Of a stretch of DNA of 64,000 bases, positions 1 to 64,000 are shown one piece after another. The position numbers and the translations under genes are program-made. Below the pieces are notes generated by a model. The model had not been told where the DNA came from. It saw only the letters and a program-made list of their open reading frames with translations, and did no database searches. The DNA is taken from NCBI RefSeq assembly GCF_001580365.1, contig NZ_CP014480.1, positions 62,001 through 126,000 of the forward strand. The letters run 5' to 3'. Position 1 is the stretch's first letter. Each line of letters starts with the position of its first letter. Source of the stretch: Kocuria turfanensis (GTDB taxonomy: Bacteria > Actinomycetota > Actinomycetes > Actinomycetales > Micrococcaceae).

Positions 1-665
1 AGTCGGACTACTTCAACAGCCCCGGACTCAAGGGGCGGGTGATGTCCGCCTTCTTCCGGGCCATCAACCAGATCCCCATGGACCGCTCCGGCGGCCGCGC
101 CAGCGCCACGTCCCTGAGCAACGGGGGGCGCAAGCTGCAGGAGGGCCAGCTGCTCGGCATCTATCCGGAGGGCACCCGCTCCCCGGACGGGCGGATGTAC
201 AAGGGGAAGATCGGCGTGGCCCGGCTCGCGCTCGAGACCGGCGCCCCGGTCGTGCCCATCGCCATGGTCGGCACCGACAAGGTGCAGCCGATCGGCGCGC
301 GGATCCCGCTGCCCCGCGGCAGGGCACGGGTGACCACGATCTTCGGGGAGCCGCTCGACTTCTCCCGCTACCAGGGCCGGCAGAGCGAGCACGCCCTGCT
401 GCGCGAGGTCACCGACGAGATCATGCACGCCATCCAGGCGCTCTCGGGCCAGGTCTACGTGGACGTCTACGCGGCCGAGCACAAGAAGCGCCTCGCGGAG
501 CAGAAGCGCCAGGAGACCAAGCAGGCCGCCGCGGAGCTCGTGGGCAGCGCCAAGGACCGGGCGCGCACCGCCGCCCAGACCGCCCGGCACGCCGCCGACT
601 CCCTCACCCACCGCGACCGTCCCGCGGCCACGGACGACGACGCGTCCGGGACCACCGCACCCTGA
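1..665 (+). CDS. 1-acyl-sn-glycerol-3-phosphate acyltransferase family protein (5' end outside window)
   Basis: This is a PlsC-family membrane-associated acyltransferase, expected to acylate lysophosphatidic acid in phospholipid synthesis. The reading frame is open from base 3, so the start and the family's HxxxxD motif lie upstream of the window. Visible here are the block with NQIPMDRSGG and the substrate-binding block YPEGTRSPDGR, followed by GVARLALETGAPVVPIA, which is typical of the family. The C-terminal ~70 residues are charged and Ala-rich (KKRLAEQKRQETKQAAAEL), probably a cytoplasmic helical tail. It ends 42 bp before the DAHP synthase gene, the same pairing as Rv2182c near aroG in mycobacteria. 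Substrate specificity cannot be read from the sequence. Confidence 0.85.
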   Translation, partial: SDYFNSPGLKGRVMSAFFRAINQIPMDRSGGRASATSLSNGGRKLQEGQLLGIYPEGTRSPDGRMYKGKIGVARLALETGAPVVPIAMVGTDKVQPIGARIPLPRGRARVTTIFGEPLDFSRYQGRQSEHALLREVTDEIMHAIQALSGQVYVDVYAAEHKKRLAEQKRQETKQAAAELVGSAKDRARTAAQTARHAADSLTHRDRPAATDDDASGTTAP

Positions 666-707
666 ACCCCCCGTCCGGGCCCGCCCCGGACGAGACCATA
701 GGAAGAC

Positions 708-2102
708 ATGATGCTCGACTTCACCGTTCCCGACAGCCTCCGCAACCTGGCCTCGCCCGTGCCCTCGGCGGCCGACTACCCCGGGCTGGACGACTGGCGC
801 GAGCTGCCCGCCGACCAGCAGCCGACGTGGCGCGACCACCCGGACTTCGCCGCCGCCATCGGCGAGCTCAGCGCGGTCCCGCCGCTCGTGTTCGCCGGGG
901 AGGTGGACCAGCTGCGCGAGCGCCTGGCCGAGGTCGCCCACGGCAGGGCCTTCTTCCTGCAGGGCGGCGACTGCGCCGAGACCTTCGAGGGGGCCACGGC
1001 CGACCGGATCAGCGCCCGGGTCAAGACGCTGCTGCAGATGGCCGTGGTGCTCACCTACGGCGCGTCCATGCCGGTCGTGAAGATGGGCCGCATGGCCGGC
1101 CAGTTCTCGAAGCCGCGCTCGTCCAACGACGAGACCCGGGACGGCGTCACCCTGCCGACCTTCCGCGGGGAGATGGTCAACGGCTTCGACTTCACCGAGG
1201 AGTCCCGGGTCCACGACCCCCGGCGCATGGTGCGCGGCTACCACACCTCCGCCTCCACCCTGAACCTCATCCGGGCCTTCACCACCGGCGGCTTCGCCGA
1301 CCTGCGCCTGGTGCACGCCTGGAACATGGGCTTCACCACGAACCCCGCCCACGCCCGCTACGAGTCCCTGGCCCGCGAGATCGACCGGGCCGTGAAGTTC
1401 ATGGACGCCTGCGGAGCGGACTTCGACGCGCTGCGCACCACGGAGTTCTACGCCGGGCACGAGGCGCTGCTGCTGGACTACGAGCGCGCGCTGAGCCGGA
1501 TCGACTCCCGCACCCACCTGCCGTACGGCACGTCCGGTCACTTCCTGTGGATCGGGGAGCGCACCCGGGAGCTCGACGGCGCCCACGTGGACCTGCTCTC
1601 CAAGCTGCGCAACCCGATCGGCGTGAAGCTCGGCCCGAAGACCACCGGCGACGACGCGCTGGCGCTCATCGACAAGCTCGACCCGCAGCGCGAGCCCGGC
1701 CGGCTGACCTTCATCACCCGCATGGGGGCGAAGAACATCCGGGAGAAGCTGCCGCCGCTGGTCGAGGCCGTCGAGCGCTCCGGCGCGAAGGTCGTGTGGG
1801 TCACCGACCCCATGCACGGCAACACGGTGTCGCTGCCGTCCGGGTACAAGACCCGCAACTTCGACGACGTCGTGGACGAGGTGCGCGGCTTCTTCGAGGT
1901 GCACGAGGCGATCGGCTCCTTCCCGGGCGGCATCCACGTGGAGATGACCGGTGACGACGTCGCGGAGTGCCTCGGCGGCGCCGATCCCGTGGACGAGTCC
2001 TCCTTCGAGGACCGCTACGAGTCGCTGTGCGACCCGCGGCTGAACCACATGCAGTCCCTGGAGATCGCCTTCCTCGTGGCGGGCTACCTCTCCCGCCGCT
2101 GA
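708..2102 (+). CDS. aroG: 3-deoxy-7-phosphoheptulonate synthase, class II (DAHP synthase)
   Basis: It condenses phosphoenolpyruvate and erythrose 4-phosphate, the first step of the shikimate pathway. The 464-residue length fits the plant/actinobacterial class II enzyme. Recognisable blocks are FFLQGGDCAETFEG, VKMGRMAGQFSKPRSS, GFTTNPAHARYE, HFLWIGERTRELDGAH, PIGVKLGPKT and a WVTDPMHGNT block, together the PEP, metal and phosphate sites of this class. Two adjacent ATG codons (708 and 711) are possible; AGGAAG at 701-706 sits 1 or 4 nt ahead, so the second may be preferred. It converges on the PASTA kinase gene. In mycobacteria this enzyme is feedback-inhibited and partners chorismate mutase; that partner is not in this window. 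Confidence 0.95.
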   Translation: MMLDFTVPDSLRNLASPVPSAADYPGLDDWRELPADQQPTWRDHPDFAAAIGELSAVPPLVFAGEVDQLRERLAEVAHGRAFFLQGGDCAETFEGATADRISARVKTLLQMAVVLTYGASMPVVKMGRMAGQFSKPRSSNDETRDGVTLPTFRGEMVNGFDFTEESRVHDPRRMVRGYHTSASTLNLIRAFTTGGFADLRLVHAWNMGFTTNPAHARYESLAREIDRAVKFMDACGADFDALRTTEFYAGHEALLLDYERALSRIDSRTHLPYGTSGHFLWIGERTRELDGAHVDLLSKLRNPIGVKLGPKTTGDDALALIDKLDPQREPGRLTFITRMGAKNIREKLPPLVEAVERSGAKVVWVTDPMHGNTVSLPSGYKTRNFDDVVDEVRGFFEVHEAIGSFPGGIHVEMTGDDVAECLGGADPVDESSFEDRYESLCDPRLNHMQSLEIAFLVAGYLSRR

Positions 2103-2145
2103 GCGGGGACCGGGCCGACGGGGCCGGGGCCGGACGGGCCGTCCG

Positions 2146-3990
2146 CTACAGGACGGTCAGGACGACCTCGGCCCCGTCCGTCGTCTGGGACAGCACGTAG
2201 CCGAAGGGCGCGCCGAAGCTCTCCTCGACCCGGGCGGCGAAGCCCGCCTCCCGGAGCACCCGCACCGCCTCCTCCACCGACCGGCCCACGACGTCGGGGG
2301 CGCTCTCGGCCCGCGGGCCGCGGGAGACCGCCAGGTCCACCGCCGAGCCGGCGGCCACGTCCGTGCCCGCCTCCGGGTGCTGGCCCACCACCGTGCCCGC
2401 GGCGGCGTCGTCGGCCACCGCCGTCCGCTCCCCGGCGGCCAGGTCGGCGTCGGCCAGGCGGGCGGCGGCGTCCTCCTCGCTCATCCCCACGACGTCCGGG
2501 GCGGTGACCTGCTGCGGGCCGGTCGAGACGAGCAGGACGACCTGCTCCGCGGGGCGCACGGTCGCGGAGGCGGCCGGGTCGGTGCCGATCACCGTCCCGG
2601 CGGGCGCCGCCGGATCGGGGGTCTCGTGCACGGCCACGTTGCGGAGCCCGGCCCCGGCGAGGTACTGCTGGGCGAGCTCCGGTCCGGTGCCGCGCACCTC
2701 CGGCACGCTCACCGTCCCGCCCGGCCCGGTGCCGATCAACCAGCCCAGGAAGGCGGCCGCGGCCACCGCGAGCGCGGCCAGCGCCAGGTGCGCCGCCGCG
2801 CGCAGGGGGCGCCGCGGGCGCAGCTCGATCGCGGGCCGCCACGGGTCGGAAGAGCCGGCCCGGCGCGGGGCCGGCAGCGCCTCCGTCGCCGCGACGGCCG
2901 GGCGGAGGGCCTCGGTCGGGTCCTGGTGCCGGCGCAGGGTCTCCGTCGGGGCCTGCTGCCGGCTGAGGGTCTCGGTCCGGGTGCCGCCGGGGGCGGGCGA
3001 CCCGCGGGCGTCCCGGTGCCGGCCGAGCGCCTCGGTCCGGGCGTTGCCGAGGGTGAGCGTCCCGGTCCGGGCGCTGTCCGCGCCCTCGGCCTGCGGGGCC
3101 GGGCCGCCGGTCCGCGGCCGCGGTGCGGGAGCGCGGTCGAGCTCGTCGGGGCGCAGGACCGCTCGGACCGCGCGCAGCTGCTCGAGCATCTCCCGGGCGT
3201 CCGCGGGTCGGTCCTCCGGGTCCCGGGCGGTGGCCCGGGCCACCAGCCGCGCCAGCGCCCCCGGGACACCGGGGTCGACGGACCGCAGGTCCGGCACCCT
3301 CCCCTCCGCGTGGGCGCGGGCCACGGCGAGGGGGGCGCCCTCGAACGGGCGGCGCCCGCAGAGCAGCTCGAAGAGCACGATGCCGGCCGAGTAGACGTCC
3401 GCGCGGGTGTCCACCCGCTGCCCGGTCACCAGCTCGGGGGAGGCGTAGCCGACGGTGCCCAGCACGGTGCCGCTGACGGTGTGCTGGTCGACCGCCCGGG
3501 TGAGCCCGAAGTCCGCCACGGTGACCCGGCCGCCGGCCGCGATCAGCACGTTCTCCGGCTTGACGTCGCGGTGCACCAGGCCGGCGCGGTGGGCGGCGGC
3601 CAGCCCGTCCAGGGCGGCCTCCATCACCTCCAGCGCCTCGCGCGCGGTCAGGGCGCCGCGCCGGCGCAGCAGGTCCCGCAGCGTGGAGCCCTCCACGTGC
3701 TCCATGACGAGGTAGGGCACCCCGTCCGCGGCGTGGCCCTGGTCGAGCACGGACACGACGTGCGGATGGGACAGCCGCGCGGCCGCCCGGGCCTCGCGCA
3801 CGAACCGGTCCGCCGCCGCCGGGTCCTCGGCCAGGTGCGGGTGCATGAGCTTGACGGCCACGGTGCGCTCGAGGCGCGTGTCCACCGCGCGGTACACGGT
3901 GGCCGTGCCCCCGCGGGCGATCCGGGGTCCGAGCTCGTACCGGTCCTCCAGGAGGGACCCGGTCAGGTGGTCGGGGTGCGCGTGCTGCAC
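2146..3990 (-). CDS. Ser/Thr protein kinase with three PASTA domains (PknB/PknL-like)
   Basis: A membrane kinase predicted to sense muropeptides or lipid II outside and phosphorylate proteins inside. The kinase domain covers about residues 18-275, with a Gly-rich loop ARGGTATVYRA, VAVK lysine 47, HRDVKPEN (Asp142), DFG at 160-162 and GTVGYASPE, so it should be active. A basic, Pro-rich juxtamembrane stretch holds five TE[AT]L motifs at Thr319, 339, 349, 359 and 369. A transmembrane helix follows at about 398-418, then three PASTA repeats (PEVRG, PDVVGMS, PDVVGRS). It sits where mycobacterial pknL lies, next to aroG and an Rv2175c homologue, but unlike PknL it keeps PASTA domains. The GTG start lies 6 nt after a TAGACT -10, so the mRNA is probably leaderless. 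Confidence 0.93.
   Translation of the reverse strand: MQHAHPDHLTGSLLEDRYELGPRIARGGTATVYRAVDTRLERTVAVKLMHPHLAEDPAAADRFVREARAAARLSHPHVVSVLDQGHAADGVPYLVMEHVEGSTLRDLLRRRGALTAREALEVMEAALDGLAAAHRAGLVHRDVKPENVLIAAGGRVTVADFGLTRAVDQHTVSGTVLGTVGYASPELVTGQRVDTRADVYSAGIVLFELLCGRRPFEGAPLAVARAHAEGRVPDLRSVDPGVPGALARLVARATARDPEDRPADAREMLEQLRAVRAVLRPDELDRAPAPRPRTGGPAPQAEGADSARTGTLTLGNARTEALGRHRDARGSPAPGGTRTETLSRQQAPTETLRRHQDPTEALRPAVAATEALPAPRRAGSSDPWRPAIELRPRRPLRAAAHLALAALAVAAAAFLGWLIGTGPGGTVSVPEVRGTGPELAQQYLAGAGLRNVAVHETPDPAAPAGTVIGTDPAASATVRPAEQVVLLVSTGPQQVTAPDVVGMSEEDAAARLADADLAAGERTAVADDAAAGTVVGQHPEAGTDVAAGSAVDLAVSRGPRAESAPDVVGRSVEEAVRVLREAGFAARVEESFGAPFGYVLSQTTDGAEVVLTVL
2857..3040 (-). repeat. degenerate 30-nt (10-residue) repeat in the kinase juxtamembrane linker
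   Basis: Threonines of the motif T-E-[A/T]-L fall at residues 319, 339, 349, 359 and 369 of the kinase, so the last four are spaced exactly ten residues apart. The following residues are also alike (SRQQ, RRHQ, RPAV). At DNA level the phrase 'agggtctc(c/g)gtc' recurs about every 30 nt. The copies have diverged, so this is an older repeat than the one in ftsQ. Confidence 0.7.
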
Positions 3991-4002
3991 GGGATCAGTC
4001 TA
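3991..4002 (-). promoter_or_regulatory. -10 element directly before the PASTA kinase start
   Basis: On the minus strand TAGACT (3997-4002) is followed by six bases and then the GTG start at 3990. This is the spacing expected when transcription begins on the first base of the start codon. There is no Shine-Dalgarno sequence between them. Confidence 0.6.
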
Positions 4003-4035
4003 GAGCGCGGCGCTGTGCGGCGGCTGGGCCGCGGC

Positions 4036-5238
4036 TCACGCGCCGAACGACCGGCGGTGGGCCTTGACGCTCTTGACGTACTTCTTCGTGTCGTCGTACA
4101 TCCCGTACTTCTTCACCCCGTGCAGGCCCTGGTAGTAGGCGGCGATGGCCACGTCGGTGCTGGGCGCGCTGCGGCCGAGCTGGCGGATGATCGCGACCCC
4201 GGCGGTGACGTTGTCCTGCGGGTCGAGCAGGTCGAGCTCGCGGCCGACGAGTCCCGACGCCCACTCCCCGGCGTCCGGGATGACCTGCATGGTGCCCACG
4301 GCGTCGGCGGGGGAGACCGCCTGGTGGTCGAACCCGGACTCCTGGTAGGCGTGGGCGAGCGCGAGGGCGGGGTCCACGCCCATCTGCACGGCGGTGTCGT
4401 GGACGATCCGCCGCATCTCCTCCCGGGACGGTGCCGGCCGGGAGGCCAGCTGCTCGTGGTGGCGGTTCGCGGACTCCACCACGTCCCGCTCGTAGGTCCG
4501 GCCGAGGAACGTGTCCCCGACGGCGCGCTCGGGCTCCGGCGCGGCCTTCCGCGCGGGCTCCGTCCCGGCGGGCTCCGGGGCGGCCGCGGGCCGGACGGCG
4601 CCGGCGACCGACAGCTTCTGGCCGGGGCGCAGCAGCGAGCCGACGGTGAGGTCGTTGTCGTCCAGCAGCTGCTGGACCGACACGTCGTGGGCCTGGGCGA
4701 TGCTCCACAGCGTGTCCCCGGAGCGCACGACGTGCTCGGTGGCCGCCGGCGCGGTGCGCGGCTGCGGTGCCGCGGGGGCCGGGTCCTCGGCGGCCCGGGA
4801 CGCCCCGGACCCCGGGGCGGCGGACTCCGGGGCGGCCAGGCGGAGGGTCTGTCCGGGCAGGAGCAGGGCGGCGCCGGAGAGGTCGTTCCAGCGCATCAGC
4901 TCGTCGACGGCCACGCCGTGGCGCTGGGCGACCGCCCACAGGGAGTCCCCGGGGGCGACGGTGTGCTCAGGGGCCGTGGGCGCCTTCTTTCCCAGCACCA
5001 GGGGCGCCGGGGCCACCTGGGAGGTCTGGGCCGGGGCGGCGTGGGCCACGGTGCCCCCGCCGAGGGCGGCCATGGCGGCCACGGCGGTCACCGCGGAGCC
5101 GGTCCTCGCGCGGCGGGCCCAGCGGGGGGAGCGGTCCTCCCGGGCCCCGCAGCTCCCGTCGGGGTCGCCGGTGCGGGCGGTGGTGCGGTGCGGTGCGTCG
5201 TTCGGGTCGGTCGTGTCGCGCTCGGGGGGAAACGGCAT
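4036..5238 (-). CDS. secreted LysM-domain lytic transglycosylase
   Basis: A predicted exported peptidoglycan-cleaving enzyme of 400 residues. After a long charged N-terminus comes a hydrophobic stretch ending AHAAPAQT (about residues 48-70), which looks like a signal peptide. Two LysM wall-binding domains follow, each starting with EHTVAPGDSLW or EHVVRSGDTLW. The C-terminal third is an SLT (lysozyme-like) domain with the catalytic glutamate in QESGFDHQAVS and the GTMQVIPDAG and AAYYQG motifs. The ATG at 5238 is chosen because it precedes the signal peptide; the frame stays open far upstream only because GC-rich DNA lacks stops. It lies beside the PASTA kinase, suggesting linked control of wall turnover. 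A TATGCT -10 at 5301-5306 (minus) would give a short leader of about 55 nt, too short for a ydaO riboswitch. Confidence 0.88.
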   Translation of the reverse strand: MPFPPERDTTDPNDAPHRTTARTGDPDGSCGAREDRSPRWARRARTGSAVTAVAAMAALGGGTVAHAAPAQTSQVAPAPLVLGKKAPTAPEHTVAPGDSLWAVAQRHGVAVDELMRWNDLSGAALLLPGQTLRLAAPESAAPGSGASRAAEDPAPAAPQPRTAPAATEHVVRSGDTLWSIAQAHDVSVQQLLDDNDLTVGSLLRPGQKLSVAGAVRPAAAPEPAGTEPARKAAPEPERAVGDTFLGRTYERDVVESANRHHEQLASRPAPSREEMRRIVHDTAVQMGVDPALALAHAYQESGFDHQAVSPADAVGTMQVIPDAGEWASGLVGRELDLLDPQDNVTAGVAIIRQLGRSAPSTDVAIAAYYQGLHGVKKYGMYDDTKKYVKSVKAHRRSFGA

Positions 5239-5300
5239 GAAGTGGCTCTCTGACGCTGATCGGGGAAGAGGCGGAGGTCTCAGCGGTCTCCGCGGGTCCG

Positions 5301-5306
5301 AGCATA
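5301..5306 (-). promoter_or_regulatory. candidate -10 for the LysM transglycosylase gene
   Basis: TATGCT on the minus strand, with an expected start of transcription near 5294 and a leader of about 55 nt. It lies back to back with the promoter of the Rv2175c-like gene. No convincing -35 is visible. Confidence 0.45.
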
Positions 5307-5346
5307 CCGTGCGGGTCCCGCGTGGCACGGGCACCGGCGGACGTGG

Positions 5347-5358
5347 CACTCTGGGGGC
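5347..5358 (+). promoter_or_regulatory. -10 element directly before the Rv2175c-like gene
   Basis: CACTCT (5347-5352), six bases, then the GTG start at 5359. The spacing predicts a leaderless transcript; no ribosome binding site is present. Confidence 0.5.
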
Positions 5359-5745
5359 GTGAAGAAGACATCCGGAAACAGCACCGAGGAGTTCGACCGT
5401 CTGGACGGCCTCGTCCAGGACTGGCTGCCCCTGCCCGACGTCGCCGAACAGCTCGGTCTCGTGGTCACCCGCGTCCACGGTCTCGTCGACGACGGGACGC
5501 TGCTCGCGGTGCGCAACCCGCACGACAACATCCGACGGATCCCGGCGGCCTTCCTCCTGGACGGCGCCGTGCTCGACTCCCTCAAGGGCACCGTGGCGGT
5601 CCTCCGGGACTCCGGGTTCACCGACGCGGAGGCGATCGCCTGGCTGTTCACCGAGGACGAGTCCCTGCCGGGCCGGCCCGTGGACGCCCTGCGCGACGGC
5701 CGCAAGACGGAGATCCGCCGCCGCGCCCAGGCCCTGGCCTGGTGA
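5359..5745 (+). CDS. Rv2175c-family DNA-binding protein
   Basis: A 128-residue protein resembling mycobacterial Rv2175c, a winged-helix DNA-binding protein phosphorylated by the neighbouring kinase PknL. The N-terminal half (VQDWLPLPDVAEQLGLVVTR and the following basic IRRIPAAFLLDGAV) reads as the helix-turn-helix, and the C-terminal half (GTVAVLRDSGFTDAEAIAWL) as a helical domain. The mycobacterial substrate threonine is N-terminal; here Thr4 and Thr9 are the candidates. Keeping this gene near the Ser/Thr kinase supports a kinase-regulator pair, although here a wall hydrolase gene lies between them. The start is the GTG just after a -10 element. DNA targets are unknown. Confidence 0.8.
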   Translation: MKKTSGNSTEEFDRLDGLVQDWLPLPDVAEQLGLVVTRVHGLVDDGTLLAVRNPHDNIRRIPAAFLLDGAVLDSLKGTVAVLRDSGFTDAEAIAWLFTEDESLPGRPVDALRDGRKTEIRRRAQALAW

Positions 5746-5792
5746 CCCGGTCCTGAGCCCCGGCGGGCGTGCGCGCCCGGCGCCCGGGCGCG

Positions 5793-6938
5793 TCAGGACG
5801 AGCGGCGCACCGCCGCCGCGGCGAGCCCGCGCAGCGCGGCCAGGGGCACCGGGCCGGCGCCGAGCCGGTCCAGCGCCGCGAAGGCCTCGGCGCTGAGCGC
5901 GTCGATGAGCTCCTCCGTGGCGCCCAGGGCGCCGCAGCCGGTGATGACCGCGCGGAGCTCCGCCACGTCGCTCTCGCCCAGGTCGGCCCGGCCCAGGGCG
6001 GCCTCGAGCCGGGCGATCTGCTCCTCGTCGCCGAGCCGGCGCACGTAGCCCACCAGCACCGTGCGCTTGCCCTCGCGCAGGTCGTCCCCGGCGGGCTTGC
6101 CCGTGGTGGCCGGGTCGCCGAACACGCCCAGGACGTCGTCGCGCAGCTGGAACGCCTCGCCCAGGGGCAGCGCGAACGCCGAGCAGCGCTCGAGCACCGC
6201 CTCCGGCGCGCCCGCGAGGGCGGCCCCCAGGACCACGGGGTGCTCCACCGAGTACTTCGCCGACTTGTAGCGGATCACGTCCAGCGCCCGCTGCACCGCG
6301 CCGGCACGGTCCTGCCCTGCACCGGCGACCTCCCCCTGCACGTCCAGGTACTGGCCGACCATCACCTCCGAGCGCATGAGGTCGAACACGGCCCGGGCCC
6401 GCGCCGCCCCCGGCGCGGCCGCGCCGGCGAACAGCTGCTCGCTCCAGGACAGGCACAGGTCCCCGGAGAGGATCGCGGCCGCGACCCCGAACGCGGGCCC
6501 GTCCAGGGTCCAGCCGTGCTCGGCGTGCAGGGCCTCGAAGCGGCGGTGGACGCTGGGCGCGCCGCGGCGGGTGTCGGAGCGGTCGATGACGTCGTCGTGG
6601 ATCAGCGCGGCGGACTGGAAGAGCTCCAGGGCCGCCCCTGCCCGGACCACCGCGGGGTCCTCCGGGTCGCCGCCCGCCGCCCGCCAGCCCCAGTAGCACA
6701 GCCGCGCGCGCAGCCGCTTGCCCCCGGAGGAGAGCCCGGCGACGGCCTCCAGCAGCGGCAGGGTGTCCGCCGAGATGGCCCCGAGGACGTCGCGCTGGCC
6801 CTCGAAGAAGCGCTCCAGCTCGGCGTGCAGCCGGTCGACGAAACGACCGTCCTCGGCCCGGAAGGCGTCCTCGGGCGCCTCGCGCGGCACGGTGTCGGCA
6901 CGCGCGGGGGAGGAGTGCGGCAGGGACGGTGACGTCAT
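5793..6938 (-). CDS. idsA: polyprenyl (geranylgeranyl-type) diphosphate synthase
   Basis: A trans-isoprenyl diphosphate synthase of 381 residues that chains isopentenyl diphosphate units for menaquinone, carotenoid or related lipids. The first aspartate-rich motif is HDDVIDRSDTRRG and the second FQLRDDVLGVFGDP, with GGKRLRARL near the N-terminus, all needed for Mg-diphosphate binding. The ATG at 6938 fits the protein's N-terminus; a longer frame reaching 7142 crosses the promoter region and dinB. A TAGGCT -10 (7004-7009, minus) would give a leader of about 60 nt. It is divergent from dinB. Position matches idsA2 (Rv2173) beside Rv2175c; product chain length cannot be judged. Confidence 0.88.
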   Translation of the reverse strand: MTSPSLPHSSPARADTVPREAPEDAFRAEDGRFVDRLHAELERFFEGQRDVLGAISADTLPLLEAVAGLSSGGKRLRARLCYWGWRAAGGDPEDPAVVRAGAALELFQSAALIHDDVIDRSDTRRGAPSVHRRFEALHAEHGWTLDGPAFGVAAAILSGDLCLSWSEQLFAGAAAPGAARARAVFDLMRSEVMVGQYLDVQGEVAGAGQDRAGAVQRALDVIRYKSAKYSVEHPVVLGAALAGAPEAVLERCSAFALPLGEAFQLRDDVLGVFGDPATTGKPAGDDLREGKRTVLVGYVRRLGDEEQIARLEAALGRADLGESDVAELRAVITGCGALGATEELIDALSAEAFAALDRLGAGPVPLAALRGLAAAAVRRSS

Positions 6939-7003
6939 GGGCGGAACGACCTCGATCTCGGGCGGCGGAGGACGGGCCGGGCGGCCGTCCGCGGACTGCG
7001 CCC

Positions 7004-7046
7004 AGCCTAGCGAAGGGGCCCGGATGTCCGGGCCGGGAACTATGCT
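7004..7046. promoter_or_regulatory. divergent -10 elements for idsA (minus) and dinB (plus)
   Basis: The minus strand carries TAGGCT at 7004-7009 facing idsA. The plus strand carries TATGCT at 7041-7046 facing dinB, whose GTG at 7072 is preceded by AGGAGG. No LexA-type box (GTTCGA halves) is seen, so SOS control of dinB is not indicated here. Confidence 0.45.
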
Positions 7047-7071
7047 GTGCCGGACGCAGGAGGAGGGCGCG

Positions 7072-8397
7072 GTGACCGAGACGCCGAAGGACCGGCTGGA
7101 CCGCTGGCGGGCGTGTGCCGTCATGCACGTCGACATGGACATGTTCTACGTCGGCGTGGAGCTCCTCGCCGCCCCCGGGCTGCGCGGCCGGCCCGTCATC
7201 GTCGCCGGCTCGGGGCACCGCTCCGTCGTCCTCTCCGCCTCCTACGAGGCACGGGCCTTCGGCGTGCGCTCGGGCATGCCGCTGGCCCGCGCCCGCGCCA
7301 TGTGCCCGGGCGCCGTGCTCCTCGAGCCGCACCGCAGCGCCTACGAGGCCTACTCGCGGCGGGTCATGGCCATGTTCTGGGAGATCACCGACCGGGTGGA
7401 GCAGATCAGCGTGGACGAGGCCTTCCTGGACGTCGCCGGCGCCGTCCGGCGTCTCGGCCCGCCGGTGGGCATCGCCCGGACGCTGCGCGCGCGGGTGCAG
7501 GAGGAGCTGGGGCTCACGGCCTCCGTGGGCATCGGGGTGAACAAGACCGTCGCCAAGATCGCCTCCACCCGCTCCAAGCCCGACGGGCTGCTGCTGGTGC
7601 AGCCGGAGGACACGGTCGCGTTCCTCGCGGAGCTGCCGGTCACGGCCCTGTGGGGGGTCGGCGGCCGCACGGCGGAGGCCCTGATCGGTGCGGGCCTGCG
7701 GCAGGTCGGCGACCTCGCGGCCGCGCCGCTGCCCCAGCTCACCCGGGTGGTCGGCCGGGCCGCGGGGCACCACCTGCACGAACTGGCCAACGGCCGGGAC
7801 CCGCGCCCGGTGGTGCCGGTGCGGGAGGAGAAGAGCGTGGGCGCGGAGGAGACCTTCCCGCAGGACGTCTCCGACGACCGGGTGCTGCACGAGGTCCTGC
7901 TCCGGCTCAGCCACCGGACCGCCTCGCGGCTGCGGCGCCAGGGGCTGCGGGCCCGCCGGGTGGGGCTCAAGCTGCGCTACGCCGACTTCACCACCCTCAC
8001 CCGTTCGCGGACCCTGTCCCAGCCGTTCACCTCCGCCCACGACCTCCTCCAGCACGGTGCCGGCCTGCTCGAGGAGCTGGGGCACCGCCCGCAGGCGGTG
8101 CGCCTCCTCGGCATCCGCGCCGAGGCCCTGGAGCAGTCCACGGACGCCCTGCAGCTGAGCCTCGACGGCCGCGAGGAGGAGTGGGGAGCCGCCGAGGAGG
8201 CCATGGACCGGGTGCACGCCCGGTTCGGGGCGGACCGGCTCGGTCCGGCCCGCCTGCTGCCCGCCGCACCGCGCGAGCGGCAAGGCAATTCCAAGGCTGT
8301 TGACAGCCGCGCGCGCGGTGCACAATCCACAGCCGACGGTCTATCCTGGTACCAGGCGGCGCCGGAACAGCCGGGGATTTCCGCACCCGAAGGATGA
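7072..8397 (+). CDS. dinB: DNA polymerase IV (Y-family translesion polymerase)
   Basis: An error-prone polymerase of 441 residues that bypasses damaged bases. Catalytic carboxylates lie in HVDMDMFYVGVEL and SVDEAFLDV, with YEARAFGVRSGMP and ASVGIGVNKTVAKIAS also present. Little-finger sequence follows, but the C-terminus shows no clear beta-clamp motif (QxxLF type); QLSLDGREEEW is the nearest candidate. The GTG start at 7072 is preceded by a strong AGGAGG. The last ~35 codons contain a promoter-like sequence for the next gene, and the frame ends at TGA 8395-8397 inside that gene's ribosome binding site. The unusual polar tail (from about residue 405) may therefore be tolerated extension rather than function. 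Confidence 0.9.
   Translation: MTETPKDRLDRWRACAVMHVDMDMFYVGVELLAAPGLRGRPVIVAGSGHRSVVLSASYEARAFGVRSGMPLARARAMCPGAVLLEPHRSAYEAYSRRVMAMFWEITDRVEQISVDEAFLDVAGAVRRLGPPVGIARTLRARVQEELGLTASVGIGVNKTVAKIASTRSKPDGLLLVQPEDTVAFLAELPVTALWGVGGRTAEALIGAGLRQVGDLAAAPLPQLTRVVGRAAGHHLHELANGRDPRPVVPVREEKSVGAEETFPQDVSDDRVLHEVLLRLSHRTASRLRRQGLRARRVGLKLRYADFTTLTRSRTLSQPFTSAHDLLQHGAGLLEELGHRPQAVRLLGIRAEALEQSTDALQLSLDGREEEWGAAEEAMDRVHARFGADRLGPARLLPAAPRERQGNSKAVDSRARGAQSTADGLSWYQAAPEQPGISAPEG
8300..8347 (+). promoter_or_regulatory. candidate promoter(s) for the DUF3040 gene inside the dinB 3' end
   Basis: Two readings are possible: TTGACA (8300-8305) with CACAAT (8321-8326) at 15 bp, or TGCACA (8319-8324) with TATCCT (8342-8347) at 17 bp. 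Both lie within the last codons of dinB. The local base composition is clearly less GC-rich than its surroundings. Confidence 0.5.
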
Positions 8398-8408
8398 GGA
8401 GGCATACC

Positions 8409-8783
8409 GTGCCACTGTCCGAGCACGAGCAACAGCTCCTGGCCCAGCTCGAGAAGCAGCTCCACGCGGACGACCCGCGGTTCGTGACGAGCATGGGGTC
8501 CCGTGCCGTCCGGGGCGCGTCCACCCGCAACATCGTCCTCGGGATCGTCATCGCCGTCGTCGGCCTGCTCGTCCTGCTCGGTGGGGTCGTCCTCAAGTCC
8601 GTCCTGCTGGGGGTGCTGGGCTTCGTCGTCATGGGCGCCGGCGTCTATGTCGCCACGTTGCGCTCCGGCAAGCCCCGCGCCGAGGGGGCCAGCGGCAAGG
8701 GCGGTTCGCCGCGCCGGTCCTCGCCCTTCCTGCAGAACCTCGAGCAGCGCTGGGACCAGCGCAACTCCGGGGGCCAGCCCTAG
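8409..8783 (+). CDS. DUF3040 family small membrane protein
   Basis: A 124-residue actinobacterial membrane protein of unknown role. It begins VPLSEHEQQLLAQLEKQLHADDPRF, the hallmark of DUF3040, followed by two adjacent transmembrane helices (about residues 37-58 and 60-80) and a basic, disordered C-terminus (SPRRSSPFLQNLEQRWDQR). The GTG at 8409 is preferred over an in-frame ATG at 8394 because GAGGAGG at 8396-8402 is well placed for it and homologues start at this point. It is followed by a strong hairpin, and lies immediately before mraZ as in many relatives, which hints at an envelope role but proves none. Confidence 0.85.
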   Translation: MPLSEHEQQLLAQLEKQLHADDPRFVTSMGSRAVRGASTRNIVLGIVIAVVGLLVLLGGVVLKSVLLGVLGFVVMGAGVYVATLRSGKPRAEGASGKGGSPRRSSPFLQNLEQRWDQRNSGGQP

Positions 8784-9056
8784 CCCGGGGCCACAGCGCA
8801 GCGCTGCGCGGCCGGCCCCTCCACCACCCTCCACCCCGGCGCCCCGCAGGGCGCCCGCACCGTCTCCGAACAGCTCCCCGGCGTCCCGCCGGGGAGCTTC
8901 TTCGTGCCGGGGGCCGCTGCCGCCGCCGGCCCCTCCACTCTCCTCCCCGCCGGCCTCTCCGGGCCCCCACCCCGGCACCGCCCACCCCACCTGGGGCGAT
9001 GCCGGGCGCACGCGCCGACCGCCGCGCCACGCCGGGCCGGGCGGGCCCCGGTTTCG
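8784..9056. other. non-coding stretch between the DUF3040 gene and the mraZ promoter
   Basis: Very GC-rich and without a convincing gene. It holds a perfect 14-bp palindrome (8796-8809) and the hairpin described separately at 8872-8898. Open frames here are chance products of base composition. Confidence 0.6.
8872..8905 (+). terminator. hairpin terminator after the DUF3040 gene
   Basis: A perfect 12-bp stem (8872-8883 with 8887-8898) around a TCC loop, followed by TCTTCGT. The tail is only weakly T-rich. Confidence 0.6.
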
Positions 9057-9092
9057 TTGACCGGGGAGTGAAGTGGAGTAAAGTGGGGCGAA
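9057..9092 (+). promoter_or_regulatory. mraZ promoter overlapped by three tandem decamers (probable MraZ operator)
   Basis: TTGACC (9057-9062) and TAAAGT (9079-9084) are spaced by 16 bp, a good housekeeping promoter. Over it lie three head-to-tail decamers: GGGGAGTGAA (9063-9072), GTGGAGTAAA (9073-9082) and GTGGGGCGAA (9083-9092). MraZ is known to bind short direct repeats with a 10-bp pitch upstream of its own gene and to repress, so occupancy here would block RNA polymerase. Confidence 0.72.
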
Positions 9093-9135
9093 GAGATGGA
9101 TCTGGGAGAACTCTCGGGCTGGAGAGGCGGTGAGC

Positions 9136-9567
9136 ATGTTTCTCGGAACGTACTCACCCCGTCTCGACGAGAAGGGCCGCCTGATCCTGCCGGCGAAATA
9201 CCGGGAGGAGCTGGCTGAGGGACTGGTCCTGACGCGAGGTCAGGAGCGGTGCCTGTACGTCTTCAGCGTCCGCGAGTTCGAGCGGGTCCACGAGCAGCTG
9301 AGGGCGGCGCCGCTGTCCTCGAAGCAGGCCCGGGACTACATCAGGGTCTTTCTCTCGGGCGCCTCGGACGAGGTCCCGGACAAGCAGGGCCGCGTCACCA
9401 TTCCGCCGCCGCTGCGGGAGTACGCCGGCCTGGACCGGGAGCTCGCAGTGATCGGCGCGGGCACCCGGGCGGAGATCTGGGACGCCCAGGCGTGGAACGA
9501 GTACCTGAACGAGAAGGAGGCCGTCTTCTCCGAGACCGAGGAGGAAGTGGTACCCGGGCTCTTCTGA
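9136..9567 (+). CDS. mraZ: transcriptional regulator MraZ
   Basis: A 143-residue DNA-binding protein, first gene of the division and cell-wall cluster, known as a repressor of that operon. It contains two SpoVT/AbrB-like halves, [20 protein letters not shown] near the N-terminus and [20 protein letters not shown] in the middle. The start is placed at ATG 9136 because GGAGAGG (9120-9126) is properly spaced from it and homologues begin MFLGTY; the in-frame GTG at 9130 is too close to that site. Three tandem decamers across its promoter are the likely autoregulatory operator. A 222-bp gap separates it from rsmH, larger than any other gap in the front part of the cluster. Confidence 0.95.
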
Positions 9568-9646
9568 GCACAGGGTCGCCGACCATCACCCGCGGGGCGC
9601 GGCACCGCCTCCCGGATGAGATCTCCAGCCGCACAGCCGTCACCGT

Positions 9647-9672
9647 CCTGGCTCACCTTCCCCTGAGCCAGG
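9647..9672 (+). other. hairpin in the mraZ-rsmH gap
   Basis: A 9-bp perfect stem (9647-9655 with 9664-9672) and an 8-nt loop, not followed by a T tract. It could be an RNA stability or attenuation element; nothing else is visible in this 222-bp gap. Confidence 0.3.
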
Positions 9673-9789
9673 CCGGATTCGAGGGACGGCCAGCGGATGG
9701 GGTTCTGATCCTGGAACGCCCGCGGCCCCACCACGGCGTCGACCCGGCGCCGGCCACCCCAGACCGACCGACCGCCGAAGAGAGGGCCC

Positions 9790-10791
9790 ATGGCGCAACG
9801 CCCAGCCGAGCAGCTCCACGTCCCCGTGCTGCTCGAGCGCTGCCTGGACCTGATGGCCCCCGCGCTCGCCGAGGACGGTGCCGTGGCGGTGGACGCGACG
9901 ATGGGCATGGGCGGTCACTCCGAGGCGCTGCTGCGGCGCTTCCCCCGGCTGCAGCTCGTGGCCATCGACCGGGACCCGCAGGCGCACGCCCTGGCCGGGG
10001 CGCGGCTGGCCCCGTTCGGGGACCGGTTCCACCCGGTGCACACCACCTACGACCGGATCCCCGAGGCCCTCGCCCAGCACGGCTTCGCCGCCGCGGACGC
10101 GGTCCTGTTCGACCTCGGGGTCTCGTCGCTCCAGCTCGACGAGCGGGAGCGCGGCTTCGCCTACTCCTACGACGCCCCGCTGGACATGCGGATGGACTCC
10201 ACCGCGCCCGTGACGGCCCAGGACGTGCTCAACGACTACAGCGAGGCCGACCTGCGCCGGATCCTGCGCGACTGGGGCGAGGAGCGCTTCGCGTCCCGGA
10301 TCGCCCGGGCCGTGGTGCAGCGCCGGGCGCAGGCCCCGCTCCGCACCACGGGCGAGCTCGTCGAGGTCGTCCGCGCGGCGGTGCCCCAGGGCGCCCAGCA
10401 CCGCAAGGGCCACCCGGCCAAGCAGACCTTCCAGGCGCTGCGGATCGAGGTCAACGAGGAGCTCGACGTCCTGCGCCGGGCCGTGCCCGCCGCGCTGGAC
10501 GCCGTGCCCGTGGGCGGGCGGGTCGTGGCGATGAGCTACCACTCCCTGGAGGACCGGATCGTCAAGCAGGCCTTCGCCGCCGGCGCCACCTCCACCGCGC
10601 CCAAGGGCTTCCCCGTGGAGCTCGACGAGCACAAGCCCACGCTGCGGATCCTCACCCGGGGCACCGAGACCCCCACCCCCCGGGAGGTCGAGGAGAACCC
10701 CCGGGCCGCCTCGGCGCGCCTGCGGGCGGCCGAGCGGATCCGGCAGAACCCACCGCACTCCCCACAGAACGCGCAGAGGTACAACGCATGA
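9790..10791 (+). CDS. rsmH: 16S rRNA (cytosine-1402-N4)-methyltransferase
   Basis: Methylates N4 of C1402 in the ribosomal P site using S-adenosylmethionine. The 333 residues start [13 protein letters not shown] and include the SAM-binding [14 protein letters not shown], followed by [17 protein letters not shown], a family hallmark, then [17 protein letters not shown] and the late motif [13 protein letters not shown]. It is translationally coupled to ftsL by an ATGA overlap. Confidence 0.96.
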
Positions 10792-11498
10792 GCGGCACCG
10801 GACTCCAGCGACGACCGGCCCGCCCGGCTCCTCCGCGCACCGGCATCGGGGCGTGGGCCGCCCGGCGCGGCCAGCGCCCGCCGGTGGACGGCAGCTCCGC
10901 CCGTCAGCTCGAGACCCCGGCCCCGCCCGCGCCGGAGACCGGCGGGTCCACCCGCGCACCCCTGTCCGTGGTGCCCGGCCGCGCCCGGCGGGGGCGGGTC
11001 TCCACGGTGGCGCTGAGCCTGCTCGCGCTCGTCGTCGCGCTGGCCTCCATCCTCGTCCTGAACATCCAGATCTCCGGGGGCCAGTACCGGCTGGTGGAGC
11101 TGCGCGCCCAGGAGCAGGCGCTCAGCCAGCAGAACGAGGCCCTCACCCAGGACCTCGAGTTCTACGACGCCCCGCAGAACCTCGCGGTGATGGCCTCGGA
11201 CCTCGGCATGGTCCCGGCGCAGGGCTCGGGCACGGTGGACCTCACGACCGGGTCCGTCGAGGGCGACCCCCTGCCGGCGCAGCCGCAGGAGAACCACGAG
11301 ATCCTCGTCGACCACGCGCAGCAGACCGGCTCGGAGGCGGCGGACCGCGCCGCCCAGCGCGCGGAGGACCGCGAGCGGGAGAAGGCGGAGCAGCAGCGGG
11401 AGGACGCCGAACGGCGGGCCCGCGAGGACGCGGCACCGGACGCCGGGCTCGGCGGCGGGACCCTGCCGGCCCCGCAGCAGCGCGCGCCCGGGGAGTGA
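10788..11498 (+). CDS. ftsL: cell division protein FtsL-like (septum-formation bitopic protein)
   Basis: A 236-residue bitopic membrane protein at the ftsL position between rsmH and ftsI. A long basic, Pro-rich cytoplasmic tail (1-70) is followed by one transmembrane helix (about 72-93, [19 protein letters not shown]), then a heptad-like periplasmic segment ([24 protein letters not shown]) ending in [17 protein letters not shown], a conserved FtsL signature. A highly charged tail rich in Glu, Arg and Ala follows and is longer than in most relatives. FtsL normally pairs with FtsB and FtsQ to activate FtsW-FtsI. The call rests on position and topology as much as sequence, since FtsL diverges fast. 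Confidence 0.85.
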
Positions 11499-11574
11499 CC
11501 GGGGCGCCGACACCGCCCCCGCACCCAGCAGCTCACCGGAGACCCCCAGCCGAGACCAGGAACGAGGCATTCAC

Positions 11575-13584
11575 GTGGCACGCGCACGCTCGACGCCCAC
11601 CGACGGCAGCCCCGGCGCACCCGGCCTCGGCCGCAGCCACGTGGGCGTGCTCCTCGTGCTGGCCCTGCTGGTGGTGCTGGGACTGCGCCTCGTGTGGGTC
11701 CAGGGCTTCGACGTCTCCGGCCGGGCCGAGGCCGCCGCCACGGACCGCTCCCGCACCGAGGTGGTCCCGGCCCAGCGCGGGGAGATCCGCGACACCGAGG
11801 GCAACGTGCTCGCGCGGACGCTGCAGCGCTACGACGTCACGGTGGACCAGAGCAAGGTCCGGGAGTTCGAGCGGCTGAAGGCCGACGGCACCACCGAGAC
11901 CGTCACGCCCACGCAGGCGGTGTACCAGCTCGCCGACGCCCTCGAGCTCGAGGACGCGGAGGTCAAGGACTCCCTCGACGGGGACAAGCCGTTCGAGTAC
12001 GTGGCCCGCGGGGTCACCCCCGAGCAGTGGAACACCGTGCGCGAGCTCGACCTGCCCTACGTCTACGGGCAGCCGTCCTCGGACCGGATCTACCCCAACG
12101 GGCCCGTGGCCGGCAGCGTGGTCGGCTTCATGGGCGGCGACGACGAGGCCCTCGGCGGGATCGAGCAGACCCAGGACGAGCTGCTGCGCGGCACGGACGG
12201 CAGCCGCACCTTCGAGATCAGCGCCGACGGGGTGCGCATCCCGGTGGCCCCCACCGAGGAGAGCCCCGTGGTGGACGGGTCCTCGGTGCAGCTGTCCATC
12301 GACAGCGACGTCCAGTTCATCGCCCAGCAGGCGGTCACCGAGCGCGCCCAGGAGCTCGACGCCGACTGGGGCACCGCGGTGGTGATGCGCATCGAGGACG
12401 GCGCGGTGCTGGCGCTGGCGGACTCCTCGACCGTGGACCCCAACGACATCGGCTCGGCGGACGCCGAGGACCTCGGGGCACGGGCCGTGACCCAGGCCGT
12501 GGAACCGGGCTCCACCCAGAAGATCCTCACCGCCGCGGCCGCCGTGGAGGAGGGCCTGGCCACCCCCTGGACGGAGATCACGGTGCCGCCGTTCCTGGAG
12601 ATCGACGGGGAGAAGATCACCGACTCCTTCGACCACGGCGAGCAGGACCGCACGTTCGCCGGGATCATCGCCGACTCGATGAACACGGGCACCGTGATGG
12701 TCGGCAGCCAGCTCTCCCGCGAGCAGCGCCACGACTGGATGCAGCGCTTCGGGGTGGGCGAGACCACGGGGATCGAGCTGCCGGGGGAGTCGCCGGGCAT
12801 CCTGGCCGCGGCCGACCAGTGGGACAAGCGCCAGCAGTACACCGTGCTCTTCGGCCAGGGCGTGTCCCAGACGCCCCTGCGCACCGCCACCGTCTTCCAG
12901 GCCATCGCCAACGGCGGCGTCCAGGTGGAGCCGCGCGTCGTCGAGGCCGTCATCGACCCCGACGGCACCCGCACCCCGGTCGAGCGCCCCGAGGGCGAGC
13001 GGATCATCTCCGAGGCGACGTCGGAGCAGGTCCTGGACATGATGGAGGTCACCGTCACCGAGGGCGGCGCCAAGGAGGCCGCCGTGGAGGGCTACCGCGT
13101 GGGCGGGAAGACCGGCACCGCCGAGGCCCCCGGCGCGCAGGGCGGCTACGACGGCTACACCACCTCCTTCGTCGGCGTGGCGCCCATCGAGGACCCCCAG
13201 TACCTCGTGGCCGTGACCCTCCAGCGCCCCCAGGGCGACGTCCGCAGCATCGGCACGACCGGCACGTTCAGCAAGATCATGGGGCAGGTGCTGCGCCACT
13301 ACGACGTCCCGCCCTCGACCGACGAGCCCGTGGAGATCCCCCTGCGCACGGACGAGCCGGAGAAGACCGCCCCGGAGGACGCCGCCCCGGACGTCGTCGG
13401 GACGGAGGACACCGCGGAGGACACCGCGGAGGACACGGGGGAGGGCACCGGGGAGGGCACCACCGACTCCGCGGACAGCGCCGCGCAGGACCCCGCGGAG
13501 CAGGAGTCGGGCGCGGCCGGGGCCACCGTGGATCCGGGTGCCGCCGGGACGGGCCCGTCCCGGCGGGCCGACGAGGGCGACTAG
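11575..13584 (+). CDS. ftsI: division-specific penicillin-binding protein (transpeptidase, PBP3/PbpB)
   Basis: A class B PBP that crosslinks septal peptidoglycan. An N-terminal membrane anchor lies at about residues 22-42. A dimerisation domain starts with RGEIRDTEGNVLA, and the transpeptidase domain has the SxxK box STQK (catalytic Ser313), SMN (368-370) and KTG (512-514). The GTG start at 11575 is preceded by GAGG at 11564-11567. The last ~85 residues are unusual: an acidic low-complexity tail rich in Glu, Asp, Thr and Gly, with repeats such as EDTAEDTAEDTGEG. Such a tail is expected outside the membrane. The gene ends 94 bp before murE. Confidence 0.95.
   Translation: MARARSTPTDGSPGAPGLGRSHVGVLLVLALLVVLGLRLVWVQGFDVSGRAEAAATDRSRTEVVPAQRGEIRDTEGNVLARTLQRYDVTVDQSKVREFERLKADGTTETVTPTQAVYQLADALELEDAEVKDSLDGDKPFEYVARGVTPEQWNTVRELDLPYVYGQPSSDRIYPNGPVAGSVVGFMGGDDEALGGIEQTQDELLRGTDGSRTFEISADGVRIPVAPTEESPVVDGSSVQLSIDSDVQFIAQQAVTERAQELDADWGTAVVMRIEDGAVLALADSSTVDPNDIGSADAEDLGARAVTQAVEPGSTQKILTAAAAVEEGLATPWTEITVPPFLEIDGEKITDSFDHGEQDRTFAGIIADSMNTGTVMVGSQLSREQRHDWMQRFGVGETTGIELPGESPGILAAADQWDKRQQYTVLFGQGVSQTPLRTATVFQAIANGGVQVEPRVVEAVIDPDGTRTPVERPEGERIISEATSEQVLDMMEVTVTEGGAKEAAVEGYRVGGKTGTAEAPGAQGGYDGYTTSFVGVAPIEDPQYLVAVTLQRPQGDVRSIGTTGTFSKIMGQVLRHYDVPPSTDEPVEIPLRTDEPEKTAPEDAAPDVVGTEDTAEDTAEDTGEGTGEGTTDSADSAAQDPAEQESGAAGATVDPGAAGTGPSRRADEGD
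13376..13478 (+). repeat. short imperfect repeats coding the acidic FtsI tail
   Basis: Units such as 'gaggacaccgcg' and 'gagggcaccggg' recur at 12-15 nt and encode the T-E-D and E-G-T runs of FtsI. Copies are imperfect. Confidence 0.55.
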
Positions 13585-13678
13585 ACTTCCGTATCGCTGT
13601 GCCCGGAGACCCCCCGGGCACCTTCCCCCCAGCACCCGGCGGACCACCCACCCGCCCCCCAGACCCCGAAGGACGTTG

Positions 13679-15322
13679 ATGGACGCGACAGCCCAGCAGG
13701 GACACGACGCGCAGACGATGCGCCCCGCCAGGCCCCGCCCGCTGAGCCTCACGGAGGCGGCGCGGCTGACCGGGGCGGCGGCCCCGGCCCGCACCGTGGA
13801 CGTCACCGGCATCTCCCTGGACTCCCGGCAGCTGCGCCCGGGGGACCTCTACGCGGCGCTGCCCGGGGCCCGGGCGCACGGGGCGCAGTTCGCGGAACAG
13901 GCCGAGCGGGCGGGAGCGGCCGCGGTGCTCACCGACGCGGAGGGCGCCGGCCTGCTCGAGCGCGCCCGCGTGGACCTGCCCGTCGTCGTGGCCCCGGACC
14001 CCCGCCGGTCGGTCGGGACGATCGCGGCCCGCGTCTACGGCTCCCGGCCCGAGGACGGCACCGCCCCGGTGCTCCTGGCGGTGACCGGGACGAACGGCAA
14101 GACCACCACGACCTACTTCACCAACTCGCTGCTGCGCGCGCTCGGCCGCACGACCGGGCTGATCGGCACCATCGAGATCCTCGCCGGGGAGCAGGCCATC
14201 CCCTCCCGGCTGACCACCCCCGAGGCCCCGCACGTGCACGCCCTGCTCGCCCTCATGCGCGAGCGCGGCATCACCGCGGCGTCCATGGAGGTCTCCTCCC
14301 ACGCCCTGGAGTTCCACCGGGTCGACGGGGTCCGCTTCGACGTCGCCGGGTTCACCAACCTCACCCAGGACCACCTGGACCTCCACGGGTCCATGGAGGA
14401 GTACTTCTCCGTGAAGGCCCGCCTGTTCACGCCCGGGCGGACCGGCCGCGCCGTGGTGGTGCTCCAGGACGAGGACGACGTCTGGGGCGCCCGCATGGCC
14501 GCCCACGCCCGGGCGCAGCTCGGCGCGGACCGGGTGGACACGATCGCCCTGCGCGGCGACGTGGCCGAGGACCGGGACACCGGGCCGGACCGGCACGGCG
14601 CCGACTGGACCCTGACCGCCCTGACCCGCCGCGGCATCGGCCACTCCTTCACCCTGGTGCACCGGGACGGCCGCTCGCTGCGCGTGTCCACCGGTCTGCC
14701 GGGGGACTTCAACGTCGCCAACGCCGCGCTCGCCGTGGTGATGGTGCTGGCCTCCGGGGTCGACGTCGGGCAGCTGCAGCGCGCGCTCGACGAGGAGGAC
14801 CCGCTCACCACGGACGTGCCCGGGCGGATGCAGCTGATCGGCACCGAGCCGACCGCCGTCGTCGACTTCGCGCACAATCCCGACGCCCTCCGCCGGGCGC
14901 TCGCCGCCGTGGAGCCGCCCGACGGGCAGGGCCGGGTGATCGTGGTCTTCGGCGCCACCGGGGAGCGGGACCGGACCAAGCGCCCCGTCATGGGCGCGAT
15001 CGCCGCCCGGCACGCCGACGTGGTGATCGTCACCGACGACGACCCCCACGACGAGGAGCCGGCCGGGATCCGCGAGGAGGTCGCCGCCGGAGCGCGGGCG
15101 GCCGCCGGCGCCCGCGCCCAGGAGGTGCTCGTGCTCGCACCGCGGGCCGTGGCCATCCGGGCCGCGGTGGCCATGGCGGGACCGGGCGACTCCGTGCTCG
15201 TGGCCGGCCGCGGGCACGAGACGGTCCAGGAGATCCGGGGCGTGGACCACCCGCTGGACGACAGGGAAGAGCTGCGGGCCGCACTGGCCGACGCGCAGCA
15301 GGGCCGTAGGGAGGACCGATGA
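13679..15322 (+). CDS. murE: UDP-MurNAc-tripeptide synthetase MurE (predicted L-lysine adding)
   Basis: Adds the third amino acid to UDP-MurNAc-dipeptide in the cytoplasm. ATG 13679 has GAAGGA just upstream. The 547 residues include the ATP site [35 protein letters not shown] and NVANAALAVVM. At the amino-acid-selecting site (about residues 452-457) it reads DDDPHDEEP rather than the DNPR that binds meso-diaminopimelate, so L-lysine is the likely substrate, as in Micrococcaceae with lysine-type walls. This is an inference from one motif. It overlaps murF by ATGA. Confidence 0.95.
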   Translation: MDATAQQGHDAQTMRPARPRPLSLTEAARLTGAAAPARTVDVTGISLDSRQLRPGDLYAALPGARAHGAQFAEQAERAGAAAVLTDAEGAGLLERARVDLPVVVAPDPRRSVGTIAARVYGSRPEDGTAPVLLAVTGTNGKTTTTYFTNSLLRALGRTTGLIGTIEILAGEQAIPSRLTTPEAPHVHALLALMRERGITAASMEVSSHALEFHRVDGVRFDVAGFTNLTQDHLDLHGSMEEYFSVKARLFTPGRTGRAVVVLQDEDDVWGARMAAHARAQLGADRVDTIALRGDVAEDRDTGPDRHGADWTLTALTRRGIGHSFTLVHRDGRSLRVSTGLPGDFNVANAALAVVMVLASGVDVGQLQRALDEEDPLTTDVPGRMQLIGTEPTAVVDFAHNPDALRRALAAVEPPDGQGRVIVVFGATGERDRTKRPVMGAIAARHADVVIVTDDDPHDEEPAGIREEVAAGARAAAGARAQEVLVLAPRAVAIRAAVAMAGPGDSVLVAGRGHETVQEIRGVDHPLDDREELRAALADAQQGRREDR

Positions 15323-16923
15323 TCGAACTGACCGCAGCACAGATCGCGCAGATCACCGGCGGGCGCGCCGTCGGCGACGCCGCCGCGCGGGAGGTCGTCG
15401 TCGGGCACGTCACGACCGACTCCCGCGAGGCGCGCCCCGGGACGCTGTTCGTGGCGAAGCCGGGCGAGGTCACCGACGGCCACGAGTACGTGGGCGCGGC
15501 CTTCGCCGCCGGGGCGGTGCTGGCCCTGGTGGAGCGGGAGGTGACCGACGCCGCCGGCGCGACCTACCCGGGCGTCCTCGTGCCCGACGTGGTCGAGGCG
15601 ATGGGCCGGCTGGCCGCGTGGGTCGTGGCCCAGCTGCGCGCCGACCACGAGGTCACGGTCGTCGCGGTGACCGGATCCGTGGGCAAGACGACCACCAAGG
15701 ACCTGCTCCGCGGCATCTTCTCCGCCGAGGGCCCCACGGTCGCCCCCCGCGGCTCGTACAACGGTGAGGTCGGGGTGCCGCTGACGGTCTTCGAGTGCAC
15801 CGCCGAGACGCGCTACCTCGTGGTCGAGATGGGCGCCACCCGGATCGGCAACATCGACTACCTGTGCCGGATGGTCCGCCCCGACGTCGGGGTGGTGCTG
15901 TGCGTGGGCTCCGCCCACGCCGGGGAGTTCGGCGGCGTCGCCAACATCGCCCGGGCCAAGGGCGAGATGGTGGAGTCCCTGCGCGCCGACGGGGTGGCCG
16001 TCCTCAACGACGACGACGCCCTGGTGCGGCAGATGCACCGGCGCACCGCCGCCCCCGTGCTGTTCTTCGGGGAGTCCCCGGCCAACGCCCTGCCGGACGT
16101 CCCGGCCGCCCGGGTCCACGCCACCGAGGTGCGCCTCGGGCCCGGCGGCAGCCCCGAGTTCCTGCTGCACTTCCCCGACGGCTCCGCGCACCGGATCGTC
16201 TCCCGGCTCATCGGGGAGCACCACGTGAGCAACCTCCTCGCGGCCGCCTCCGCGGCCTTCGTGGCCGGGGTGGCCCCGGAGCGGATCGCCGCCTCGCTCA
16301 ACGCCCAGGGCCCCGCGAGCCGGTGGCGGATGGAGCGCACCGAGCGGGCCGACGGGGTCAGCGTGGTCAACGACGCCTACAACGCCAACCCGCAGTCGAT
16401 GCGCGCGGCGCTGCAGACCCTCGCCCAGCTGGGCCGCGGGGCCGACGGCACCGCCCCCCGCCGCACGTGGGCGGTGCTGGGCGGCATGCTCGAGCTCGGG
16501 GACAGCACCGTGGAGGAGCACGACGCCCTGGGCCGCATGGTCGTGCGGCTCAACATCTCCAAGCTGGTCGCGGTGGGCGAGCTCGCCCGCCCCGTCTACG
16601 ACGCCGCCCAGCTGGAGGGCTCCTGGGGCAACGAGGCCACCTGGGTGGCCACGGCCGAGGAGGCCGAGGAGATCCTGCGCCGGGAACTGGCCCCGGGCGA
16701 CATCGTCCTGTTCAAGGCCTCCAACGCCTCCGGCCTCGGGGTGCTGGGCGAGCGGGTCGCGGCCACCGCCGCCGCCGGCGCCGACGGGCCCGCGCCCGGC
16801 AACGACGCCCCCGCACGCGGCGACCACTGGCGCTCGGCGGGGCCCTTCGTCAACGCCTCCCTCGACGCGAGCGGACGCCCGGTCACCCCGGGCGCCGCCG
16901 CCGAGGGGGACGAGCGGGCATGA
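15319..16923 (+). CDS. murF: UDP-MurNAc-tripeptide:D-Ala-D-Ala ligase MurF
   Basis: Joins D-Ala-D-Ala to the UDP-MurNAc tripeptide, completing the cytoplasmic precursor. The Mur ligase pattern is clear in 534 residues: VTGSVGKTTTKDLL (P-loop), RGSYNGEVGVPLT, VVEMGATRIGNIDYLC, NDAYNANPQSMRAAL and the C-terminal substrate domain. The C-terminus carries a non-conserved extension of about 45 residues (from GADGPAPGN). Overlaps murE and mraY by 4 bp each, indicating translational coupling. Confidence 0.96.
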   Translation: MIELTAAQIAQITGGRAVGDAAAREVVVGHVTTDSREARPGTLFVAKPGEVTDGHEYVGAAFAAGAVLALVEREVTDAAGATYPGVLVPDVVEAMGRLAAWVVAQLRADHEVTVVAVTGSVGKTTTKDLLRGIFSAEGPTVAPRGSYNGEVGVPLTVFECTAETRYLVVEMGATRIGNIDYLCRMVRPDVGVVLCVGSAHAGEFGGVANIARAKGEMVESLRADGVAVLNDDDALVRQMHRRTAAPVLFFGESPANALPDVPAARVHATEVRLGPGGSPEFLLHFPDGSAHRIVSRLIGEHHVSNLLAAASAAFVAGVAPERIAASLNAQGPASRWRMERTERADGVSVVNDAYNANPQSMRAALQTLAQLGRGADGTAPRRTWAVLGGMLELGDSTVEEHDALGRMVVRLNISKLVAVGELARPVYDAAQLEGSWGNEATWVATAEEAEEILRRELAPGDIVLFKASNASGLGVLGERVAATAAAGADGPAPGNDAPARGDHWRSAGPFVNASLDASGRPVTPGAAAEGDERA

Positions 16924-18035
16924 TCCAGATCCTCATGGCCGCCGGGCTCGCCCTCGTACTGTCCCTGTTCGGGACCCCGGCCTTCATCAAGTTCCTCGCC
17001 CGCCGCGGCTACGGCCAGTTCATCCGCGACGACGGGCCGACCAGCCACCACACCAAGCGCGGCACGCCCACGATGGGCGGCGTCGCGATCCTCGGCTCCG
17101 TGGTGCTCGCCTACGGCCTCACCCACCTGGCCTCCGGGCTGCTGTGGCCCTCCTACGGCGGGATGACCCTCTCCGGGCTCTCCGCGCTGCTGCTCATGCT
17201 CGGCATGGGCCTGGTCGGGTTCATCGACGACTACAAGAAGATCGCCAAGAAGCAGAACCTGGGCCTGAGCCCCCTGGGCAAGATCGTGCTCCAGGGGCTG
17301 ATCGGCACGGCGTTCGCCCTGCTCGTGCTGCTCGTGCCTGACCCGGAGGGCTCGACCGCCGCGTCCTCGGCGATCTCCTTCACCCGGGACACCGCCCTGG
17401 ACCTCGCCTTCGCCGGCTCCGTGCTCGGGGCGCTGCTCTTCGTGGTCTGGGTCAACCTCATCGCCACGGCCACCACCAACGCCGTGAACCTCACCGACGG
17501 CCTGGACGGGCTCGCCACCGGGGCGTCCATCCTGGTGTTCAGCGGCTACATGCTGATCGCCATGTGGCAGAACACCCACCTGTGCGGGACGGTGGCCGAG
17601 GGCGTGTGCTACGAGGTGCGCGACGCCGCCGACCTCGCCCTGACCGCGTCCGCCCTGGTGGGCGCCCTGGTGGGCTTCCTGTGGTGGAACACCTCCCCGG
17701 CGAAGATCTTCATGGGCGACACCGGCTCCCTCGGCCTCGGCGGGGCGCTGGCCGCCTTCGCCGTGCTGACCCGCACCGAGCTGCTGCTCGTGCTGATCGC
17801 CGGGCTGTTCGTGGTGATCACGGTCTCCGTGATCCTGCAGGTCGGCTACTTCAAGCTCTCCGGCGGCAAGCGCATCTTCAAGATGGCGCCCCTGCAGCAC
17901 CACTTCGAGCTCAAGGGCTGGAACGAGGTGACCATCGTGGTCCGCTTCTGGATCATCGCCGGGCTGTTCGTCGCGGCCGCGCTCGGCGTCTTCTACGGCG
18001 ACTGGCTGCTCTCCCACGGAGGAATGATCCAATGA
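16920..18035 (+). CDS. mraY: phospho-MurNAc-pentapeptide transferase MraY
   Basis: A polytopic membrane enzyme (371 residues, about ten helices) that transfers phospho-MurNAc-pentapeptide to undecaprenyl phosphate, making lipid I. Signature stretches are KRGTPTMGGVAI, the aspartate-rich GFIDDYKKIAKK, NAVNLTDGLDGLATG and MGDTGSLGLGGAL, followed by KMAPLQHHFELKGWNE, which carries the conserved histidines. Overlaps both neighbours by ATGA. Confidence 0.97.
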   Translation: MIQILMAAGLALVLSLFGTPAFIKFLARRGYGQFIRDDGPTSHHTKRGTPTMGGVAILGSVVLAYGLTHLASGLLWPSYGGMTLSGLSALLLMLGMGLVGFIDDYKKIAKKQNLGLSPLGKIVLQGLIGTAFALLVLLVPDPEGSTAASSAISFTRDTALDLAFAGSVLGALLFVVWVNLIATATTNAVNLTDGLDGLATGASILVFSGYMLIAMWQNTHLCGTVAEGVCYEVRDAADLALTASALVGALVGFLWWNTSPAKIFMGDTGSLGLGGALAAFAVLTRTELLLVLIAGLFVVITVSVILQVGYFKLSGGKRIFKMAPLQHHFELKGWNEVTIVVRFWIIAGLFVAAALGVFYGDWLLSHGGMIQ

Positions 18036-19555
18036 TCCACGCGAGCAACGACAACCCCGTCCTGAACCGGCCGCGGCTGGCCGGGCTCACCGGCTGGGAC
18101 GCGGACTGGTCCGGGCTGCGCGTGGTCGTGGCCGGGATCGGCGTGTCCGGCTTCGCCGCCGCCGACACCCTGATCGAGCTGGGCGCCCGCGTCGTGGTGG
18201 TCGACGGGGCGGACACCCCCGCGACCCGCGGCAAGGCCGACACCCTGCGGATCGTGGGCGCCGCCGACGTCCTGCTGGGGGAGCAGCACCAGTCCTCCGT
18301 GCCCGACGTCGACGGCGAGCGGCCCGAGCTGGTGGTCACCTCTCCCGGGCTGCGGCCCGACTCCCCGCTGCTGGCCGCCGCGGCCGCCGAGCGGATCCAG
18401 ATCTGGGGCGACGTCGAGCTCGCCTGGCGGGTCCGGGAGCGCGCCGGGCGCAGGACCGCCGAGTGGGTGTGCGTCACCGGCACCAACGGCAAGACCACCA
18501 CGGTGGGGATGACGGAGGCGATGCTGCGGGCCGCCGGGTTCACCGTGGCGGCGGTGGGCAACGTGGGCACCCCGGTCCTCGACGCGCTGCGCGAGCCGGT
18601 GGAGCACGACGTACTCGTGGTGGAGCTCTCCAGCTTCCAGCTGCACTGGGCGCACTCGGTGTCCCCGCTGGCCTCGGTGGTGCTCAACGTCGCCGAGGAC
18701 CACGTGGACTGGCACGGCGGCTACGCGAACTACGTCGCGGACAAGTCGCGGATCTTCGAGCACACCCGGGTGGCGTGCGTCTACAACGCCCAGCAGCCCG
18801 AGACCGTGCGGATGGTCGAGGAGGCCGACGTCGTGGAGGGCTGCCGCGCCGTGGGCTTCACCCTGGAGACCCCCGACGTGAGCATGCTCGGCCTGGTCGA
18901 GGACCTGCTCGTGGACCGGGCGTTCCTCGAGGACCGGCGCGGCTCCGCCCTCGAGCTCGCCTCCGTGGCGGACACCGGGCCGATCCCGACCCCGCACGGG
19001 GTCGCCAACGCCCTGGCCGCCGCGGCGCTGGCCCGCGCCGCCGGCGCGCCCCCGGAGGCCGTGCGGGACGGGCTGCGCGCCTGGGAGCCCGGCGACCACC
19101 GGATCCAGGCCGTGGCCACCACGCACGGGGTCGTGTGGGTCAACGACTCCAAGGCCACCAACCCGCACGCCGCGGACGCCGCCCTGTCGGCCTTCGGCTC
19201 GGTGGTGTGGATCGCCGGCGGGCTCTCCAAGGGGGTGTCCTACGACCGGCTCGTGGCCCGGCACGCGGACCGGCTGCGCACGGTGGTGCTCATCGGCACG
19301 GACAACGACGGGCTGCTCGCGGCCCTCGCCGAGCACGCCCCCGCCGTGCCCGTCCTGCCGGCCGGGGCGGACGGCGCCGCGGACGGGGACGCCGTGATGG
19401 CCGCGGCGGTGCGCCTGGCCCACGGGGCGGCGCAGCGGGGGGACACCGTGCTGATGGCCCCGGCCTCCGCGTCGATGGACCAGTTCACCTCCTACGCCCA
19501 CCGGGGCGACGCGTTCATCCGCGAGGTCGCCGAGCTCGTGGAGCGGCTGTCGTGA
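18032..19555 (+). CDS. murD: UDP-MurNAc-L-alanine:D-glutamate ligase MurD
   Basis: Adds D-glutamate to UDP-MurNAc-L-Ala. The 507-residue protein has a Rossmann-like start ([17 protein letters not shown]), the P-loop [13 protein letters not shown], the ELSSFQLHW motif, [17 protein letters not shown] and [16 protein letters not shown], which together define MurD. The N-terminal ~25 residues before the nucleotide domain are longer than in E. coli. It overlaps ftsW by GTGA. Confidence 0.96.
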
Positions 19556-20787
19556 CGCAGCTCCAGGACCGCCCCGGTGCCGCGGTGAGCGCGCCCGGGC
19601 CCCGGGGCGGGCTGCGGCGCTTCTGGCGCGCGCTCGTGGACGGCCCGCTCGTCCACTCCTACTACGCGCTGGCCGGGTCCGTGCTGCTGCTCACCGGGAT
19701 CGGCATCATGATGGTCCTCTCCGCATCCGCGGTGGAGTCCATCTCCGCCCAGGAGTCCGCCTACTCCTACTTCATGAAGCAGGCCACGTACGCGGGCCTG
19801 GGCATCGTGCTGATGTTCGGGCTCTCCTTCGTGCCCACGTCCTGGTACCGGCGCGGCGCCACCGGGCTGCTGGTCCTGGCCGTGCTGCTCCTGCTGCTCG
19901 TGTTCACCCCGCTGGGGCAGGAGATCAACGGCAACCGGAACTGGATCGTGGTCGGCGGACAGTCCTTCCAGCCCTCCGAGGCCGCGAAGCTCGCCGTGTC
20001 CGTGTGGCTGGCGATGGTCCTGGCCCGGCAGGGCGACGCGGTGCGCGACTGGCGCCAGGCCCTGTGGCCCTCGGCGCTGGGCATCGGGCTCCCCGCCCTG
20101 ATGGTCGTGCTCGGCGACGACGTCGGCACCGCGCTGGTCTTCGCGCTCATCTACGCCGCCGCGCTGTTCTTCGCCGGGGCGCCGCTGCGGCTGTTCGCCG
20201 TCGCCGCCGCCGGGGCGGTCGCGCTGGGGGCGGTCGCGATCGCCGCGGCGCCCCACCGGGTGGACCGCATCACCGGCTGGCTGTTCGGCGAGTGCGGCGC
20301 CACCGACGCCTGCTACCAGGCCGACCAGGGGCTCAACGCCCTGGCCTCGGGCGGCTGGTGGGGCGTGGGCCTGGGCCAGTCGCGGCTCAAGTACAACTAC
20401 GTGCCCGAGGCGCACAACGACTACATCTTCTCCATCATCGGCGAGGAGCTGGGGCTGCTGGGCACGGTGCTGATCCTCGCCCTGTTCGCAGTCATGACCC
20501 TGGCGATGGCCCGGATCATCCTGCGCGCGCGCAGCCGGTTCGTGCGGATCGCCACCGCGTGCGTGGTGACGTGGCTGGTGGGCCAGGCCTTCATCAACAT
20601 CGGCATGGTCACCGGGGTGCTCCCGGTGATCGGCGTCCCCCTGCCGTTCATCAGCTACGGTGGGTCCTCGTTGTTGATGAGCCTGGCCGCCGTCGGCGTG
20701 GTGATGTCCTTCACCCGCCTGCCGCGCCGGATCCCGGTCCCCACCCGCACCCCCCGCCCCCGCACCCCGAACGAGGATCGCGCATGA
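19552..20787 (+). CDS. ftsW: lipid II polymerase FtsW (SEDS family)
   Basis: A ten-helix membrane glycosyltransferase (411 residues) that polymerises septal glycan with FtsI. Motifs include [22 protein letters not shown], in which the stretch NRNWI and PSE are family hallmarks, [26 protein letters not shown] (conserved Asp and Glu) and the late [13 protein letters not shown]. The GTG start overlaps the murD stop. A short basic cytoplasmic tail rich in Arg and Pro ends the protein. Confidence 0.95.
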
Positions 20788-21911
20788 CACCGTCCGAACC
20801 GACCACCGAGGGCGCCGCCCCGTCGGTCCTGCTCGCCGGCGGCGGCACCGCCGGGCACGTGAGCCCCCTGCTGGCCGTGGCCGCCGCCCTGCGCGAGCAG
20901 GCCCCGGGAGCCCGGCTCACGGCGGTGGGCACCGCCTCCGGGATGGAGACCCGGCTCGTGCCGCAGGCCGGGCTCGCGCTCGAGCTCGTCGACCGGGTGC
21001 CGCTGCCCCGGCGGATCTCCGTGGACCTCGCCCGGCTGCCCGGGCGGCTGCTCGCCGCCGTGCGGCAGGCGGGGGAGATCCTGGACCGGGTGCGCCCGGA
21101 CGTGGTGGTCGGCGTCGGCGGGTACGTCTGCACCCCCGTCTACCTCGCCGCCGCCCGGCGCGGGCTGCCCGTCGTGGTGCACGAGGCCAACGCCCGCCCC
21201 GGCCTCGCCAACCGGGTGGGCGCGCGCTGGGCCCGGACCGTGGCCACCGCGTTCCCCGGCACGCCCCTGCGCGGGGCCGTCACCGTGGGCATGCCCATGC
21301 GCCGGGAGATCGCCGGCCTGGACCGGGCGGGCCGGCGCGCCGAGGCCCGCCGGTCCTTCGGGCTCGACCCCGACGTGCCCACCGTCGTGGTCACCGGCGG
21401 CTCCTCCGGGGCCCTGAACATGAACCGGACCGTGGCCGCGGTGGCCGGGGAGGTCGCCGCCCACGGCCACCAGCTGCTGCACGTCACCGGTCGCGGCAAG
21501 CAGGTCACCCGCGACGACGGCACCCTGCTGGAGGCCCCCGGCTACGTGCAGGTCGAGTACGTCGACGGCATGGAACGGGTCTACGCCGCCGCGGACCTGC
21601 TCGTGGCCCGCGCCGGGGCGGCGACCGTCTCCGAGGTCGCGGCCGTCGGGCTCCCGGCCGTGTTCGTGCCGCTGCCCGTGGGCAACGGCGAGCAGGCGCT
21701 CAACGCCGCCTCCCTCGTGGCCGCGGGTGCGGCGCGGCTGGTGTCCGACGACGCCTTCACCCCCGACTGGTACCGCGAGCACGTCCACCCGCTGCTGGCC
21801 GCGCCCGACGGGCTCGCCGCCATGGCCGCCGCCAGCCGGGAGCACGGCGTGCGCGACGCCGACGCCGTCCTGGCGCGGCTGATCCTCGAGGAGGTCCCCC
21901 GTGGTCGCTGA
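20784..21911 (+). CDS. murG: UDP-GlcNAc:lipid I GlcNAc transferase MurG
   Basis: A GT-B fold enzyme on the inner membrane face that converts lipid I to lipid II. The 375 residues show the lipid I-binding [57 protein letters not shown] and the nucleotide-sugar end site [23 protein letters not shown] with NGEQALNA. It overlaps ftsW by 4 bp and murC by 11 bp. Confidence 0.96.
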
Positions 21912-23304
21912 GCACCAGCTCGACCCCGGCCGGCTGGGCCGGGTGCACTTCATCGGCATGGGCGGGGCCGGGATGTCCGCCGTCGCCAAGCTCATGCTCG
22001 CCCACGGCGTCCCGGTCAGCGGCTCCGACCGGCAGGACTCCCCGGCGCTGCGCCAGCTCGAGGACCTGGGCGCCACGGTGTTCGTGGGCCAGCGGGCCGA
22101 GCACGTCACCGGGGCCCGGACCGTGGTGGTCTCCACCGCCATCCCGCCGGAGGACCCCGAGTACGCCGCGGCGCGGGCCGCCGGGCTGCGCGTGCTGCAC
22201 CGCTCCGACGCCCTGGCCGCCACGATGCACGGCCGCGACGTCGTGGCGGTGGCCGGCACCCACGGCAAGACCACCACGAGCGCGATGGCCGCCCTGGCCC
22301 TGCACGCCGCGGGCCGGCACCCCTCCTGGGCGATCGGCGCGCACGTGGCCGACCTCGGGGCCAACGCCGCCCTCGGGGACGGCCGGTGGTTCGTGGCGGA
22401 GGCCGACGAGTCCGACGGCTCCTTCCTGAAGTACGGTCCCCGGGTCGCGGTGGTCACCAACATCGAGCCGGACCACCTCGACTTCTACCCGTCCCGCGAG
22501 GCCTTCTACCAGGCCTTCGACGACTTCGCCGCGACCCTGACCGGGGACGGGCTGCTCGTGGCCTGCCAGGACGACCCCGGCTCGCGGGCCCTGGCCGAGC
22601 GGCACCGGGCCGCGGGCGGACGGGTGGTCAGCTACGGCACCGACGCGACCGCGGACGTGCGGGTGCTCCCGCACGGGACCGACGGGCTGCGCACCCACAG
22701 CACCCTGGTGCTGGGGGAGGGCGCCGACCGCCGCGAGGAGCAGCTCGAGCTCGCGGTGCCCGGGCGGCACAACGTGCTCAACGCCACCGCCGCCTTCTGC
22801 GTGGCCGTCGAGGCCGGCGTCCCGCCCGCGGACGCCGTACGCGGGCTGGCCGGTTTCCACGGCTCGGCCCGGCGCTTCGACCTGCGGGGCGAGGGCCGCG
22901 GCGTGCGGGTCTTCGACGACTACGCCCACCACCCCACCGAGGTCGTCGCGGCCCTCACCGCGGCCCGGGAGGTCGCCGGCGGGCACCGGGTGATCGCCAT
23001 CTTCCAGCCCCACCTGTTCTCCCGGACCCGGCAGTTCGCCGCGGAGTTCGCCGACGCCCTCGCCCTCGCGGACGAGAGCCTGGTCATCGACGTCTTCGCC
23101 GCGCGCGAGCAGCCGGTCGCGGGGCTGACCAGCGAGGTCATCACCGAGCGCGCCCCCGCCCACGTCCGCTACGTCCCCGACGGCGCGCAGGCGGTCGCCG
23201 AGGCCGCCCGTGCCGCCCGCCCCGGCGACCTGGTGCTCACGGTCGGGGCCGGTGACGTCACCCGGCTCGGCCCCCTGCTCGTGGACCGGCTCGGGGAGAG
23301 CTGA
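21901..23304 (+). CDS. murC: UDP-MurNAc:L-alanine ligase MurC
   Basis: Adds L-alanine to UDP-MurNAc, the first peptide step. The 467 residues show [30 protein letters not shown] (P-loop), [38 protein letters not shown] and FQPHLFSRT. The GTG start lies inside the murG 3' end, and the stop overlaps the ftsQ start as TGATG. Confidence 0.96.
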
Positions 23305-25028
23305 TGAGCCGGCACGGCCGACCGCACCAGCCCCGGTTCGGGGAGGACCCCCGGGACGCCGGCACCCCCGCCCCGGAGGCTCCGGAGGCCCCTGGGGTCC
23401 CGGCCGCGGCAACGCCCACCCCGGGCCCCCTCGACCCCGGCGCCCCCGCCGGAGACGGCCGGGACGGGGCTCCCGGGGACACCGCCGGGGACCGGTCCGC
23501 CGCCGGGCCCTGGTCCGCCCTCCCCGCCGAAGGGGCGGGGCGGAGCGGACGGGTGCGCGTGAACGACGGGACCAAGGTCTCGCCCGTCTCCGACGAGGAC
23601 GAGCTCGTGGAGGTCCCCGCGGCGGGCGGCCGGTTCAGCGCCTGGCGCCGGCACCGGCAGGAGCGCGCCCCGTCCCGCACGCTCACCGCCTCCCGGGTGC
23701 CGGCGGAGCCCGGCCACCACGGTTCCACCGCGGCCGGTCCCACCGGGGCCGGTTCCACCGCGGCCGGTCCCACCGGGGCCGGTTCCACCGCGGCCGGTCC
23801 CACCGGGGCCGGTTCCACCGCGGCCGGTCCCACCGGGGCCGGTTCCACCGCGGCCGGTCCCACCGGGGCCGGTTCCACCGCGGCCGGTCCCACCGGGGCC
23901 GGTTCCACCGCGGCCGGTCCCACCGGGGCCGGTTCCACCGCGGCCGGTCCCACCGGGGCCGGTTCCACCGCGGCCGGTCCCACCGGGGCCGGTTCCACCG
24001 CGGCCGGTCCCACCGGGGCCGGTTCCACCGCGGCCGGTCCCACCGGGGCCGGTTCCACCGCGGCCGGTCCCACCGGGGCCGGTTCCACCGCGGCCGGTCC
24101 CACCGGGGCCGGTTCCACCGCGGCCGGTCCCACCGGGGCCGGTTCCACCGCGGCCGGTCCCACCGGGGCCGGTTCCACCGCGGCCGGTCCCACCGGGGCC
24201 GGTTCCACCGCGGCCGGTCCCACCGGGGCCGGTTCCACCGCGGCCGGTCCCACCGGGGCCGGTTCCACCGCGGCCGGTGCCACTGCGGCCGGTTCGTCTG
24301 CGGCCGGGGCCACCGTCGTCGCGTTCCCCGCCTCGGCCGGCGTCCGGCGCCGGCGCCGCCGGCTCGGCGCCGCCCTGGGGGCGCTCGTAGCCCTCGCCGT
24401 GCTCGCCGGCGTGCTGTTCCTCTCCCCGGCCCTCGCCGTGCGGGACATCACCGTGCGCGGCGCCCAGCTGACCGACCCCGCCGGCGTCGAGGAGACCCTG
24501 GAGGGCTACCGCGGGACCCCGCTGACCCGGATCTCGAAGCAGGATGTCCGTGAGCGGGTCGGCGCGATCCCGCAGGTCCGCTCGATCGAGGTCGTGCTCG
24601 AGCCCCCGCACCACCTGATCGTGGAGCTGCACGAGCGGGTGCCGGTGGCCGCGGTCCAGGACGGCGACGAGTTCGCGGTCGTGGACTCCGAGGGCGTGCG
24701 GCTGGCCACCGCGGCCACCGCCGAGGAGGCCGCCGTGCCGGTGGTCACGGGCGGCCCCGACGTGCTGGAGGGCGAACGGTTCGACGCCATCACCGACGTG
24801 CTGGCCGCCCTGCCCGAGTCCGTCCTCGCCCAGCTGCGCACGGCCTCGGCCGAGTCCCTGTCCTCTGTGGAGCTGACGTTCACCGACGGCCGCACCGTCG
24901 TGTGGGGCACCGCCGAGGACAGCGAGCTGAAGGCGCAGGTGCTCCGGGAGCTCGTCGAGGCGCGCGGGGCCGGCAGCGGCGTGGAGATCTACGACGTGTC
25001 CAGCCCCACGCGCCCCGTGGTGCGCTGA
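23304..25028 (+). CDS. ftsQ: cell division protein FtsQ with a 200-residue GSTAAGPTGA repeat insert
   Basis: A bitopic division protein linking FtsL/FtsB to the septal synthase. At 574 residues it is about twice the usual length. The excess is cytoplasmic: residues 1-139 are Pro/Gly-rich and acidic, and residues 140-319 are 18 exact repeats of GSTAAGPTGA, followed by two decayed copies (320-339). A run of six arginines (about 348-353) precedes the transmembrane helix (about 354-374). The extracellular POTRA domain starts AVRDITVRGAQLTDPAGV and the FtsQ beta domain ends at VVR. The conserved part looks intact, so the gene is probably functional with a very long disordered tail. A sequencing collapse or expansion of the repeat would not disturb the frame because the unit is 30 nt. 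Confidence 0.92.
   Translation: MSRHGRPHQPRFGEDPRDAGTPAPEAPEAPGVPAAATPTPGPLDPGAPAGDGRDGAPGDTAGDRSAAGPWSALPAEGAGRSGRVRVNDGTKVSPVSDEDELVEVPAAGGRFSAWRRHRQERAPSRTLTASRVPAEPGHHGSTAAGPTGAGSTAAGPTGAGSTAAGPTGAGSTAAGPTGAGSTAAGPTGAGSTAAGPTGAGSTAAGPTGAGSTAAGPTGAGSTAAGPTGAGSTAAGPTGAGSTAAGPTGAGSTAAGPTGAGSTAAGPTGAGSTAAGPTGAGSTAAGPTGAGSTAAGPTGAGSTAAGPTGAGSTAAGPTGAGSTAAGATAAGSSAAGATVVAFPASAGVRRRRRRLGAALGALVALAVLAGVLFLSPALAVRDITVRGAQLTDPAGVEETLEGYRGTPLTRISKQDVRERVGAIPQVRSIEVVLEPPHHLIVELHERVPVAAVQDGDEFAVVDSEGVRLATAATAEEAAVPVVTGGPDVLEGERFDAITDVLAALPESVLAQLRTASAESLSSVELTFTDGRTVVWGTAEDSELKAQVLRELVEARGAGSGVEIYDVSSPTRPVVR
23721..24320 (+). repeat. 30-bp tandem repeat in ftsQ: 18 exact copies plus two degenerate copies
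   Basis: Unit positions 23721-23750, 23751-23780 and so on to 24260 are identical base for base; 24261-24290 and 24291-24320 are decayed copies (GSTAAGATAA, GSSAAGATVV). Each unit is itself two related 15-nt halves, encoding GSTAA and GPTGA and differing at two bases. The array contains no stop in any of the six frames, which produces several long artefactual open frames on both strands. Perfect identity indicates recent expansion or continual homogenisation. Confidence 0.98.
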
Positions 25029-25099
25029 GCACCGCGCGCCGCGGCTCATCTTCCACCAGAGCTTGAGACCTGGGCCGCACACCGGCATGGCCTGCGGTT

Positions 25100-25227
25100 T
25101 TGGCGAAAAGTGTCGAAAGCGGTATGGCTTGTCGTGCAGGTGGTCCCCTCGGTTGTTAGTCTTGACCCGACATCCAACCGCCAGGAGAAGCAGCTGACGG
25201 CCTGACGTTCCACCTTCGATCGAAGGT
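25100..25227 (+). promoter_or_regulatory. ftsZ upstream region: two candidate promoters and a 16-bp palindrome
   Basis: TTGGCG (25100-25105) and TATGGC (25123-25128) are 17 bp apart. Further on, TAGTCT (25157-25162) has a TGT extension just before it (extended -10) but no good -35. At 25212-25227 the perfect palindrome ACCTTCGATCGAAGGT lies 50 bp before the start codon and would be within the transcript of either promoter. The 249-bp gap is the longest inside the cluster after mraZ, and the region is visibly richer in A and T. Confidence 0.5.
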
Positions 25228-25277
25228 TGAGCAACGGCTCGCGACCCCGGCCCCGAACCATCTCGAGTTAGGTACCC

Positions 25278-26525
25278 ATGGACTCCTCCACCCCCCAGAA
25301 CTACTTGGCCGTCATCAAGGTCGTCGGAATCGGCGGCGGCGGTGTCAACGCCGTCAACCGGATGATCGAGGAGGGGCTGCGCGGCGTCGAGTTCATCGCG
25401 ATCAACACGGACGCCCAGGCCCTGCTGATGAGCGACGCCGACGTCAAGCTGGACGTCGGGCGCGAGCTGACCCGCGGCCTGGGCGCCGGCGCCAACCCCG
25501 ATGTCGGGCGCCAGGCGGCGGAGGACCACCACGAGGAGATCGAGGAGGTCCTCAAGGGGGCCGACATGGTGTTCGTGACCGCCGGCGAGGGCGGCGGCAC
25601 CGGCACCGGCGGCGCCCCCGTGGTCGCCCGGATCGCCCGCTCCCTGGGGGCCCTGACCATCGGCGTGGTCACCCGCCCGTTCACCTTCGAGGGCCGCCGC
25701 CGCTCCAACCAGGCGGAGAACGGCATCGAGACCCTGCGCGACGAGGTCGACACCCTCATCGTGATCCCCAACGACCGGCTGCTGTCGATCTCCGACCGCA
25801 ACGTGTCCATGCTCGACGCCTTCAAGTCCGCGGACCAGGTGCTGCTCTCCGGCGTGCAGGGGATCACCGACCTCATCACCACCCCGGGCCTGATCAACCT
25901 CGACTTCGCCGACGTGAAGTCCGTGATGCAGGGCGCCGGCTCGGCGCTCATGGGCATCGGCGCGGCCCAGGGCGAGGACCGCGCGGTGAAGGCCGCGGAG
26001 CTCGCGATCGCCTCCCCGCTGCTGGAGGCCTCCATCGACGGCGCCCACGGCGTGCTGCTGTCCATCCAGGGCGGCTCCGACCTCGGCCTGTTCGAGATCA
26101 ACGAGGCGGCCCGCCTGGTCCAGGAGGTGGCCCACCCGGAGGCGAACATCATCTTCGGCGCCGTCATCGACGACGCCCTCGGCGACCAGGCCCGGGTCAC
26201 CGTCATCGCCGCCGGCTTCGACTCCGTGAGCCCGGAGACCAACGCGAACAACACCAACGCCGCCGCCCAGCAGGCCGCGAGCACCCGCGCCGCCTTCGGC
26301 TCCGGCGCCGGCCAGCCCGCCGGCCTGGGCCGCTCCCCGCAGCGCGGCGGCACCGCCTCCTTCGGCCAGCCCGCCACCGCGCAGCGGTGGGCCCAGCCGG
26401 TGGCCAACGACGACGTGCCCGACGACGCCGGCTTCGACGTCGACCTGCCCGCCGAGGCCGAGGCCGGCTCGCCCGCCGGCTCCGCCCGCAAGGACTCCCT
26501 GGACTTCCCCGACTTCCTGAAGTGA
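25278..26525 (+). CDS. ftsZ: cell division GTPase FtsZ
   Basis: The tubulin-like GTPase that forms the division ring. The 415 residues include [18 protein letters not shown] at the N-terminus, the GTP-binding [13 protein letters not shown], the T7 loop region [13 protein letters not shown] that completes the active site of the neighbouring subunit, a variable Ala/Gly/Asn linker, and the C-terminal peptide [10 protein letters not shown] used for binding SepF and other partners. It has its own upstream region and a strong terminator immediately after the stop, so it can be expressed apart from the mur genes. Confidence 0.98.
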
Positions 26526-26531
26526 GTCCGG

Positions 26532-26576
26532 GCCCGGGGGCGGACGCGGTGCACCGCGTCCGCCCCCGGGCGTTTT
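26532..26576 (+). terminator. intrinsic terminator after ftsZ
   Basis: A perfect 18-bp stem (26532-26549 with 26554-26571) with a TGCA loop, followed by GTTTT. It separates ftsZ from pgeF and suggests that pgeF onward need either read-through or their own promoter. Confidence 0.9.
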
Positions 26577-26629
26577 AACCCCGCTCCGTCCGTCCGGCGG
26601 CCGGTGCGGCACGACAGAGGAGGACCAGG

Positions 26630-27370
26630 GTGTTCTGGTGGCAGGATGAGGTCGGGCCGGGCGTCCGGATGGCCTTCACGGACCGCGGCGCGGGCAACCT
26701 CGCGCTGCACACGGGCGACGACCCGGCCGCGGTGCGCCGTCGCCGGGCCGCCCTCGAGCGGTCGATGGGGGTGTCCTCCGGCTCGCTGCTGTTCCTGGAG
26801 CAGGTGCACGGCACCGACGTCGTCGACGCCGACCGCACCGACCGCGCGGCGGTGCCCGTGGCCGACGCCGCGGTCTCGGCCACCGGCGTGCCGCTGGCCG
26901 TGATGGTGGCCGACTGCGTGCCCGTGCTCTTCCTGGGCGCGGGCCCTGCGGGTCCGATCACGGCCGTGGCGCATGCCGGCCGGCGGGGGCTGCTCGACGG
27001 CGTGCTGGAGCGCACCGTGGAGCGGCTGCGGGGACGCGGCGCGGACGGGCTCGCGGCCTGGGTGGGGCCCTCGATCTGCGGCAGGTGCTACGAGGTGCCG
27101 GCCGCGATGCGGGAGGAGTCGCTGCGGCGGATCCCCGCGGTGGCCGCCACCACGTCCTGGGGCACCCCGGCCCTGGACCTGCGCGCCGGCGCCCGGGACC
27201 GGCTCGCCGGCCTCGGCGTGGCCGTCACCGAGCCCGCGGCCGACGACGGGCCGGCCTGCACCCTGGAGGACGAGCGGCTCTCCTCGCACCGGCGGGACCC
27301 CGGCTCGGGCCGGATCGTCGGCCTCGTCTGGCGGAGCCGTCCCGGTGGCCGGGCGGAGCGCACGGCATGA
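26630..27370 (+). CDS. pgeF: YfiH/PgeF-family protein (multicopper polyphenol oxidase-like; peptidoglycan editing factor)
   Basis: A 246-residue protein of the DUF152 family. In E. coli the homologue removes wrongly inserted L-serine from wall precursors; other homologues act as purine nucleosidase or laccase-like enzymes. The metal-site motifs are all present: [20 protein letters not shown] and [13 protein letters not shown], plus [11 protein letters not shown]. The GTG start has GAGGAG at about 26617-26623. It lies right after ftsZ and overlaps yggS by ATGA, the usual actinobacterial order. Which of the proposed reactions applies is not decided by sequence. Confidence 0.85.
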
Positions 27371-28125
27371 GCGCCGGGGCGGACGACGCGCGCAGCCGCG
27401 AGCTCGCCGAGGCCCTGGGGCGCGTCCGGGCCCGGATCGGCGCCGCGGCCCGGGGCGCCGGCGCCGCGGAGCCCACGCTGATCGCCGTGACCAAGTTCTT
27501 CCCCGCCGCGGACGTCCTCCGGCTGCACCGGCTCGGCGTGCGCGACGTGGGGGAGAACCGGGACCAGGAGGCCGCCGCCAAGGCCCGGGAGGTCGCGGAG
27601 CTCCTCGACGGCCCGCTCGCCTGGCACTTCGTCGGCCAGCTCCAGTCGAACAAGGCGAAGTCCGTGGTCCGCTACGCCTCGTGGGTGCACTCGGTGGACC
27701 GCGGCTCCCTCGTCACCGCGCTGGGCAAGGCGGTGCGGCGGCACCGGGAGGAGGCCGCGGCCGGGCAGGTCCCCGCCGGTCCGTGCGTCCAGCAGGACCT
27801 CACCTGCCTGGTGCAGGTGTCCCTGGACGCCGAGGAGCACCGGGGCGGCGCCCGCCCCGAGGACGTCGTGAGGCTCGCGGAGCAGATCGCCGCCACGGAG
27901 GGGCTGCGCGCCGGCGGGGTCATGGCCGTCGCCCCGCTGGGCGCGGCCGCGGGCCCCGCCTTCGACCGCCTGCAGGACCTGTCGCACCGGGTGCGGGAGA
28001 TCCTGCCGGAGGCCGCCGCCGTCTCCGCCGGCATGAGCCAGGACCTCGAGGAGGCGGTCGCCCGGGGAGCCACGCACGTGCGCGTCGGCTCCGATATCCT
28101 CGGCCCCCGACCGCCCGTAGGATAG
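27367..28125 (+). CDS. yggS: YggS family pyridoxal phosphate homeostasis protein
   Basis: A 252-residue, single-domain, fold-type III PLP-binding protein without known enzyme activity that buffers PLP and affects amino-acid pools. The PLP lysine lies in [10 protein letters not shown]; other marks are [28 protein letters not shown] and [25 protein letters not shown]. Overlaps pgeF by 4 bp. The last codons overlap a TAGGAT -10-like element that may serve sepF. Confidence 0.93.
28118..28123 (+). promoter_or_regulatory. candidate -10 for sepF-yggT
   Basis: TAGGAT overlapping the yggS stop, about 130 nt before the sepF ATG. No clear -35. Confidence 0.3.
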
Positions 28126-28253
28126 CTTGGAGGACGGCCCTGCGGGGCCAGGGCCGTACCGCGATCCGTGCAGCACGACGGGCGCCGGGCGGTCCGAGGA
28201 TCCCGGAACTCCCCCCACCGCCGATATCCGCACAGACAGTCAAGGAGAGCACC

Positions 28254-28784
28254 ATGGCCGGAGCGTTGCGCCGCACCATGATCTATCTCGGCCTCGCCGA
28301 GACGGACGAGGACTACGACGACGACCCGACGCCTGCCCGCCAGGAGCACCAGTCCGCCGTCGCGGTCCGCGAGGAGCCGCGCGAGGCCCGCGCCCACGAG
28401 TCCACGGCCGTGGCCGTGCCGCGCCGGTCGGCCGAGTACCGGGCGCCGGTCACCCCCATCAAACGCGCCCCCTCCAGCTCTCGAGAGGACAGCTCGACCT
28501 TGCGCACGATCACCACGGTCCACCCCCGCTCCTACAACGACGCGAAGTCCATCGGCGAGGCCTTCCGCGAGGGCACCCCCGTCATCATGAACGTCAGCGA
28601 CATGGGCGACGCCGAGGCCAAGCGGCTGGTGGACTTCTCCGCCGGGCTGGTCTTCGCCCTCCACGGCTCCATCGAGCGGGTGACCGGCAAGGTCTTCCTG
28701 CTCACCCCGTCCTACGTCGAGGTCGTCGGCCACCCGGCCGGCGGCGAGGCCGAGGACGGCACCGACGACCACCCGGAGGACTGA
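28254..28784 (+). CDS. sepF: cell division protein SepF
   Basis: Membrane tether and bundler of FtsZ, essential in actinobacteria that lack FtsA. The 176 residues begin with an amphipathic helix ([20 protein letters not shown]) for membrane binding, then an acidic linker, and the globular SepF domain with [40 protein letters not shown] and [16 protein letters not shown] 28254 follows AAGGAGAG. The C-terminus is acidic. Confidence 0.96.
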
Positions 28785-28793
28785 GGCGGACCG

Positions 28794-29084
28794 ATGGACC
28801 TGTTGCTCTCGCTGCTGTACCTGGCCCTGCACCTCGTGTACGTGGCGCTGCTGGCCCGGCTCGTCCTGGACTGGGTGCAGATGTTCGCCCGCAACTGGCG
28901 GCCCCGCGGCGTCGCCCTCGTGGGGGCCTCGGCCGTGTACACCGTCACCGACCCGCCCATGCGCTGGCTGCGCCGGATCGTGCCGCCGCTGCGCTTCGGC
29001 GGGGTGGCCCTGGACCTCGGCTTCCTGATCCTCATCTTCGCCGTCAGCATCGTCCAGGGCATCGTCGGCTCGCTGCTGGTCTGA
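28794..29084 (+). CDS. YggT family membrane protein
   Basis: A 96-residue protein with two transmembrane segments (about 3-25 and 68-92) and the conserved middle stretch VYTVTDPPMRWLRRIVPPLR. YggT proteins of this place in the cluster are conserved across Gram-positives; a role in septum or ion balance is proposed but not settled. It starts 9 bp after sepF. Confidence 0.9.
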   Translation: MDLLLSLLYLALHLVYVALLARLVLDWVQMFARNWRPRGVALVGASAVYTVTDPPMRWLRRIVPPLRFGGVALDLGFLILIFAVSIVQGIVGSLLV

Positions 29085-29108
29085 ACCGGTCCCGCTCCGA
29101 CCTGCCTG

Positions 29109-29114
29109 TACTCT
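29109..29114 (+). promoter_or_regulatory. candidate -10 for divIVA
   Basis: TACTCT just after yggT, about 110 nt before the divIVA ATG. The intervening leader is GC-rich and ends with TAGGAGGA, a strong ribosome binding site. Confidence 0.4.
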
Positions 29115-29223
29115 GGAACCGCACGACCCACCGGGTGCCGGCCGCCGGTCCGCCCCCGGCGCCGGTCGCACGGAGCCCCCGCCGCGGGCCGCGCCCGCGC
29201 CCCGCCCTAGGAGGAATGCACTC

Positions 29224-29910
29224 ATGGCCCTGACGCCCGAAGACGTCATCAACAAGCGGTTCCAGCCCACCAAGTTCCGGGAGGGCTACGACCAGGACGA
29301 GGTCGACGACTTCCTCGACGAGATCGTCGTGGAGCTTCGGCGCCTGAACCAGGAGAACACGGACCTCAAGCAGCAGCTCGAGACGGCCGGCCAGCCGGTC
29401 GCCCCCCGGGAGCCCGCGCCGGTCTCCGAGCCGGGCCCGGCCGCGGCCGAGGAGCCCGCCGCCGGACCGGCCGCCGCCGGGACCGCGGTGACCGAGCCCG
29501 CCGTCGCGCAGCCGGTCCTCGCCGAGCCGTCCGCCGAGGAGAGCCCGGCCGGCGCCGCGCAGTCCGCGGCCGGTGTGCTGGCGATGGCGCAGAAGCTGCA
29601 CGACGAGTACGTCGCCGAGGGCGCCGCCGAGCGCGACCGGCTCGTGGCCGAGGCCCAGGCGCAGGCCGAGGAGCTCGTCGAGGACGCACGGCGCACCCGC
29701 GAGCAGACCCTGACCGCCCTGCGGGACGAGGAGGCCGCGCTGCAGACCCGGGTCGCGGGCCTGCGCGGGTTCGAGCAGGACTACCGGGAGAAGCTCCGGG
29801 GCTTCATCCAGGAGCAGCTGCACGACCTGGAGACCACCCCGGCCCTCGAGCCCGCGCCTCCCGCCGACGGCGACGAGGCGTCCGCCGCGGCCCCGGCCGC
29901 CCGGGCCTGA
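29224..29910 (+). CDS. divIVA: DivIVA/Wag31 polar growth and septum-site scaffold
   Basis: A coiled-coil protein that binds curved membrane at poles and septa. The start MALTPEDVINKRFQPTKFRE followed by GYDQDEVDDFLDEIV is the membrane-binding DivIVA domain. A coiled coil (LRRLNQENTDLKQQLE) is followed by an Ala/Pro/Glu-rich linker and a second long coiled coil (about residues 115-205). In mycobacteria Wag31 is phosphorylated by PknA/B; the threonine-rich linker here (for example GTAVTEPA) offers possible sites. Length 228, within the family range. Confidence 0.95.
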   Translation: MALTPEDVINKRFQPTKFREGYDQDEVDDFLDEIVVELRRLNQENTDLKQQLETAGQPVAPREPAPVSEPGPAAAEEPAAGPAAAGTAVTEPAVAQPVLAEPSAEESPAGAAQSAAGVLAMAQKLHDEYVAEGAAERDRLVAEAQAQAEELVEDARRTREQTLTALRDEEAALQTRVAGLRGFEQDYREKLRGFIQEQLHDLETTPALEPAPPADGDEASAAAPAARA

Positions 29911-29930
29911 GCCCCCGCGCACGGGGATCC

Positions 29931-29968
29931 CGACGGAGGGACCGGCCGCGCGGCCGGTCCCTCCGTCG
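29931..29968 (+). terminator. perfect 38-nt palindrome after divIVA
   Basis: The whole of 29931-29968 is self-complementary, forming a stem of up to 17 bp with a GCGC centre. It is not followed by a T tract, so Rho-independent action is uncertain, but the position after divIVA fits a terminator. Confidence 0.65.
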
Positions 29969-30061
29969 TGGTCCCGGCCCCGCGCCGGCCCCGGCCGGCG
30001 TGACACCATGGACCCGGGCCCGGCCGTCCGGGCCCGCACCCCGACCCCTCCCGAGGAGAGC

Positions 30062-30628
30062 ATGAGCGAGCACCCCGAAGCCCCCGCGGGCACCACCGGC
30101 GGGACGGGACGCCGCCGCGTGCTGCTCCTCGCCGCCTCCGCCGCGCTGCTGGTCTACGTCCTGGACCAGCTCACCAAGTGGTGGGTGGTGAGCACCATGG
30201 CGCTCGGCCAGCGGACCCCGGTGGTCGAGGGCCTGCTGTGGTGGCAGTTCATCCGCAACCCGGGGGCGGCGTTCTCCCTGGGCGAGAACGTGACCTGGCT
30301 GTTCACCCTGGTGATGGCGGTCGTCTCCGTGGTGATCGTGCTGACCCTGCGCCGGGTGCGCTCGGCCGGGTGGGCCCTGGCCCTGGGGCTGGTCCTCGGC
30401 GGGGCCCTCGGCAACCTCACCGACCGGCTCCTGCGGGAGCCGGGCTTCGCGGTGGGCCACGTGGTGGACTTCATCGCCGTGCCGCGCTTCGCGATCTTCA
30501 ACATCGCCGACTGCGGGGTGGTGGTGGGCGTGGGCCTGGTGGTGCTCCTGACCCTGCTCGGCCGGGAGCTCGACGGCACCCGCGCCGCGGACCGCACCGC
30601 ACCGGAGGAGGAGGGTTCCCGTGGCTGA
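30062..30628 (+). CDS. lspA: lipoprotein signal peptidase (signal peptidase II)
   Basis: An aspartic membrane protease of 188 residues that cleaves prolipoprotein signal peptides. Four membrane segments are seen. Catalytic aspartates lie in GNLTDRLL and FNIADCGVVVG, and VLDQLTKWWV and IRNPGAAFS are conserved. ATG 30062 is preferred because GAGGAGAG lies just before it; an in-frame ATG at 30008 has none. Overlaps rluD by 8 bp. Confidence 0.95.
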   Translation: MSEHPEAPAGTTGGTGRRRVLLLAASAALLVYVLDQLTKWWVVSTMALGQRTPVVEGLLWWQFIRNPGAAFSLGENVTWLFTLVMAVVSVVIVLTLRRVRSAGWALALGLVLGGALGNLTDRLLREPGFAVGHVVDFIAVPRFAIFNIADCGVVVGVGLVVLLTLLGRELDGTRAADRTAPEEEGSRG

Positions 30629-31568
30629 GCCGGAGCACACCACCGAGCGCTTCACCGTGCCGCCCGAGCTGGAGGGCCAGCGCGCCGACGCGGCGGTCGC
30701 CGCCCTCACGGGCCTCTCCCGCTCCGCGTCCGCGGCCCTGTGCACGGAGGGGCGGGTGCTGCACCGCGACCGCCCGGTCACCAAGTCCTTCCGGGTGGAG
30801 GCCGCCCAGACGCTCACCGTGCAGGTGCCCGTCCCGGAGGACCCCTCCCGGATCGTCCCGCAGCTGGTCGAGGACTTCCGGGTGGTCCACCTGGACGACG
30901 ACATCGTGGTGATCGACAAGCCGCCGGGGGTGGCCGCCCACCCGTCGCCGGGCTGGAAGGGGCCCACCGTGGTGGGCGCCCTGGCCGGGGCGGGCGTGAC
31001 CGTCAGCACCTCCGGGGCGCCGGAGCGGCAGGGCGTGGTGCACCGGCTCGACGTCGGCACGTCCGGGCTGATGGTCGTGGCCCGCACCGAGCGGGCGTAC
31101 ACCGCGCTGAAGCGGGCGTTCAAGGAGCGGACGGTCACGAAGGTCTACCACACCGTGGTCCAGGGTCTGCCGGACCCGCTGCGCGGGACCGTCGACGCCC
31201 CGATCGGGCGCCACCCCGGCTACGACTGGCGCTTCGCCGTGGTCGAGGGCGGTCGCGACTCGGTCACCCACTACGAGGTGCTGGAGGCCTTCGGGCGCGC
31301 GGCCCTGGTGGAGGTCCACCTGGAGACCGGGCGCACCCACCAGATCCGCGTGCACTTCTCCGCGCTGCGCCACCCCTGCTGCGGGGACCTGACCTACGGG
31401 GCGGACCCGGCGCTGTCGGCCGGGCTGGGGCTGACCCGGCAGTGGCTGCACGCCCAGCGGCTGGGCTTCGAGCACCCCGGCACGGGGGAGCCGGTGGAGT
31501 TCGACAGCCCCTATCCGCCGGACCTCGCCTTCGCCCTGGAGACCCTCCGGGACGGTGGGCCGGCCTGA
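30621..31568 (+). CDS. rluD: RluA-family pseudouridine synthase (RluD-like)
   Basis: Predicted to make pseudouridines in 23S rRNA. The 315 residues have an N-terminal S4-like domain (EGQRADAAVAALTGLSRSAS), the catalytic loop GVVHRLDVGTSGLMVVA with the active aspartate, and ETGRTHQIRVHFSALRHP. The GTG at 30621 begins inside the lspA 3' end, a pairing seen in many bacteria. Exact target uridines are not shown by the sequence. Confidence 0.92.
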   Translation: MAEPEHTTERFTVPPELEGQRADAAVAALTGLSRSASAALCTEGRVLHRDRPVTKSFRVEAAQTLTVQVPVPEDPSRIVPQLVEDFRVVHLDDDIVVIDKPPGVAAHPSPGWKGPTVVGALAGAGVTVSTSGAPERQGVVHRLDVGTSGLMVVARTERAYTALKRAFKERTVTKVYHTVVQGLPDPLRGTVDAPIGRHPGYDWRFAVVEGGRDSVTHYEVLEAFGRAALVEVHLETGRTHQIRVHFSALRHPCCGDLTYGADPALSAGLGLTRQWLHAQRLGFEHPGTGEPVEFDSPYPPDLAFALETLRDGGPA

Positions 31569-31611
31569 CCCGGCGGGCCGCCGGCGCGGCGGCGGGGTCG
31601 GCGGGGACGAC

Positions 31612-31623
31612 TACACTGGTCGG
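31612..31623 (+). promoter_or_regulatory. -10 element directly before dnaE
   Basis: TACACT (31612-31617), six bases, then the GTG start at 31624. No ribosome binding site, so the replicase mRNA is predicted to be leaderless. Confidence 0.6.
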
Positions 31624-34600
31624 GTGACGACGGCATCCGGCAAGAACAGCTTCACCCACCTGCACGTGCACACCGAGTACTCCATGCTCGACGGTGCGGC
31701 GCGTCTCGACGACCTCTTCGAGGCCTGTCACCAGATGGGGATGTCCTCCCTCGCGACCACCGACCACGGCTTCGTCTTCGGCGCCTTCGACTTCTGGAAC
31801 AAGGCCCGCAACGCGGGGATCAAGCCGATCATCGGGGTGGAGGCCTACCTCACCCCGGGCACCGCCCGCTCGGACCGCACCCGGGTGAAGTTCGCCGACG
31901 GCGGCCGCGACGACGTCTCCGGCGGCGGCGCCTACACGCACATGACCCTGCTGGCCGAGACGACGCAGGGCATGCAGAACCTGTTCCGGGCCTCCTCCCT
32001 GGCCTCCCTCGAGGGCCAGCTGTACAAGCCGCGCATGGACCGGGAGCTGCTGAGCACCTACGGCAAGGGCCTGATCGCCACCACGGGCTGCCCCTCCGGG
32101 GAGATCCAGACCCGGCTCCGCCTGGGCCAGTACCAGGAGGCCCGCCAGGCCGCCGCGGAGTTCCGCGACATCTTCGGGGCCGAGAACTTCTACTGCGAGC
32201 TCATGGACCACGGCCTCGCGATCGAGAAGAACGTCACGAGCGACCTGCTCAAGCTGGCCAAGGACCTGCAGCTGCCGCTGGTGGCCACCAACGACCTGCA
32301 CTACACCCACGCCGAGGACGCGAAGTCCCACGCGGCGCTGCTGTGCGTGCAGTCGGGCTCGACCCTGGCCGACCCCAAGCGGTTCAAGTTCGACGCGGAC
32401 GAGTTCTACCTGAAGTCCCCGGCCGAGATGCGCGAGCTCTTCCGCGACTTCCCGGAGGCCTGCGACAACACCCTCGAGATCGCCGAGCGGTGCCACGTGG
32501 AGTTCGACACCTCCGCCAACTACATGCCCCGCTTCCCGACCCCGGAGGGCCACGACGAGGAGTCCTGGTTCGTGGAGGAGGTCCAGAAGGGCCTGCACCA
32601 CCGCTTCCCCGGCGGGATCCCCGAGGACGTCCAGCGCCAGGCGGACTACGAGAAGGGCATCATCCTGCAGATGGGCTTCCCCGGGTACTTCCTGGTGGTC
32701 GCCGACTTCATCAACTGGGCGAAGAACAACGGGATCCGGGTGGGCCCGGGCCGCGGCTCCGGGGCCGGGTCCATGGTCGCCTACGCCATGCGCATCACCG
32801 AGCTCAACCCGCTCCAGCACGGGCTGATCTTCGAGCGCTTCCTCAACCCGGACCGCGTGTCCATGCCCGACTTCGACGTCGACTTCGACGACCGCCGCCG
32901 CTCGGAGGTCATCCACTACGTCACCGAGAAGTACGGCGACGAGCGCGTGGCCATGATCGTCACCTACGGCACCATCAAGGCCAAGCAGGCCCTGAAGGAC
33001 TCCTCCCGCGTGCTCGGCTACCCGTTCTCCATGGGGGAGAAGCTGACCAAGGCCATGCCGCCGGACGTGATGGGCAAGGGCATCTCCCTCAAGGACGTCT
33101 ACGACGAGTCCGCCAAGCGCCACGGCGAGGCGGACGAGCTGCGCGAGGTGCTCGCCCAGGACCCCGAGGCGAAGAAGATCTTCGAGACCGCCGAGGGGCT
33201 CGAGGGCCTCAAGCGGCAGTGGGGGGTGCACGCGGCGGGCGTGATCATGTCCTCGCACCCGCTGATCGACATCATCCCGATCATGCGCCGCGAGCAGGAC
33301 GGCCAGGTGATCACCCAGTTCGACTACCCCACGTGCGAGGGGCTGGGGCTGATCAAGATGGACTTCCTGGGCCTGCGCAACCTCACGATCATCTCCGACG
33401 CCCTGGAGAACATCACGCTCAACCAGGACGGCTTCGTCCTGGACCTCGAGCACCTCGGCCTCGAGGACGCCGAGTCCTACGAGCTGCTGGCCCGCGGCGA
33501 CACCCTCGGGGTGTTCCAGCTCGACGGCGGGCCCATGCGCCAGCTGCTCAAGCTCATGCGCCCGGACAACTTCGAGGACATCTCCGCCGTGATCGCCCTC
33601 TACCGGCCCGGTCCGATGGGCGCGAACTCGCACACCAACTACGCGCTGCGCAAGACCGGCCAGCAGGAGATCACCCCGATCCACCCCGAGCTCGAGGAGC
33701 CGCTCGCGGAGATCCTCAACACGACCTACGGGCTGATCGTCTACCAGGAGCAGGTCATGGCGATCGCCCAGAAGGTGGCCGGCTTCTCGCTGGGCCAGGC
33801 GGACATCCTGCGCCGCGCCATGGGCAAGAAGAAGAAGTCCGAGCTGGACAAGCAGTACGAGGGCTTCCACGGGGGCATGGCGGAGCGCGGCTACTCGGAG
33901 GCCGCGATCAAGGCCCTGTGGGACATCCTGCTGCCGTTCTCCGACTACGCCTTCAACAAGGCCCACTCCGCGGCCTACGGCCTCGTCTCCTACTGGACGG
34001 CCTACCTCAAGGCGCACTACCCGGCCGAGTACATGGCCGCGCTGCTCACCTCGGTGGGCGACGACAAGGACAAGCTGGCCCTCTACCTCACCGAGTGCCG
34101 CCGGATGGGCATCACCGTGCTGCCCCCGGACGTCAACGAGTCCGCGCTGAACTTCACCCCGGTGGGCACCGACATCCGCTTCGGCATGGGCGCGGTGCGC
34201 AACGTGGGCGCCAACGTGGTCGGCGCCATGGTCGAGGCCCGGGAGGAGCACGGGGCCTTCACCTCCTTCAACGACTTCCTCGCCAAGGTGCCGGCGGTGG
34301 TGTGCAACAAGCGCACCATCGAGTCCCTCGTGAAGGCCGGCGCGTTCGACCGGCTGGGCCACACCCGGCGGGGCCTGGTGATGTGCCACGAGGAGGCCGT
34401 GGACGCCACGGTGGCCGTCAAGCGCCAGGAGGCGGCCGGGCAGTTCGACCTCTTCGGCGGGATGGGCCTGGACGAGGAGGACCCCACCACCTCGCTGACC
34501 GTGGCGGTGCCCGACGTCCCCGAGTGGGAGCGCAAGGACCTGCTGGCCTTCGAGCGCGAGATGCTGGGCCTGTACGTGTCCGACCACCCGCTGCGCGGGC

Positions 34601-35172
34601 TGGACGAGGCCCTGGGCCAGTACGCCGACACCTCGATCCAGCCGCTGCTGGGGGAGGACGGCCGGCCCGACGGCGCGGTCGTCACGGTCGCGGGCATGAT
34701 CACCTCCCTGTCCCGGCGGATCGCCAAGACCTCCGGCAACGCCTACGCCCGGGTGGAGCTCGAGGACCGGACCGGCTCGATCGAGATCATGTTCTTCGGC
34801 AAGGCCTACGCCCCCATCGCCGGGGTGCTGGCCGAGGACCTGATCTGCGTGATCAAGGGCCGGCTGCAGCGCCGGGACGACGGGTCGGTGACGATCTCCG
34901 CCCAGGAGCTGACCGTGCCGGAGCTCTCCGCGGACGGGCACAACGGGCCGGTGCTCATCGCGCTGCCCGAGTTCCGGGCCACCGAGACCACCGTGCAGGA
35001 GATCGGGGCGGTGCTGCGCAACCACCGCGGGGACTCCGAGGTGCGCATCCACCTCGAGACCCGGCAGAAGGTGCAGGTCCTGCGGCTGGGCCCGGACCTG
35101 CGGGTGAACCCCTCGCCGGCCCTGTTCGGGGACCTGAAGGTGCTGCTCGGGCCCACCTGCCTGGAGGTCTAG
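31624..35172 (+). CDS. dnaE: DNA polymerase III alpha subunit (replicative)
   Basis: The main chromosomal replicase, 1182 residues. The PHP domain at the N-terminus starts FTHLHVHTEYSMLDG and has TTDHGFVFG; in actinobacteria this domain provides 3'-5' proofreading. The polymerase core has GPGRGSGAGSMVAYAM and the catalytic aspartates in MPDFDVDFDDRRR, then GVHAAGVIMSSHP. The helix-hairpin-helix region and the OB fold (VTVAGMITSLSRRIAKTSG) follow. The frame is open upstream, but the GTG at 31624 begins just before the PHP motif and 6 nt after a -10 box. Confidence 0.97.
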   Translation: MTTASGKNSFTHLHVHTEYSMLDGAARLDDLFEACHQMGMSSLATTDHGFVFGAFDFWNKARNAGIKPIIGVEAYLTPGTARSDRTRVKFADGGRDDVSGGGAYTHMTLLAETTQGMQNLFRASSLASLEGQLYKPRMDRELLSTYGKGLIATTGCPSGEIQTRLRLGQYQEARQAAAEFRDIFGAENFYCELMDHGLAIEKNVTSDLLKLAKDLQLPLVATNDLHYTHAEDAKSHAALLCVQSGSTLADPKRFKFDADEFYLKSPAEMRELFRDFPEACDNTLEIAERCHVEFDTSANYMPRFPTPEGHDEESWFVEEVQKGLHHRFPGGIPEDVQRQADYEKGIILQMGFPGYFLVVADFINWAKNNGIRVGPGRGSGAGSMVAYAMRITELNPLQHGLIFERFLNPDRVSMPDFDVDFDDRRRSEVIHYVTEKYGDERVAMIVTYGTIKAKQALKDSSRVLGYPFSMGEKLTKAMPPDVMGKGISLKDVYDESAKRHGEADELREVLAQDPEAKKIFETAEGLEGLKRQWGVHAAGVIMSSHPLIDIIPIMRREQDGQVITQFDYPTCEGLGLIKMDFLGLRNLTIISDALENITLNQDGFVLDLEHLGLEDAESYELLARGDTLGVFQLDGGPMRQLLKLMRPDNFEDISAVIALYRPGPMGANSHTNYALRKTGQQEITPIHPELEEPLAEILNTTYGLIVYQEQVMAIAQKVAGFSLGQADILRRAMGKKKKSELDKQYEGFHGGMAERGYSEAAIKALWDILLPFSDYAFNKAHSAAYGLVSYWTAYLKAHYPAEYMAALLTSVGDDKDKLALYLTECRRMGITVLPPDVNESALNFTPVGTDIRFGMGAVRNVGANVVGAMVEAREEHGAFTSFNDFLAKVPAVVCNKRTIESLVKAGAFDRLGHTRRGLVMCHEEAVDATVAVKRQEAAGQFDLFGGMGLDEEDPTTSLTVAVPDVPEWERKDLLAFEREMLGLYVSDHPLRGLDEALGQYADTSIQPLLGEDGRPDGAVVTVAGMITSLSRRIAKTSGNAYARVELEDRTGSIEIMFFGKAYAPIAGVLAEDLICVIKGRLQRRDDGSVTISAQELTVPELSADGHNGPVLIALPEFRATETTVQEIGAVLRNHRGDSEVRIHLETRQKVQVLRLGPDLRVNPSPALFGDLKVLLGPTCLEV

Positions 35173-35204
35173 CCGACCGGTCCGCGGAGCGCAAGACCCG
35201 GGCC

Positions 35205-35239
35205 CCGACAGGGGTGGTGCGGTGGAATACCATGGACAC
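35205..35239 (+). promoter_or_regulatory. hisD promoter, leaderless configuration
   Basis: CCGACA (35205-35210), 17 bp, TACCAT (35228-35233), six bases, then GTG 35240. This is the best-defined of the leaderless promoters in the window, with both -35 and -10 visible. Confidence 0.68.
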
Positions 35240-36586
35240 GTGACTACTGCTGAGACGACCACGACTCCCGCCCTGCGCACGATCGACCTCCGCGGCCGGC
35301 AGCTGTCCTGGGCCGAGCTGCGCGCGGCCGTGCCCCGGCAGAGCACCTCGTCCCTGGCGTCCGCCGAGCAGGCCGTGGAGGAGATCATCGCCGCCGTCCG
35401 CGCGGAGGGCGCCGCCGCCCTGCGCCGCTACGCCCGGCGCTTCGACGGTGTGGAGCAGCAGCGGCTGCGCGTGGACCCCGCCGAGATCCGGCGGGCGGTC
35501 GACGCGCTGGACCCCGCGGTGCGCCGCGGCCTGCAGACGGCCATCGAGCGCACCCGGGCCTTCGCGGCGGCCCAGCGCCCGGCCGACGCCCGCCTCGAGG
35601 TGGCTCCCGGCGCCGTCCTGGTCCAGCGCTGGACCCCCATCCGCCGGGCCGGTCTCTACGTCCCGGGCGGGCTGGCCGTCTACCCCTCGTCGGTGGTCAT
35701 GAACGTCGTCCCGGCCCAGGCGGCCGGGGTCGGCTCGATCGCCCTGTGCAGCCCGCCGCAGCGGGAGTTCGGCGGCCTGCCGCACCCGACGATCCTCGCC
35801 GCGGCCGGTCTGCTCGGGGTGGACGAGGTCTGGGCCATCGGCGGGGCCCAGTCCCTCGCGGCCATGGCCCACGGCGTGGTCGACGGCGAGGACGTGCTCG
35901 AGCCGGTGGACACCGTCACCGGCCCCGGCAACGTCTACGTGGCCACGGCCAAGCGGCTGCTGCGCTCCGTGGTGGGCGTCGACGCGGAGGCCGGCACCAC
36001 CGAGATCGCCGTGCTGGCCGACGACACCGCCGACCCCTCCTACGTCGCCGCCGACCTCATCTCCCAGGCCGAGCACGACCCCGCCGCCGGGTCCGTGCTC
36101 ATCACCCACTCGCCGGCCCTGGCCGAGCGCGTCGCGGCGGAGCTCGCCGTGCAGGTGCCCCGCACCCGGCACCGGGAGCGGGTCGCCACCGCGCTGTCCG
36201 GGCCGCAGTCCGGGGCGGTGCTCACCGACGACCTCGACGCCTCGATCGCGGTGGCCGACGCCTACGCGGCCGAGCACCTCGAGATCCACACCGCCGCCCC
36301 GCAGGACGTCGCCGCCCGGGTGCGCAACGCCGGGGCGATCTTCGTGGGCCCGTACAGTCCCGTCCCGCTGGGCGACTACGCCGCCGGGTCCAACCACGTG
36401 CTCCCCACCGGGGGCACGGCCGTGCACACGCAGGGACTGTCCACCACCTCCTTCCTGAAGGCCGTGCAGGTCGTGGAGTACTCCCGGGAGGCCCTCGCCG
36501 AGATCGGCCCGGACATCGTGGCCCTGGCCGACTCCGAGGACCTGCCCGCGCACGGCACGGCCATCACGATCCGCACCGGGGGCTGA
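35240..36586 (+). CDS. hisD: histidinol dehydrogenase
   Basis: Catalyses the last two steps of histidine synthesis, L-histidinol to L-histidine with NAD and zinc. At 448 residues it has the usual length. Motifs include [20 protein letters not shown], the long [12 protein letters not shown] stretch, the signature [23 protein letters not shown], and [15 protein letters not shown] with zinc-binding and catalytic histidines. The GTG at 35240 is chosen over one at 35222 because the promoter -10 lies between them. No other his gene lies nearby; nrdR follows after 7 bp. Confidence 0.95.
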
Positions 36587-36593
36587 TCCGACC

Positions 36594-37166
36594 GTGCACT
36601 GCCCGTTCTGCCGCCACACCGACTCCCGCGTCGTGGACAGCCGCACCACGGACGACGGGACGGCGATCCGCCGCCGCCGCCAGTGCTCCGAGTGCGGCCG
36701 CCGGTTCACCACGCTCGAGACGACCACGATCTCCGTGATCAAGCGCTCGGGCGTCACCGAGCCCTTCGACCGGCAGAAGATCGTCAACGGGGTGCGCAAG
36801 GCCTGCCAGGGGCGGCCGGTGAGCGAGGACGACCTCGCGATGCTCGCCCAGGAGGTCGAGGAGACGATCCGCGCGCTGGGCGCCGCGGAGATCGAGGCCC
36901 ACGAGGTGGGGCTGGCGATCCTGGCCCCGCTGCGCCGCCTGGACGTGGTGGCCTACCTCCGCTTCGCGAGCGTCTACCAGGCCTTCGACGGCCTCGGGGA
37001 CTTCGAGGAGGCCATCGACGTGCTGCGGCAGCAGCAGGCCGAGCAGTCCGGACAGCAGACCATCCCCGCCGCGGTGGAACCCGCCGGTGCCGGGGCAAAG
37101 AAGCGCTCCGGCCGCCGGACCCGGCCCCGGAGCCTCGACGGCGTGTCCCAGCCCCGGCTGCTCTGA
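36594..37166 (+). CDS. nrdR: transcriptional repressor NrdR
   Basis: Zinc-finger and ATP-cone repressor of ribonucleotide reductase genes, sensing ATP/dATP. The zinc ribbon uses CPFC (residues 3-6) and CSEC (31-34), followed by [10 protein letters not shown]. The ATP-cone follows ([20 protein letters not shown] and the rest). The normal protein is about 150 residues; this has 190, because of a basic Gln/Pro/Arg-rich tail ([15 protein letters not shown]). The start is the GTG before HCPFC. No nrd genes are visible here. Confidence 0.94.
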
Positions 37167-37201
37167 GCGTCGCACCGCGGCGACACGTCCCGGCGTGTCT
37201 C

Positions 37202-37296
37202 TTGCCGCAGGCCGGAGGAGGGTCGTAGAGTAAGGCACGTAACAAGCTCCCGCCGGGGGCTGCGGAGGGGAAGCCGCGGCCCCCGGCGGGTTTTTT
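37202..37296 (+). ncRNA. candidate ~60-nt transcript: promoter followed at once by a strong terminator
   Basis: TTGCCG (37202-37207) and TAGAGT (37226-37231) with an 18-bp spacer form a credible promoter; transcription would begin near 37238. A hairpin (CCCGCCGGGGGC at 37250-37261 pairing with GCCCCCGGCGGG at 37279-37290) is followed by six T (37291-37296), a textbook terminator. The region lies between convergent genes nrdR and ppgK and has no gene of its own. The hairpin may simply end nrdR, with the promoter match a coincidence. Confidence 0.35.
37250..37296 (+). terminator. intrinsic terminator after nrdR
   Basis: A 12-bp outer GC stem with an inner stem-loop, followed by TTTTTT. Confidence 0.88.
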
Positions 37297-37310
37297 CGGG
37301 CCCAGGGCAC

Positions 37311-37358
37311 ACGACGACGCCCGGACCCCTCCGCGAGGAGGTGTCCGGGCGTCGTCGT
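37311..37358 (-). terminator. second hairpin, 3' of ppgK
   Basis: A 16-bp perfect stem (37311-37326 with 37343-37358) whose loop folds again (cctcc/ggagg). It lies 18 bp beyond the ppgK stop and is probably the ppgK terminator. Confidence 0.7.
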
Positions 37359-37376
37359 CCGGCGCAGGCGCCTGGC

Positions 37377-38189
37377 TCAGTCCTCGGTCCCGTGCGGGAT
37401 GCCCGCCCACAGGCCCGCCCCCACGATGCCCGCGTTGTTGCGCAGCTCGGCGACCTTCACCGGCGTGCGCAGCTCCAGGAAGGGCAGGAACTTGTCCGCC
37501 TTCTTCGACACCCCGCCGCCCACCACGAACAGGCTCGGGGTGAACAGGAACTCGACGTGGCTGAAGTAGCGCTGCAGCCGCGTGGTCGCCCACTTCTTCC
37601 AGGGCATGTCCTCGCGCTCGCGCGCCGCCGCGGAGGCCTTCGTCTCGGCGTCGTGGCCGTCGATCTCCAGGTGACCGAGCTCGGCGTTGGGCACGAGCTT
37701 GCCGTTGAGGATCAGGGCCGAGCCGATGCCGGTGCCCAGGGTGATCACGATGACCAGGCCCTTCACCCCGCGACCAGCCCCGTAGACCGCCTCGGCCAGG
37801 CCCGCGGCGTCGGCGTCGTTGAGCGCCTCGACCGGCCGGCCCAGCCGCTCCGTCATCAGCGCGTCCACGTCCGTGCCGATCCAGGACTTGTCGATGTTCG
37901 CCGCGGACAGGGCCACCCCGTCCTTGATGATCGCCGGGAAGACGATGCCCACCGGCGAGTCCGGCGCCGGGGCCTCGGGGCGGGACTGCAGCTCCGCCAC
38001 GATCTGCTCCACGACCTCCGCCACCTTCTCCGGCGTGGCCGGGCGCGGGGTGGCGATGCGGAAGCGCTCACCGACGAGCTCACCGGTGTCCAGGTCGACG
38101 ATGCCGCCCTTGGTCCCGGTGCCGCCGAAGTCGATGCCGATGACTCGCCGGCTCGGGACGTCCGCGACGGAGCGATCTGGTGTGGTCAT
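37377..38189 (-). CDS. ppgK: polyphosphate glucokinase
   Basis: A ROK-family kinase that phosphorylates glucose using polyphosphate, and usually ATP. The 270 residues begin with IGIDFGGTGTKGGIVDLDTG (phosphate-binding) and contain NDADAAGLAEAVYG with the catalytic aspartate, VITLGTGIGSALI and PNAELGHLEIDG. This enzyme class is typical of actinobacteria. A TAGACT -10 on the minus strand lies about 40 nt upstream, just beside the map stop. It follows map in the same direction. Confidence 0.93.
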   Translation of the reverse strand: MTTPDRSVADVPSRRVIGIDFGGTGTKGGIVDLDTGELVGERFRIATPRPATPEKVAEVVEQIVAELQSRPEAPAPDSPVGIVFPAIIKDGVALSAANIDKSWIGTDVDALMTERLGRPVEALNDADAAGLAEAVYGAGRGVKGLVIVITLGTGIGSALILNGKLVPNAELGHLEIDGHDAETKASAAAREREDMPWKKWATTRLQRYFSHVEFLFTPSLFVVGGGVSKKADKFLPFLELRTPVKVAELRNNAGIVGAGLWAGIPHGTED

Positions 38190-38235
38190 GGGGCGGTCCT
38201 CTCGGGGGGCCGTGGTCGGATGATCAGTGCGCAGT

Positions 38236-39129
38236 CTACGGCAGGGTCAGCACGTCCACGCCGTCCTCCGTCACGGCCAGCGTGTGCTCGAACTGCGCGG
38301 TGCGCATCCGGTCCCTGGTGGTCACCGTCCAGTCGTCGTCCCACTGCTCCCACTGGATCGTGCCGAGGGTCAGCATGGGCTCGATCGTGAAGACCATGCC
38401 GGGCACCATGGGCGTGGCGTAGGACGGGGCGGCGTCGTAGTGCGGGACGATGAGCCCGGAGTGGAACTCCCGGCCCACGCCGTGGCCGGTGAAGTCGCGG
38501 ACCACGCCGTAGCCGAAGCGCCGGGCGTACTTCTCGATCACCCGGCCGATGACGTTGATCTCACGGCCGGGCCGGACCGCGTTGACGGCCCGGTTCAGCG
38601 CCTCCTCGGTGCGCTCCACGAGCAGGCGGGACTGCTCGTCGACCTCGCCCACCAGGAACATCCGGTTCGTGTCGCCGTGGAAGCCGTCCTTGTAGGCCGT
38701 GACGTCGAGATTGATGATGTCGCCCTCCTCCAGCACGGTGGAGTCGGGGATGCCGTGGCAGATCACCTCGTTGAGGGACGTGCAGATGGACTTCGGGAAG
38801 CCCCGGTAGCCCAGGCAGGACGGATAGGCGCCGTGGTCGCACAGGTACTCGTGGGCGATCCGGTCCAGGTCGTCGGTGGTGGCGCCGGGCACGGCGGCCC
38901 GGCCGGCCTCCTGCAGGGCGCGGGCCGCGATCCGGCCCGCCTCCCGGATCAGCTCGACCTCCTCGGGCGGGTAGACGTTCCCGCCCCGGCCCTCGTCGGG
39001 CTCGGTCCGGCCGACGTACTCGGGCCGCGGGATGGACGCCGGGACGGGACGCTGCGGGCTCAGGGACCCGGGAGCGAGGGCGCCGACGGGGGCGGTGCCG
39101 CCGGGAGCGGTGACGTTGTGCGAGAGCAC
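38236..39129 (-). CDS. map: methionine aminopeptidase, type I
   Basis: Removes the initiator methionine with a two-metal site. The metal ligands are in the [29 protein letters not shown] and FTIEPML stretches, and the conserved [14 protein letters not shown] is present. The N-terminal extension of about 45 residues (with PRPEYVG) marks the actinobacterial MetAP1c form, thought to bind the ribosome. The GTG start at 39129 follows AGGAGG. Confidence 0.94.
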
Positions 39130-39186
39130 GGGGGTCTGGTCCTCCTGGTTTTTCGGGTCTGCCGGCCCCGTCGGGGCCTAGGATCT

Positions 39187-39192
39187 ACCCTA
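39187..39192. promoter_or_regulatory. shared divergent -10 region between map and the 58-residue protein gene
   Basis: Plus-strand TACCCT reads TAGGGT on the minus strand, so one hexamer could serve either direction; TAGATC is also close for map. Confidence 0.35.
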
Positions 39193-39254
39193 ACGCGCCG
39201 GGTGCCCGGCCGGTCCGGTCGAGGTGGCCCCGGCGGCCCGGGGAAGGAGAGGTC

Positions 39255-39431
39255 ATGAGCGAGTTCTGGTTCAACGTCTACACCCACGAGGTCGAGGAGG
39301 GCCCGCAGTCGGACTACCGCAAGCTGCTCGGTCCCTACGCCACCCGCCAGGAGGCGCAGAACGCCCTGAAGCTCGCGGCGGAGCGCACCCGGAAGTGGGA
39401 CGAGGAGGACCGCGCCTTCGACGAGGGCTGA
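39255..39431 (+). CDS. small conserved protein of 58 residues (SPOR-domain-like)
   Basis: The protein starts MSEFWFNVYTHEVEEGPQSD, has LLGPYATRQEAQNALKLAA and ends EDRAFDEG. The central GPYATRQEAQ pattern resembles a SPOR-type repeat, and close relatives occur in Arthrobacter-like genomes from memory. There is no signal peptide or membrane segment, so a classical periplasmic SPOR role is doubtful. The ATG is preceded by GGAGAGG. It faces panB with only 10 bp between stops. Confidence 0.82.
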   Translation: MSEFWFNVYTHEVEEGPQSDYRKLLGPYATRQEAQNALKLAAERTRKWDEEDRAFDEG

Positions 39432-39441
39432 GCGCCGCGGC

Positions 39442-40278
39442 TCAGAAGCTGTGCTCGGGACCCGGGAAGGTCCCGGTGCGCACGTCCTGGACGTAGCGGC
39501 CCACGGCGTCGGCGACCACCCCGTGGAGGTCCGCGTACTGCTGCACGAAGCGGGGCATCCGCCCGCGGCGCAGCCCGAGCATGTCCTGCCACACGAGCAC
39601 CTGGCCGGTGGTCCCGGGCCCGGCGCCGATCCCCACGGTGGGGACGTCCACGGCGGCGTCCACGGCCCGGGCGGTCTCGGCCGGGACCATCTCCAGGACC
39701 AGGCAGAACGCCCCGGCCGCCTCGAGGGCGCGGGCGTCCTCGACCAGGGCCTGCGCGGCGTCGCCGCGGCCCTGCACCCGGTAGCCGCCCAGGGCGTGCT
39801 CGCTCTGCGGCGTGAAGCCCAGGTGCGCCACGACCGGCACCCCGGCCTGGACCATGGCCCGCACGTGCGGGGCGAACCACGCCCCGCCCTCCAGCTTCAC
39901 CGCGTGCGCCCCGCCCTCCTTGAGGAAGCGCACCGCGGTGGCCACCGCCTGCTCCGGGGAGGCCTCGTAGGAGCCGAAGGGCAGGTCGACGACGACGAAC
40001 GCGCGCTCGGCGGCCCCGGACACGGCCCGGCACAGCGGCAGCAGCTCGTCCACGGTCACCGGCAGCGTGGTGGCGTAGCCCAGGACGTTGTTGCCCGCGG
40101 AGTCCCCGACGAGCAGCGTGTCGACGCCCGCGGCGTCGAAGATCGCCGCCGTGAGGGCGTCGTAGCTCGTGAGCATGGTGAACTTCTCGCCGCGGCGCTT
40201 CGCCTCGCGCAGGTGGTGGGTGCGCACCCGGCGCACGTCGAGCGCGCCCGGCTCCGGGCGGGTGGTCTCCTGGGTCAT
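39442..40278 (-). CDS. panB: 3-methyl-2-oxobutanoate hydroxymethyltransferase (ketopantoate)
   Basis: First committed step of pantothenate and CoA synthesis. The 278 residues include KFTMLTSYDALTAAIFDAAG, LLVGDSAGNNVLGY (metal and substrate), AVKLEGG, VVAHLGFTPQSEH, LVLEMVPAE with the catalytic glutamate, and TVGIGAGPGTTGQVLVW. The ATG lies 6 nt after a TAGGCT -10, predicting a leaderless mRNA. Convergent with the small protein gene; panC and panD are not present. Confidence 0.95.
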   Translation of the reverse strand: MTQETTRPEPGALDVRRVRTHHLREAKRRGEKFTMLTSYDALTAAIFDAAGVDTLLVGDSAGNNVLGYATTLPVTVDELLPLCRAVSGAAERAFVVVDLPFGSYEASPEQAVATAVRFLKEGGAHAVKLEGGAWFAPHVRAMVQAGVPVVAHLGFTPQSEHALGGYRVQGRGDAAQALVEDARALEAAGAFCLVLEMVPAETARAVDAAVDVPTVGIGAGPGTTGQVLVWQDMLGLRRGRMPRFVQQYADLHGVVADAVGRYVQDVRTGTFPGPEHSF

Positions 40279-40290
40279 GGCCCCAGCCTA
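40279..40290 (-). promoter_or_regulatory. -10 element directly before panB
   Basis: Minus-strand TAGGCT (40285-40290), six bases, ATG at 40278. Confidence 0.6.
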
Positions 40291-40335
40291 ACCGGCGGGC
40301 TCCGCGCCCCCGGCGGAGGGCCCGGGCCGGCGCGT

Positions 40336-40341
40336 TAGAGT
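40336..40341 (+). promoter_or_regulatory. candidate -10 for glnA2-glnE
   Basis: TAGAGT about 80 nt before the glnA2 ATG. No GlnR-type box is visible here, unlike glnA1. Confidence 0.4.
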
Positions 40342-40423
40342 GGCCTGGACAGCAGGCGTGCCCGTGTCGGCACGGCACACGCCCCCGGCGCCGGCCGCGG
40401 GCAGGAAGACGAGGAACACAGCC

Positions 40424-41764
40424 ATGGACCGTCAGCAGGAGTTCGTCCTCAGGACCATCGAGGAGCGGGACGTGCGCTTCGTGCGGATGTGGTTCACGGA
40501 CGTCGTGGGCAGCCTCAAGTCGGTGGCGCTGGCCCCGGCCGAGGTGGAGGCCGCCTTCGAGGAGGGGCTCGGCTTCGACGGGTCCTCGATCGAGGGCCTC
40601 TCCCGCGTCTCCGAGGCGGACATGCTCCTGCAGCCCGACCCCTCCACGTTCCAGATCCTGCCCTGGCGGGGGGAGACCGAGCCCACCGCGCGGATGTTCT
40701 GCAACATCCTCACCCCGGACGGGGAACCCGCCTCCTCGGACCCGCGCGGCGTGCTCAAGCGGGTCCTGGAGAAGGCCTCCGACATGGGCTTCACCTGCTA
40801 CACCGCCCCGGAGATCGAGTTCTACCTGCTGAAGTCCGCCGACCTCGACGCCGAGGGCCAGCCGGTGCCGGTCGACCACGAGGGCTACTTCGACCACGTG
40901 CCCGGCGGCGTCGTGCAGGACTTCCGGCGCAAGGCCGTCAACATGCTCGAGGCCGTCGGGATCTCCGTGGAGTTCTCCCACCACGAGGCCGGTCCCGGGC
41001 AGAACGAGATCGACCTGCGCTACGCCGACGCCCTGCAGACGGCGGACAACATCATGACGTTCCGCACCGTGATCAAGGAGGTCGCGCTCGCCCAGGGGCT
41101 GTACGCCACCTTCATGCCGAAGCCCTTCACGGAGCACCCCGGCTCGGGCATGCACACCCACTTCTCCCTCTTCGAGGGGGACACCAACGCCTTCTTCGAC
41201 GGCGGCTCCGAGTTCCGGCTCTCGCGCACGGCCCGCCACTTCATCGCCGGCATCCTCCGGCACGCCCCGGAGTTCACCTCGGTGACCAACCAGTTCGTGA
41301 ACTCCTACAAGCGGCTCTGGGGCGGGGGAGAGGCACCCTCCTACCTCTCCTGGGGGCACAACAACCGCTCCGCCCTCGTGCGGGTGCCGCTGTCCAAGCC
41401 GGACAAGGTGCAGGCCGCGCGGATCGAGTACCGCGGCATCGACTCCGCGACGAACCCGTACCTGTCCTACGCGGCGCTGCTCGCGGCGGGCCTGCAGGGC
41501 ATCGAGAACGAGTACGACCTCCCGCCCGTGGAGCTGGACGACGTCGCCGCGATGAGCTCCGCCGAGCGCCGCGCCCTGGGGCACAACCCGCTGCCCTCGA
41601 GCCTCTACGACGCCATCCGGGAGACGGAGGAGTCGGAGTTCATGGCCGAGCTGCTCGGGGAGCAGGTCTACGACTACTTCCTGCGCAACAAGCGCCGGGA
41701 CTGGAACGACTACCGCCGGGTGGTCACCCCCTTCGAGCTGAAGAACAACCTCGGCATCCTCTGA
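40424..41764 (+). CDS. glnA2: glutamine synthetase-family protein, GlnA2 type
   Basis: A GS type I family protein of 446 residues. It has the beta-grasp start, [20 protein letters not shown], the ammonia and ATP site [27 protein letters not shown], and RNA-free active-site [19 protein letters not shown]. The region around the adenylylation tyrosine of GlnA1 reads NEYDLPP. In mycobacteria GlnA2 lies in the same place before glnE and is a weak or non-essential GS; related paralogues use other amines. The true substrate is not decided. ATG 40424 follows GAGGAA. Confidence 0.9.
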
Positions 41765-41783
41765 GCCCGGGACGGAGCCCGCC

Positions 41784-44700
41784 ATGACCCACCCTCCCCA
41801 GTCCGCGTCCGCCACGGACCCCGTGGCCTCCGGGCGGCTCATCAAGCTCGGCTTCGCGGACACGGCCAACGCCCAGCGCTGGCTCGGGTTCCCCGAGCTC
41901 GCCCCGGTGGACCAGGACCGGCTGCTGGAGGGCCTGGCGCTGGCCGCCTCGCCGGACGTCGCCCTGCAGCTGACGGTGCGCCTGCTGGAGGGCTCCCCCC
42001 AGCTGGCCGAGCGGATCAACGCCGGCCCGGAGGCCTCCGAGACCCTGTTCCGGCTGCTGGGGGCCTCCGAGGCGCTGGGGGAGTTCCTGCTGCGCCGGCC
42101 CGAGCACCTCGACCTGCTCGCGGAGCCGGCCGCCGCCGAGCCCGAGGAGATCCCCGCGGAGCAGTTCCGCACCGCGCTGCTGCGCGCGGTGGGCGCCGAT
42201 CCGGGGGCCCGGACCCCGGTGGCCGGGGACACCGGCGACGACGCCTACACCGCCCTGCGCGTCGCCTACCGCAGGGAGCTGACCCGCATCGCGATCCGCG
42301 ACGTCGGCGCCCTCTATCCCGCCGACCACATGCCGGCGGTGGGCCGGCAGCTGGCCGACCTCGCCGCCGCCGCGCTCGAGGCGGCGCTGGCCGTCTCCCG
42401 GGCCGAGGCGGCACGGACCTGGGCCCCCGAGCTCGTGGACCGGGTGCGGCTGGCCGTGATCGGGATGGGCAAGTGCGGGGCCCGGGAGCTCAACTACATC
42501 TCCGACGTCGACGTGGTCCACGTCATGGCCGTGGACGACGGGCCCGAGGAGGACGGGCCCGACGGCGCGGAGGCGACGACCATCGCCACCGCCCTGGCCA
42601 CGGGCACCGCCCGGGCGATCATGGCGCGCGCGGGAGAGCCGCCGCTGTGGGAGGTGGACGCCAACCTGCGCCCCGAGGGCAAGGACGGGCCGCTGGTGCG
42701 CACCCTGGAGTCCCACGTGCGCTACTACGAGCGCTGGGCGGAGTCCTGGGAGTTCCAGGCCCTGCTCAAGGCCCGCCCCATCGCGGGGGACCCGCAGCTG
42801 GGGCAGGCCTACCGGGAGGCGATCGAGCCGTACGTGTGGCGCAGCGCCGCGCGCGAGGGCTTCGTGGAGTCCGTGCAGGCCATGCGCCGCCGGGTCACCG
42901 ACAACATCCCCGACGCCGAGGCCGAGCGGCAGATCAAGCTGGGCCCCGGCGGCCTGCGCGACGTCGAGTTCACCGTCCAGCTGCTCCAGCTCGTGCACGG
43001 GCGCACGGACGAGCGGGTCCGCACCCGGGCCACCACCGACTCGCTGAGCGCGCTCTCCGAGGGCGGCTACATCGGCCGCCGCGACAGCGAGCAGTTCGCC
43101 GCGCACTACCGCTGGCTGCGCCTGCTGGAGCACCGGATCCAGCTCTTCCGCATGCGCCGCACCCACCTCATGCCGCGCGCCGAGCGGGAGCTGGTCACCG
43201 TGGCCCGGTCCCTGCGGGGCGCCGCGGACACCGCCCGCCCCTCGGCGGAGTCGCTGCTCGAGGAGTGGCGCAAGGTCAAGCGCAACGTGCGCGGGATGCA
43301 CGAGCGGATCTTCTACCGGCCGCTGCTGGCCGCGCTGGCGCACCTGCCCGAGAGCGACACCAGCCTCTCCCCGGAGTCGGTGCGGGACCGGCTGGCCGCC
43401 CTGGGCTACCGGGACCCGAAGGCGGCCGTGCGGCACATCGAGGCGCTCACCCGCGGGGTGAGCCGGCGGGCCGAGATCCTGCGGACCCTGCTGCCCGTGC
43501 TCCTGTCCTGGCTCGCCGACGGGGTGGACGCCGACGCCGGGCTGCTGGGCTTCCGGCGGCTCTCGGAGTCCCTGGGCACCACCCCCTGGTTCCTGCGGCT
43601 GCTGCGCGACTCCAACGCGGCCGCCGAGCGGCTGTGCCAGATCCTCTCCAGCTCCCGCTACGTCGCCGACCTGCTGGAGAACTCCCCGGAGGCGACCGCC
43701 TGGCTCGGCCAGGACGACGACCTCTGCCCCGTCCCCTTCGAGACCCTGTGGACCGAGATCCGCTCGCAGATGGCCCGGCACCCCGACTCGGGGGAGGCGA
43801 TGCGGATGATCCGGCTGATCCGCCGCCGCGAGGAGCTGCGCGTGGCGCTCGCGGACACCTCCGGGCTGCTCGACGTCGAGCGGGTCGCCGAGGCGCTGTC
43901 CGACATCGACCGCGCCTGCATCCTGGGCGCCCTGCACGCCGCCGAGCGCGAGGTCTACGGCCGCTCCGGCCGCGTCGCCGAGGTGCTGGTGGTCGCGATG
44001 GGGCGGCAGGGCGGGCGGGAGATCGGCTACGGCTCCGACGCCGACGTCATGTACGTCTACGGCCCCGTGGGGGACGCGGACCCGGCCGCCGCCCGGGAGC
44101 AGGCCGAGACCCTGCTGCAGCGGATGGTGCAGCTGCTCAAGGCGCCGTGCAGCCCGCCCATCGTGGCGGAGCGGGTGCTGGAGATCGACAACGACCTGCG
44201 CCCCGAGGGCAAGCAGGGCCCCATGGTGCGCTCCGTGGACTCCTACGCGGAGTACTACGCCCGGTGGGCCCAGACCTGGGAGTTCCAGGCCCTCACCCGG
44301 GCGCTGCCCGTGGCCGGCAGCGACGACCTGGCCGAGGCGTTCCGCCGCGTGATCGACCCCCGCCGCTATCCGGCCGAGTTCACCGAGGCGCAGCTGCTGG
44401 AGGTCCGCCGGATGAAGGCGCGGGTCGAGAACGAGCGCCTGCCGCGCGGGGCGGACCCGTCCCGGCACGTGAAGCTGGGCCGGGGCGGGCTCTCGGACGT
44501 GGAGTGGCTCGTGCAGACCCTGCAGCTGCAGCACGCGCACCGGCTCCCGGGGCTGCGGACCACCAGCACGCTGCGCGCCCTGCGCGCCGCCGAGGAGGCC
44601 GGGCTGGTCCTCGCCGAGGACGCCGCCGCCCTGGCCGCCGCCTGGCGCCTGGCCACCGCCGTGCGCAACGGCAACGTGCTGCGCACGGGCCGCCGCTCCG

Positions 44701-44849
44701 ACGCCCTGCCCTCGAAGCGCGCGGACCTCGAGGCGGTGGCCCGCTGGTGCGGGTACGGCCACGGCGGCGCCCGCCTCCTCGAGGAGGACTACCTGCGGAC
44801 CACCCGCAAGGCCCGCGCCGTGTTCGAGCGGATCTTCTACGGGCACTGA
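41784..44849 (+). CDS. glnE: bifunctional glutamine synthetase adenylyltransferase/deadenylylase
   Basis: Attaches AMP to, or removes it from, a tyrosine in glutamine synthetase according to nitrogen status. The 1021 residues contain two nucleotidyltransferase domains with matching motifs: [19 protein letters not shown] near residue 227 (deadenylylase half) and [19 protein letters not shown] near residue 738 (adenylylase half), each followed by a helical domain. It lies between glnA2 and the convergent glnA1, whose LYELPAEE adenylylation motif is present. Its stop is 93 bp from the end of recognisable glnA1 sequence. Confidence 0.96.
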
Positions 44850-44856
44850 CCGCCGC

Positions 44857-44876
44857 GTGCGCGGGCGCCCGCGCAC
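44857..44876. repeat. perfect 20-bp palindrome beside the glnE/glnA1 terminator
   Basis: Self-complementary over all 20 bases and overlapping the next, longer palindrome by two or three bases. Together they make the glnE-glnA1 junction an extreme secondary-structure region. Confidence 0.85.
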
Positions 44877-44923
44877 GGCAACGGCCCCGGACCCCTGCGC
44901 AGGGGTCCGGGGCCGTTGCCGTG
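44874..44923. terminator. perfect 50-bp palindrome between convergent glnE and glnA1
   Basis: The sequence is symmetrical about 44898/44899, with stems of up to 23-25 bp. It would terminate transcription from both sides. There is no clear T tract. On the glnA1 side it is reached before any in-frame stop codon. Confidence 0.85.
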
Positions 44924-44942
44924 GGTCCGCCGCCGGCGGGGA

Positions 44943-46346
44943 GAACTCCAGCGGGTGCGGGACCACGGAGAGCGGCTTGAGCTCGAACTCGCGCTTGTAC
45001 TCGATCCAGGACCGGACGGTGTCCTCGGTGAAGACGTCCCCGGCGAGCAGGAACTCGTGGTCCTCCTCCAGGGCCAGCAGCGCCTCCTCCAGCGAGGCCG
45101 GGGCCTTCTTGATGTCCTTGGCCTCCTCGGCGGGCAGCTCGTAGAGGTCCTTGTCGATCGGGTCGGCCGGCTCGATGCGGTTGCGGATCCCGTCCAGGCC
45201 CGCCATCAGCTGGGCGGCGAACGCCAGGTACGGGTTGCACGAGGGGTCCGGGGCGCGGAACTCGAGGCGCTTGGCCTTCGGGTTGGTGCCCGTGATCGGG
45301 ATGCGGATGCCGGCGGAGCGGTTGCCCTGCGAGTACACCATGTTGACCGGGGCCTCGAAGCCCTTGACCAGGCGCCGGTAGGAGTTCACGGTCGGGTTGG
45401 TGAACGCGAGCACGGCCGAGGAGTGCTCGAGCAGACCGCCGATGTACCAGCGGGCCAGGTCGGACAGGCCCGCGTAGCCCTTCTCGTCGTAGAAGAGGGG
45501 CTCGCCGCCCTTCCACAGCGACTGGTGGCAGTGCATGCCGGAGCCGTTGTCGTTGAAGACCGGCTTGGGCATGAACGTGGCCGACTTGCCGAAGGCGTCC
45601 GCGGTGTTCTTGATGACGTACTTGAACTTCTGCAGGTCGTCGGCGGCCTTGGTGAGGGTGTTGAACCGGTAGTTGATCTCGGCCTGGCCGGGACCGCCCA
45701 CCTCGTGGTGGGAGCGCTCGACCTCGAGGCCCACCTCGTCCAGGGCCACGCACATCGCGTCGCGCAGGTCGGCCTGCTTGTCCACGGGGGAGACCGGGAA
45801 GTAGCCGCCCTTGGTGGCGGTCTTGTTGCCCAGGTTCCCGCCCTCCTCCTTGCGGCCGGTGTTCCACGCGGCCTCGTCGGAGTCGATGGCGTAGAAGGAG
45901 CCCTGCGGCTGGACGTCGTAGCGGACGTCCTCGAAGATGAAGAACTCGGCCTCGGAGGCGAAGTTGGCGACGTCGGCGATGCCGGTCGACGCCATGTAGG
46001 CCTCGGCCCGCTCGGCGACGCCGCGGGGGTCGCGGTGGTAGGGCTCGCCGGTGCGCGGGTTCACGATCGAGCAGGTGACCACGAGGGTCTTCTCGACGCG
46101 GAAGGGGTCCACGAACGCGGAGGTCGGGTCCGGGATCAGCTGCATGTCCGACTCGGCGATGCCCTGGAAGCCGCGGATGGACGAGCCGTCGAACAGCTGT
46201 CCGTGCACGAAGAAGTCGTCGTCCACCGACTTGGCCGGGAGGTTGAAGTGCTGCTGCACGCCGGGCATGTCCGTGAACCGGACGTCGACGAAGACGATCT
46301 CCTCGTCCTTGATGAACGCGAGGACTTCCTCGGGTGTCTGGAACAT
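44943..46346 (-). CDS. glnA: glutamine synthetase type I, GlnA1; lacks its final residues and stop codon
   Basis: The main GS, forming glutamine from glutamate and ammonia; dodecamer. Recognisable sequence covers 468 residues: [81 protein letters not shown] and the adenylylation tyrosine in DLYELPAEE. Family members end about HPLEFELYYDV; here HPLEF is followed by SPPAADPRQ and the frame stays open to 41724, antisense through glnE. The last 6 or so residues, which in GS I reach into the opposite ring, and the stop codon are gone. A deletion in the strain or an assembly fault at the adjacent palindromes are the two explanations. Start ATG 46346 has AAGGGA upstream. A GlnR-type box lies about 110 bp upstream. 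Confidence 0.85.
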
Positions 46347-46456
46347 GTGCTGTTTCCCTTCTCAGATGGGCTGGACCGCCGTGCCGAGACGTTCGTGCGG
46401 CGTCCTTTTCCGGGGTCAACGCTACGGACCCGGCATTAAGGCTCCGTGTCCCGGGT

Positions 46457-46472
46457 GTTTCCTCGGTGTTAC
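46457..46472 (-). promoter_or_regulatory. GlnR-type box upstream of glnA1
   Basis: On the minus strand GTAAC, six bases, GAAAC: an exact match to the gTnAC-n6-GaAAC pattern of the actinobacterial nitrogen regulator GlnR. It lies 111-126 bp before the glnA1 start codon. GlnR itself is not in the window. Confidence 0.6.
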
Positions 46473-46528
46473 ACGGCACGGCCCGGGGGAGCCACGGTCT
46501 GGCGTCAGTCTAGGCGAGATCGCCCCGA

Positions 46529-46540
46529 TACCCTGGGGGG
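46529..46540 (+). promoter_or_regulatory. -10 element directly before the RDD gene
   Basis: TACCCT (46529-46534), six G, then ATG 46541. Leaderless layout. Confidence 0.55.
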
Positions 46541-46987
46541 ATGATCGACAGACGTGACGTCGGGTCCTGGCTCGAGGGCTCGGGGGCCGGCCCCCGGCAG
46601 TACCCGGGGCAGCGCCTGGGGCGCCCGGCGGCCGGGCCGGGCTCGGTGGGCCGCCCCGGGCGGCGGCTCGTGGCCCTGGCCCTGGACTGGTACCTGTGCT
46701 GGGCGCTCGCCGCGTGGCTCGCCCCGCAGTGGAACCAGCACGGGCTCGTGACCCTCGCCCTGCTGCTCCTGCTCAACGTGCTGCTGGTGGGGGCCGCCGG
46801 GCACACCCCGGGGCACTGGGTGACGGGCCTGCAGGTGCAGACGCTGGACGGGCGGCCGGCCGGGTTCGCCCGGGCCGTGGTGCGCTCGCTGCTGCTGTGC
46901 CTGCTGATCCCGCCCGTGGTCTTCGACCCGGACCAGCGCGGCCTGCACGACCGGGCCGCGGACACGATCCTCGTGCGCACCCGCTGA
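46541..46987 (+). CDS. RDD family membrane protein
   Basis: A 148-residue membrane protein. The RDD pattern is seen as GRPGRRLVALALDWYL (usually R-x-x-A..D), and near the end DQRGLHDRAADTILV. Three hydrophobic segments lie at about residues 43-62, 68-87 and 108-123. RDD proteins are mostly uncharacterised; some carry out ion exchange. It shares a bidirectional hairpin with the convergent DUF4191 gene. Confidence 0.85.
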   Translation: MIDRRDVGSWLEGSGAGPRQYPGQRLGRPAAGPGSVGRPGRRLVALALDWYLCWALAAWLAPQWNQHGLVTLALLLLLNVLLVGAAGHTPGHWVTGLQVQTLDGRPAGFARAVVRSLLLCLLIPPVVFDPDQRGLHDRAADTILVRTR

Positions 46988-46995
46988 ACGTCGCC

Positions 46996-47048
46996 CCCGA
47001 CGACGGAGCCCCCGCCTTCCGTGGGAAGGCGGGGGCTCCGTCGTCGGG
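46996..47048. terminator. bidirectional hairpin between the RDD and DUF4191 genes
   Basis: A perfect 25-bp stem (46996-47020 with 47024-47048) with a GTG loop, 8 bp after the RDD stop and 4 bp beyond the DUF4191 stop. Confidence 0.85.
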
Positions 47049-47052
47049 CGGC

Positions 47053-47850
47053 TCAGCGGCCGCGCATGGCCTTGCGGTCCGGGCGGGCGCGCATCGGGTC
47101 GACGCCCTTGGGCACCGGCAGGCGGTTGCCGAGCGTGCTGATCCGCTTGTGCACGGTCTGCACCTCCTGCTGGGTGAGCTTCTTGTCGAGCTTCTTCATC
47201 TGCTTGGACAGCTCGCGCAGGGGCACCTGGCCCTCGCCCTTGCCGGTCTTGATGACGTGGATCGGCACGTTCTGGATCACGGGACCGATCCGGCGCCGCT
47301 CCTTCGAGACGATCTTGTCCACCCGGCCGGCGGGGCCCTCGGTCACCAGGACCACGCCGGGGCGGCCGATGGCGCGGAAGACGAGGTCGCGGGTGCGCGG
47401 GTCCATCGCGGCCGGCTGCTCCTCCACGATCCAGCCGCGGCGCAGGGCGGACAGGGCCGCCCCGGCGGCCCCGGGCTGGTCCTCGATCCGGGCGAACGCG
47501 GCGCGCTCGGCCCGCCGGGACAGGTAGAAGGAGGCCGAGAGCAGGGCGAACGGCAGGCCGATGAGCAGCCCGGTGATCCAGTTGCCGAGCAGGGCGCCGA
47601 CGAGCAGGAACACCAGGAGCACGCCGAGGCCGATCAGCAGCATCCACCAGCCCACGTTCGGCTCGACCTCGCGGGTCATCTTGAAGACCTGCTTGATCTG
47701 CCCGAGGAAGCCGGGGCCCTTCGTGGCCTTCCGCTGCTTTCTCGCCTCGCGCTTCTGCGCCCGGGTTGGCTTCCCGCTCGGCTTCCCCGTGGGCTTCCCG
47801 GAGGAGGTGGATCGCGACGCGGGGCGCGACTTGGCGTGGGAAGGTGACAC
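47053..47850 (-). CDS. DUF4191 family membrane protein
   Basis: A 265-residue protein like mycobacterial Rv2219. It starts with a Ser/Lys/Pro-rich basic tail with GKPTGKPSGKPT repeats. Two transmembrane helices follow (about residues 69-88 and 91-112), then a soluble domain (RRAERAAFARIEDQPGAAGA, IVEEQPAAMDPRTRDLVFRA, GRPGVVLVTEGP) ending in a basic tail. GTG 47850 follows GAGG. It lies upstream of lipA in the Rv2219-lipA-lipB order, but it is transcribed after lipA in the same direction here. Function unknown. Confidence 0.83.
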   Translation of the reverse strand: MSPSHAKSRPASRSTSSGKPTGKPSGKPTRAQKREARKQRKATKGPGFLGQIKQVFKMTREVEPNVGWWMLLIGLGVLLVFLLVGALLGNWITGLLIGLPFALLSASFYLSRRAERAAFARIEDQPGAAGAALSALRRGWIVEEQPAAMDPRTRDLVFRAIGRPGVVLVTEGPAGRVDKIVSKERRRIGPVIQNVPIHVIKTGKGEGQVPLRELSKQMKKLDKKLTQQEVQTVHKRISTLGNRLPVPKGVDPMRARPDRKAMRGR

Positions 47851-47889
47851 GGTGAGACCTCGTCCTGTGGTGCGGTGGCAGTGGTTCGG

Positions 47890-47925
47890 GGACCACGGCG
47901 CGCGCCGGGGCGCCCGCCGTGGTCC
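47890..47925 (-). terminator. hairpin after lipA
   Basis: An 11-bp perfect stem (47890-47900 with 47915-47925) between lipA and the DUF4191 start, without a T tract. Confidence 0.5.
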
Positions 47926-47969
47926 GTCCTCCAGTTTAGCGGGTGGCAGGTGCCGTGACCCGCTCCGGC

Positions 47970-48977
47970 TCAGCCCAGGCGCTGCACCAGGGAGGACGCC
48001 TCCTGGGAGGCGGAGCCCTCGTCCTCGATGTGCGCCAGGTGGGCGGGGATCTCGCGGCCGGACTTCTCCATGGCCCGGGCCCACAGGCGGCCCGCCCGGT
48101 ACGAGGAGCGGACCATCGGCCCCGCCATGACGCCCAGGAAGCCGATCTCCTCGGCCGCCCGGGAGAGCTCCACGAACTCCTCGGGCTTGACCCACCGCTC
48201 GATGGGGTGGAAGAGGGGGGAGGGGCGCAGGTACTGGGTGAGCGTGATGATGTCGCACCCGGCGTCGTGGAGGTCGCACAGGGCCTCGTGGATCTCCTCG
48301 TTGGTCTCGCCCATACCGAGGATCAGGTTCGACTTCGTGATCATCCCGGCCTCCTTGCCCTGGGTGATCACGTCGAGGGAGCGCTCGTAGGTGAACGCCG
48401 GGCGGATCTGGCGGAAGATGCGCGGCACCGTCTCCACGTTGTGCGCGAAGACCTCCGGCTCGGCGTCGATGACCTGCTGCAGCCGGTCCGGCTTGCCCTG
48501 GAAGTCGGGGATCAGGATCTCCACCCCGGTGTTCGGGTTGAGCGTGTGGATCGCCCGGATGGTCTCGGCGTAGAGCCACGCCCCGCCGTCGTCGAGGTCG
48601 TCGCGGGCCACGCCCGTCACGGTGGCGTAGCGCAGGCCCAGCTCCTGGACGGACTCGGCGACCTTGCGCGGCTCGGTGACGTCCAGCAGCTCCGGCTTGC
48701 CGGTGGCGATGTCGCAGAAGTCGCAGCGCCGGGTGCACGTGGACCCGCCGATCAGGAACGTCGCCTCCCGGTCCTCCCAGCACTCGTAGATGTTGGGACA
48801 GCCGGCCTCCTCGCACACCGTGTGCAGGCCCTTGCCGCGCGCCAGCGACTTCAGCTCCTGGAACTCCGGGCCCATGCGGGCGGTGTTCTTCAGCCAGGAC
48901 GGCTTCTTCTCGATGGGTGTCTCGGCGTTGCGCGCCTCGACGCGCAGCAGGCGGCGGCCCTCGGGGGCAACGGTCAT
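47970..48977 (-). CDS. lipA: lipoyl synthase
   Basis: A radical SAM enzyme that inserts two sulfurs into octanoyl groups on E2 proteins. The 335 residues carry the auxiliary cluster cysteines in [12 protein letters not shown], and the SAM cluster motif CTRRCDFC. Further motifs are [16 protein letters not shown] and the late MVRSSYRAG. It follows lipB (70 bp) and shares the neighbourhood with sucB and lpdA, whose function depends on lipoylation. Confidence 0.97.
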
Positions 48978-49046
48978 GGTCGGTCTCCTTGTCGAGATGT
49001 CGACGGTGGTGCGCTCACGGTCCCGGTGGTTCCGGGGCGGCGCGGA

Positions 49047-49748
49047 TCAGCTGACGGCGGTCGGCCAGGGCAGCGGCCCCGGGAGCCCGGACGGGTCGAA
49101 CTGTTCGCACAACTCGTCCTGGCGGGCGGATATTTCCTGCTCCATGCGCGCCACCACCGCCTCCGGGGTCACGAGCCGCCCGGTCTCCTGGGACAGGCTC
49201 GTGACGGAGGCGTCGGTGATGCCGCAGGGGATGATCCTGCCGAACGGCCGCAGGTCGTTGGAGCAGTTCAGGGCGAAGCCGTGCATGGTCGCCCGCTTGG
49301 ACACCTGCACGCCGATCGCCGCGATCTTGCGGTCGGGGCCGTGCTCGTCCGCGAGCACCCACGCGCCCGAGCGGCCGGCCACGGTGGTCGCCGGCACCCC
49401 GAAGTCCGCGACCACCGCCAGGATGATCTCCTCCAGCAGGCGCACGAAGCGCACGACGTCGATGGGCGTGGTCAGGCGCACGATGGGGTAGCCCACGAGC
49501 ATCCCGGGCCCGTGGTAGGTGAGCTTGCCCCCGCGCCCGATCTCCACCACCTCAGTCCCGTCGTCGGGGTACTCGTGCGCCTCGGTGCGCCGGCCCGCCG
49601 TGTAGACGGGCGGGTGCTCCAGCAGCAGCACGGTGTTGGCGCGCTCACCGGCGACGACCTCCCGGTGCACGTTCTTCTGCAGCTCCAGCGCCGCGCGGTA
49701 GTCCACGAGGTGGGGGGCGAAGCCGAGCCGTTCGAAGGAGAGGGACAT
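49047..49748 (-). CDS. lipB: octanoyl transferase
   Basis: Transfers octanoate from acyl carrier protein to lipoyl domains. The 233 residues include [33 protein letters not shown], with the catalytic lysine in [13 protein letters not shown] and the acyl-binding cysteine in RIIPCGI. The ATG at 49748 is 7 nt after a TAGGCT -10. Divergent from the kinase-like gene. Confidence 0.95.
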
Positions 49749-49761
49749 GGCCCCCAGCCTA
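49749..49761 (-). promoter_or_regulatory. -10 element directly before lipB
   Basis: Minus-strand TAGGCT (49756-49761), seven bases, ATG at 49748. Leaderless layout. Confidence 0.55.
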
Positions 49762-49831
49762 TCGCGCGGCGGTGACACGCGCGCCGGGCCCGGGCTGTGG
49801 ACGGCCCCGACGGCACCGGCCCCCGACCGGG

Positions 49832-49843
49832 CATGCTGGGCAC
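49832..49843 (+). promoter_or_regulatory. -10-like element before the kinase-like gene
   Basis: CATGCT (49832-49837), six bases, ATG 49844. It differs from consensus at the first base. Confidence 0.4.
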
Positions 49844-51669
49844 ATGCACCAAGGCAGCCCCGCACCGGGCGGCCGGCACCCCGGGTCCCGGCCGGCACCC
49901 GCCTCCGCGCGGGACCGGCTCGCGGCGGCCGTGCGCGGCGACGCCCGCGGTCCCTGGCCGCACGGGACGGAGGAACCGCTCCCGCGGCTGCCGCCGGAGG
50001 AGGGGCTCGAGCCGGTCCGGCGGCTCGGCGACGGCTCGTGGCTCGTGCGCGAGACCCGCTCCCGGGAGGTCTTCGTCCTGCGGCTCTGCACGGGGGCGGA
50101 CGGCGCGGAGCGTGCCGCCTCCCGCCGCGCCCTGCTGGCGCTCGCCGTCGACCTGGCCGGCCGGGAGGAACCCCACGTGGTGGCCGTGCGCGGGCTGCTC
50201 GGACCCGCCGCGGAGCCCGTGGGCCTCGTCGAGGAGTTCCTGCCGGGCGGGTCCCTGGCGGAGCGCCTTGCCGAGCGCGGGCCGCTGGCCCCGGACGAGG
50301 CGGCCGCGGTGCTCCGCGACGCCGCGGCGGGGCTGGCCGTGCTGCACGGCCTGGGCCGGTGCCACGGGGAGCTCACCGCCCGGCAGATCCTCTTCCGCAC
50401 CGCCGGAACCGGGACCTGCAACCGGCCCGGTCCGGAGAGCGGTCCCGGCGGCGGGCCGGAGGACGGTGCCAGGACCGGGGCGGGGAGGGGAACCGGCGGT
50501 GGGCCGGAGGCCGGGGCGGGAGGGGGAACCAGCGGTGGGCCGGAGGACGGTGCCGGGACCCGGCCGGAGGGCGGCACCGGCGGCGGCCCTCCGGCCGTGG
50601 CGGCGGTACGGCCGGGCACCGGGGAGGGGAGCCCGCCGGGGGACGTGCGGGCGCTCGGGGTCGTCGGCTGGACGGTGCTCACGGGCCGGGCCCCGGCCGC
50701 CGCCCGGCACCGGGCCCCGCTGGCACGGCTGCGCCCGGACGTCCCGGACCCGCTCCGCCGGGCGGTGGAGGCGGCGCTCGCGGAGAACCCGTCCGACCGT
50801 CCCACCGCCGCGGAGATGGCCGCCGGGCTCGGGCTCCTGCCGACTCCGGTCCCGACGGCCGCGGCTCCGGCAGCCGCGGGCCTTCGGCGGGTCCGCGCAC
50901 CCGCTGGGCGCCCCGCGGCCCCGCGGCCGCCCGGTCGTCCCGCCGGACGGCGCGCGGCGCCGCGGCCGCCCCGTCGTCCCGCCGGCGCACGGCGCTCCTC
51001 GCCGTGGCTGCCGCGCTCGTGCTGGGCGCCGGCACAGGGCTGCTGCGGCCCGGCCCGGACCCGGGGGCGTCGCACCCGCCCCTCGCCCCGACCGGGTCGG
51101 CAGGAGTTCCCGAGGCAGCCCTGCAGGACCCGCGCCTCCCGGAGCCGGCCGGCTCGGGCGCGCACGTCCCGGACCCGGCCGTCCCGTCCGCGGCCGACCC
51201 GACCGTGGGGGACCGGATCGAGCCGGGGGAGCCGCAGGAGGCCCTGCGCCGGCTCGTCGCCCGGCGCGGCGAGGCCCTGCGGAGCGGGGACGCCCGGCTG
51301 CTCGACCGGGTCTACGTCCCCGGGGCGGACGCCGCGGCGGACGACCGGGCCAGCATCGCGCGGGCCGCTGCGGCCGGGGACCGGGTGTTCGCCGACCTCG
51401 TGCTGGAGGCCGTGCGGATCCGGGGCGCCGCCCCGGGCCCGGGAGCTTCGGCGCCGGGGAGCGTCGCGCTCGAGGCCGAGGTGCTGGTCGAGGGCTACCG
51501 GGGCGATCCCGGGCGGGACCCGTCGGTGCTGCCGGCGGTCGAGGGATGGGTGCAGACCGTCGTCGTGGTCCTGGTCCGCGGCGAGGAGGGATGGCGGCTG
51601 GCCTCCGTGGAGCCCCATCGGGAGCGCCCGGCGGGGACGGGAGCGGCAACGCAGAGCCCCCGGCGCTGA
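49844..51669 (+). pseudogene. kinase-like membrane protein gene split by a frameshift
   Basis: The first part (from ATG 49844, [10 protein letters not shown]) reads as a degenerate Ser/Thr kinase: [19 protein letters not shown] in place of VAIK (no lysine), [17 protein letters not shown], and [12 protein letters not shown] in place of HRDLKPxN. No DFG is present; a Gly-rich repeat occupies that region. C-lobe sequence continues to AAEMAAGLGLL near 50840. The second part, in another frame, reads [20 protein letters not shown], a transmembrane helix, and an outside domain to the stop at 51669 (EALRRLVARRGEALRSGDA, GWRLASVEPHRERP), perhaps an NTF2-like fold. The frames change between about 50850 and 50990, as after a 1-nt loss. 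Either a broken gene, a sequencing error in GC-rich DNA, or less likely programmed slippage. Confidence 0.7.
50443..50592 (+). repeat. imperfect Gly-rich repeats in the kinase-like gene
   Basis: Phrases such as 'ggtgggccggagg' and 'gaggacggtgcc' recur at about 30-60 nt and code for GGGPEDGA / GGPEAGA units. They replace the activation-segment region of a normal kinase. Confidence 0.6.
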
Positions 51670-51686
51670 ACGGCGGCACCGGGGGC
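51656..51686. terminator. hairpin over the end of the kinase-like gene
   Basis: An 8-bp stem (51656-51663 with 51679-51686) whose loop contains the stop codon; it lies between two convergent genes. Confidence 0.45.
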
Positions 51687-51706
51687 GGGGTCGTGCGGGG
51701 CGGCTC

Positions 51707-52054
51707 TCACCAGAGGGTCGCGACCGCCATGTTGATCAGGGCCAGGCCGCCCACCGCGTGGGCCAGGCCGGTCGAGACCGGCTCGCCACGCCTGGTGCGC
51801 CGCTGTCCCACGAACGCGGCCACCGCCACGGCCAGGGCCACGAGCAGCTTGACCGCGATCTTGACGTGGTTGACGTCGCCGTCGCCCATCTCGTGGATCG
51901 CCACGAGCAGCAGCCCGGTGAGCAGGCTCAGCAGCGAGGCGTGGAACTGACCCGGGGAGACCGTGGGGCGCTTCATGGTGTAGATCCAGGTGCCCACGAT
52001 GATCGCGGCGCCGACGAGGTGCAGGAAGACGAGGAGTCCGGTCAGGAAGGTCAT
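51707..52054 (-). CDS. small four-helix membrane protein, conserved hypothetical
   Basis: A 115-residue integral membrane protein. It starts MTFLTGLLVFLHLVGAAIIVG and continues through KRPTVSPGQFHASLLSLLTG, EMGDGDVNHVKIAVKLLVAL and a last helix ending INMAVATLW, giving about four membrane segments. Conserved polar residues in the loops (H in FHAS, HEMGDGDVNH) may bind metal or haem, but this is speculation. Similar proteins occur in Arthrobacter relatives. ATG 52054 lies 7 nt after TAGGCT, so the transcript is probably leaderless; the longer frame to 52087 starts before that box. Confidence 0.8.
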   Translation of the reverse strand: MTFLTGLLVFLHLVGAAIIVGTWIYTMKRPTVSPGQFHASLLSLLTGLLLVAIHEMGDGDVNHVKIAVKLLVALAVAVAAFVGQRRTRRGEPVSTGLAHAVGGLALINMAVATLW

Positions 52055-52067
52055 GGATCCGAGCCTA
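52055..52067 (-). promoter_or_regulatory. -10 element directly before the small membrane protein gene
   Basis: Minus-strand TAGGCT (52062-52067), seven bases, ATG at 52054. Confidence 0.55.
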
Positions 52068-52089
52068 ATCGAGCGTCCCCGGGGCACGG

Positions 52090-52130
52090 CGAGGGGGCGT
52101 GCTCCCTGTGATCGGGAACACGCCCCCTCG
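52090..52130 (-). terminator. hairpin after sucB
   Basis: A 12-bp stem (52090-52101 with 52119-52130) with an extra inner TCCC/GGGA pairing. It separates sucB from the small membrane protein gene. Confidence 0.7.
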
Positions 52131-52187
52131 ATGCCGGGACGTCGCCGGCGGGCGCTCAGACCGCGCCGGGCCGGGCCGGGGGACCGG

Positions 52188-54044
52188 TCAGAGACCGACC
52201 TCGGACTCGAAGCGGCCCTCCTCCAGGCGTGCCTTCAGCGCCTGCAGGAACCGGCCCGCGTCCGCGCCGTCGACCAGACGGTGGTCGTAGGTCAGCGACA
52301 GGTAGCACATCTGCCGGATCGCGATGGTGTCGTTGCCGTCGGCGTCGGCGACGACCATCGGGCGCTTCACGATCGACCCCGTGCCGAGGATGGCCACCTG
52401 CGGCTGGTTGATGATCGGGGTGTCGAACAGCGCCCCGAAGGAACCGATGTTCGTGATCGTGAAGGTGCCGCCGGTGAGGTCGTCCGGGGCGATCCTGCCG
52501 TCCTTGGCCCGGGAGCCGAGGTCGGCGATCTGCTTGGCCAGCCCGCCCAGGTTGAGGTCCCCGGCGTCCTTGATCACCGGGACCAGCAGGCCCCGGGGAG
52601 TGTCCACCGCGATGGCGATGTTCTCGGAGCCGTTGTAGACGATCTCCTTCTCGGCCTCCCGGAACGTGGCGTTGAGCTTGGGGTGCGCCTGCAGCGCCTC
52701 GGCCACGGCCTTGGCGAAGAAGGGCAGGAAGGTGAGCTTGGCGCCCTCCCGCTCCTGGAACTTCGCCTTGGCCTTGTTGCGCAGCACGGCCACCCGGGTC
52801 ATGTCGACCTCGGTCACCTGGGTCAGCTGGGCCGACTCCTGCAGGGACTCGCGCATGCGCTGGGCGATCGTCATCCGGATGCGCGGGGCCTTCTCCGTGG
52901 TGCCGCGCTTGGCGTCCGGGGCCGGCGCGGCCTCGGGAGCCTTCCGCGGCTCCGCGGCGGCGGGCTGCTCGGCCGGGGCCTCGGCGGCCGGGGCCGCCGC
53001 GCTCTTCTGCTGCTCCGCGGCGGCCAGCACGTCCTGCTTGCGGATGCGTCCGCCCACGCCGGTGCCGGTGAGCGTGGACAGGTCCACGCCCTCCTTCTTG
53101 GCGAGCTTGCGCACCAGCGGGGTGACGTAGGCGGCGTTGTCGCCGGTCGGGGCCTCGGGCGCCGCACCGGCGTTCTCGGTGCGGGCGCCGTCGCGCTCGG
53201 CGGCGTCCTGCTGCGTCCCGCCGGAGGTGTCCGCCATGACGGGCTCCTCGGTCTTCACCAGGGCCTCGTCGCGGGACGGCGCCTTCTCCTGCGTGCCGGT
53301 CGTCGACCCCTCGTAGCCCTCGCCGGAGGCGTCGGACGCCGGGGCGGAGGGCTTCTGCTCGGCGGCGGGCTGCTCCGGGGCGGACCCGGACGGGGCGGCG
53401 CCGGAGCCGATGACCGCCAGGACCTGCCCGACCTCGGCGTCCTCGTCCTCCTGCACGCGGATCTCCAGCAGGGTGCCGGCCACCGGGGAGGGGACCTCGG
53501 TGTCGACCTTGTCGGTGGAGACCTCCAGCAGCGGCTCGTCGACGGCGACCTCGTCACCGACCTGCTTGAGCCACCGGGTCACGGTGCCCTCGGTCACGGA
53601 CTCGCCCAGGGCGGGCAGGGTGATCTCGGTGCCCTCCCCGCCCTGCTGGGCCTCGGCCTGGGGGGCCTGCTCCGGGGCGGACTCCTGCTCCTTCGGGGCC
53701 TGCTGCTCGGCGGCCTCGTCGGTGGCCTCCGGGGTCTCGGCCTGGGTCGCGGCGTCCTCGGCCTGCTCGGCGGAGGACTGCTCCGGGGCCGGGGCGGACC
53801 CGCCGGAGCCGGAGCCGATGACGACCAGGGGAGCCCCGACCTCGACGTCCTCGTCCTCCTCGACGAGGATCTCCTCGATCACGCCGGCCACCGGCGAGGG
53901 GATCTCGGTGTCGACCTTGTCGGTGGAGACCTCGACCAGGGGCTCGTCGACGGCGACCTCGTCACCGACCTGCTTGAGCCACCGGGTCACGGTGCCCTCG
54001 GTCACGGATTCGCCCAGTGCGGGCAGGTTTACGGTTTCTGACAT
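52188..54044 (-). CDS. sucB: 2-oxo acid dehydrogenase E2 component with two lipoyl domains (dihydrolipoamide succinyltransferase)
   Basis: The E2 core of a 2-oxo acid dehydrogenase complex; in actinobacteria this protein serves the pyruvate and 2-oxoglutarate complexes. The 618 residues have two lipoyl domains (about 1-80 and 137-215), each with the lipoyl lysine in VSTDKVDTE, joined by Ala/Glu/Gln-rich linkers. A peripheral-subunit-binding domain follows ([18 protein letters not shown] near 310), then the acyltransferase domain with the catalytic [17 protein letters not shown]. The two lipoyl domains are almost identical even at DNA level. It follows lpdA, which supplies E3. Confidence 0.93.
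53541..54022 (-). repeat. near-identical DNA in the two lipoyl-domain copies of sucB
   Basis: The stretch from 53541 for about 65 bases is matched nearly base for base from 53949, an offset of 408 bp (136 codons). Both code for a block beginning [11 protein letters not shown] and ending VAVDEPL. Confidence 0.85.
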
Positions 54045-54117
54045 GGTCCGACCGTCTCTCTTTCGGTGCCTTCGATGGTGCGGTCCGGGCGCCGGGCCCG
54101 GTGCCGGGGTGGTGGGG

Positions 54118-54146
54118 GAGGCCCCGCCCGGGAGGGGCGGGGCCTC
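54118..54146 (-). terminator. hairpin between lpdA and sucB
   Basis: A 12-bp stem (54118-54129 with 54135-54146), GGGAG loop, just after the lpdA stop. It may reduce read-through into sucB. Confidence 0.6.
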
Positions 54147-54153
54147 GGTGCGG

Positions 54154-55521
54154 TCAGCCGTGCAGCGGCGCGCCCGCGAGCGCCATGGCGGCCTCGCCGA
54201 TGGCCTCGTTCTGGGTGGGGTGCGCGTGCACGAACGCGGCGACGTCCTCGGGGTAGGCCTCCCAGTTGACGATGAGCTGGCCCTCGCCGATCTGCTCGCT
54301 GATGCGCTTGCCGATGGCGTGGAAGCCGATGATGGGGCCGTCCTTCTCGCGCACCAGCTTGATGATGCCGCCGGTGCCGAGGATGGAGCTCTTGCCGTTG
54401 CCGGCGAGGTTGTACTCTGCGACCTCGACGTTGTCCTCGCCGAACTTCTCCTTCGCCTTCGGCTCGGTGTAGCCGACGGAGGCGATCTCGGGCTCCGTGA
54501 ACGTCACCTTGGGGATGTTCACGTCGTCGACGACGGCGGGGTTGAGCCCGGCGATCTCCTCGGCCACGAAGCGGCCCTGCTGGTAGCCGCGGTGGGCGAG
54601 CTGGACGCCGGGGACGATGTCGCCGATCGCGTAGATGTTGCCCACCCCGGTGTGCAGGCGCTCGTTCGGGGTGACGAAGCCGCGGTCCATGGGGATGCCC
54701 TGCTCCTCGTAGCCCATCTCGGCGGTGTTCGGGCCGCGGCCCACGGCGACGAGCACGATGTCCGCCTCGAAGACCTTGCCGTCGGCCAGGGTGACCTTCG
54801 CGCCGTTGTCGTCCTGCTCGACCTTCTCGAAGAAGGTCCCGAGGTTGGACTTGATGCCGCGCTTCTTGAACTCGCGCTCGAGGATCTTGATCAGCGCGGG
54901 GTCCTCGTTGGCGACCAGGTGGGGGAGGCCCTCGATCACGGTGACGTCCACGCCGAAGGACTTCCACATGGAGGCGAACTCGCAGCCGATCACGCCGCCG
55001 CCCAGGACGATCGCGCTCTTGGGCACGAAGTCGATCTCCAGCGCCTCGGTGGAGGTCATGATCCGGCCGCCGATCTCGACGCCGAGGGTCTTGGAGACGG
55101 AGCCGGAGGCGAGCACGATGTGCTTGCCGGTGTAGCTGGTGCCGTCGACGTCGACGGTGTTCTGCCCGGTGAGCTTGCCCACGCCCTCGATGACCGTGAT
55201 CTTGCGCATCTTCATGAGGCCGGTGAGGCCCTTGAACTTGCCGGCGACGATCTTGTCCTTGTAGTCCCGCACGGCCGCCATGTCGATCGACTCCAGCGTG
55301 GTGTGCACCCCGTACTTGGAGCTCTCGCGGGCGTCCTCGGCCAGTTCGGCGGAGTGCAGATAGGCCTTCGTCGGGATGCAGCCCCAGTGCAGGCAGGTGC
55401 CGCCGAGCTTGTTCTTCTCGACCAGGCCCACCGTGAAGCCGAGCTGGACGGCCCGCAGCGCCGCGGCGTAGCCGGCGCTGCCTCCGCCGAGGACGAGGAT
55501 GTCGAATTCGTTGTCGGCCAC
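54154..55521 (-). CDS. lpdA: dihydrolipoyl dehydrogenase (E3)
   Basis: FAD enzyme that reoxidises dihydrolipoamide on E2, reducing NAD. The FAD site [18 protein letters not shown] and the redox disulfide [16 protein letters not shown] are intact, as are the NAD site [15 protein letters not shown], the second FAD stretch [11 protein letters not shown] and the active-site histidine in [16 protein letters not shown] 55521 follows AAGGGAG; the frame extends upstream to 55596 but has no site there. The 455-residue length is normal. A TAAGGT -10 lies upstream. Confidence 0.96.
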
Positions 55522-55666
55522 GTGTTTGGCTCCCTTGCGCGTTGACGTCGTTCCGAGTGGGGTGCACCCGTACGGTGACGGGTTCGTTTCGTACATACCT
55601 TAGCCCGACGGCGGAGAGAGCAACCAGGCGGGCGCTCCCTCCGCCGAGGGGGGGTGTCGCGGGTGC

Positions 55667-57214
55667 TCAGCCGCGGGCGGCGGCGGAGTCCTCGAGCAGC
55701 CGGACGAGCGTGCGCACGCCCGCCCCGGTGCCCTCCGCGGGGGTGTAGCCGTAGGGGGAGCCCTCGTTGAAGGAGGGCCCGGCGATGTCCACGTGCGCCC
55801 ACGGGACGCGGGCGCCGTCCGGGCCGCCGACGAACTCGCGCAGGAAGAGCCCGGCCACGAGCATCCCGCCGTTCTTGTCACCGATGTTCTTCAGGTCGGC
55901 GACCTTGGAGTCCAGGGACGGGCGCAGGTGCTCCGGCAGGGGCATCGGCCAGCCGTCCTCGCCGGCGGCGCGGGCGGCGTCGGCCACGGCCGCGCGCAGG
56001 GCGTCGTCGCCCATGATCCCGAAGGTCCGCGAGCCCAGGGCCACCATCTGGGCGCCCGTGAGGGTGGCGATGTCGACGACGGCGTCGGGGGCCTCCTCGC
56101 AGGCGGCCACCAGGCCGTCGGCGAGCACGAGGCGTCCCTCCGCGTCGGTGTTGAGCACCTCCACGGTGCGTCCGCCGCGGATGGTGATGACGTCGCCGGG
56201 GCGGGTGGCCGTGGAGGAGGGCAGGTTCTCGGCCAGGCACAGCCAGCCGGTGACCTTCACCGGCAGGCCGAGCTCGGCGGCGGTCAGGACGGTGGCCAGG
56301 ACGGCGGCGGCCCCGGCCATGTCCGACTTCATGGTCATCATCGAGGCCGGGGGCTTGAGCGAGAGCCCGCCCGAGTCGAAGGTGATGCCCTTGCCCACGT
56401 AGGCGTAGTGGTGCGACGCCCGCGCCGGGGCGTACTCGAGCTTGACCAGGCGGGGACCGTGCACCGAGCCCTGCCCCACGCCCAGCAGGCCCCCGTAGCC
56501 GCCCTTGGCGAGATCCTTCTCGGCCAGCACGGTCACGGAGACCTTCGTGCCCTTGGCGGCCTGCCGGGCGTAGTCCGCGACGGCCTCCGGGTAGATGACG
56601 TTGGGGGAGAGGTCCACGAGGGTGCGGGCGGCCCGCACGCCGCGGCCCAGGGCGGTGGCGCGGTCCAGGATGCGGCTCAGCGCGGTGCGAGCGACCTCCG
56701 GCGCGTGCACGACGGCGGAAACCAGCGGGGCCTTCACGGAGCCGGCGGTCACGGAGCGCTGGTGGGAGAACGCGAACGCGCCCAGGGCTGCGCCCTCGGC
56801 GACCGCCGCCGCGTCCTCCTCCGAGGCCACGGGCAGGGCGAGGACCGCCGAGTCGGTGCCGGCGAGGCGGCGCACCGCGGCGCCGGCGGCCCGGCGCAGC
56901 GCCTCGGCCCGCTCGGGCCCGCCCGCGGGCAGGTCGCCGACGCCGGTGAGCGCCACCACGGTGAAGGGCAGCCCGGACGGCGCGGGCACGAGGGTGACCT
57001 CGTCGGCGCCGCCGCCCACGCGCAGGGCCGCGGCGGCCTCCAGCACGGGGGAGAGCTTGCGCTGCTCGCCGGCGGGCAGCACGACGCGGCCGGCGCCGTC
57101 GGTCCCCTTCTGCACGGCGAGCACGAGGGCGTGCGCCGGGGTCCGGCCCAGGGGCTTGTGCGTGGCGGTGAGCTCGATCCCCCGGGGCTCGAGCAGTTCC
57201 TGTACGTCGGGCAT
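55667..57214 (-). CDS. pepA: leucyl aminopeptidase (M17 family)
   Basis: A two-zinc cytoplasmic aminopeptidase of 515 residues. The metal-binding and catalytic stretches are VGKGITFDSGGLSLKP, MKSDMAGAAAVLATV, NTDAEGRLVLADGL and DIATLTGAQMVALG. The N-terminal domain is the variable M17 part. ATG 57214 follows AAAGGA. A TAGGAT -10 on the minus strand (57301-57306) gives a leader of about 80 nt. Possible roles are peptide turnover and glutathione or mycothiol conjugate processing. Confidence 0.94.
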   Translation of the reverse strand: MPDVQELLEPRGIELTATHKPLGRTPAHALVLAVQKGTDGAGRVVLPAGEQRKLSPVLEAAAALRVGGGADEVTLVPAPSGLPFTVVALTGVGDLPAGGPERAEALRRAAGAAVRRLAGTDSAVLALPVASEEDAAAVAEGAALGAFAFSHQRSVTAGSVKAPLVSAVVHAPEVARTALSRILDRATALGRGVRAARTLVDLSPNVIYPEAVADYARQAAKGTKVSVTVLAEKDLAKGGYGGLLGVGQGSVHGPRLVKLEYAPARASHHYAYVGKGITFDSGGLSLKPPASMMTMKSDMAGAAAVLATVLTAAELGLPVKVTGWLCLAENLPSSTATRPGDVITIRGGRTVEVLNTDAEGRLVLADGLVAACEEAPDAVVDIATLTGAQMVALGSRTFGIMGDDALRAAVADAARAAGEDGWPMPLPEHLRPSLDSKVADLKNIGDKNGGMLVAGLFLREFVGGPDGARVPWAHVDIAGPSFNEGSPYGYTPAEGTGAGVRTLVRLLEDSAAARG

Positions 57215-57300
57215 GTGTCGTCCTTTCGCTGAGGTCCGGACCGGCTGGTCCGGGCGGGGCGCTCGTGGCGGTCCCGGCCCGTCCGGCAGGCGTGCTGTCG

Positions 57301-57382
57301 ATCCTATCCCCGGCCCCGGCGGCGACCGGGTCCGCCGGGCCGGGCGGGGAATAAGGGGGGCCCCGGGGGCGGTTGACATGAT
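57301..57382. promoter_or_regulatory. divergent promoter region for pepA and the PAC2 gene
   Basis: Minus-strand TAGGAT at 57301-57306 faces pepA; plus-strand CATGAT at 57377-57382 faces the PAC2 gene. The PAC2 leader can fold into an 8-bp hairpin (57387-57394 with 57401-57408), with an outer ccagg/cctgg pairing. Confidence 0.4.
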
Positions 57383-57464
57383 CCAGGGAACGCCGCCGGA
57401 GGCGTTCCCGCCGGCCTGGTGAAGAACACCCGGACCCCCGACCCACCCCCAGGAGGAAGTTGCC

Positions 57465-58382
57465 GTGCTGGATCCCACCTCGCTGTACCTGAGCAACCCC
57501 GCGCTGCTCGAGGACGCCCGGGTCCGTGGCCTGCCGCTGATCGTCGCCCTGTCCGGATACGCGGAGGCCGGGCACGTGGCCGTGCAGATCGAGCACGCCA
57601 TCACCGATTCCCTGCCGCACGAGGTCGTGGCCCGGTTCGACCTGGACCAGCTCTACGACTACCGGGCCCGCCGCCCGCACGTGCGCTTCGCGGAGGACCA
57701 CTTCGAGGACTTCCAGGACCCCGAGCTGTCCCTGCGGCTGGTGACGGACCCGCTGGGGCGCAGCTTCGCGCTGCTCACCGGCCCCGAGCCGGACCTGCAG
57801 TGGAACCGCTTCACGGAGGCCGTCGTGGGCCTGGCCCGGCGGATGGACGTCTCGCTGGTCGCGATCGTCTCGGGCATCCCCATGCCGGTTCCGCACACCC
57901 GCCCGTTCATCGTGTCCGTGCACGGCAGCCGCACCGACCTGCTGCCCGTCAAGCACGCCTGGCGGCCGGTGGTGGAGATGAGCTCCTCGGCCGCGCAGCT
58001 GCTCGAGATCCGCCTGACGGAGGCGGGGATCGACAACATCGGCTTCACGGTCCACGTCCCGCAGTACCTGGCGGAGGCGCACCTGCCGCACGCCGCGGTG
58101 GCCGCCCTGGAGCACATCAACGCCGTGACCTCCCTCACCCTGCCCTCGGACGAGCTGCGCGAGGCGGCCCGGGAGATCGAGCGGCAGATCGATCAGCAGG
58201 TGGGCGCCTCGCCGGAGGTGCAGGCGGTCGTGGCGGGTCTGGAACAGCGCTACGATGACGTCGTCGACGCGTCGGCCCCCCGCTCCCTGCTCGTGGGCGA
58301 CGAGTCCGAGCTCCCCGACGCCGACGAGATCGGCGCCGCGGCCGAGGCCTTCCTGGCCGCCCGGGAGGACGAGCAGGACTGA
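57465..58382 (+). CDS. PAC2 family protein (proteasome assembly chaperone-like)
   Basis: A 305-residue protein of the PAC2/DUF75 family, like mycobacterial Rv2125. The start VLDPTSLYLSNPALLEDA is followed by GLPLIVALSGYAEAGHVA, FDLDQLYDYRARRPHVRF, and SGIPMPVPHTRP. The eukaryotic relative helps assemble proteasomes; in actinobacteria the target is unknown, and no proteasome gene is seen in this window. The acidic C-terminus ends REDEQD. The GTG start has AGGAGGA 8 nt before it. Confidence 0.9.
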   Translation: MLDPTSLYLSNPALLEDARVRGLPLIVALSGYAEAGHVAVQIEHAITDSLPHEVVARFDLDQLYDYRARRPHVRFAEDHFEDFQDPELSLRLVTDPLGRSFALLTGPEPDLQWNRFTEAVVGLARRMDVSLVAIVSGIPMPVPHTRPFIVSVHGSRTDLLPVKHAWRPVVEMSSSAAQLLEIRLTEAGIDNIGFTVHVPQYLAEAHLPHAAVAALEHINAVTSLTLPSDELREAAREIERQIDQQVGASPEVQAVVAGLEQRYDDVVDASAPRSLLVGDESELPDADEIGAAAEAFLAAREDEQD

Positions 58383-58462
58383 GTCCGCCCGGCGGGACGG
58401 GGCCGGCCTCGACCCGGGACGGTGCCGCCGTCCGCGGCCCCGTCCTCCCGAGAGCGAAGTGC

Positions 58463-59758
58463 ATGACGTCCGACCGGTCCCGCCCCCCGCAGCCCGGCAA
58501 GGACTCCCGCCGCGCGTACCTGGTGTTCGGGATCGGCATCTTCGCCTACTTCAGCGCTGTGGCGCAGCGCACGAGCTTCGGGGTCGCGACGGTCGACGCC
58601 GCCGAGCGGTTCGGCACGGCGGCCTCCGCGCTGTCGCTGTTCTCCCTCATGCAGGTCCTGGTCTACGCCTCCCTGCAGATCCCCGTGGGCGTTCTCGTGG
58701 ACCGCTTCGGCGCCCGGGCCATGGTCTCCGCCGGGGCGCTGCTCATGACCGTGGGGCAGGTGCAGCTGGCCCTGGCGGACACGGTCGGGGAGGGCGTGGT
58801 GGCCCGCGTGCTCGTGGGGGCCGGGGACGCGGCCACCTTCGTCTGCGTGATGCGGCTGATCCCGGCGTGGTTCTCCGCGTTGCGGGTCCCCCTGCTCACC
58901 CAGGTGGTGGGGGTCTTCGGCAACCTCGGCCAGCTCGTCTCCGTGATCCCCTTCGCCTGGGTGCTCGACCGCACGGGGTGGTTCCCGTCCTTTCTCGGCC
59001 TGGCCGCCCTCGCGCTGCTCGCCGGGGCGCTCGCTGCGGCCCTGCTGCGCGACGCGCCGCCGGGGGTGGAGGTGCTCCACCGGCAGCTGGGGCTGCGGCG
59101 CACCGGGCAGGTGCTCCGGGAGAGCCTGGCCGAACCGGGCACACGGCTGGGCTTCTGGGTGCACTTCACCACCCAGTTCGCCGGCAACACCTTCGTCCTC
59201 ATGTGGGGCTACCCCTATCTCGAGTACGCCCAGGGCCTGCCCGACACCACGATCTCCGTGGTGATGACCTCCTTCGTGCTCACCAACCTGGCCGTCGGCC
59301 TCGCGCTCGGCGGACTGACCGCCCGGCGCCCCGAGCACCGGGTGCGGCTGTCCCTGACGGTCACCGCCGGCATCTTCGCGGCCTGGGCCGTGCTGCTGGT
59401 GTGGCCGGGCACCGCCCCGGCGGCGGTCGTGCTGGCGGCCGTGTGCGTCATCGCGATCAGCATGCCCGCGTCGATGATCGCCTTCGACATCACCCGCAGC
59501 TTCAACCCGCCCCGTCGCTCGGGCACGGCCATGGGCATCGCCAACGTGGGCGGGTTCACCGCCTCGGTCCTTGCCATCTTCGTCACCGGCTTCGTCCTGG
59601 ACCTCCTGTACGCGGGTGGCTTCCGCGACGAGCTCTACGCCCCCGACGCGTTCCGGATCGCCGTCGCGGCCCAGTTCCTCATCGCCGGGGCCGGGGCCGT
59701 CGGCGTGCTGGCCACCGCCGCGCGGGTGCGGCACCGGCACGGGCCCGCCGCCGTCTGA
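58463..59758 (+). CDS. major facilitator superfamily transporter
   Basis: A membrane carrier of 431 residues with about twelve helices. After a polar start come FGIGIFAYFSAVAQRTSFGV and the loop motif VGVLVDRFGARAMVSAG, corresponding to MFS motif A. A cytoplasmic loop with RDAPPGVEVLHRQLGLRR links the two halves. ITRSFNPPRRSGTAMGIANVGGF is typical of metabolite:H+ symporters. Substrate not predictable. It ends with a strong hairpin. Confidence 0.88.
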   Translation: MTSDRSRPPQPGKDSRRAYLVFGIGIFAYFSAVAQRTSFGVATVDAAERFGTAASALSLFSLMQVLVYASLQIPVGVLVDRFGARAMVSAGALLMTVGQVQLALADTVGEGVVARVLVGAGDAATFVCVMRLIPAWFSALRVPLLTQVVGVFGNLGQLVSVIPFAWVLDRTGWFPSFLGLAALALLAGALAAALLRDAPPGVEVLHRQLGLRRTGQVLRESLAEPGTRLGFWVHFTTQFAGNTFVLMWGYPYLEYAQGLPDTTISVVMTSFVLTNLAVGLALGGLTARRPEHRVRLSLTVTAGIFAAWAVLLVWPGTAPAAVVLAAVCVIAISMPASMIAFDITRSFNPPRRSGTAMGIANVGGFTASVLAIFVTGFVLDLLYAGGFRDELYAPDAFRIAVAAQFLIAGAGAVGVLATAARVRHRHGPAAV

Positions 59759-59767
59759 GGGGCCTCC

Positions 59768-59809
59768 CCGGGGCGCCCGGGGGCACCCGCACTGCACCGG
59801 GCGCCCCGG
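59768..59809 (+). terminator. hairpin after the MFS gene
   Basis: A 13-bp perfect stem (59768-59780 with 59797-59809) with a 16-nt loop, without a T tract. Confidence 0.6.
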
Positions 59810-59875
59810 GCGGCGTCCCGTCCGCCGCCCTCCACAGCCGGCCGCCGGGGCCGCCGCCACCGGCCCGGGACCGCC

Positions 59876-59887
59876 CACCCTGGGCCC
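59876..59887 (+). promoter_or_regulatory. -10-like element directly before the DUF4192 gene
   Basis: CACCCT (59876-59881), six bases, ATG 59888. The first base departs from consensus. Confidence 0.4.
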
Positions 59888-61300
59888 ATGAGACAGCACT
59901 CCACCCGTGATCCCTTCGTCCCCGTCGTGCGCTGCGCCGCCGACCTGCTCGCCGTCGTCCCGCACACCCTGGGCTACTGGCCCGCCGACTCTCTCGTCCT
60001 GTTCGCCGCCGGCGGCGGGACGGCCGGGGCCTGCGTGCGGGTGGACCTGCCGGCCGACCCCGACGACGAGCGCTTCGCCGAGGCCTTCGTCGCGGAGCTC
60101 GCCGAGCTCGTGGGCCACGACGCCCTCAGCGACCGGGTCTTCGCCATCGTCTACACGTCCGGCGGCACGCCCGACCGCGCGTCACCGGGCGGGCCCGGTG
60201 CGGTGCCGGCCGTCCTGGGCCTCGTGGACGAGGCCGCCCGCCGGGCGGACCGGGCCGTGGCGGCGCGGTGGGTCGTGGCCGGGGAGCACTGGTGGCCCGT
60301 CGAGGACCCCGAGGAGGTCCGGGACGTGGCCCGCATCCTGGACAGCGCCGTCAACGCCGCCCTCGTGGCCGCCGGCAGCTCCTACGCGACGGCGCAGCGG
60401 CAGGCCATGGACCACGAGTACGGTGCGCTGCCGGCGGGCACCCGCCGCGGGGTGGCGGAGCAGGCCGCCCGCTGGGCCCGGGCGGGCCGGGACGGATGGC
60501 ACCGGCTGGACCGCCTGGCCCGCATCCTGGCCGTGTGGGAGGACGTCCTGACCGGGGTCCGGGACGCCGGCGGCGACTGGCTGCCCGCGGTCCTGGGCCA
60601 CGACGACGACCTCCTGGGCTTCCTGGCCGCGGGCCTGTCGGACCCGGTGCTCGCCGACCTCCTCCTGGCCGCCTGCGCCACGGACGACTCCGCCGGTGTC
60701 CTCGCCGCGGCGGCCATGTGGGCGGAGCTGTGCGACGGCGAGCCCGGCACCGCCGACCCCGCCGACGAGCCGACCGGACCGACCCGCGCACCGGCGCCGC
60801 CCGGGGTCGCAGACGTCCCCCGTCGGCCCGGTGCCGGCGGCCCCGGGGCCGTTCGGCTGCCCGCGTCCGACGCCGGGGAGCTCATCCGGCTCTCCCGCGT
60901 GCTGTCCGGGGAGTGGGAGGAGACCCCGGCCTGGCCGCGGCTGGACGCCCTGTACCGGGTGCTGCAGGCGCTGGCCTGGCTGCTGGACCCCGGCGGGACC
61001 CCGGCGGAGCAGGCAGCGGAGCAGGCGGCCGAGCAAGCAGCGGAGCAGGCAGCCGAGGGGGCGGCCGGGGCGGCGGCCGGGCCGGAGGCCGCGGCGGCGC
61101 GGGCGGTGCTGGCGGGCGTGCTCGTGGAGCTGGCGCAGCTCAACCGCTTCCGCGCCCGCGGCTCGCACACCGCGCACTTCGTGCGCCGCGCCACGGCGCT
61201 CGTGCCCTGCCACCCGGCCGCCCTGCGCGTGCTGCGGCTCGCCGACGCCCGCCCGGTGCCGCTGTGGGCCCGGGACCGGGCGACCGCCTGGCACTCCTGA
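59888..61300 (+). CDS. DUF4192 family protein
   Basis: A 470-residue actinobacterial protein of unknown function. The DUF4192 start is plain: VRCAADLLAVVPHTLGYWPADSLVLFA, followed by a domain with FAIVYTSGG and VVAGEHWWPVEDPEEV. It has no membrane segment. A low-complexity insert of EQAA repeats lies at about residues 373-390, followed by Ala-rich sequence, before the C-terminal helical part (FRARGSHTAHFVRRAT). It lies directly upstream of sigA, as in other Micrococcales from memory. Confidence 0.85.
   Translation: MRQHSTRDPFVPVVRCAADLLAVVPHTLGYWPADSLVLFAAGGGTAGACVRVDLPADPDDERFAEAFVAELAELVGHDALSDRVFAIVYTSGGTPDRASPGGPGAVPAVLGLVDEAARRADRAVAARWVVAGEHWWPVEDPEEVRDVARILDSAVNAALVAAGSSYATAQRQAMDHEYGALPAGTRRGVAEQAARWARAGRDGWHRLDRLARILAVWEDVLTGVRDAGGDWLPAVLGHDDDLLGFLAAGLSDPVLADLLLAACATDDSAGVLAAAAMWAELCDGEPGTADPADEPTGPTRAPAPPGVADVPRRPGAGGPGAVRLPASDAGELIRLSRVLSGEWEETPAWPRLDALYRVLQALAWLLDPGGTPAEQAAEQAAEQAAEQAAEGAAGAAAGPEAAAARAVLAGVLVELAQLNRFRARGSHTAHFVRRATALVPCHPAALRVLRLADARPVPLWARDRATAWHS
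61003..61055 (+). repeat. 12-nt repeats coding EQAA in the DUF4192 gene
   Basis: Four or five imperfect units of 'gcggagcaggca' type, with silent differences between copies. Confidence 0.65.
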
Positions 61301-61340
61301 GGTGCGCCCGCGAGCTTTTTTGCGGATCGGTCGGCCGGGC

Positions 61341-61367
61341 GGGAACAAATCCCGGCCGGTCGTGGTT
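61341..61367 (+). promoter_or_regulatory. SigR/SigH-type promoter upstream of sigA
   Basis: GGGAAC (61341-61346) and GTT (61365-61367) are 18 bp apart, matching the GGAAY-N18-GTT consensus of actinobacterial thiol-oxidative stress sigma factors. It lies about 120 bp before the sigA start. TTGACA at 61423-61428 is a separate -35-like element without a clear -10. Confidence 0.5.
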
Positions 61368-61487
61368 CCGGCTGTCAGGACCCTTCAAGCCTGCTGCGCC
61401 GGACGACGCCCGGAGCGAGGACTTGACAGGGTCATAGGCGTGTTGCCCCCAGTGAGGGCGCCGTGACCGTTCAACGAAAGGCTCTCA

Positions 61488-62984
61488 GTGTCACCTTCCG
61501 CCAGCAAGAAGACGACGGACACCGCCGCCGAGGCTCCGGTCACCGGGGACGCTCGGTCGCCGTCCGGGTCCGCGGGCACGTCGCCGCGGGCGAAGACCGC
61601 CGCCGCGAAGTCCACCGCGGCCAAGAAGACCGTGGCCGCGAAGAAGACCACGGCCACCAAGACCACTGCCGCCAAGTCCACGGCCGCGAAGTCCACCGCC
61701 GCGAAGTCCACGGCCACCAGGACCACGGCCGCGAAGTCGACCGCGGCGACGCCGACGGCCGCCCCGGCGTCCGCGCCCGCCCAGAAGCCGGCGACCCGCA
61801 AGAAGGCCGCCCCGAAGAAGGGGGAGCCGGCCGTCACCGGCGAGCTGGACACGGACGTCGAGGTCGCCGACGACGCGGACCTCGAACCGGACCTGACCGA
61901 CGAGGCCGGCGTCGTCGACCCCGACGTGGAGGAGGACGAGGACGTCGCGGAGGAGGCGCCGGCGGAGGACGAGGTCGCGGCGCCCGCGCGCAAGGACGAG
62001 AAGACCTCCGGCTTCGTCATCACCGCCAACGACGACGACGACGCCCCGGCCCAGCAGGTCGTCTCCGCCGGGGCGACCGCCGACCCCGTCAAGGACTACC
62101 TGAAGCAGATCGGCAAGGTCGCCCTGCTGAACGCCGAGCAGGAGGTCGACCTGGCCCTGCGGATCGAGGCGGGCCTGTACGCCGAGCACAAGCTCGCCGA
62201 CGAGAAGGACAGCCTGGACCCCCAGACCCGCAAGGAGCTGCGCTGGGTGATCCACGACGGCAAGCGCGCCAAGAACCACCTGCTCGAGGCCAACCTGCGC
62301 CTGGTCGTCTCGCTGGCCAAGCGCTACACCGGGCGCGGCATGCTGTTCCTGGACCTCATCCAGGAGGGCAACCTCGGTCTGATCCGCGCGGTGGAGAAGT
62401 TCGACTACACCAAGGGCTTCAAGTTCTCCACCTACGCCACGTGGTGGATCCGCCAGGCCATCACCCGCGCCATGGCCGACCAGGCCCGCACCATCCGCAT
62501 TCCCGTGCACATGGTGGAGGTCATCAACAAGCTGGCGCGCGTCCAGCGGCAGATGCTGCAGGACCTGGGCCGGGAGCCCACCCCGGAGGAGCTGGCCAAC
62601 GAGCTGGACATGACCCCCGAGAAGGTCGTGGAGGTGCAGAAGTACGGCCGGGAGCCGATCTCCCTGCACACCCCGCTGGGCGAGGACGGCGACTCCGAGT
62701 TCGGTGACCTGATCGAGGACTCGGAGGCCGTGGTCCCGGCCGACGCGGTGAGCTTCACGCTCCTGCAGGAGCAGCTGCACTCCGTCCTGGACACCCTCTC
62801 CGAGCGGGAGGCCGGCGTCGTCGCCATGCGCTTCGGCCTCACCGACGGCCAGCCGAAGACCCTCGACGAGATCGGCAAGGTCTACGGCGTGACCCGGGAG
62901 CGCATCCGGCAGATAGAGTCCAAGACGATGTCCAAGCTGCGCCACCCGTCCCGCTCGCAGGTGCTGCGCGACTACCTCGACTGA
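61488..62984 (+). CDS. sigA: primary RNA polymerase sigma factor
   Basis: The housekeeping sigma-70 (HrdB/SigA). The 498 residues begin with a histone-like tail of Lys/Ala/Thr repeats ([10 protein letters not shown], about 35-90), then an acidic stretch (about 110-170, region 1.1-like). Region 1.2 is [20 protein letters not shown]; region 2 has [20 protein letters not shown] and [19 protein letters not shown]; region 3 starts [13 protein letters not shown]; region 4 has [22 protein letters not shown] 61488 follows GAAAGG. Confidence 0.97.
61588..61755 (+). repeat. degenerate repeats coding the Lys/Ala/Thr tail of SigA
   Basis: Units such as 'gccgcgaagtccaccgcc' recur at 9-18 nt and code for AAKST and AAKKT. 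The region is close to H1-like tails. Confidence 0.75.
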
Positions 62985-62992
62985 CCGGACGT

Positions 62993-63016
62993 CCCCGTCC
63001 CCGCCCGGGGACGGGG
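62993..63016 (+). terminator. hairpin just after sigA
   Basis: A 10-bp perfect stem (62993-63002 with 63007-63016), GCCC loop, 9 bp after the stop. Confidence 0.6.
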
Positions 63017-63040
63017 CGGCCCGTGCGGGCCGGACGTGCA

Positions 63041-63073
63041 GGAGGGCCCCGACACCAGGTGTCGGGGCCCTCC
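63041..63073. terminator. large hairpin between sigA and the convergent small gene
   Basis: A 14-15-bp perfect stem (63041-63055 with 63059-63073) with a short loop; it can end transcription from either side. Confidence 0.7.
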
Positions 63074-63105
63074 TCGCGCCGGGCGCTCGCCGGGGAGCGC
63101 CCGGG

Positions 63106-63306
63106 TCAGGAACCGATCCGCTCCGTCTCGTCCTGCCAGGTGGCCGCCAGGGGCCGCAGCTTCTGCTCGTTCTTGCGCGCGTGGTGAGCGCAGAAGAGGA
63201 GCTCACCGCCCGTCGACTCGAGGATCACTCGGACGTAGGCCTGGGCGCCGCACGCGTCGCAGCGGTCGGTCGCATTGAGTTCTCGGCTTTCCAATGTTGC
63301 GTTCAC
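63106..63306 (-). CDS. small CxxC protein (DUF7455-like)
   Basis: A 66-residue protein starting VNATLESRELNATDRCDACG, then QAYVRVILESTGGELLFCAHH and ending in QDETERIGS. The CDAC and FCAHH pairs look like a treble-clef zinc site. Small proteins of this type lie beside sigA in many actinobacteria; the role is unknown. The GTG at 63306 has AGGAGGAGG upstream, which excludes the longer open frame reaching 63855. Confidence 0.85.
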   Translation of the reverse strand: MNATLESRELNATDRCDACGAQAYVRVILESTGGELLFCAHHARKNEQKLRPLAATWQDETERIGS

Positions 63307-63518
63307 GGGATCCTCCTCCTGTGTCGTACGCGGTGCACGGGGGCCGCAGACCCGCCGATGCAGGTACCCGGGGTCTCGTGGACGCTGAGGGGTACTCCTA
63401 CATACAACCACGACCGTCGGACATCGGATCCCGTCGAGGACGCTTTTTCGCCCCCGGCGTAGGTCCCCGCTCCCTGGGCGGCCCTCCCGTCCCGCCCAGG
63501 GGTGTCCGCCGCCCCGAC

Positions 63519-63524
63519 TACAGT
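63519..63524 (+). promoter_or_regulatory. candidate -10 for parE
   Basis: TACAGT about 40 nt before the GTG at 63563; a CCAGGAG ribosome binding site lies between. Confidence 0.5.
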
Positions 63525-63562
63525 GGTGGGGAATCCCACCGTCCCCCAGGAGTCGTATCCCC

Positions 63563-64000
<438 letters not shown>

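Follow-up and report, generated by a model that had tools for sequence, protein, structure and literature searches.

The window analysed here, a stretch of 64,000 nucleotides from Kocuria turfanensis, carries on its plus strand the gene ftsQ (23304..25028), which encodes a 574-aa protein recognised by Pfam as FtsQ/DivIB and whose ATG overlaps by one base the stop of the upstream murC frame (21901-23304), while the ftsZ frame lies downstream (25278-26525). The two neighbours are presumed to be murC and ftsZ from the look of their sequences, and with these assignments the gene has its place in a division and cell-wall cluster, murC-ftsQ-ftsZ. FtsQ is generally essential in other bacteria. The membership of the family is also based on the domain order, since POTRA_1 (residues 378-445) and FtsQ_DivIB_C (residues 449-554), both above the curated Pfam cut-off (24435..24965, plus strand), come after a single predicted N-terminal membrane helix. 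This helix (residues 346-373; 24339..24422, plus strand) is seen in the AlphaFold model and presumably spans the membrane; directly ahead of it is the juxtamembrane segment formed by VVAFP and six arginines (24315..24362, plus strand). Nearer to the N-terminus is a cytoplasmic block conserved in the clade, at residues 84-135 (VRVNDG...FSAWRRHRQ...TLTASR; 23553..23708, plus strand) that includes an AlphaFold helix. In total, about 340 residues stand ahead of the membrane helix, 200 of which form a tandem array.

From position 23721, eighteen 30-bp units follow one another back to back with 0 differences (23721..24260, plus strand), each of them composed of GGTTCCACCGCGGCC-GGTCCCACCGGGGCC and encoding GSTAA-GPTGA; the next two units (24261..24320, plus strand) are decayed, with 3 and 8 differences respectively, and encode GSTAA GATAA GSSAA GATVV, the final 15-bp module of which, GATVV, is the juxtamembrane module common to most of the clade. 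The exact period-30 run extends over 559 bp (23720-24278), and the unit-by-unit comparison reproduces the eighteen identical and two decayed copies reported in the initial annotation. The two halves of the unit match at 13 of 15 positions and modules of 15 bp are found at the same site in relatives, which sustains the idea, also put forward there, of a growth from two related 15-nt halves. Chance can be excluded because the TRF score of the array is 1136 versus 214 for the runner-up in the window, and because the scan of the window for exact runs of at least 60 matching positions at periods 6-399 gave no other run (the multiples of 30 being the same array). Head-to-tail and in-frame units, of a size within about 10-100 bp, characterise this element as a coding minisatellite.

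The unit is free of stops in all six frames, as the initial annotation had stated, and consequently the open frames crossing the array say nothing about an additional gene; such a gene, on the minus strand or in another frame, was rejected, these frames being uninformative. A Pfam match to PMG over the array (23.7 bits against a cut-off of 29) was attributed to low-complexity chance. Slippage driven by hairpins was also discarded as the driver, given that single-strand folds of 3 and 2 units, on both strands, were not clearly better than shuffles (z of -0.88, 0.48, -1.53, and -0.60).

Together with its decayed end, the array corresponds to FtsQ residues 140-339 and contains Gly, Ala, Thr, Ser, and Pro plus 2 Val, with 0 charged residues. 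In the AlphaFold run on the FtsQ of the window with 44 sequences, the block pLDDT is 38-48 across the array, a short helix is found at residues 110-121 (pLDDT 75 for the block 111-120), and values of 81-97 are reached from residue 351 onward, including the POTRA and C-terminal domains. The uncharged, Gly/Thr/Ala-rich and disordered character proposed at the outset is in line with both the composition and these values. The same proposal of a 200-residue cytoplasmic tail holds for the cytoplasmic side and fails for the tail; in fact, the array is an internal linker, N-terminal to the membrane helix, between the FSAWRR helix and the VVAFP-Arg6-membrane segment.

The search for FtsQ in 148 genomes, that of the window included, gave a match in 143, the closest other genome showing 86% core identity. 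Of 131 proteins, 49 from Kocuria were readable by a motif parse, and the remaining 82 are devoid of the motif set (other genera, fusions, and partial proteins). In these 49 proteins the linker has a median length of 22 residues and a range of 17-87, against 205 in the window; the comparison of ftsQ lengths suggested in advance by the initial annotation returned no single fixed number. F[STG].WR is present in 48 of the 49 proteins; a VVAFP-like motif and at least four arginines occur in 49/49, counts that are partly built in because the parse selecting the proteins required such motifs. The minimal linker of 17 residues, shared by 22 of the 49, consists of two 15-bp modules of the GSTAV-GATVV type. 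Linkers of at least 35 residues were found in 5/49 proteins plus the window; on the core tree they need 4 changes, and 19 of 500 shuffles of the labels gave a number equally low. Starred branches force at least 2 of these changes, so the tree demands two origins or more, the exact number being uncertain.

Diverged arrays, from 3 to about 16 modules long, occupy the ftsQ site in several other Kocuria lineages. In particular, the modules of two of these loci, L011 and L013, differ from one another in DNA, at third codon positions too. Among the first 30 loci scanned (periods 2-20, 75% match; the reading of L029 began at an incorrect start, that of several loci at a stop instead of a start), repeats were present in 5, namely the window, its near relatives L011, L012, and L013, and L037, the latter belonging to another genus and bearing Gly/Thr-rich hexamer repeats. 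A further 40 FtsQ regions from the 143 genomes with a match (39 outside the genus plus G020; protein periods 3-20, 80% match) contained no long array and 2 short weak runs, which speaks against such arrays being widespread in FtsQ. The partial FtsQ of Kocuria sp. NPDC057446 (P0064) begins within a Gly/Ser-rich linker, where a longer array may have interrupted the contig. Among the papers listed in the literature searched, judged by titles and abstract openings, no earlier report of a tandem array in FtsQ was found.

The most informative comparison is with P0001, a K. turfanensis protein retrieved from the protein database (3,779,917-base contig) with 99% core identity to the FtsQ of the window; the two differ at 3 positions within the 238 residues that begin at TVVAFP and at 1 residue in the block ahead of the linker. 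Its linker, GSTAA-GPTGA-GSTAA-GSSAA-GATAA-GATVV, holds the equivalent at protein level of one 30-bp unit. Copy number thus varies between strains, 1 in this sister strain and 18 here at the protein level, in accordance with the length variation between close strains and the in-frame changes of copy number that had been anticipated for a unit multiple of three. Since so similar a protein has one unit versus 18, the expansion is considered very recent and, as far as the identity of FtsQ and PabB tells, it probably took place within one species. No FtsQ of 574 residues was present among the protein-database matches listed, one listing of which excluded proteins so long. The annotated start of P0001 is internal (321 aa) and relatives begin elsewhere, which may reflect either the choice of the start or an upstream break.

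The ftsQ array is accompanied by others in the same genome. Exact arrays (period 9-300, at least 2.5 copies and at least 45 bp) were surveyed in 844 kb, consisting of the window and 39 stretches of 20 kb, plus 12 kb of contig 2: the 844 kb contain 8, of which 3 are of at least 100 bp (ftsQ, a 43-bp unit, and a 54-bp unit), and the contig-2 stretch contains no exact array. The relatives G003 and G014, surveyed over 400 kb each, have 4 and 2 exact arrays respectively and 0 of at least 100 bp; the comparison, 3 long arrays in 844 kb versus 0 in 800 kb, is based on a small sample that includes the array for which the window was picked. The 43-bp unit, with halves of 21 and 22 bp, is repeated 8.9 times (L123:3697-4078, that is G000:C1:833697-834078) in an apparent intergenic gap flanked by the minus-strand frames 1989-3506 and 4087-5784, both taken as genes; it is overlapped by a third frame on the minus strand (3977-5365) and by open frames on the plus strand. 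Due to this position in an apparent gap between genes, the reading frame would be irrelevant for this array.

The 54-bp unit, corresponding to 18 aa, is repeated 5.1 times in frame (L061:17669-17943, that is G000:C1:2737669-2737943) in an 828-residue PabB/PabC-like protein, whose relatives are named aminodeoxychorismate synthase/lyase in databases. Matches were obtained in 26 further genomes of the genus; at the 11 loci inspected, the pabB loop has no perfect array of this kind, and the nearer relatives P0134-P0136 show diverged modules in it. P0133, taken as belonging to the same K. turfanensis genome as P0001 because their contigs are equally long, has one pabB unit versus 5 here. P0132, a pabB protein (12,852-base contig, source not given), is identical to that of the genome of the window over 654 residues starting at GYLGY and has 2 units versus 5; it could come from a draft assembly of this very strain in which the array was shortened, or represent genuine variation in length, and in principle the number of ftsQ copies is open to a similar doubt. 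The units in ftsQ, pabB, and the 43-bp array are all dimers of related halves, and none of 2000 letter shuffles made for each unit reached its half-shift score.

These observations are better explained by a general mutational process, with the frame kept in genes, than by selection on FtsQ, mainly because both ftsQ and pabB have one unit in the sister strain. The repair background of the genome includes NucS (the search was positive in 7/14 control genomes), and MutS gave no match by a search that was positive in 11/14 control genomes. Loops of 30 nt lie outside canonical mismatch repair, and for this reason NucS without MutS is regarded as a background, not as a proof. In a review, NucS repair is described as unable to correct indels (PMC8228993).

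On the whole, the array is probably a young coding minisatellite, recently grown in a disordered and length-tolerant cytoplasmic linker of FtsQ. The state commonest in relatives is two 15-bp modules (GSTAV-GATVV) ahead of the membrane anchor, and duplication of modules has generated the diverged arrays of several lineages. In the state represented by P0001, a Pro/Gly-variant module is placed between two identical GSTAA modules, an arrangement equivalent, at the protein level, to a 30-bp dimer bordered by a direct repeat. The rise from 1 to 18 units could have come about when this dimer underwent replication slippage or unequal recombination, and inside genes only units of whole codons would survive. 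The outcome would be a longer passive tether from the FSAWRR helix to the membrane, of 205 residues versus a median of 22, whose simplest reading is a near-neutral one.

The FtsQ linker is a case of an ordinary mechanism in an unusual host gene for a coding minisatellite. Bacterial coding minisatellites, or VNTRs, share with it head-to-tail units multiple of three, a strain-dependent copy number, and the location in a disordered region of low constraint; they are usually found in surface proteins. In contrast, the ftsQ array belongs to a core division protein, in which it occupies the cytoplasmic linker, and each of its units combines two 15-bp modules as a dimer, all 18 copies being identical. 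In contingency (phase-variable) loci the number of repeats may shift by slippage, as may occur in ftsQ; however, a unit of ten codons changes the length stepwise and the on/off frameshift of those loci does not apply, since ftsQ cannot be switched off by frameshift through the array. A further likeness is with the higher-order satellites of eukaryotic centromeres, in which monomers are diverged, multimers are identical, and dimeric units are amplified; the amplified unit of ftsQ is likewise a dimer, but the arrays described here are bacterial, short, and partly coding, and three unrelated ones share the pattern. With respect to the protein, the extended N-terminus with a disordered region preceding the membrane helix recalls other actinobacterial FtsQ/DivIB, such as the FtsQ of Mycobacterium ulcerans, for which an extended disordered cytoplasmic region is described at residues 1-61 (PMC9846249). 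The difference is in the size, about 340 residues ahead of the helix in the protein of the window, most of which come from the recent array.

Three other explanations have been considered. The first is a selected tuning of length, in which the linker would set the reach of the FSAWRR helix away from the membrane, in the direction of FtsZ or another partner, with slippage as the source of graded, reversible variants, as in a contingency-like locus that tunes rather than switches. The motifs kept on either side while the length of the linker varies, the expansions not confined to a single lineage of the clade, and a unit that preserves the frame are all consistent with it; nevertheless, it is judged unlikely, considering that this genome has similar arrays inside a pabB-like gene and in what looks like an intergenic gap, and that 17 residues suffice in 22/49 relatives. 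Roles of the array in division tuning, condensation, or as an FtsZ spacer, advanced by the initial annotation, are possible but speculative.

The second explanation is an old array held identical by gene conversion, the active homogenisation that had been offered beside recent expansion as an option. The lack of differences across 540 bp and the order of the decayed modules, GATAA-GSSAA in the window versus GSSAA-GATAA in the sister strain, speak for it. On the other hand, the arrays of L011 and L013 at this very site are diverged module by module, and as arrays here do decay, zero divergence is read as youth; the sister strain, moreover, has one unit. Homogenisation is therefore very unlikely and recent expansion is the option that stands. 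Hardly probable at all is the third, an assembly artefact with a lower or different real copy number of ftsQ in the strain, since the pabB units of P0132 (2 versus 5 in an otherwise identical stretch) do indicate that assemblies of the lineage disagree, or that arrays vary, in length, but the genome (G000) consists of 5 contigs, the largest of 3.74 Mb, as a long-read assembly would give, draft assemblies tend to contract arrays and rarely expand them, and the array fades out gradually, through decayed units, at one of its ends.

Beyond the preferred reading of a young minisatellite, a bolder one, rather unlikely, is that the length of the FtsQ linker works as an evolvable dial or, in a milder form, that the genome has undergone a burst of growth of dimer-unit minisatellites. 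With such a dial, cells of the Kocuria rosea-turfanensis group would lengthen stepwise the tether of a division protein, because a 15-bp module liable to slippage is placed right between the cytoplasmic helix and the membrane anchor, and the strain of the window would be at the long end; a burst would instead point to a change in repair or replication. A linker of 205 residues in a generally essential protein may have an effect. Polymer scaling (0.55 N^0.6 nm) gives a rough reach of 13 nm for 205 residues against about 3.0-3.5 nm for linkers of 17-22, and the ideal-chain estimate is smaller, 4.9 nm and 1.4-1.6 nm respectively, these rough calculations being the sole basis for a longer reach. 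Close relatives offer a natural allele series with linkers of 17, 22, 35, 45, 62, 87, and 205 residues, among others, and conserved flanking motifs, which makes the influence of the FtsQ tether length directly testable. Furthermore, three unrelated perfect arrays that are all dimers of diverged halves, in a lineage without a MutS match, hint at a recombination rule by which the length of identity would decide the unit to be amplified.

Imperfect repeats are found elsewhere in the window. The frame at 61488-62984, whose product is taken to be sigma-factor-like from its sequence, has in the N-terminal part of the protein a degenerate Lys/Thr/Ala pentapeptide repeat (61590-61762 by TRF), and imperfect Gly-rich repeats of 24/36/84 bp are located at 50421-50603 inside a large plus frame (49772-52111), the start of which presumably resembles a protein kinase.
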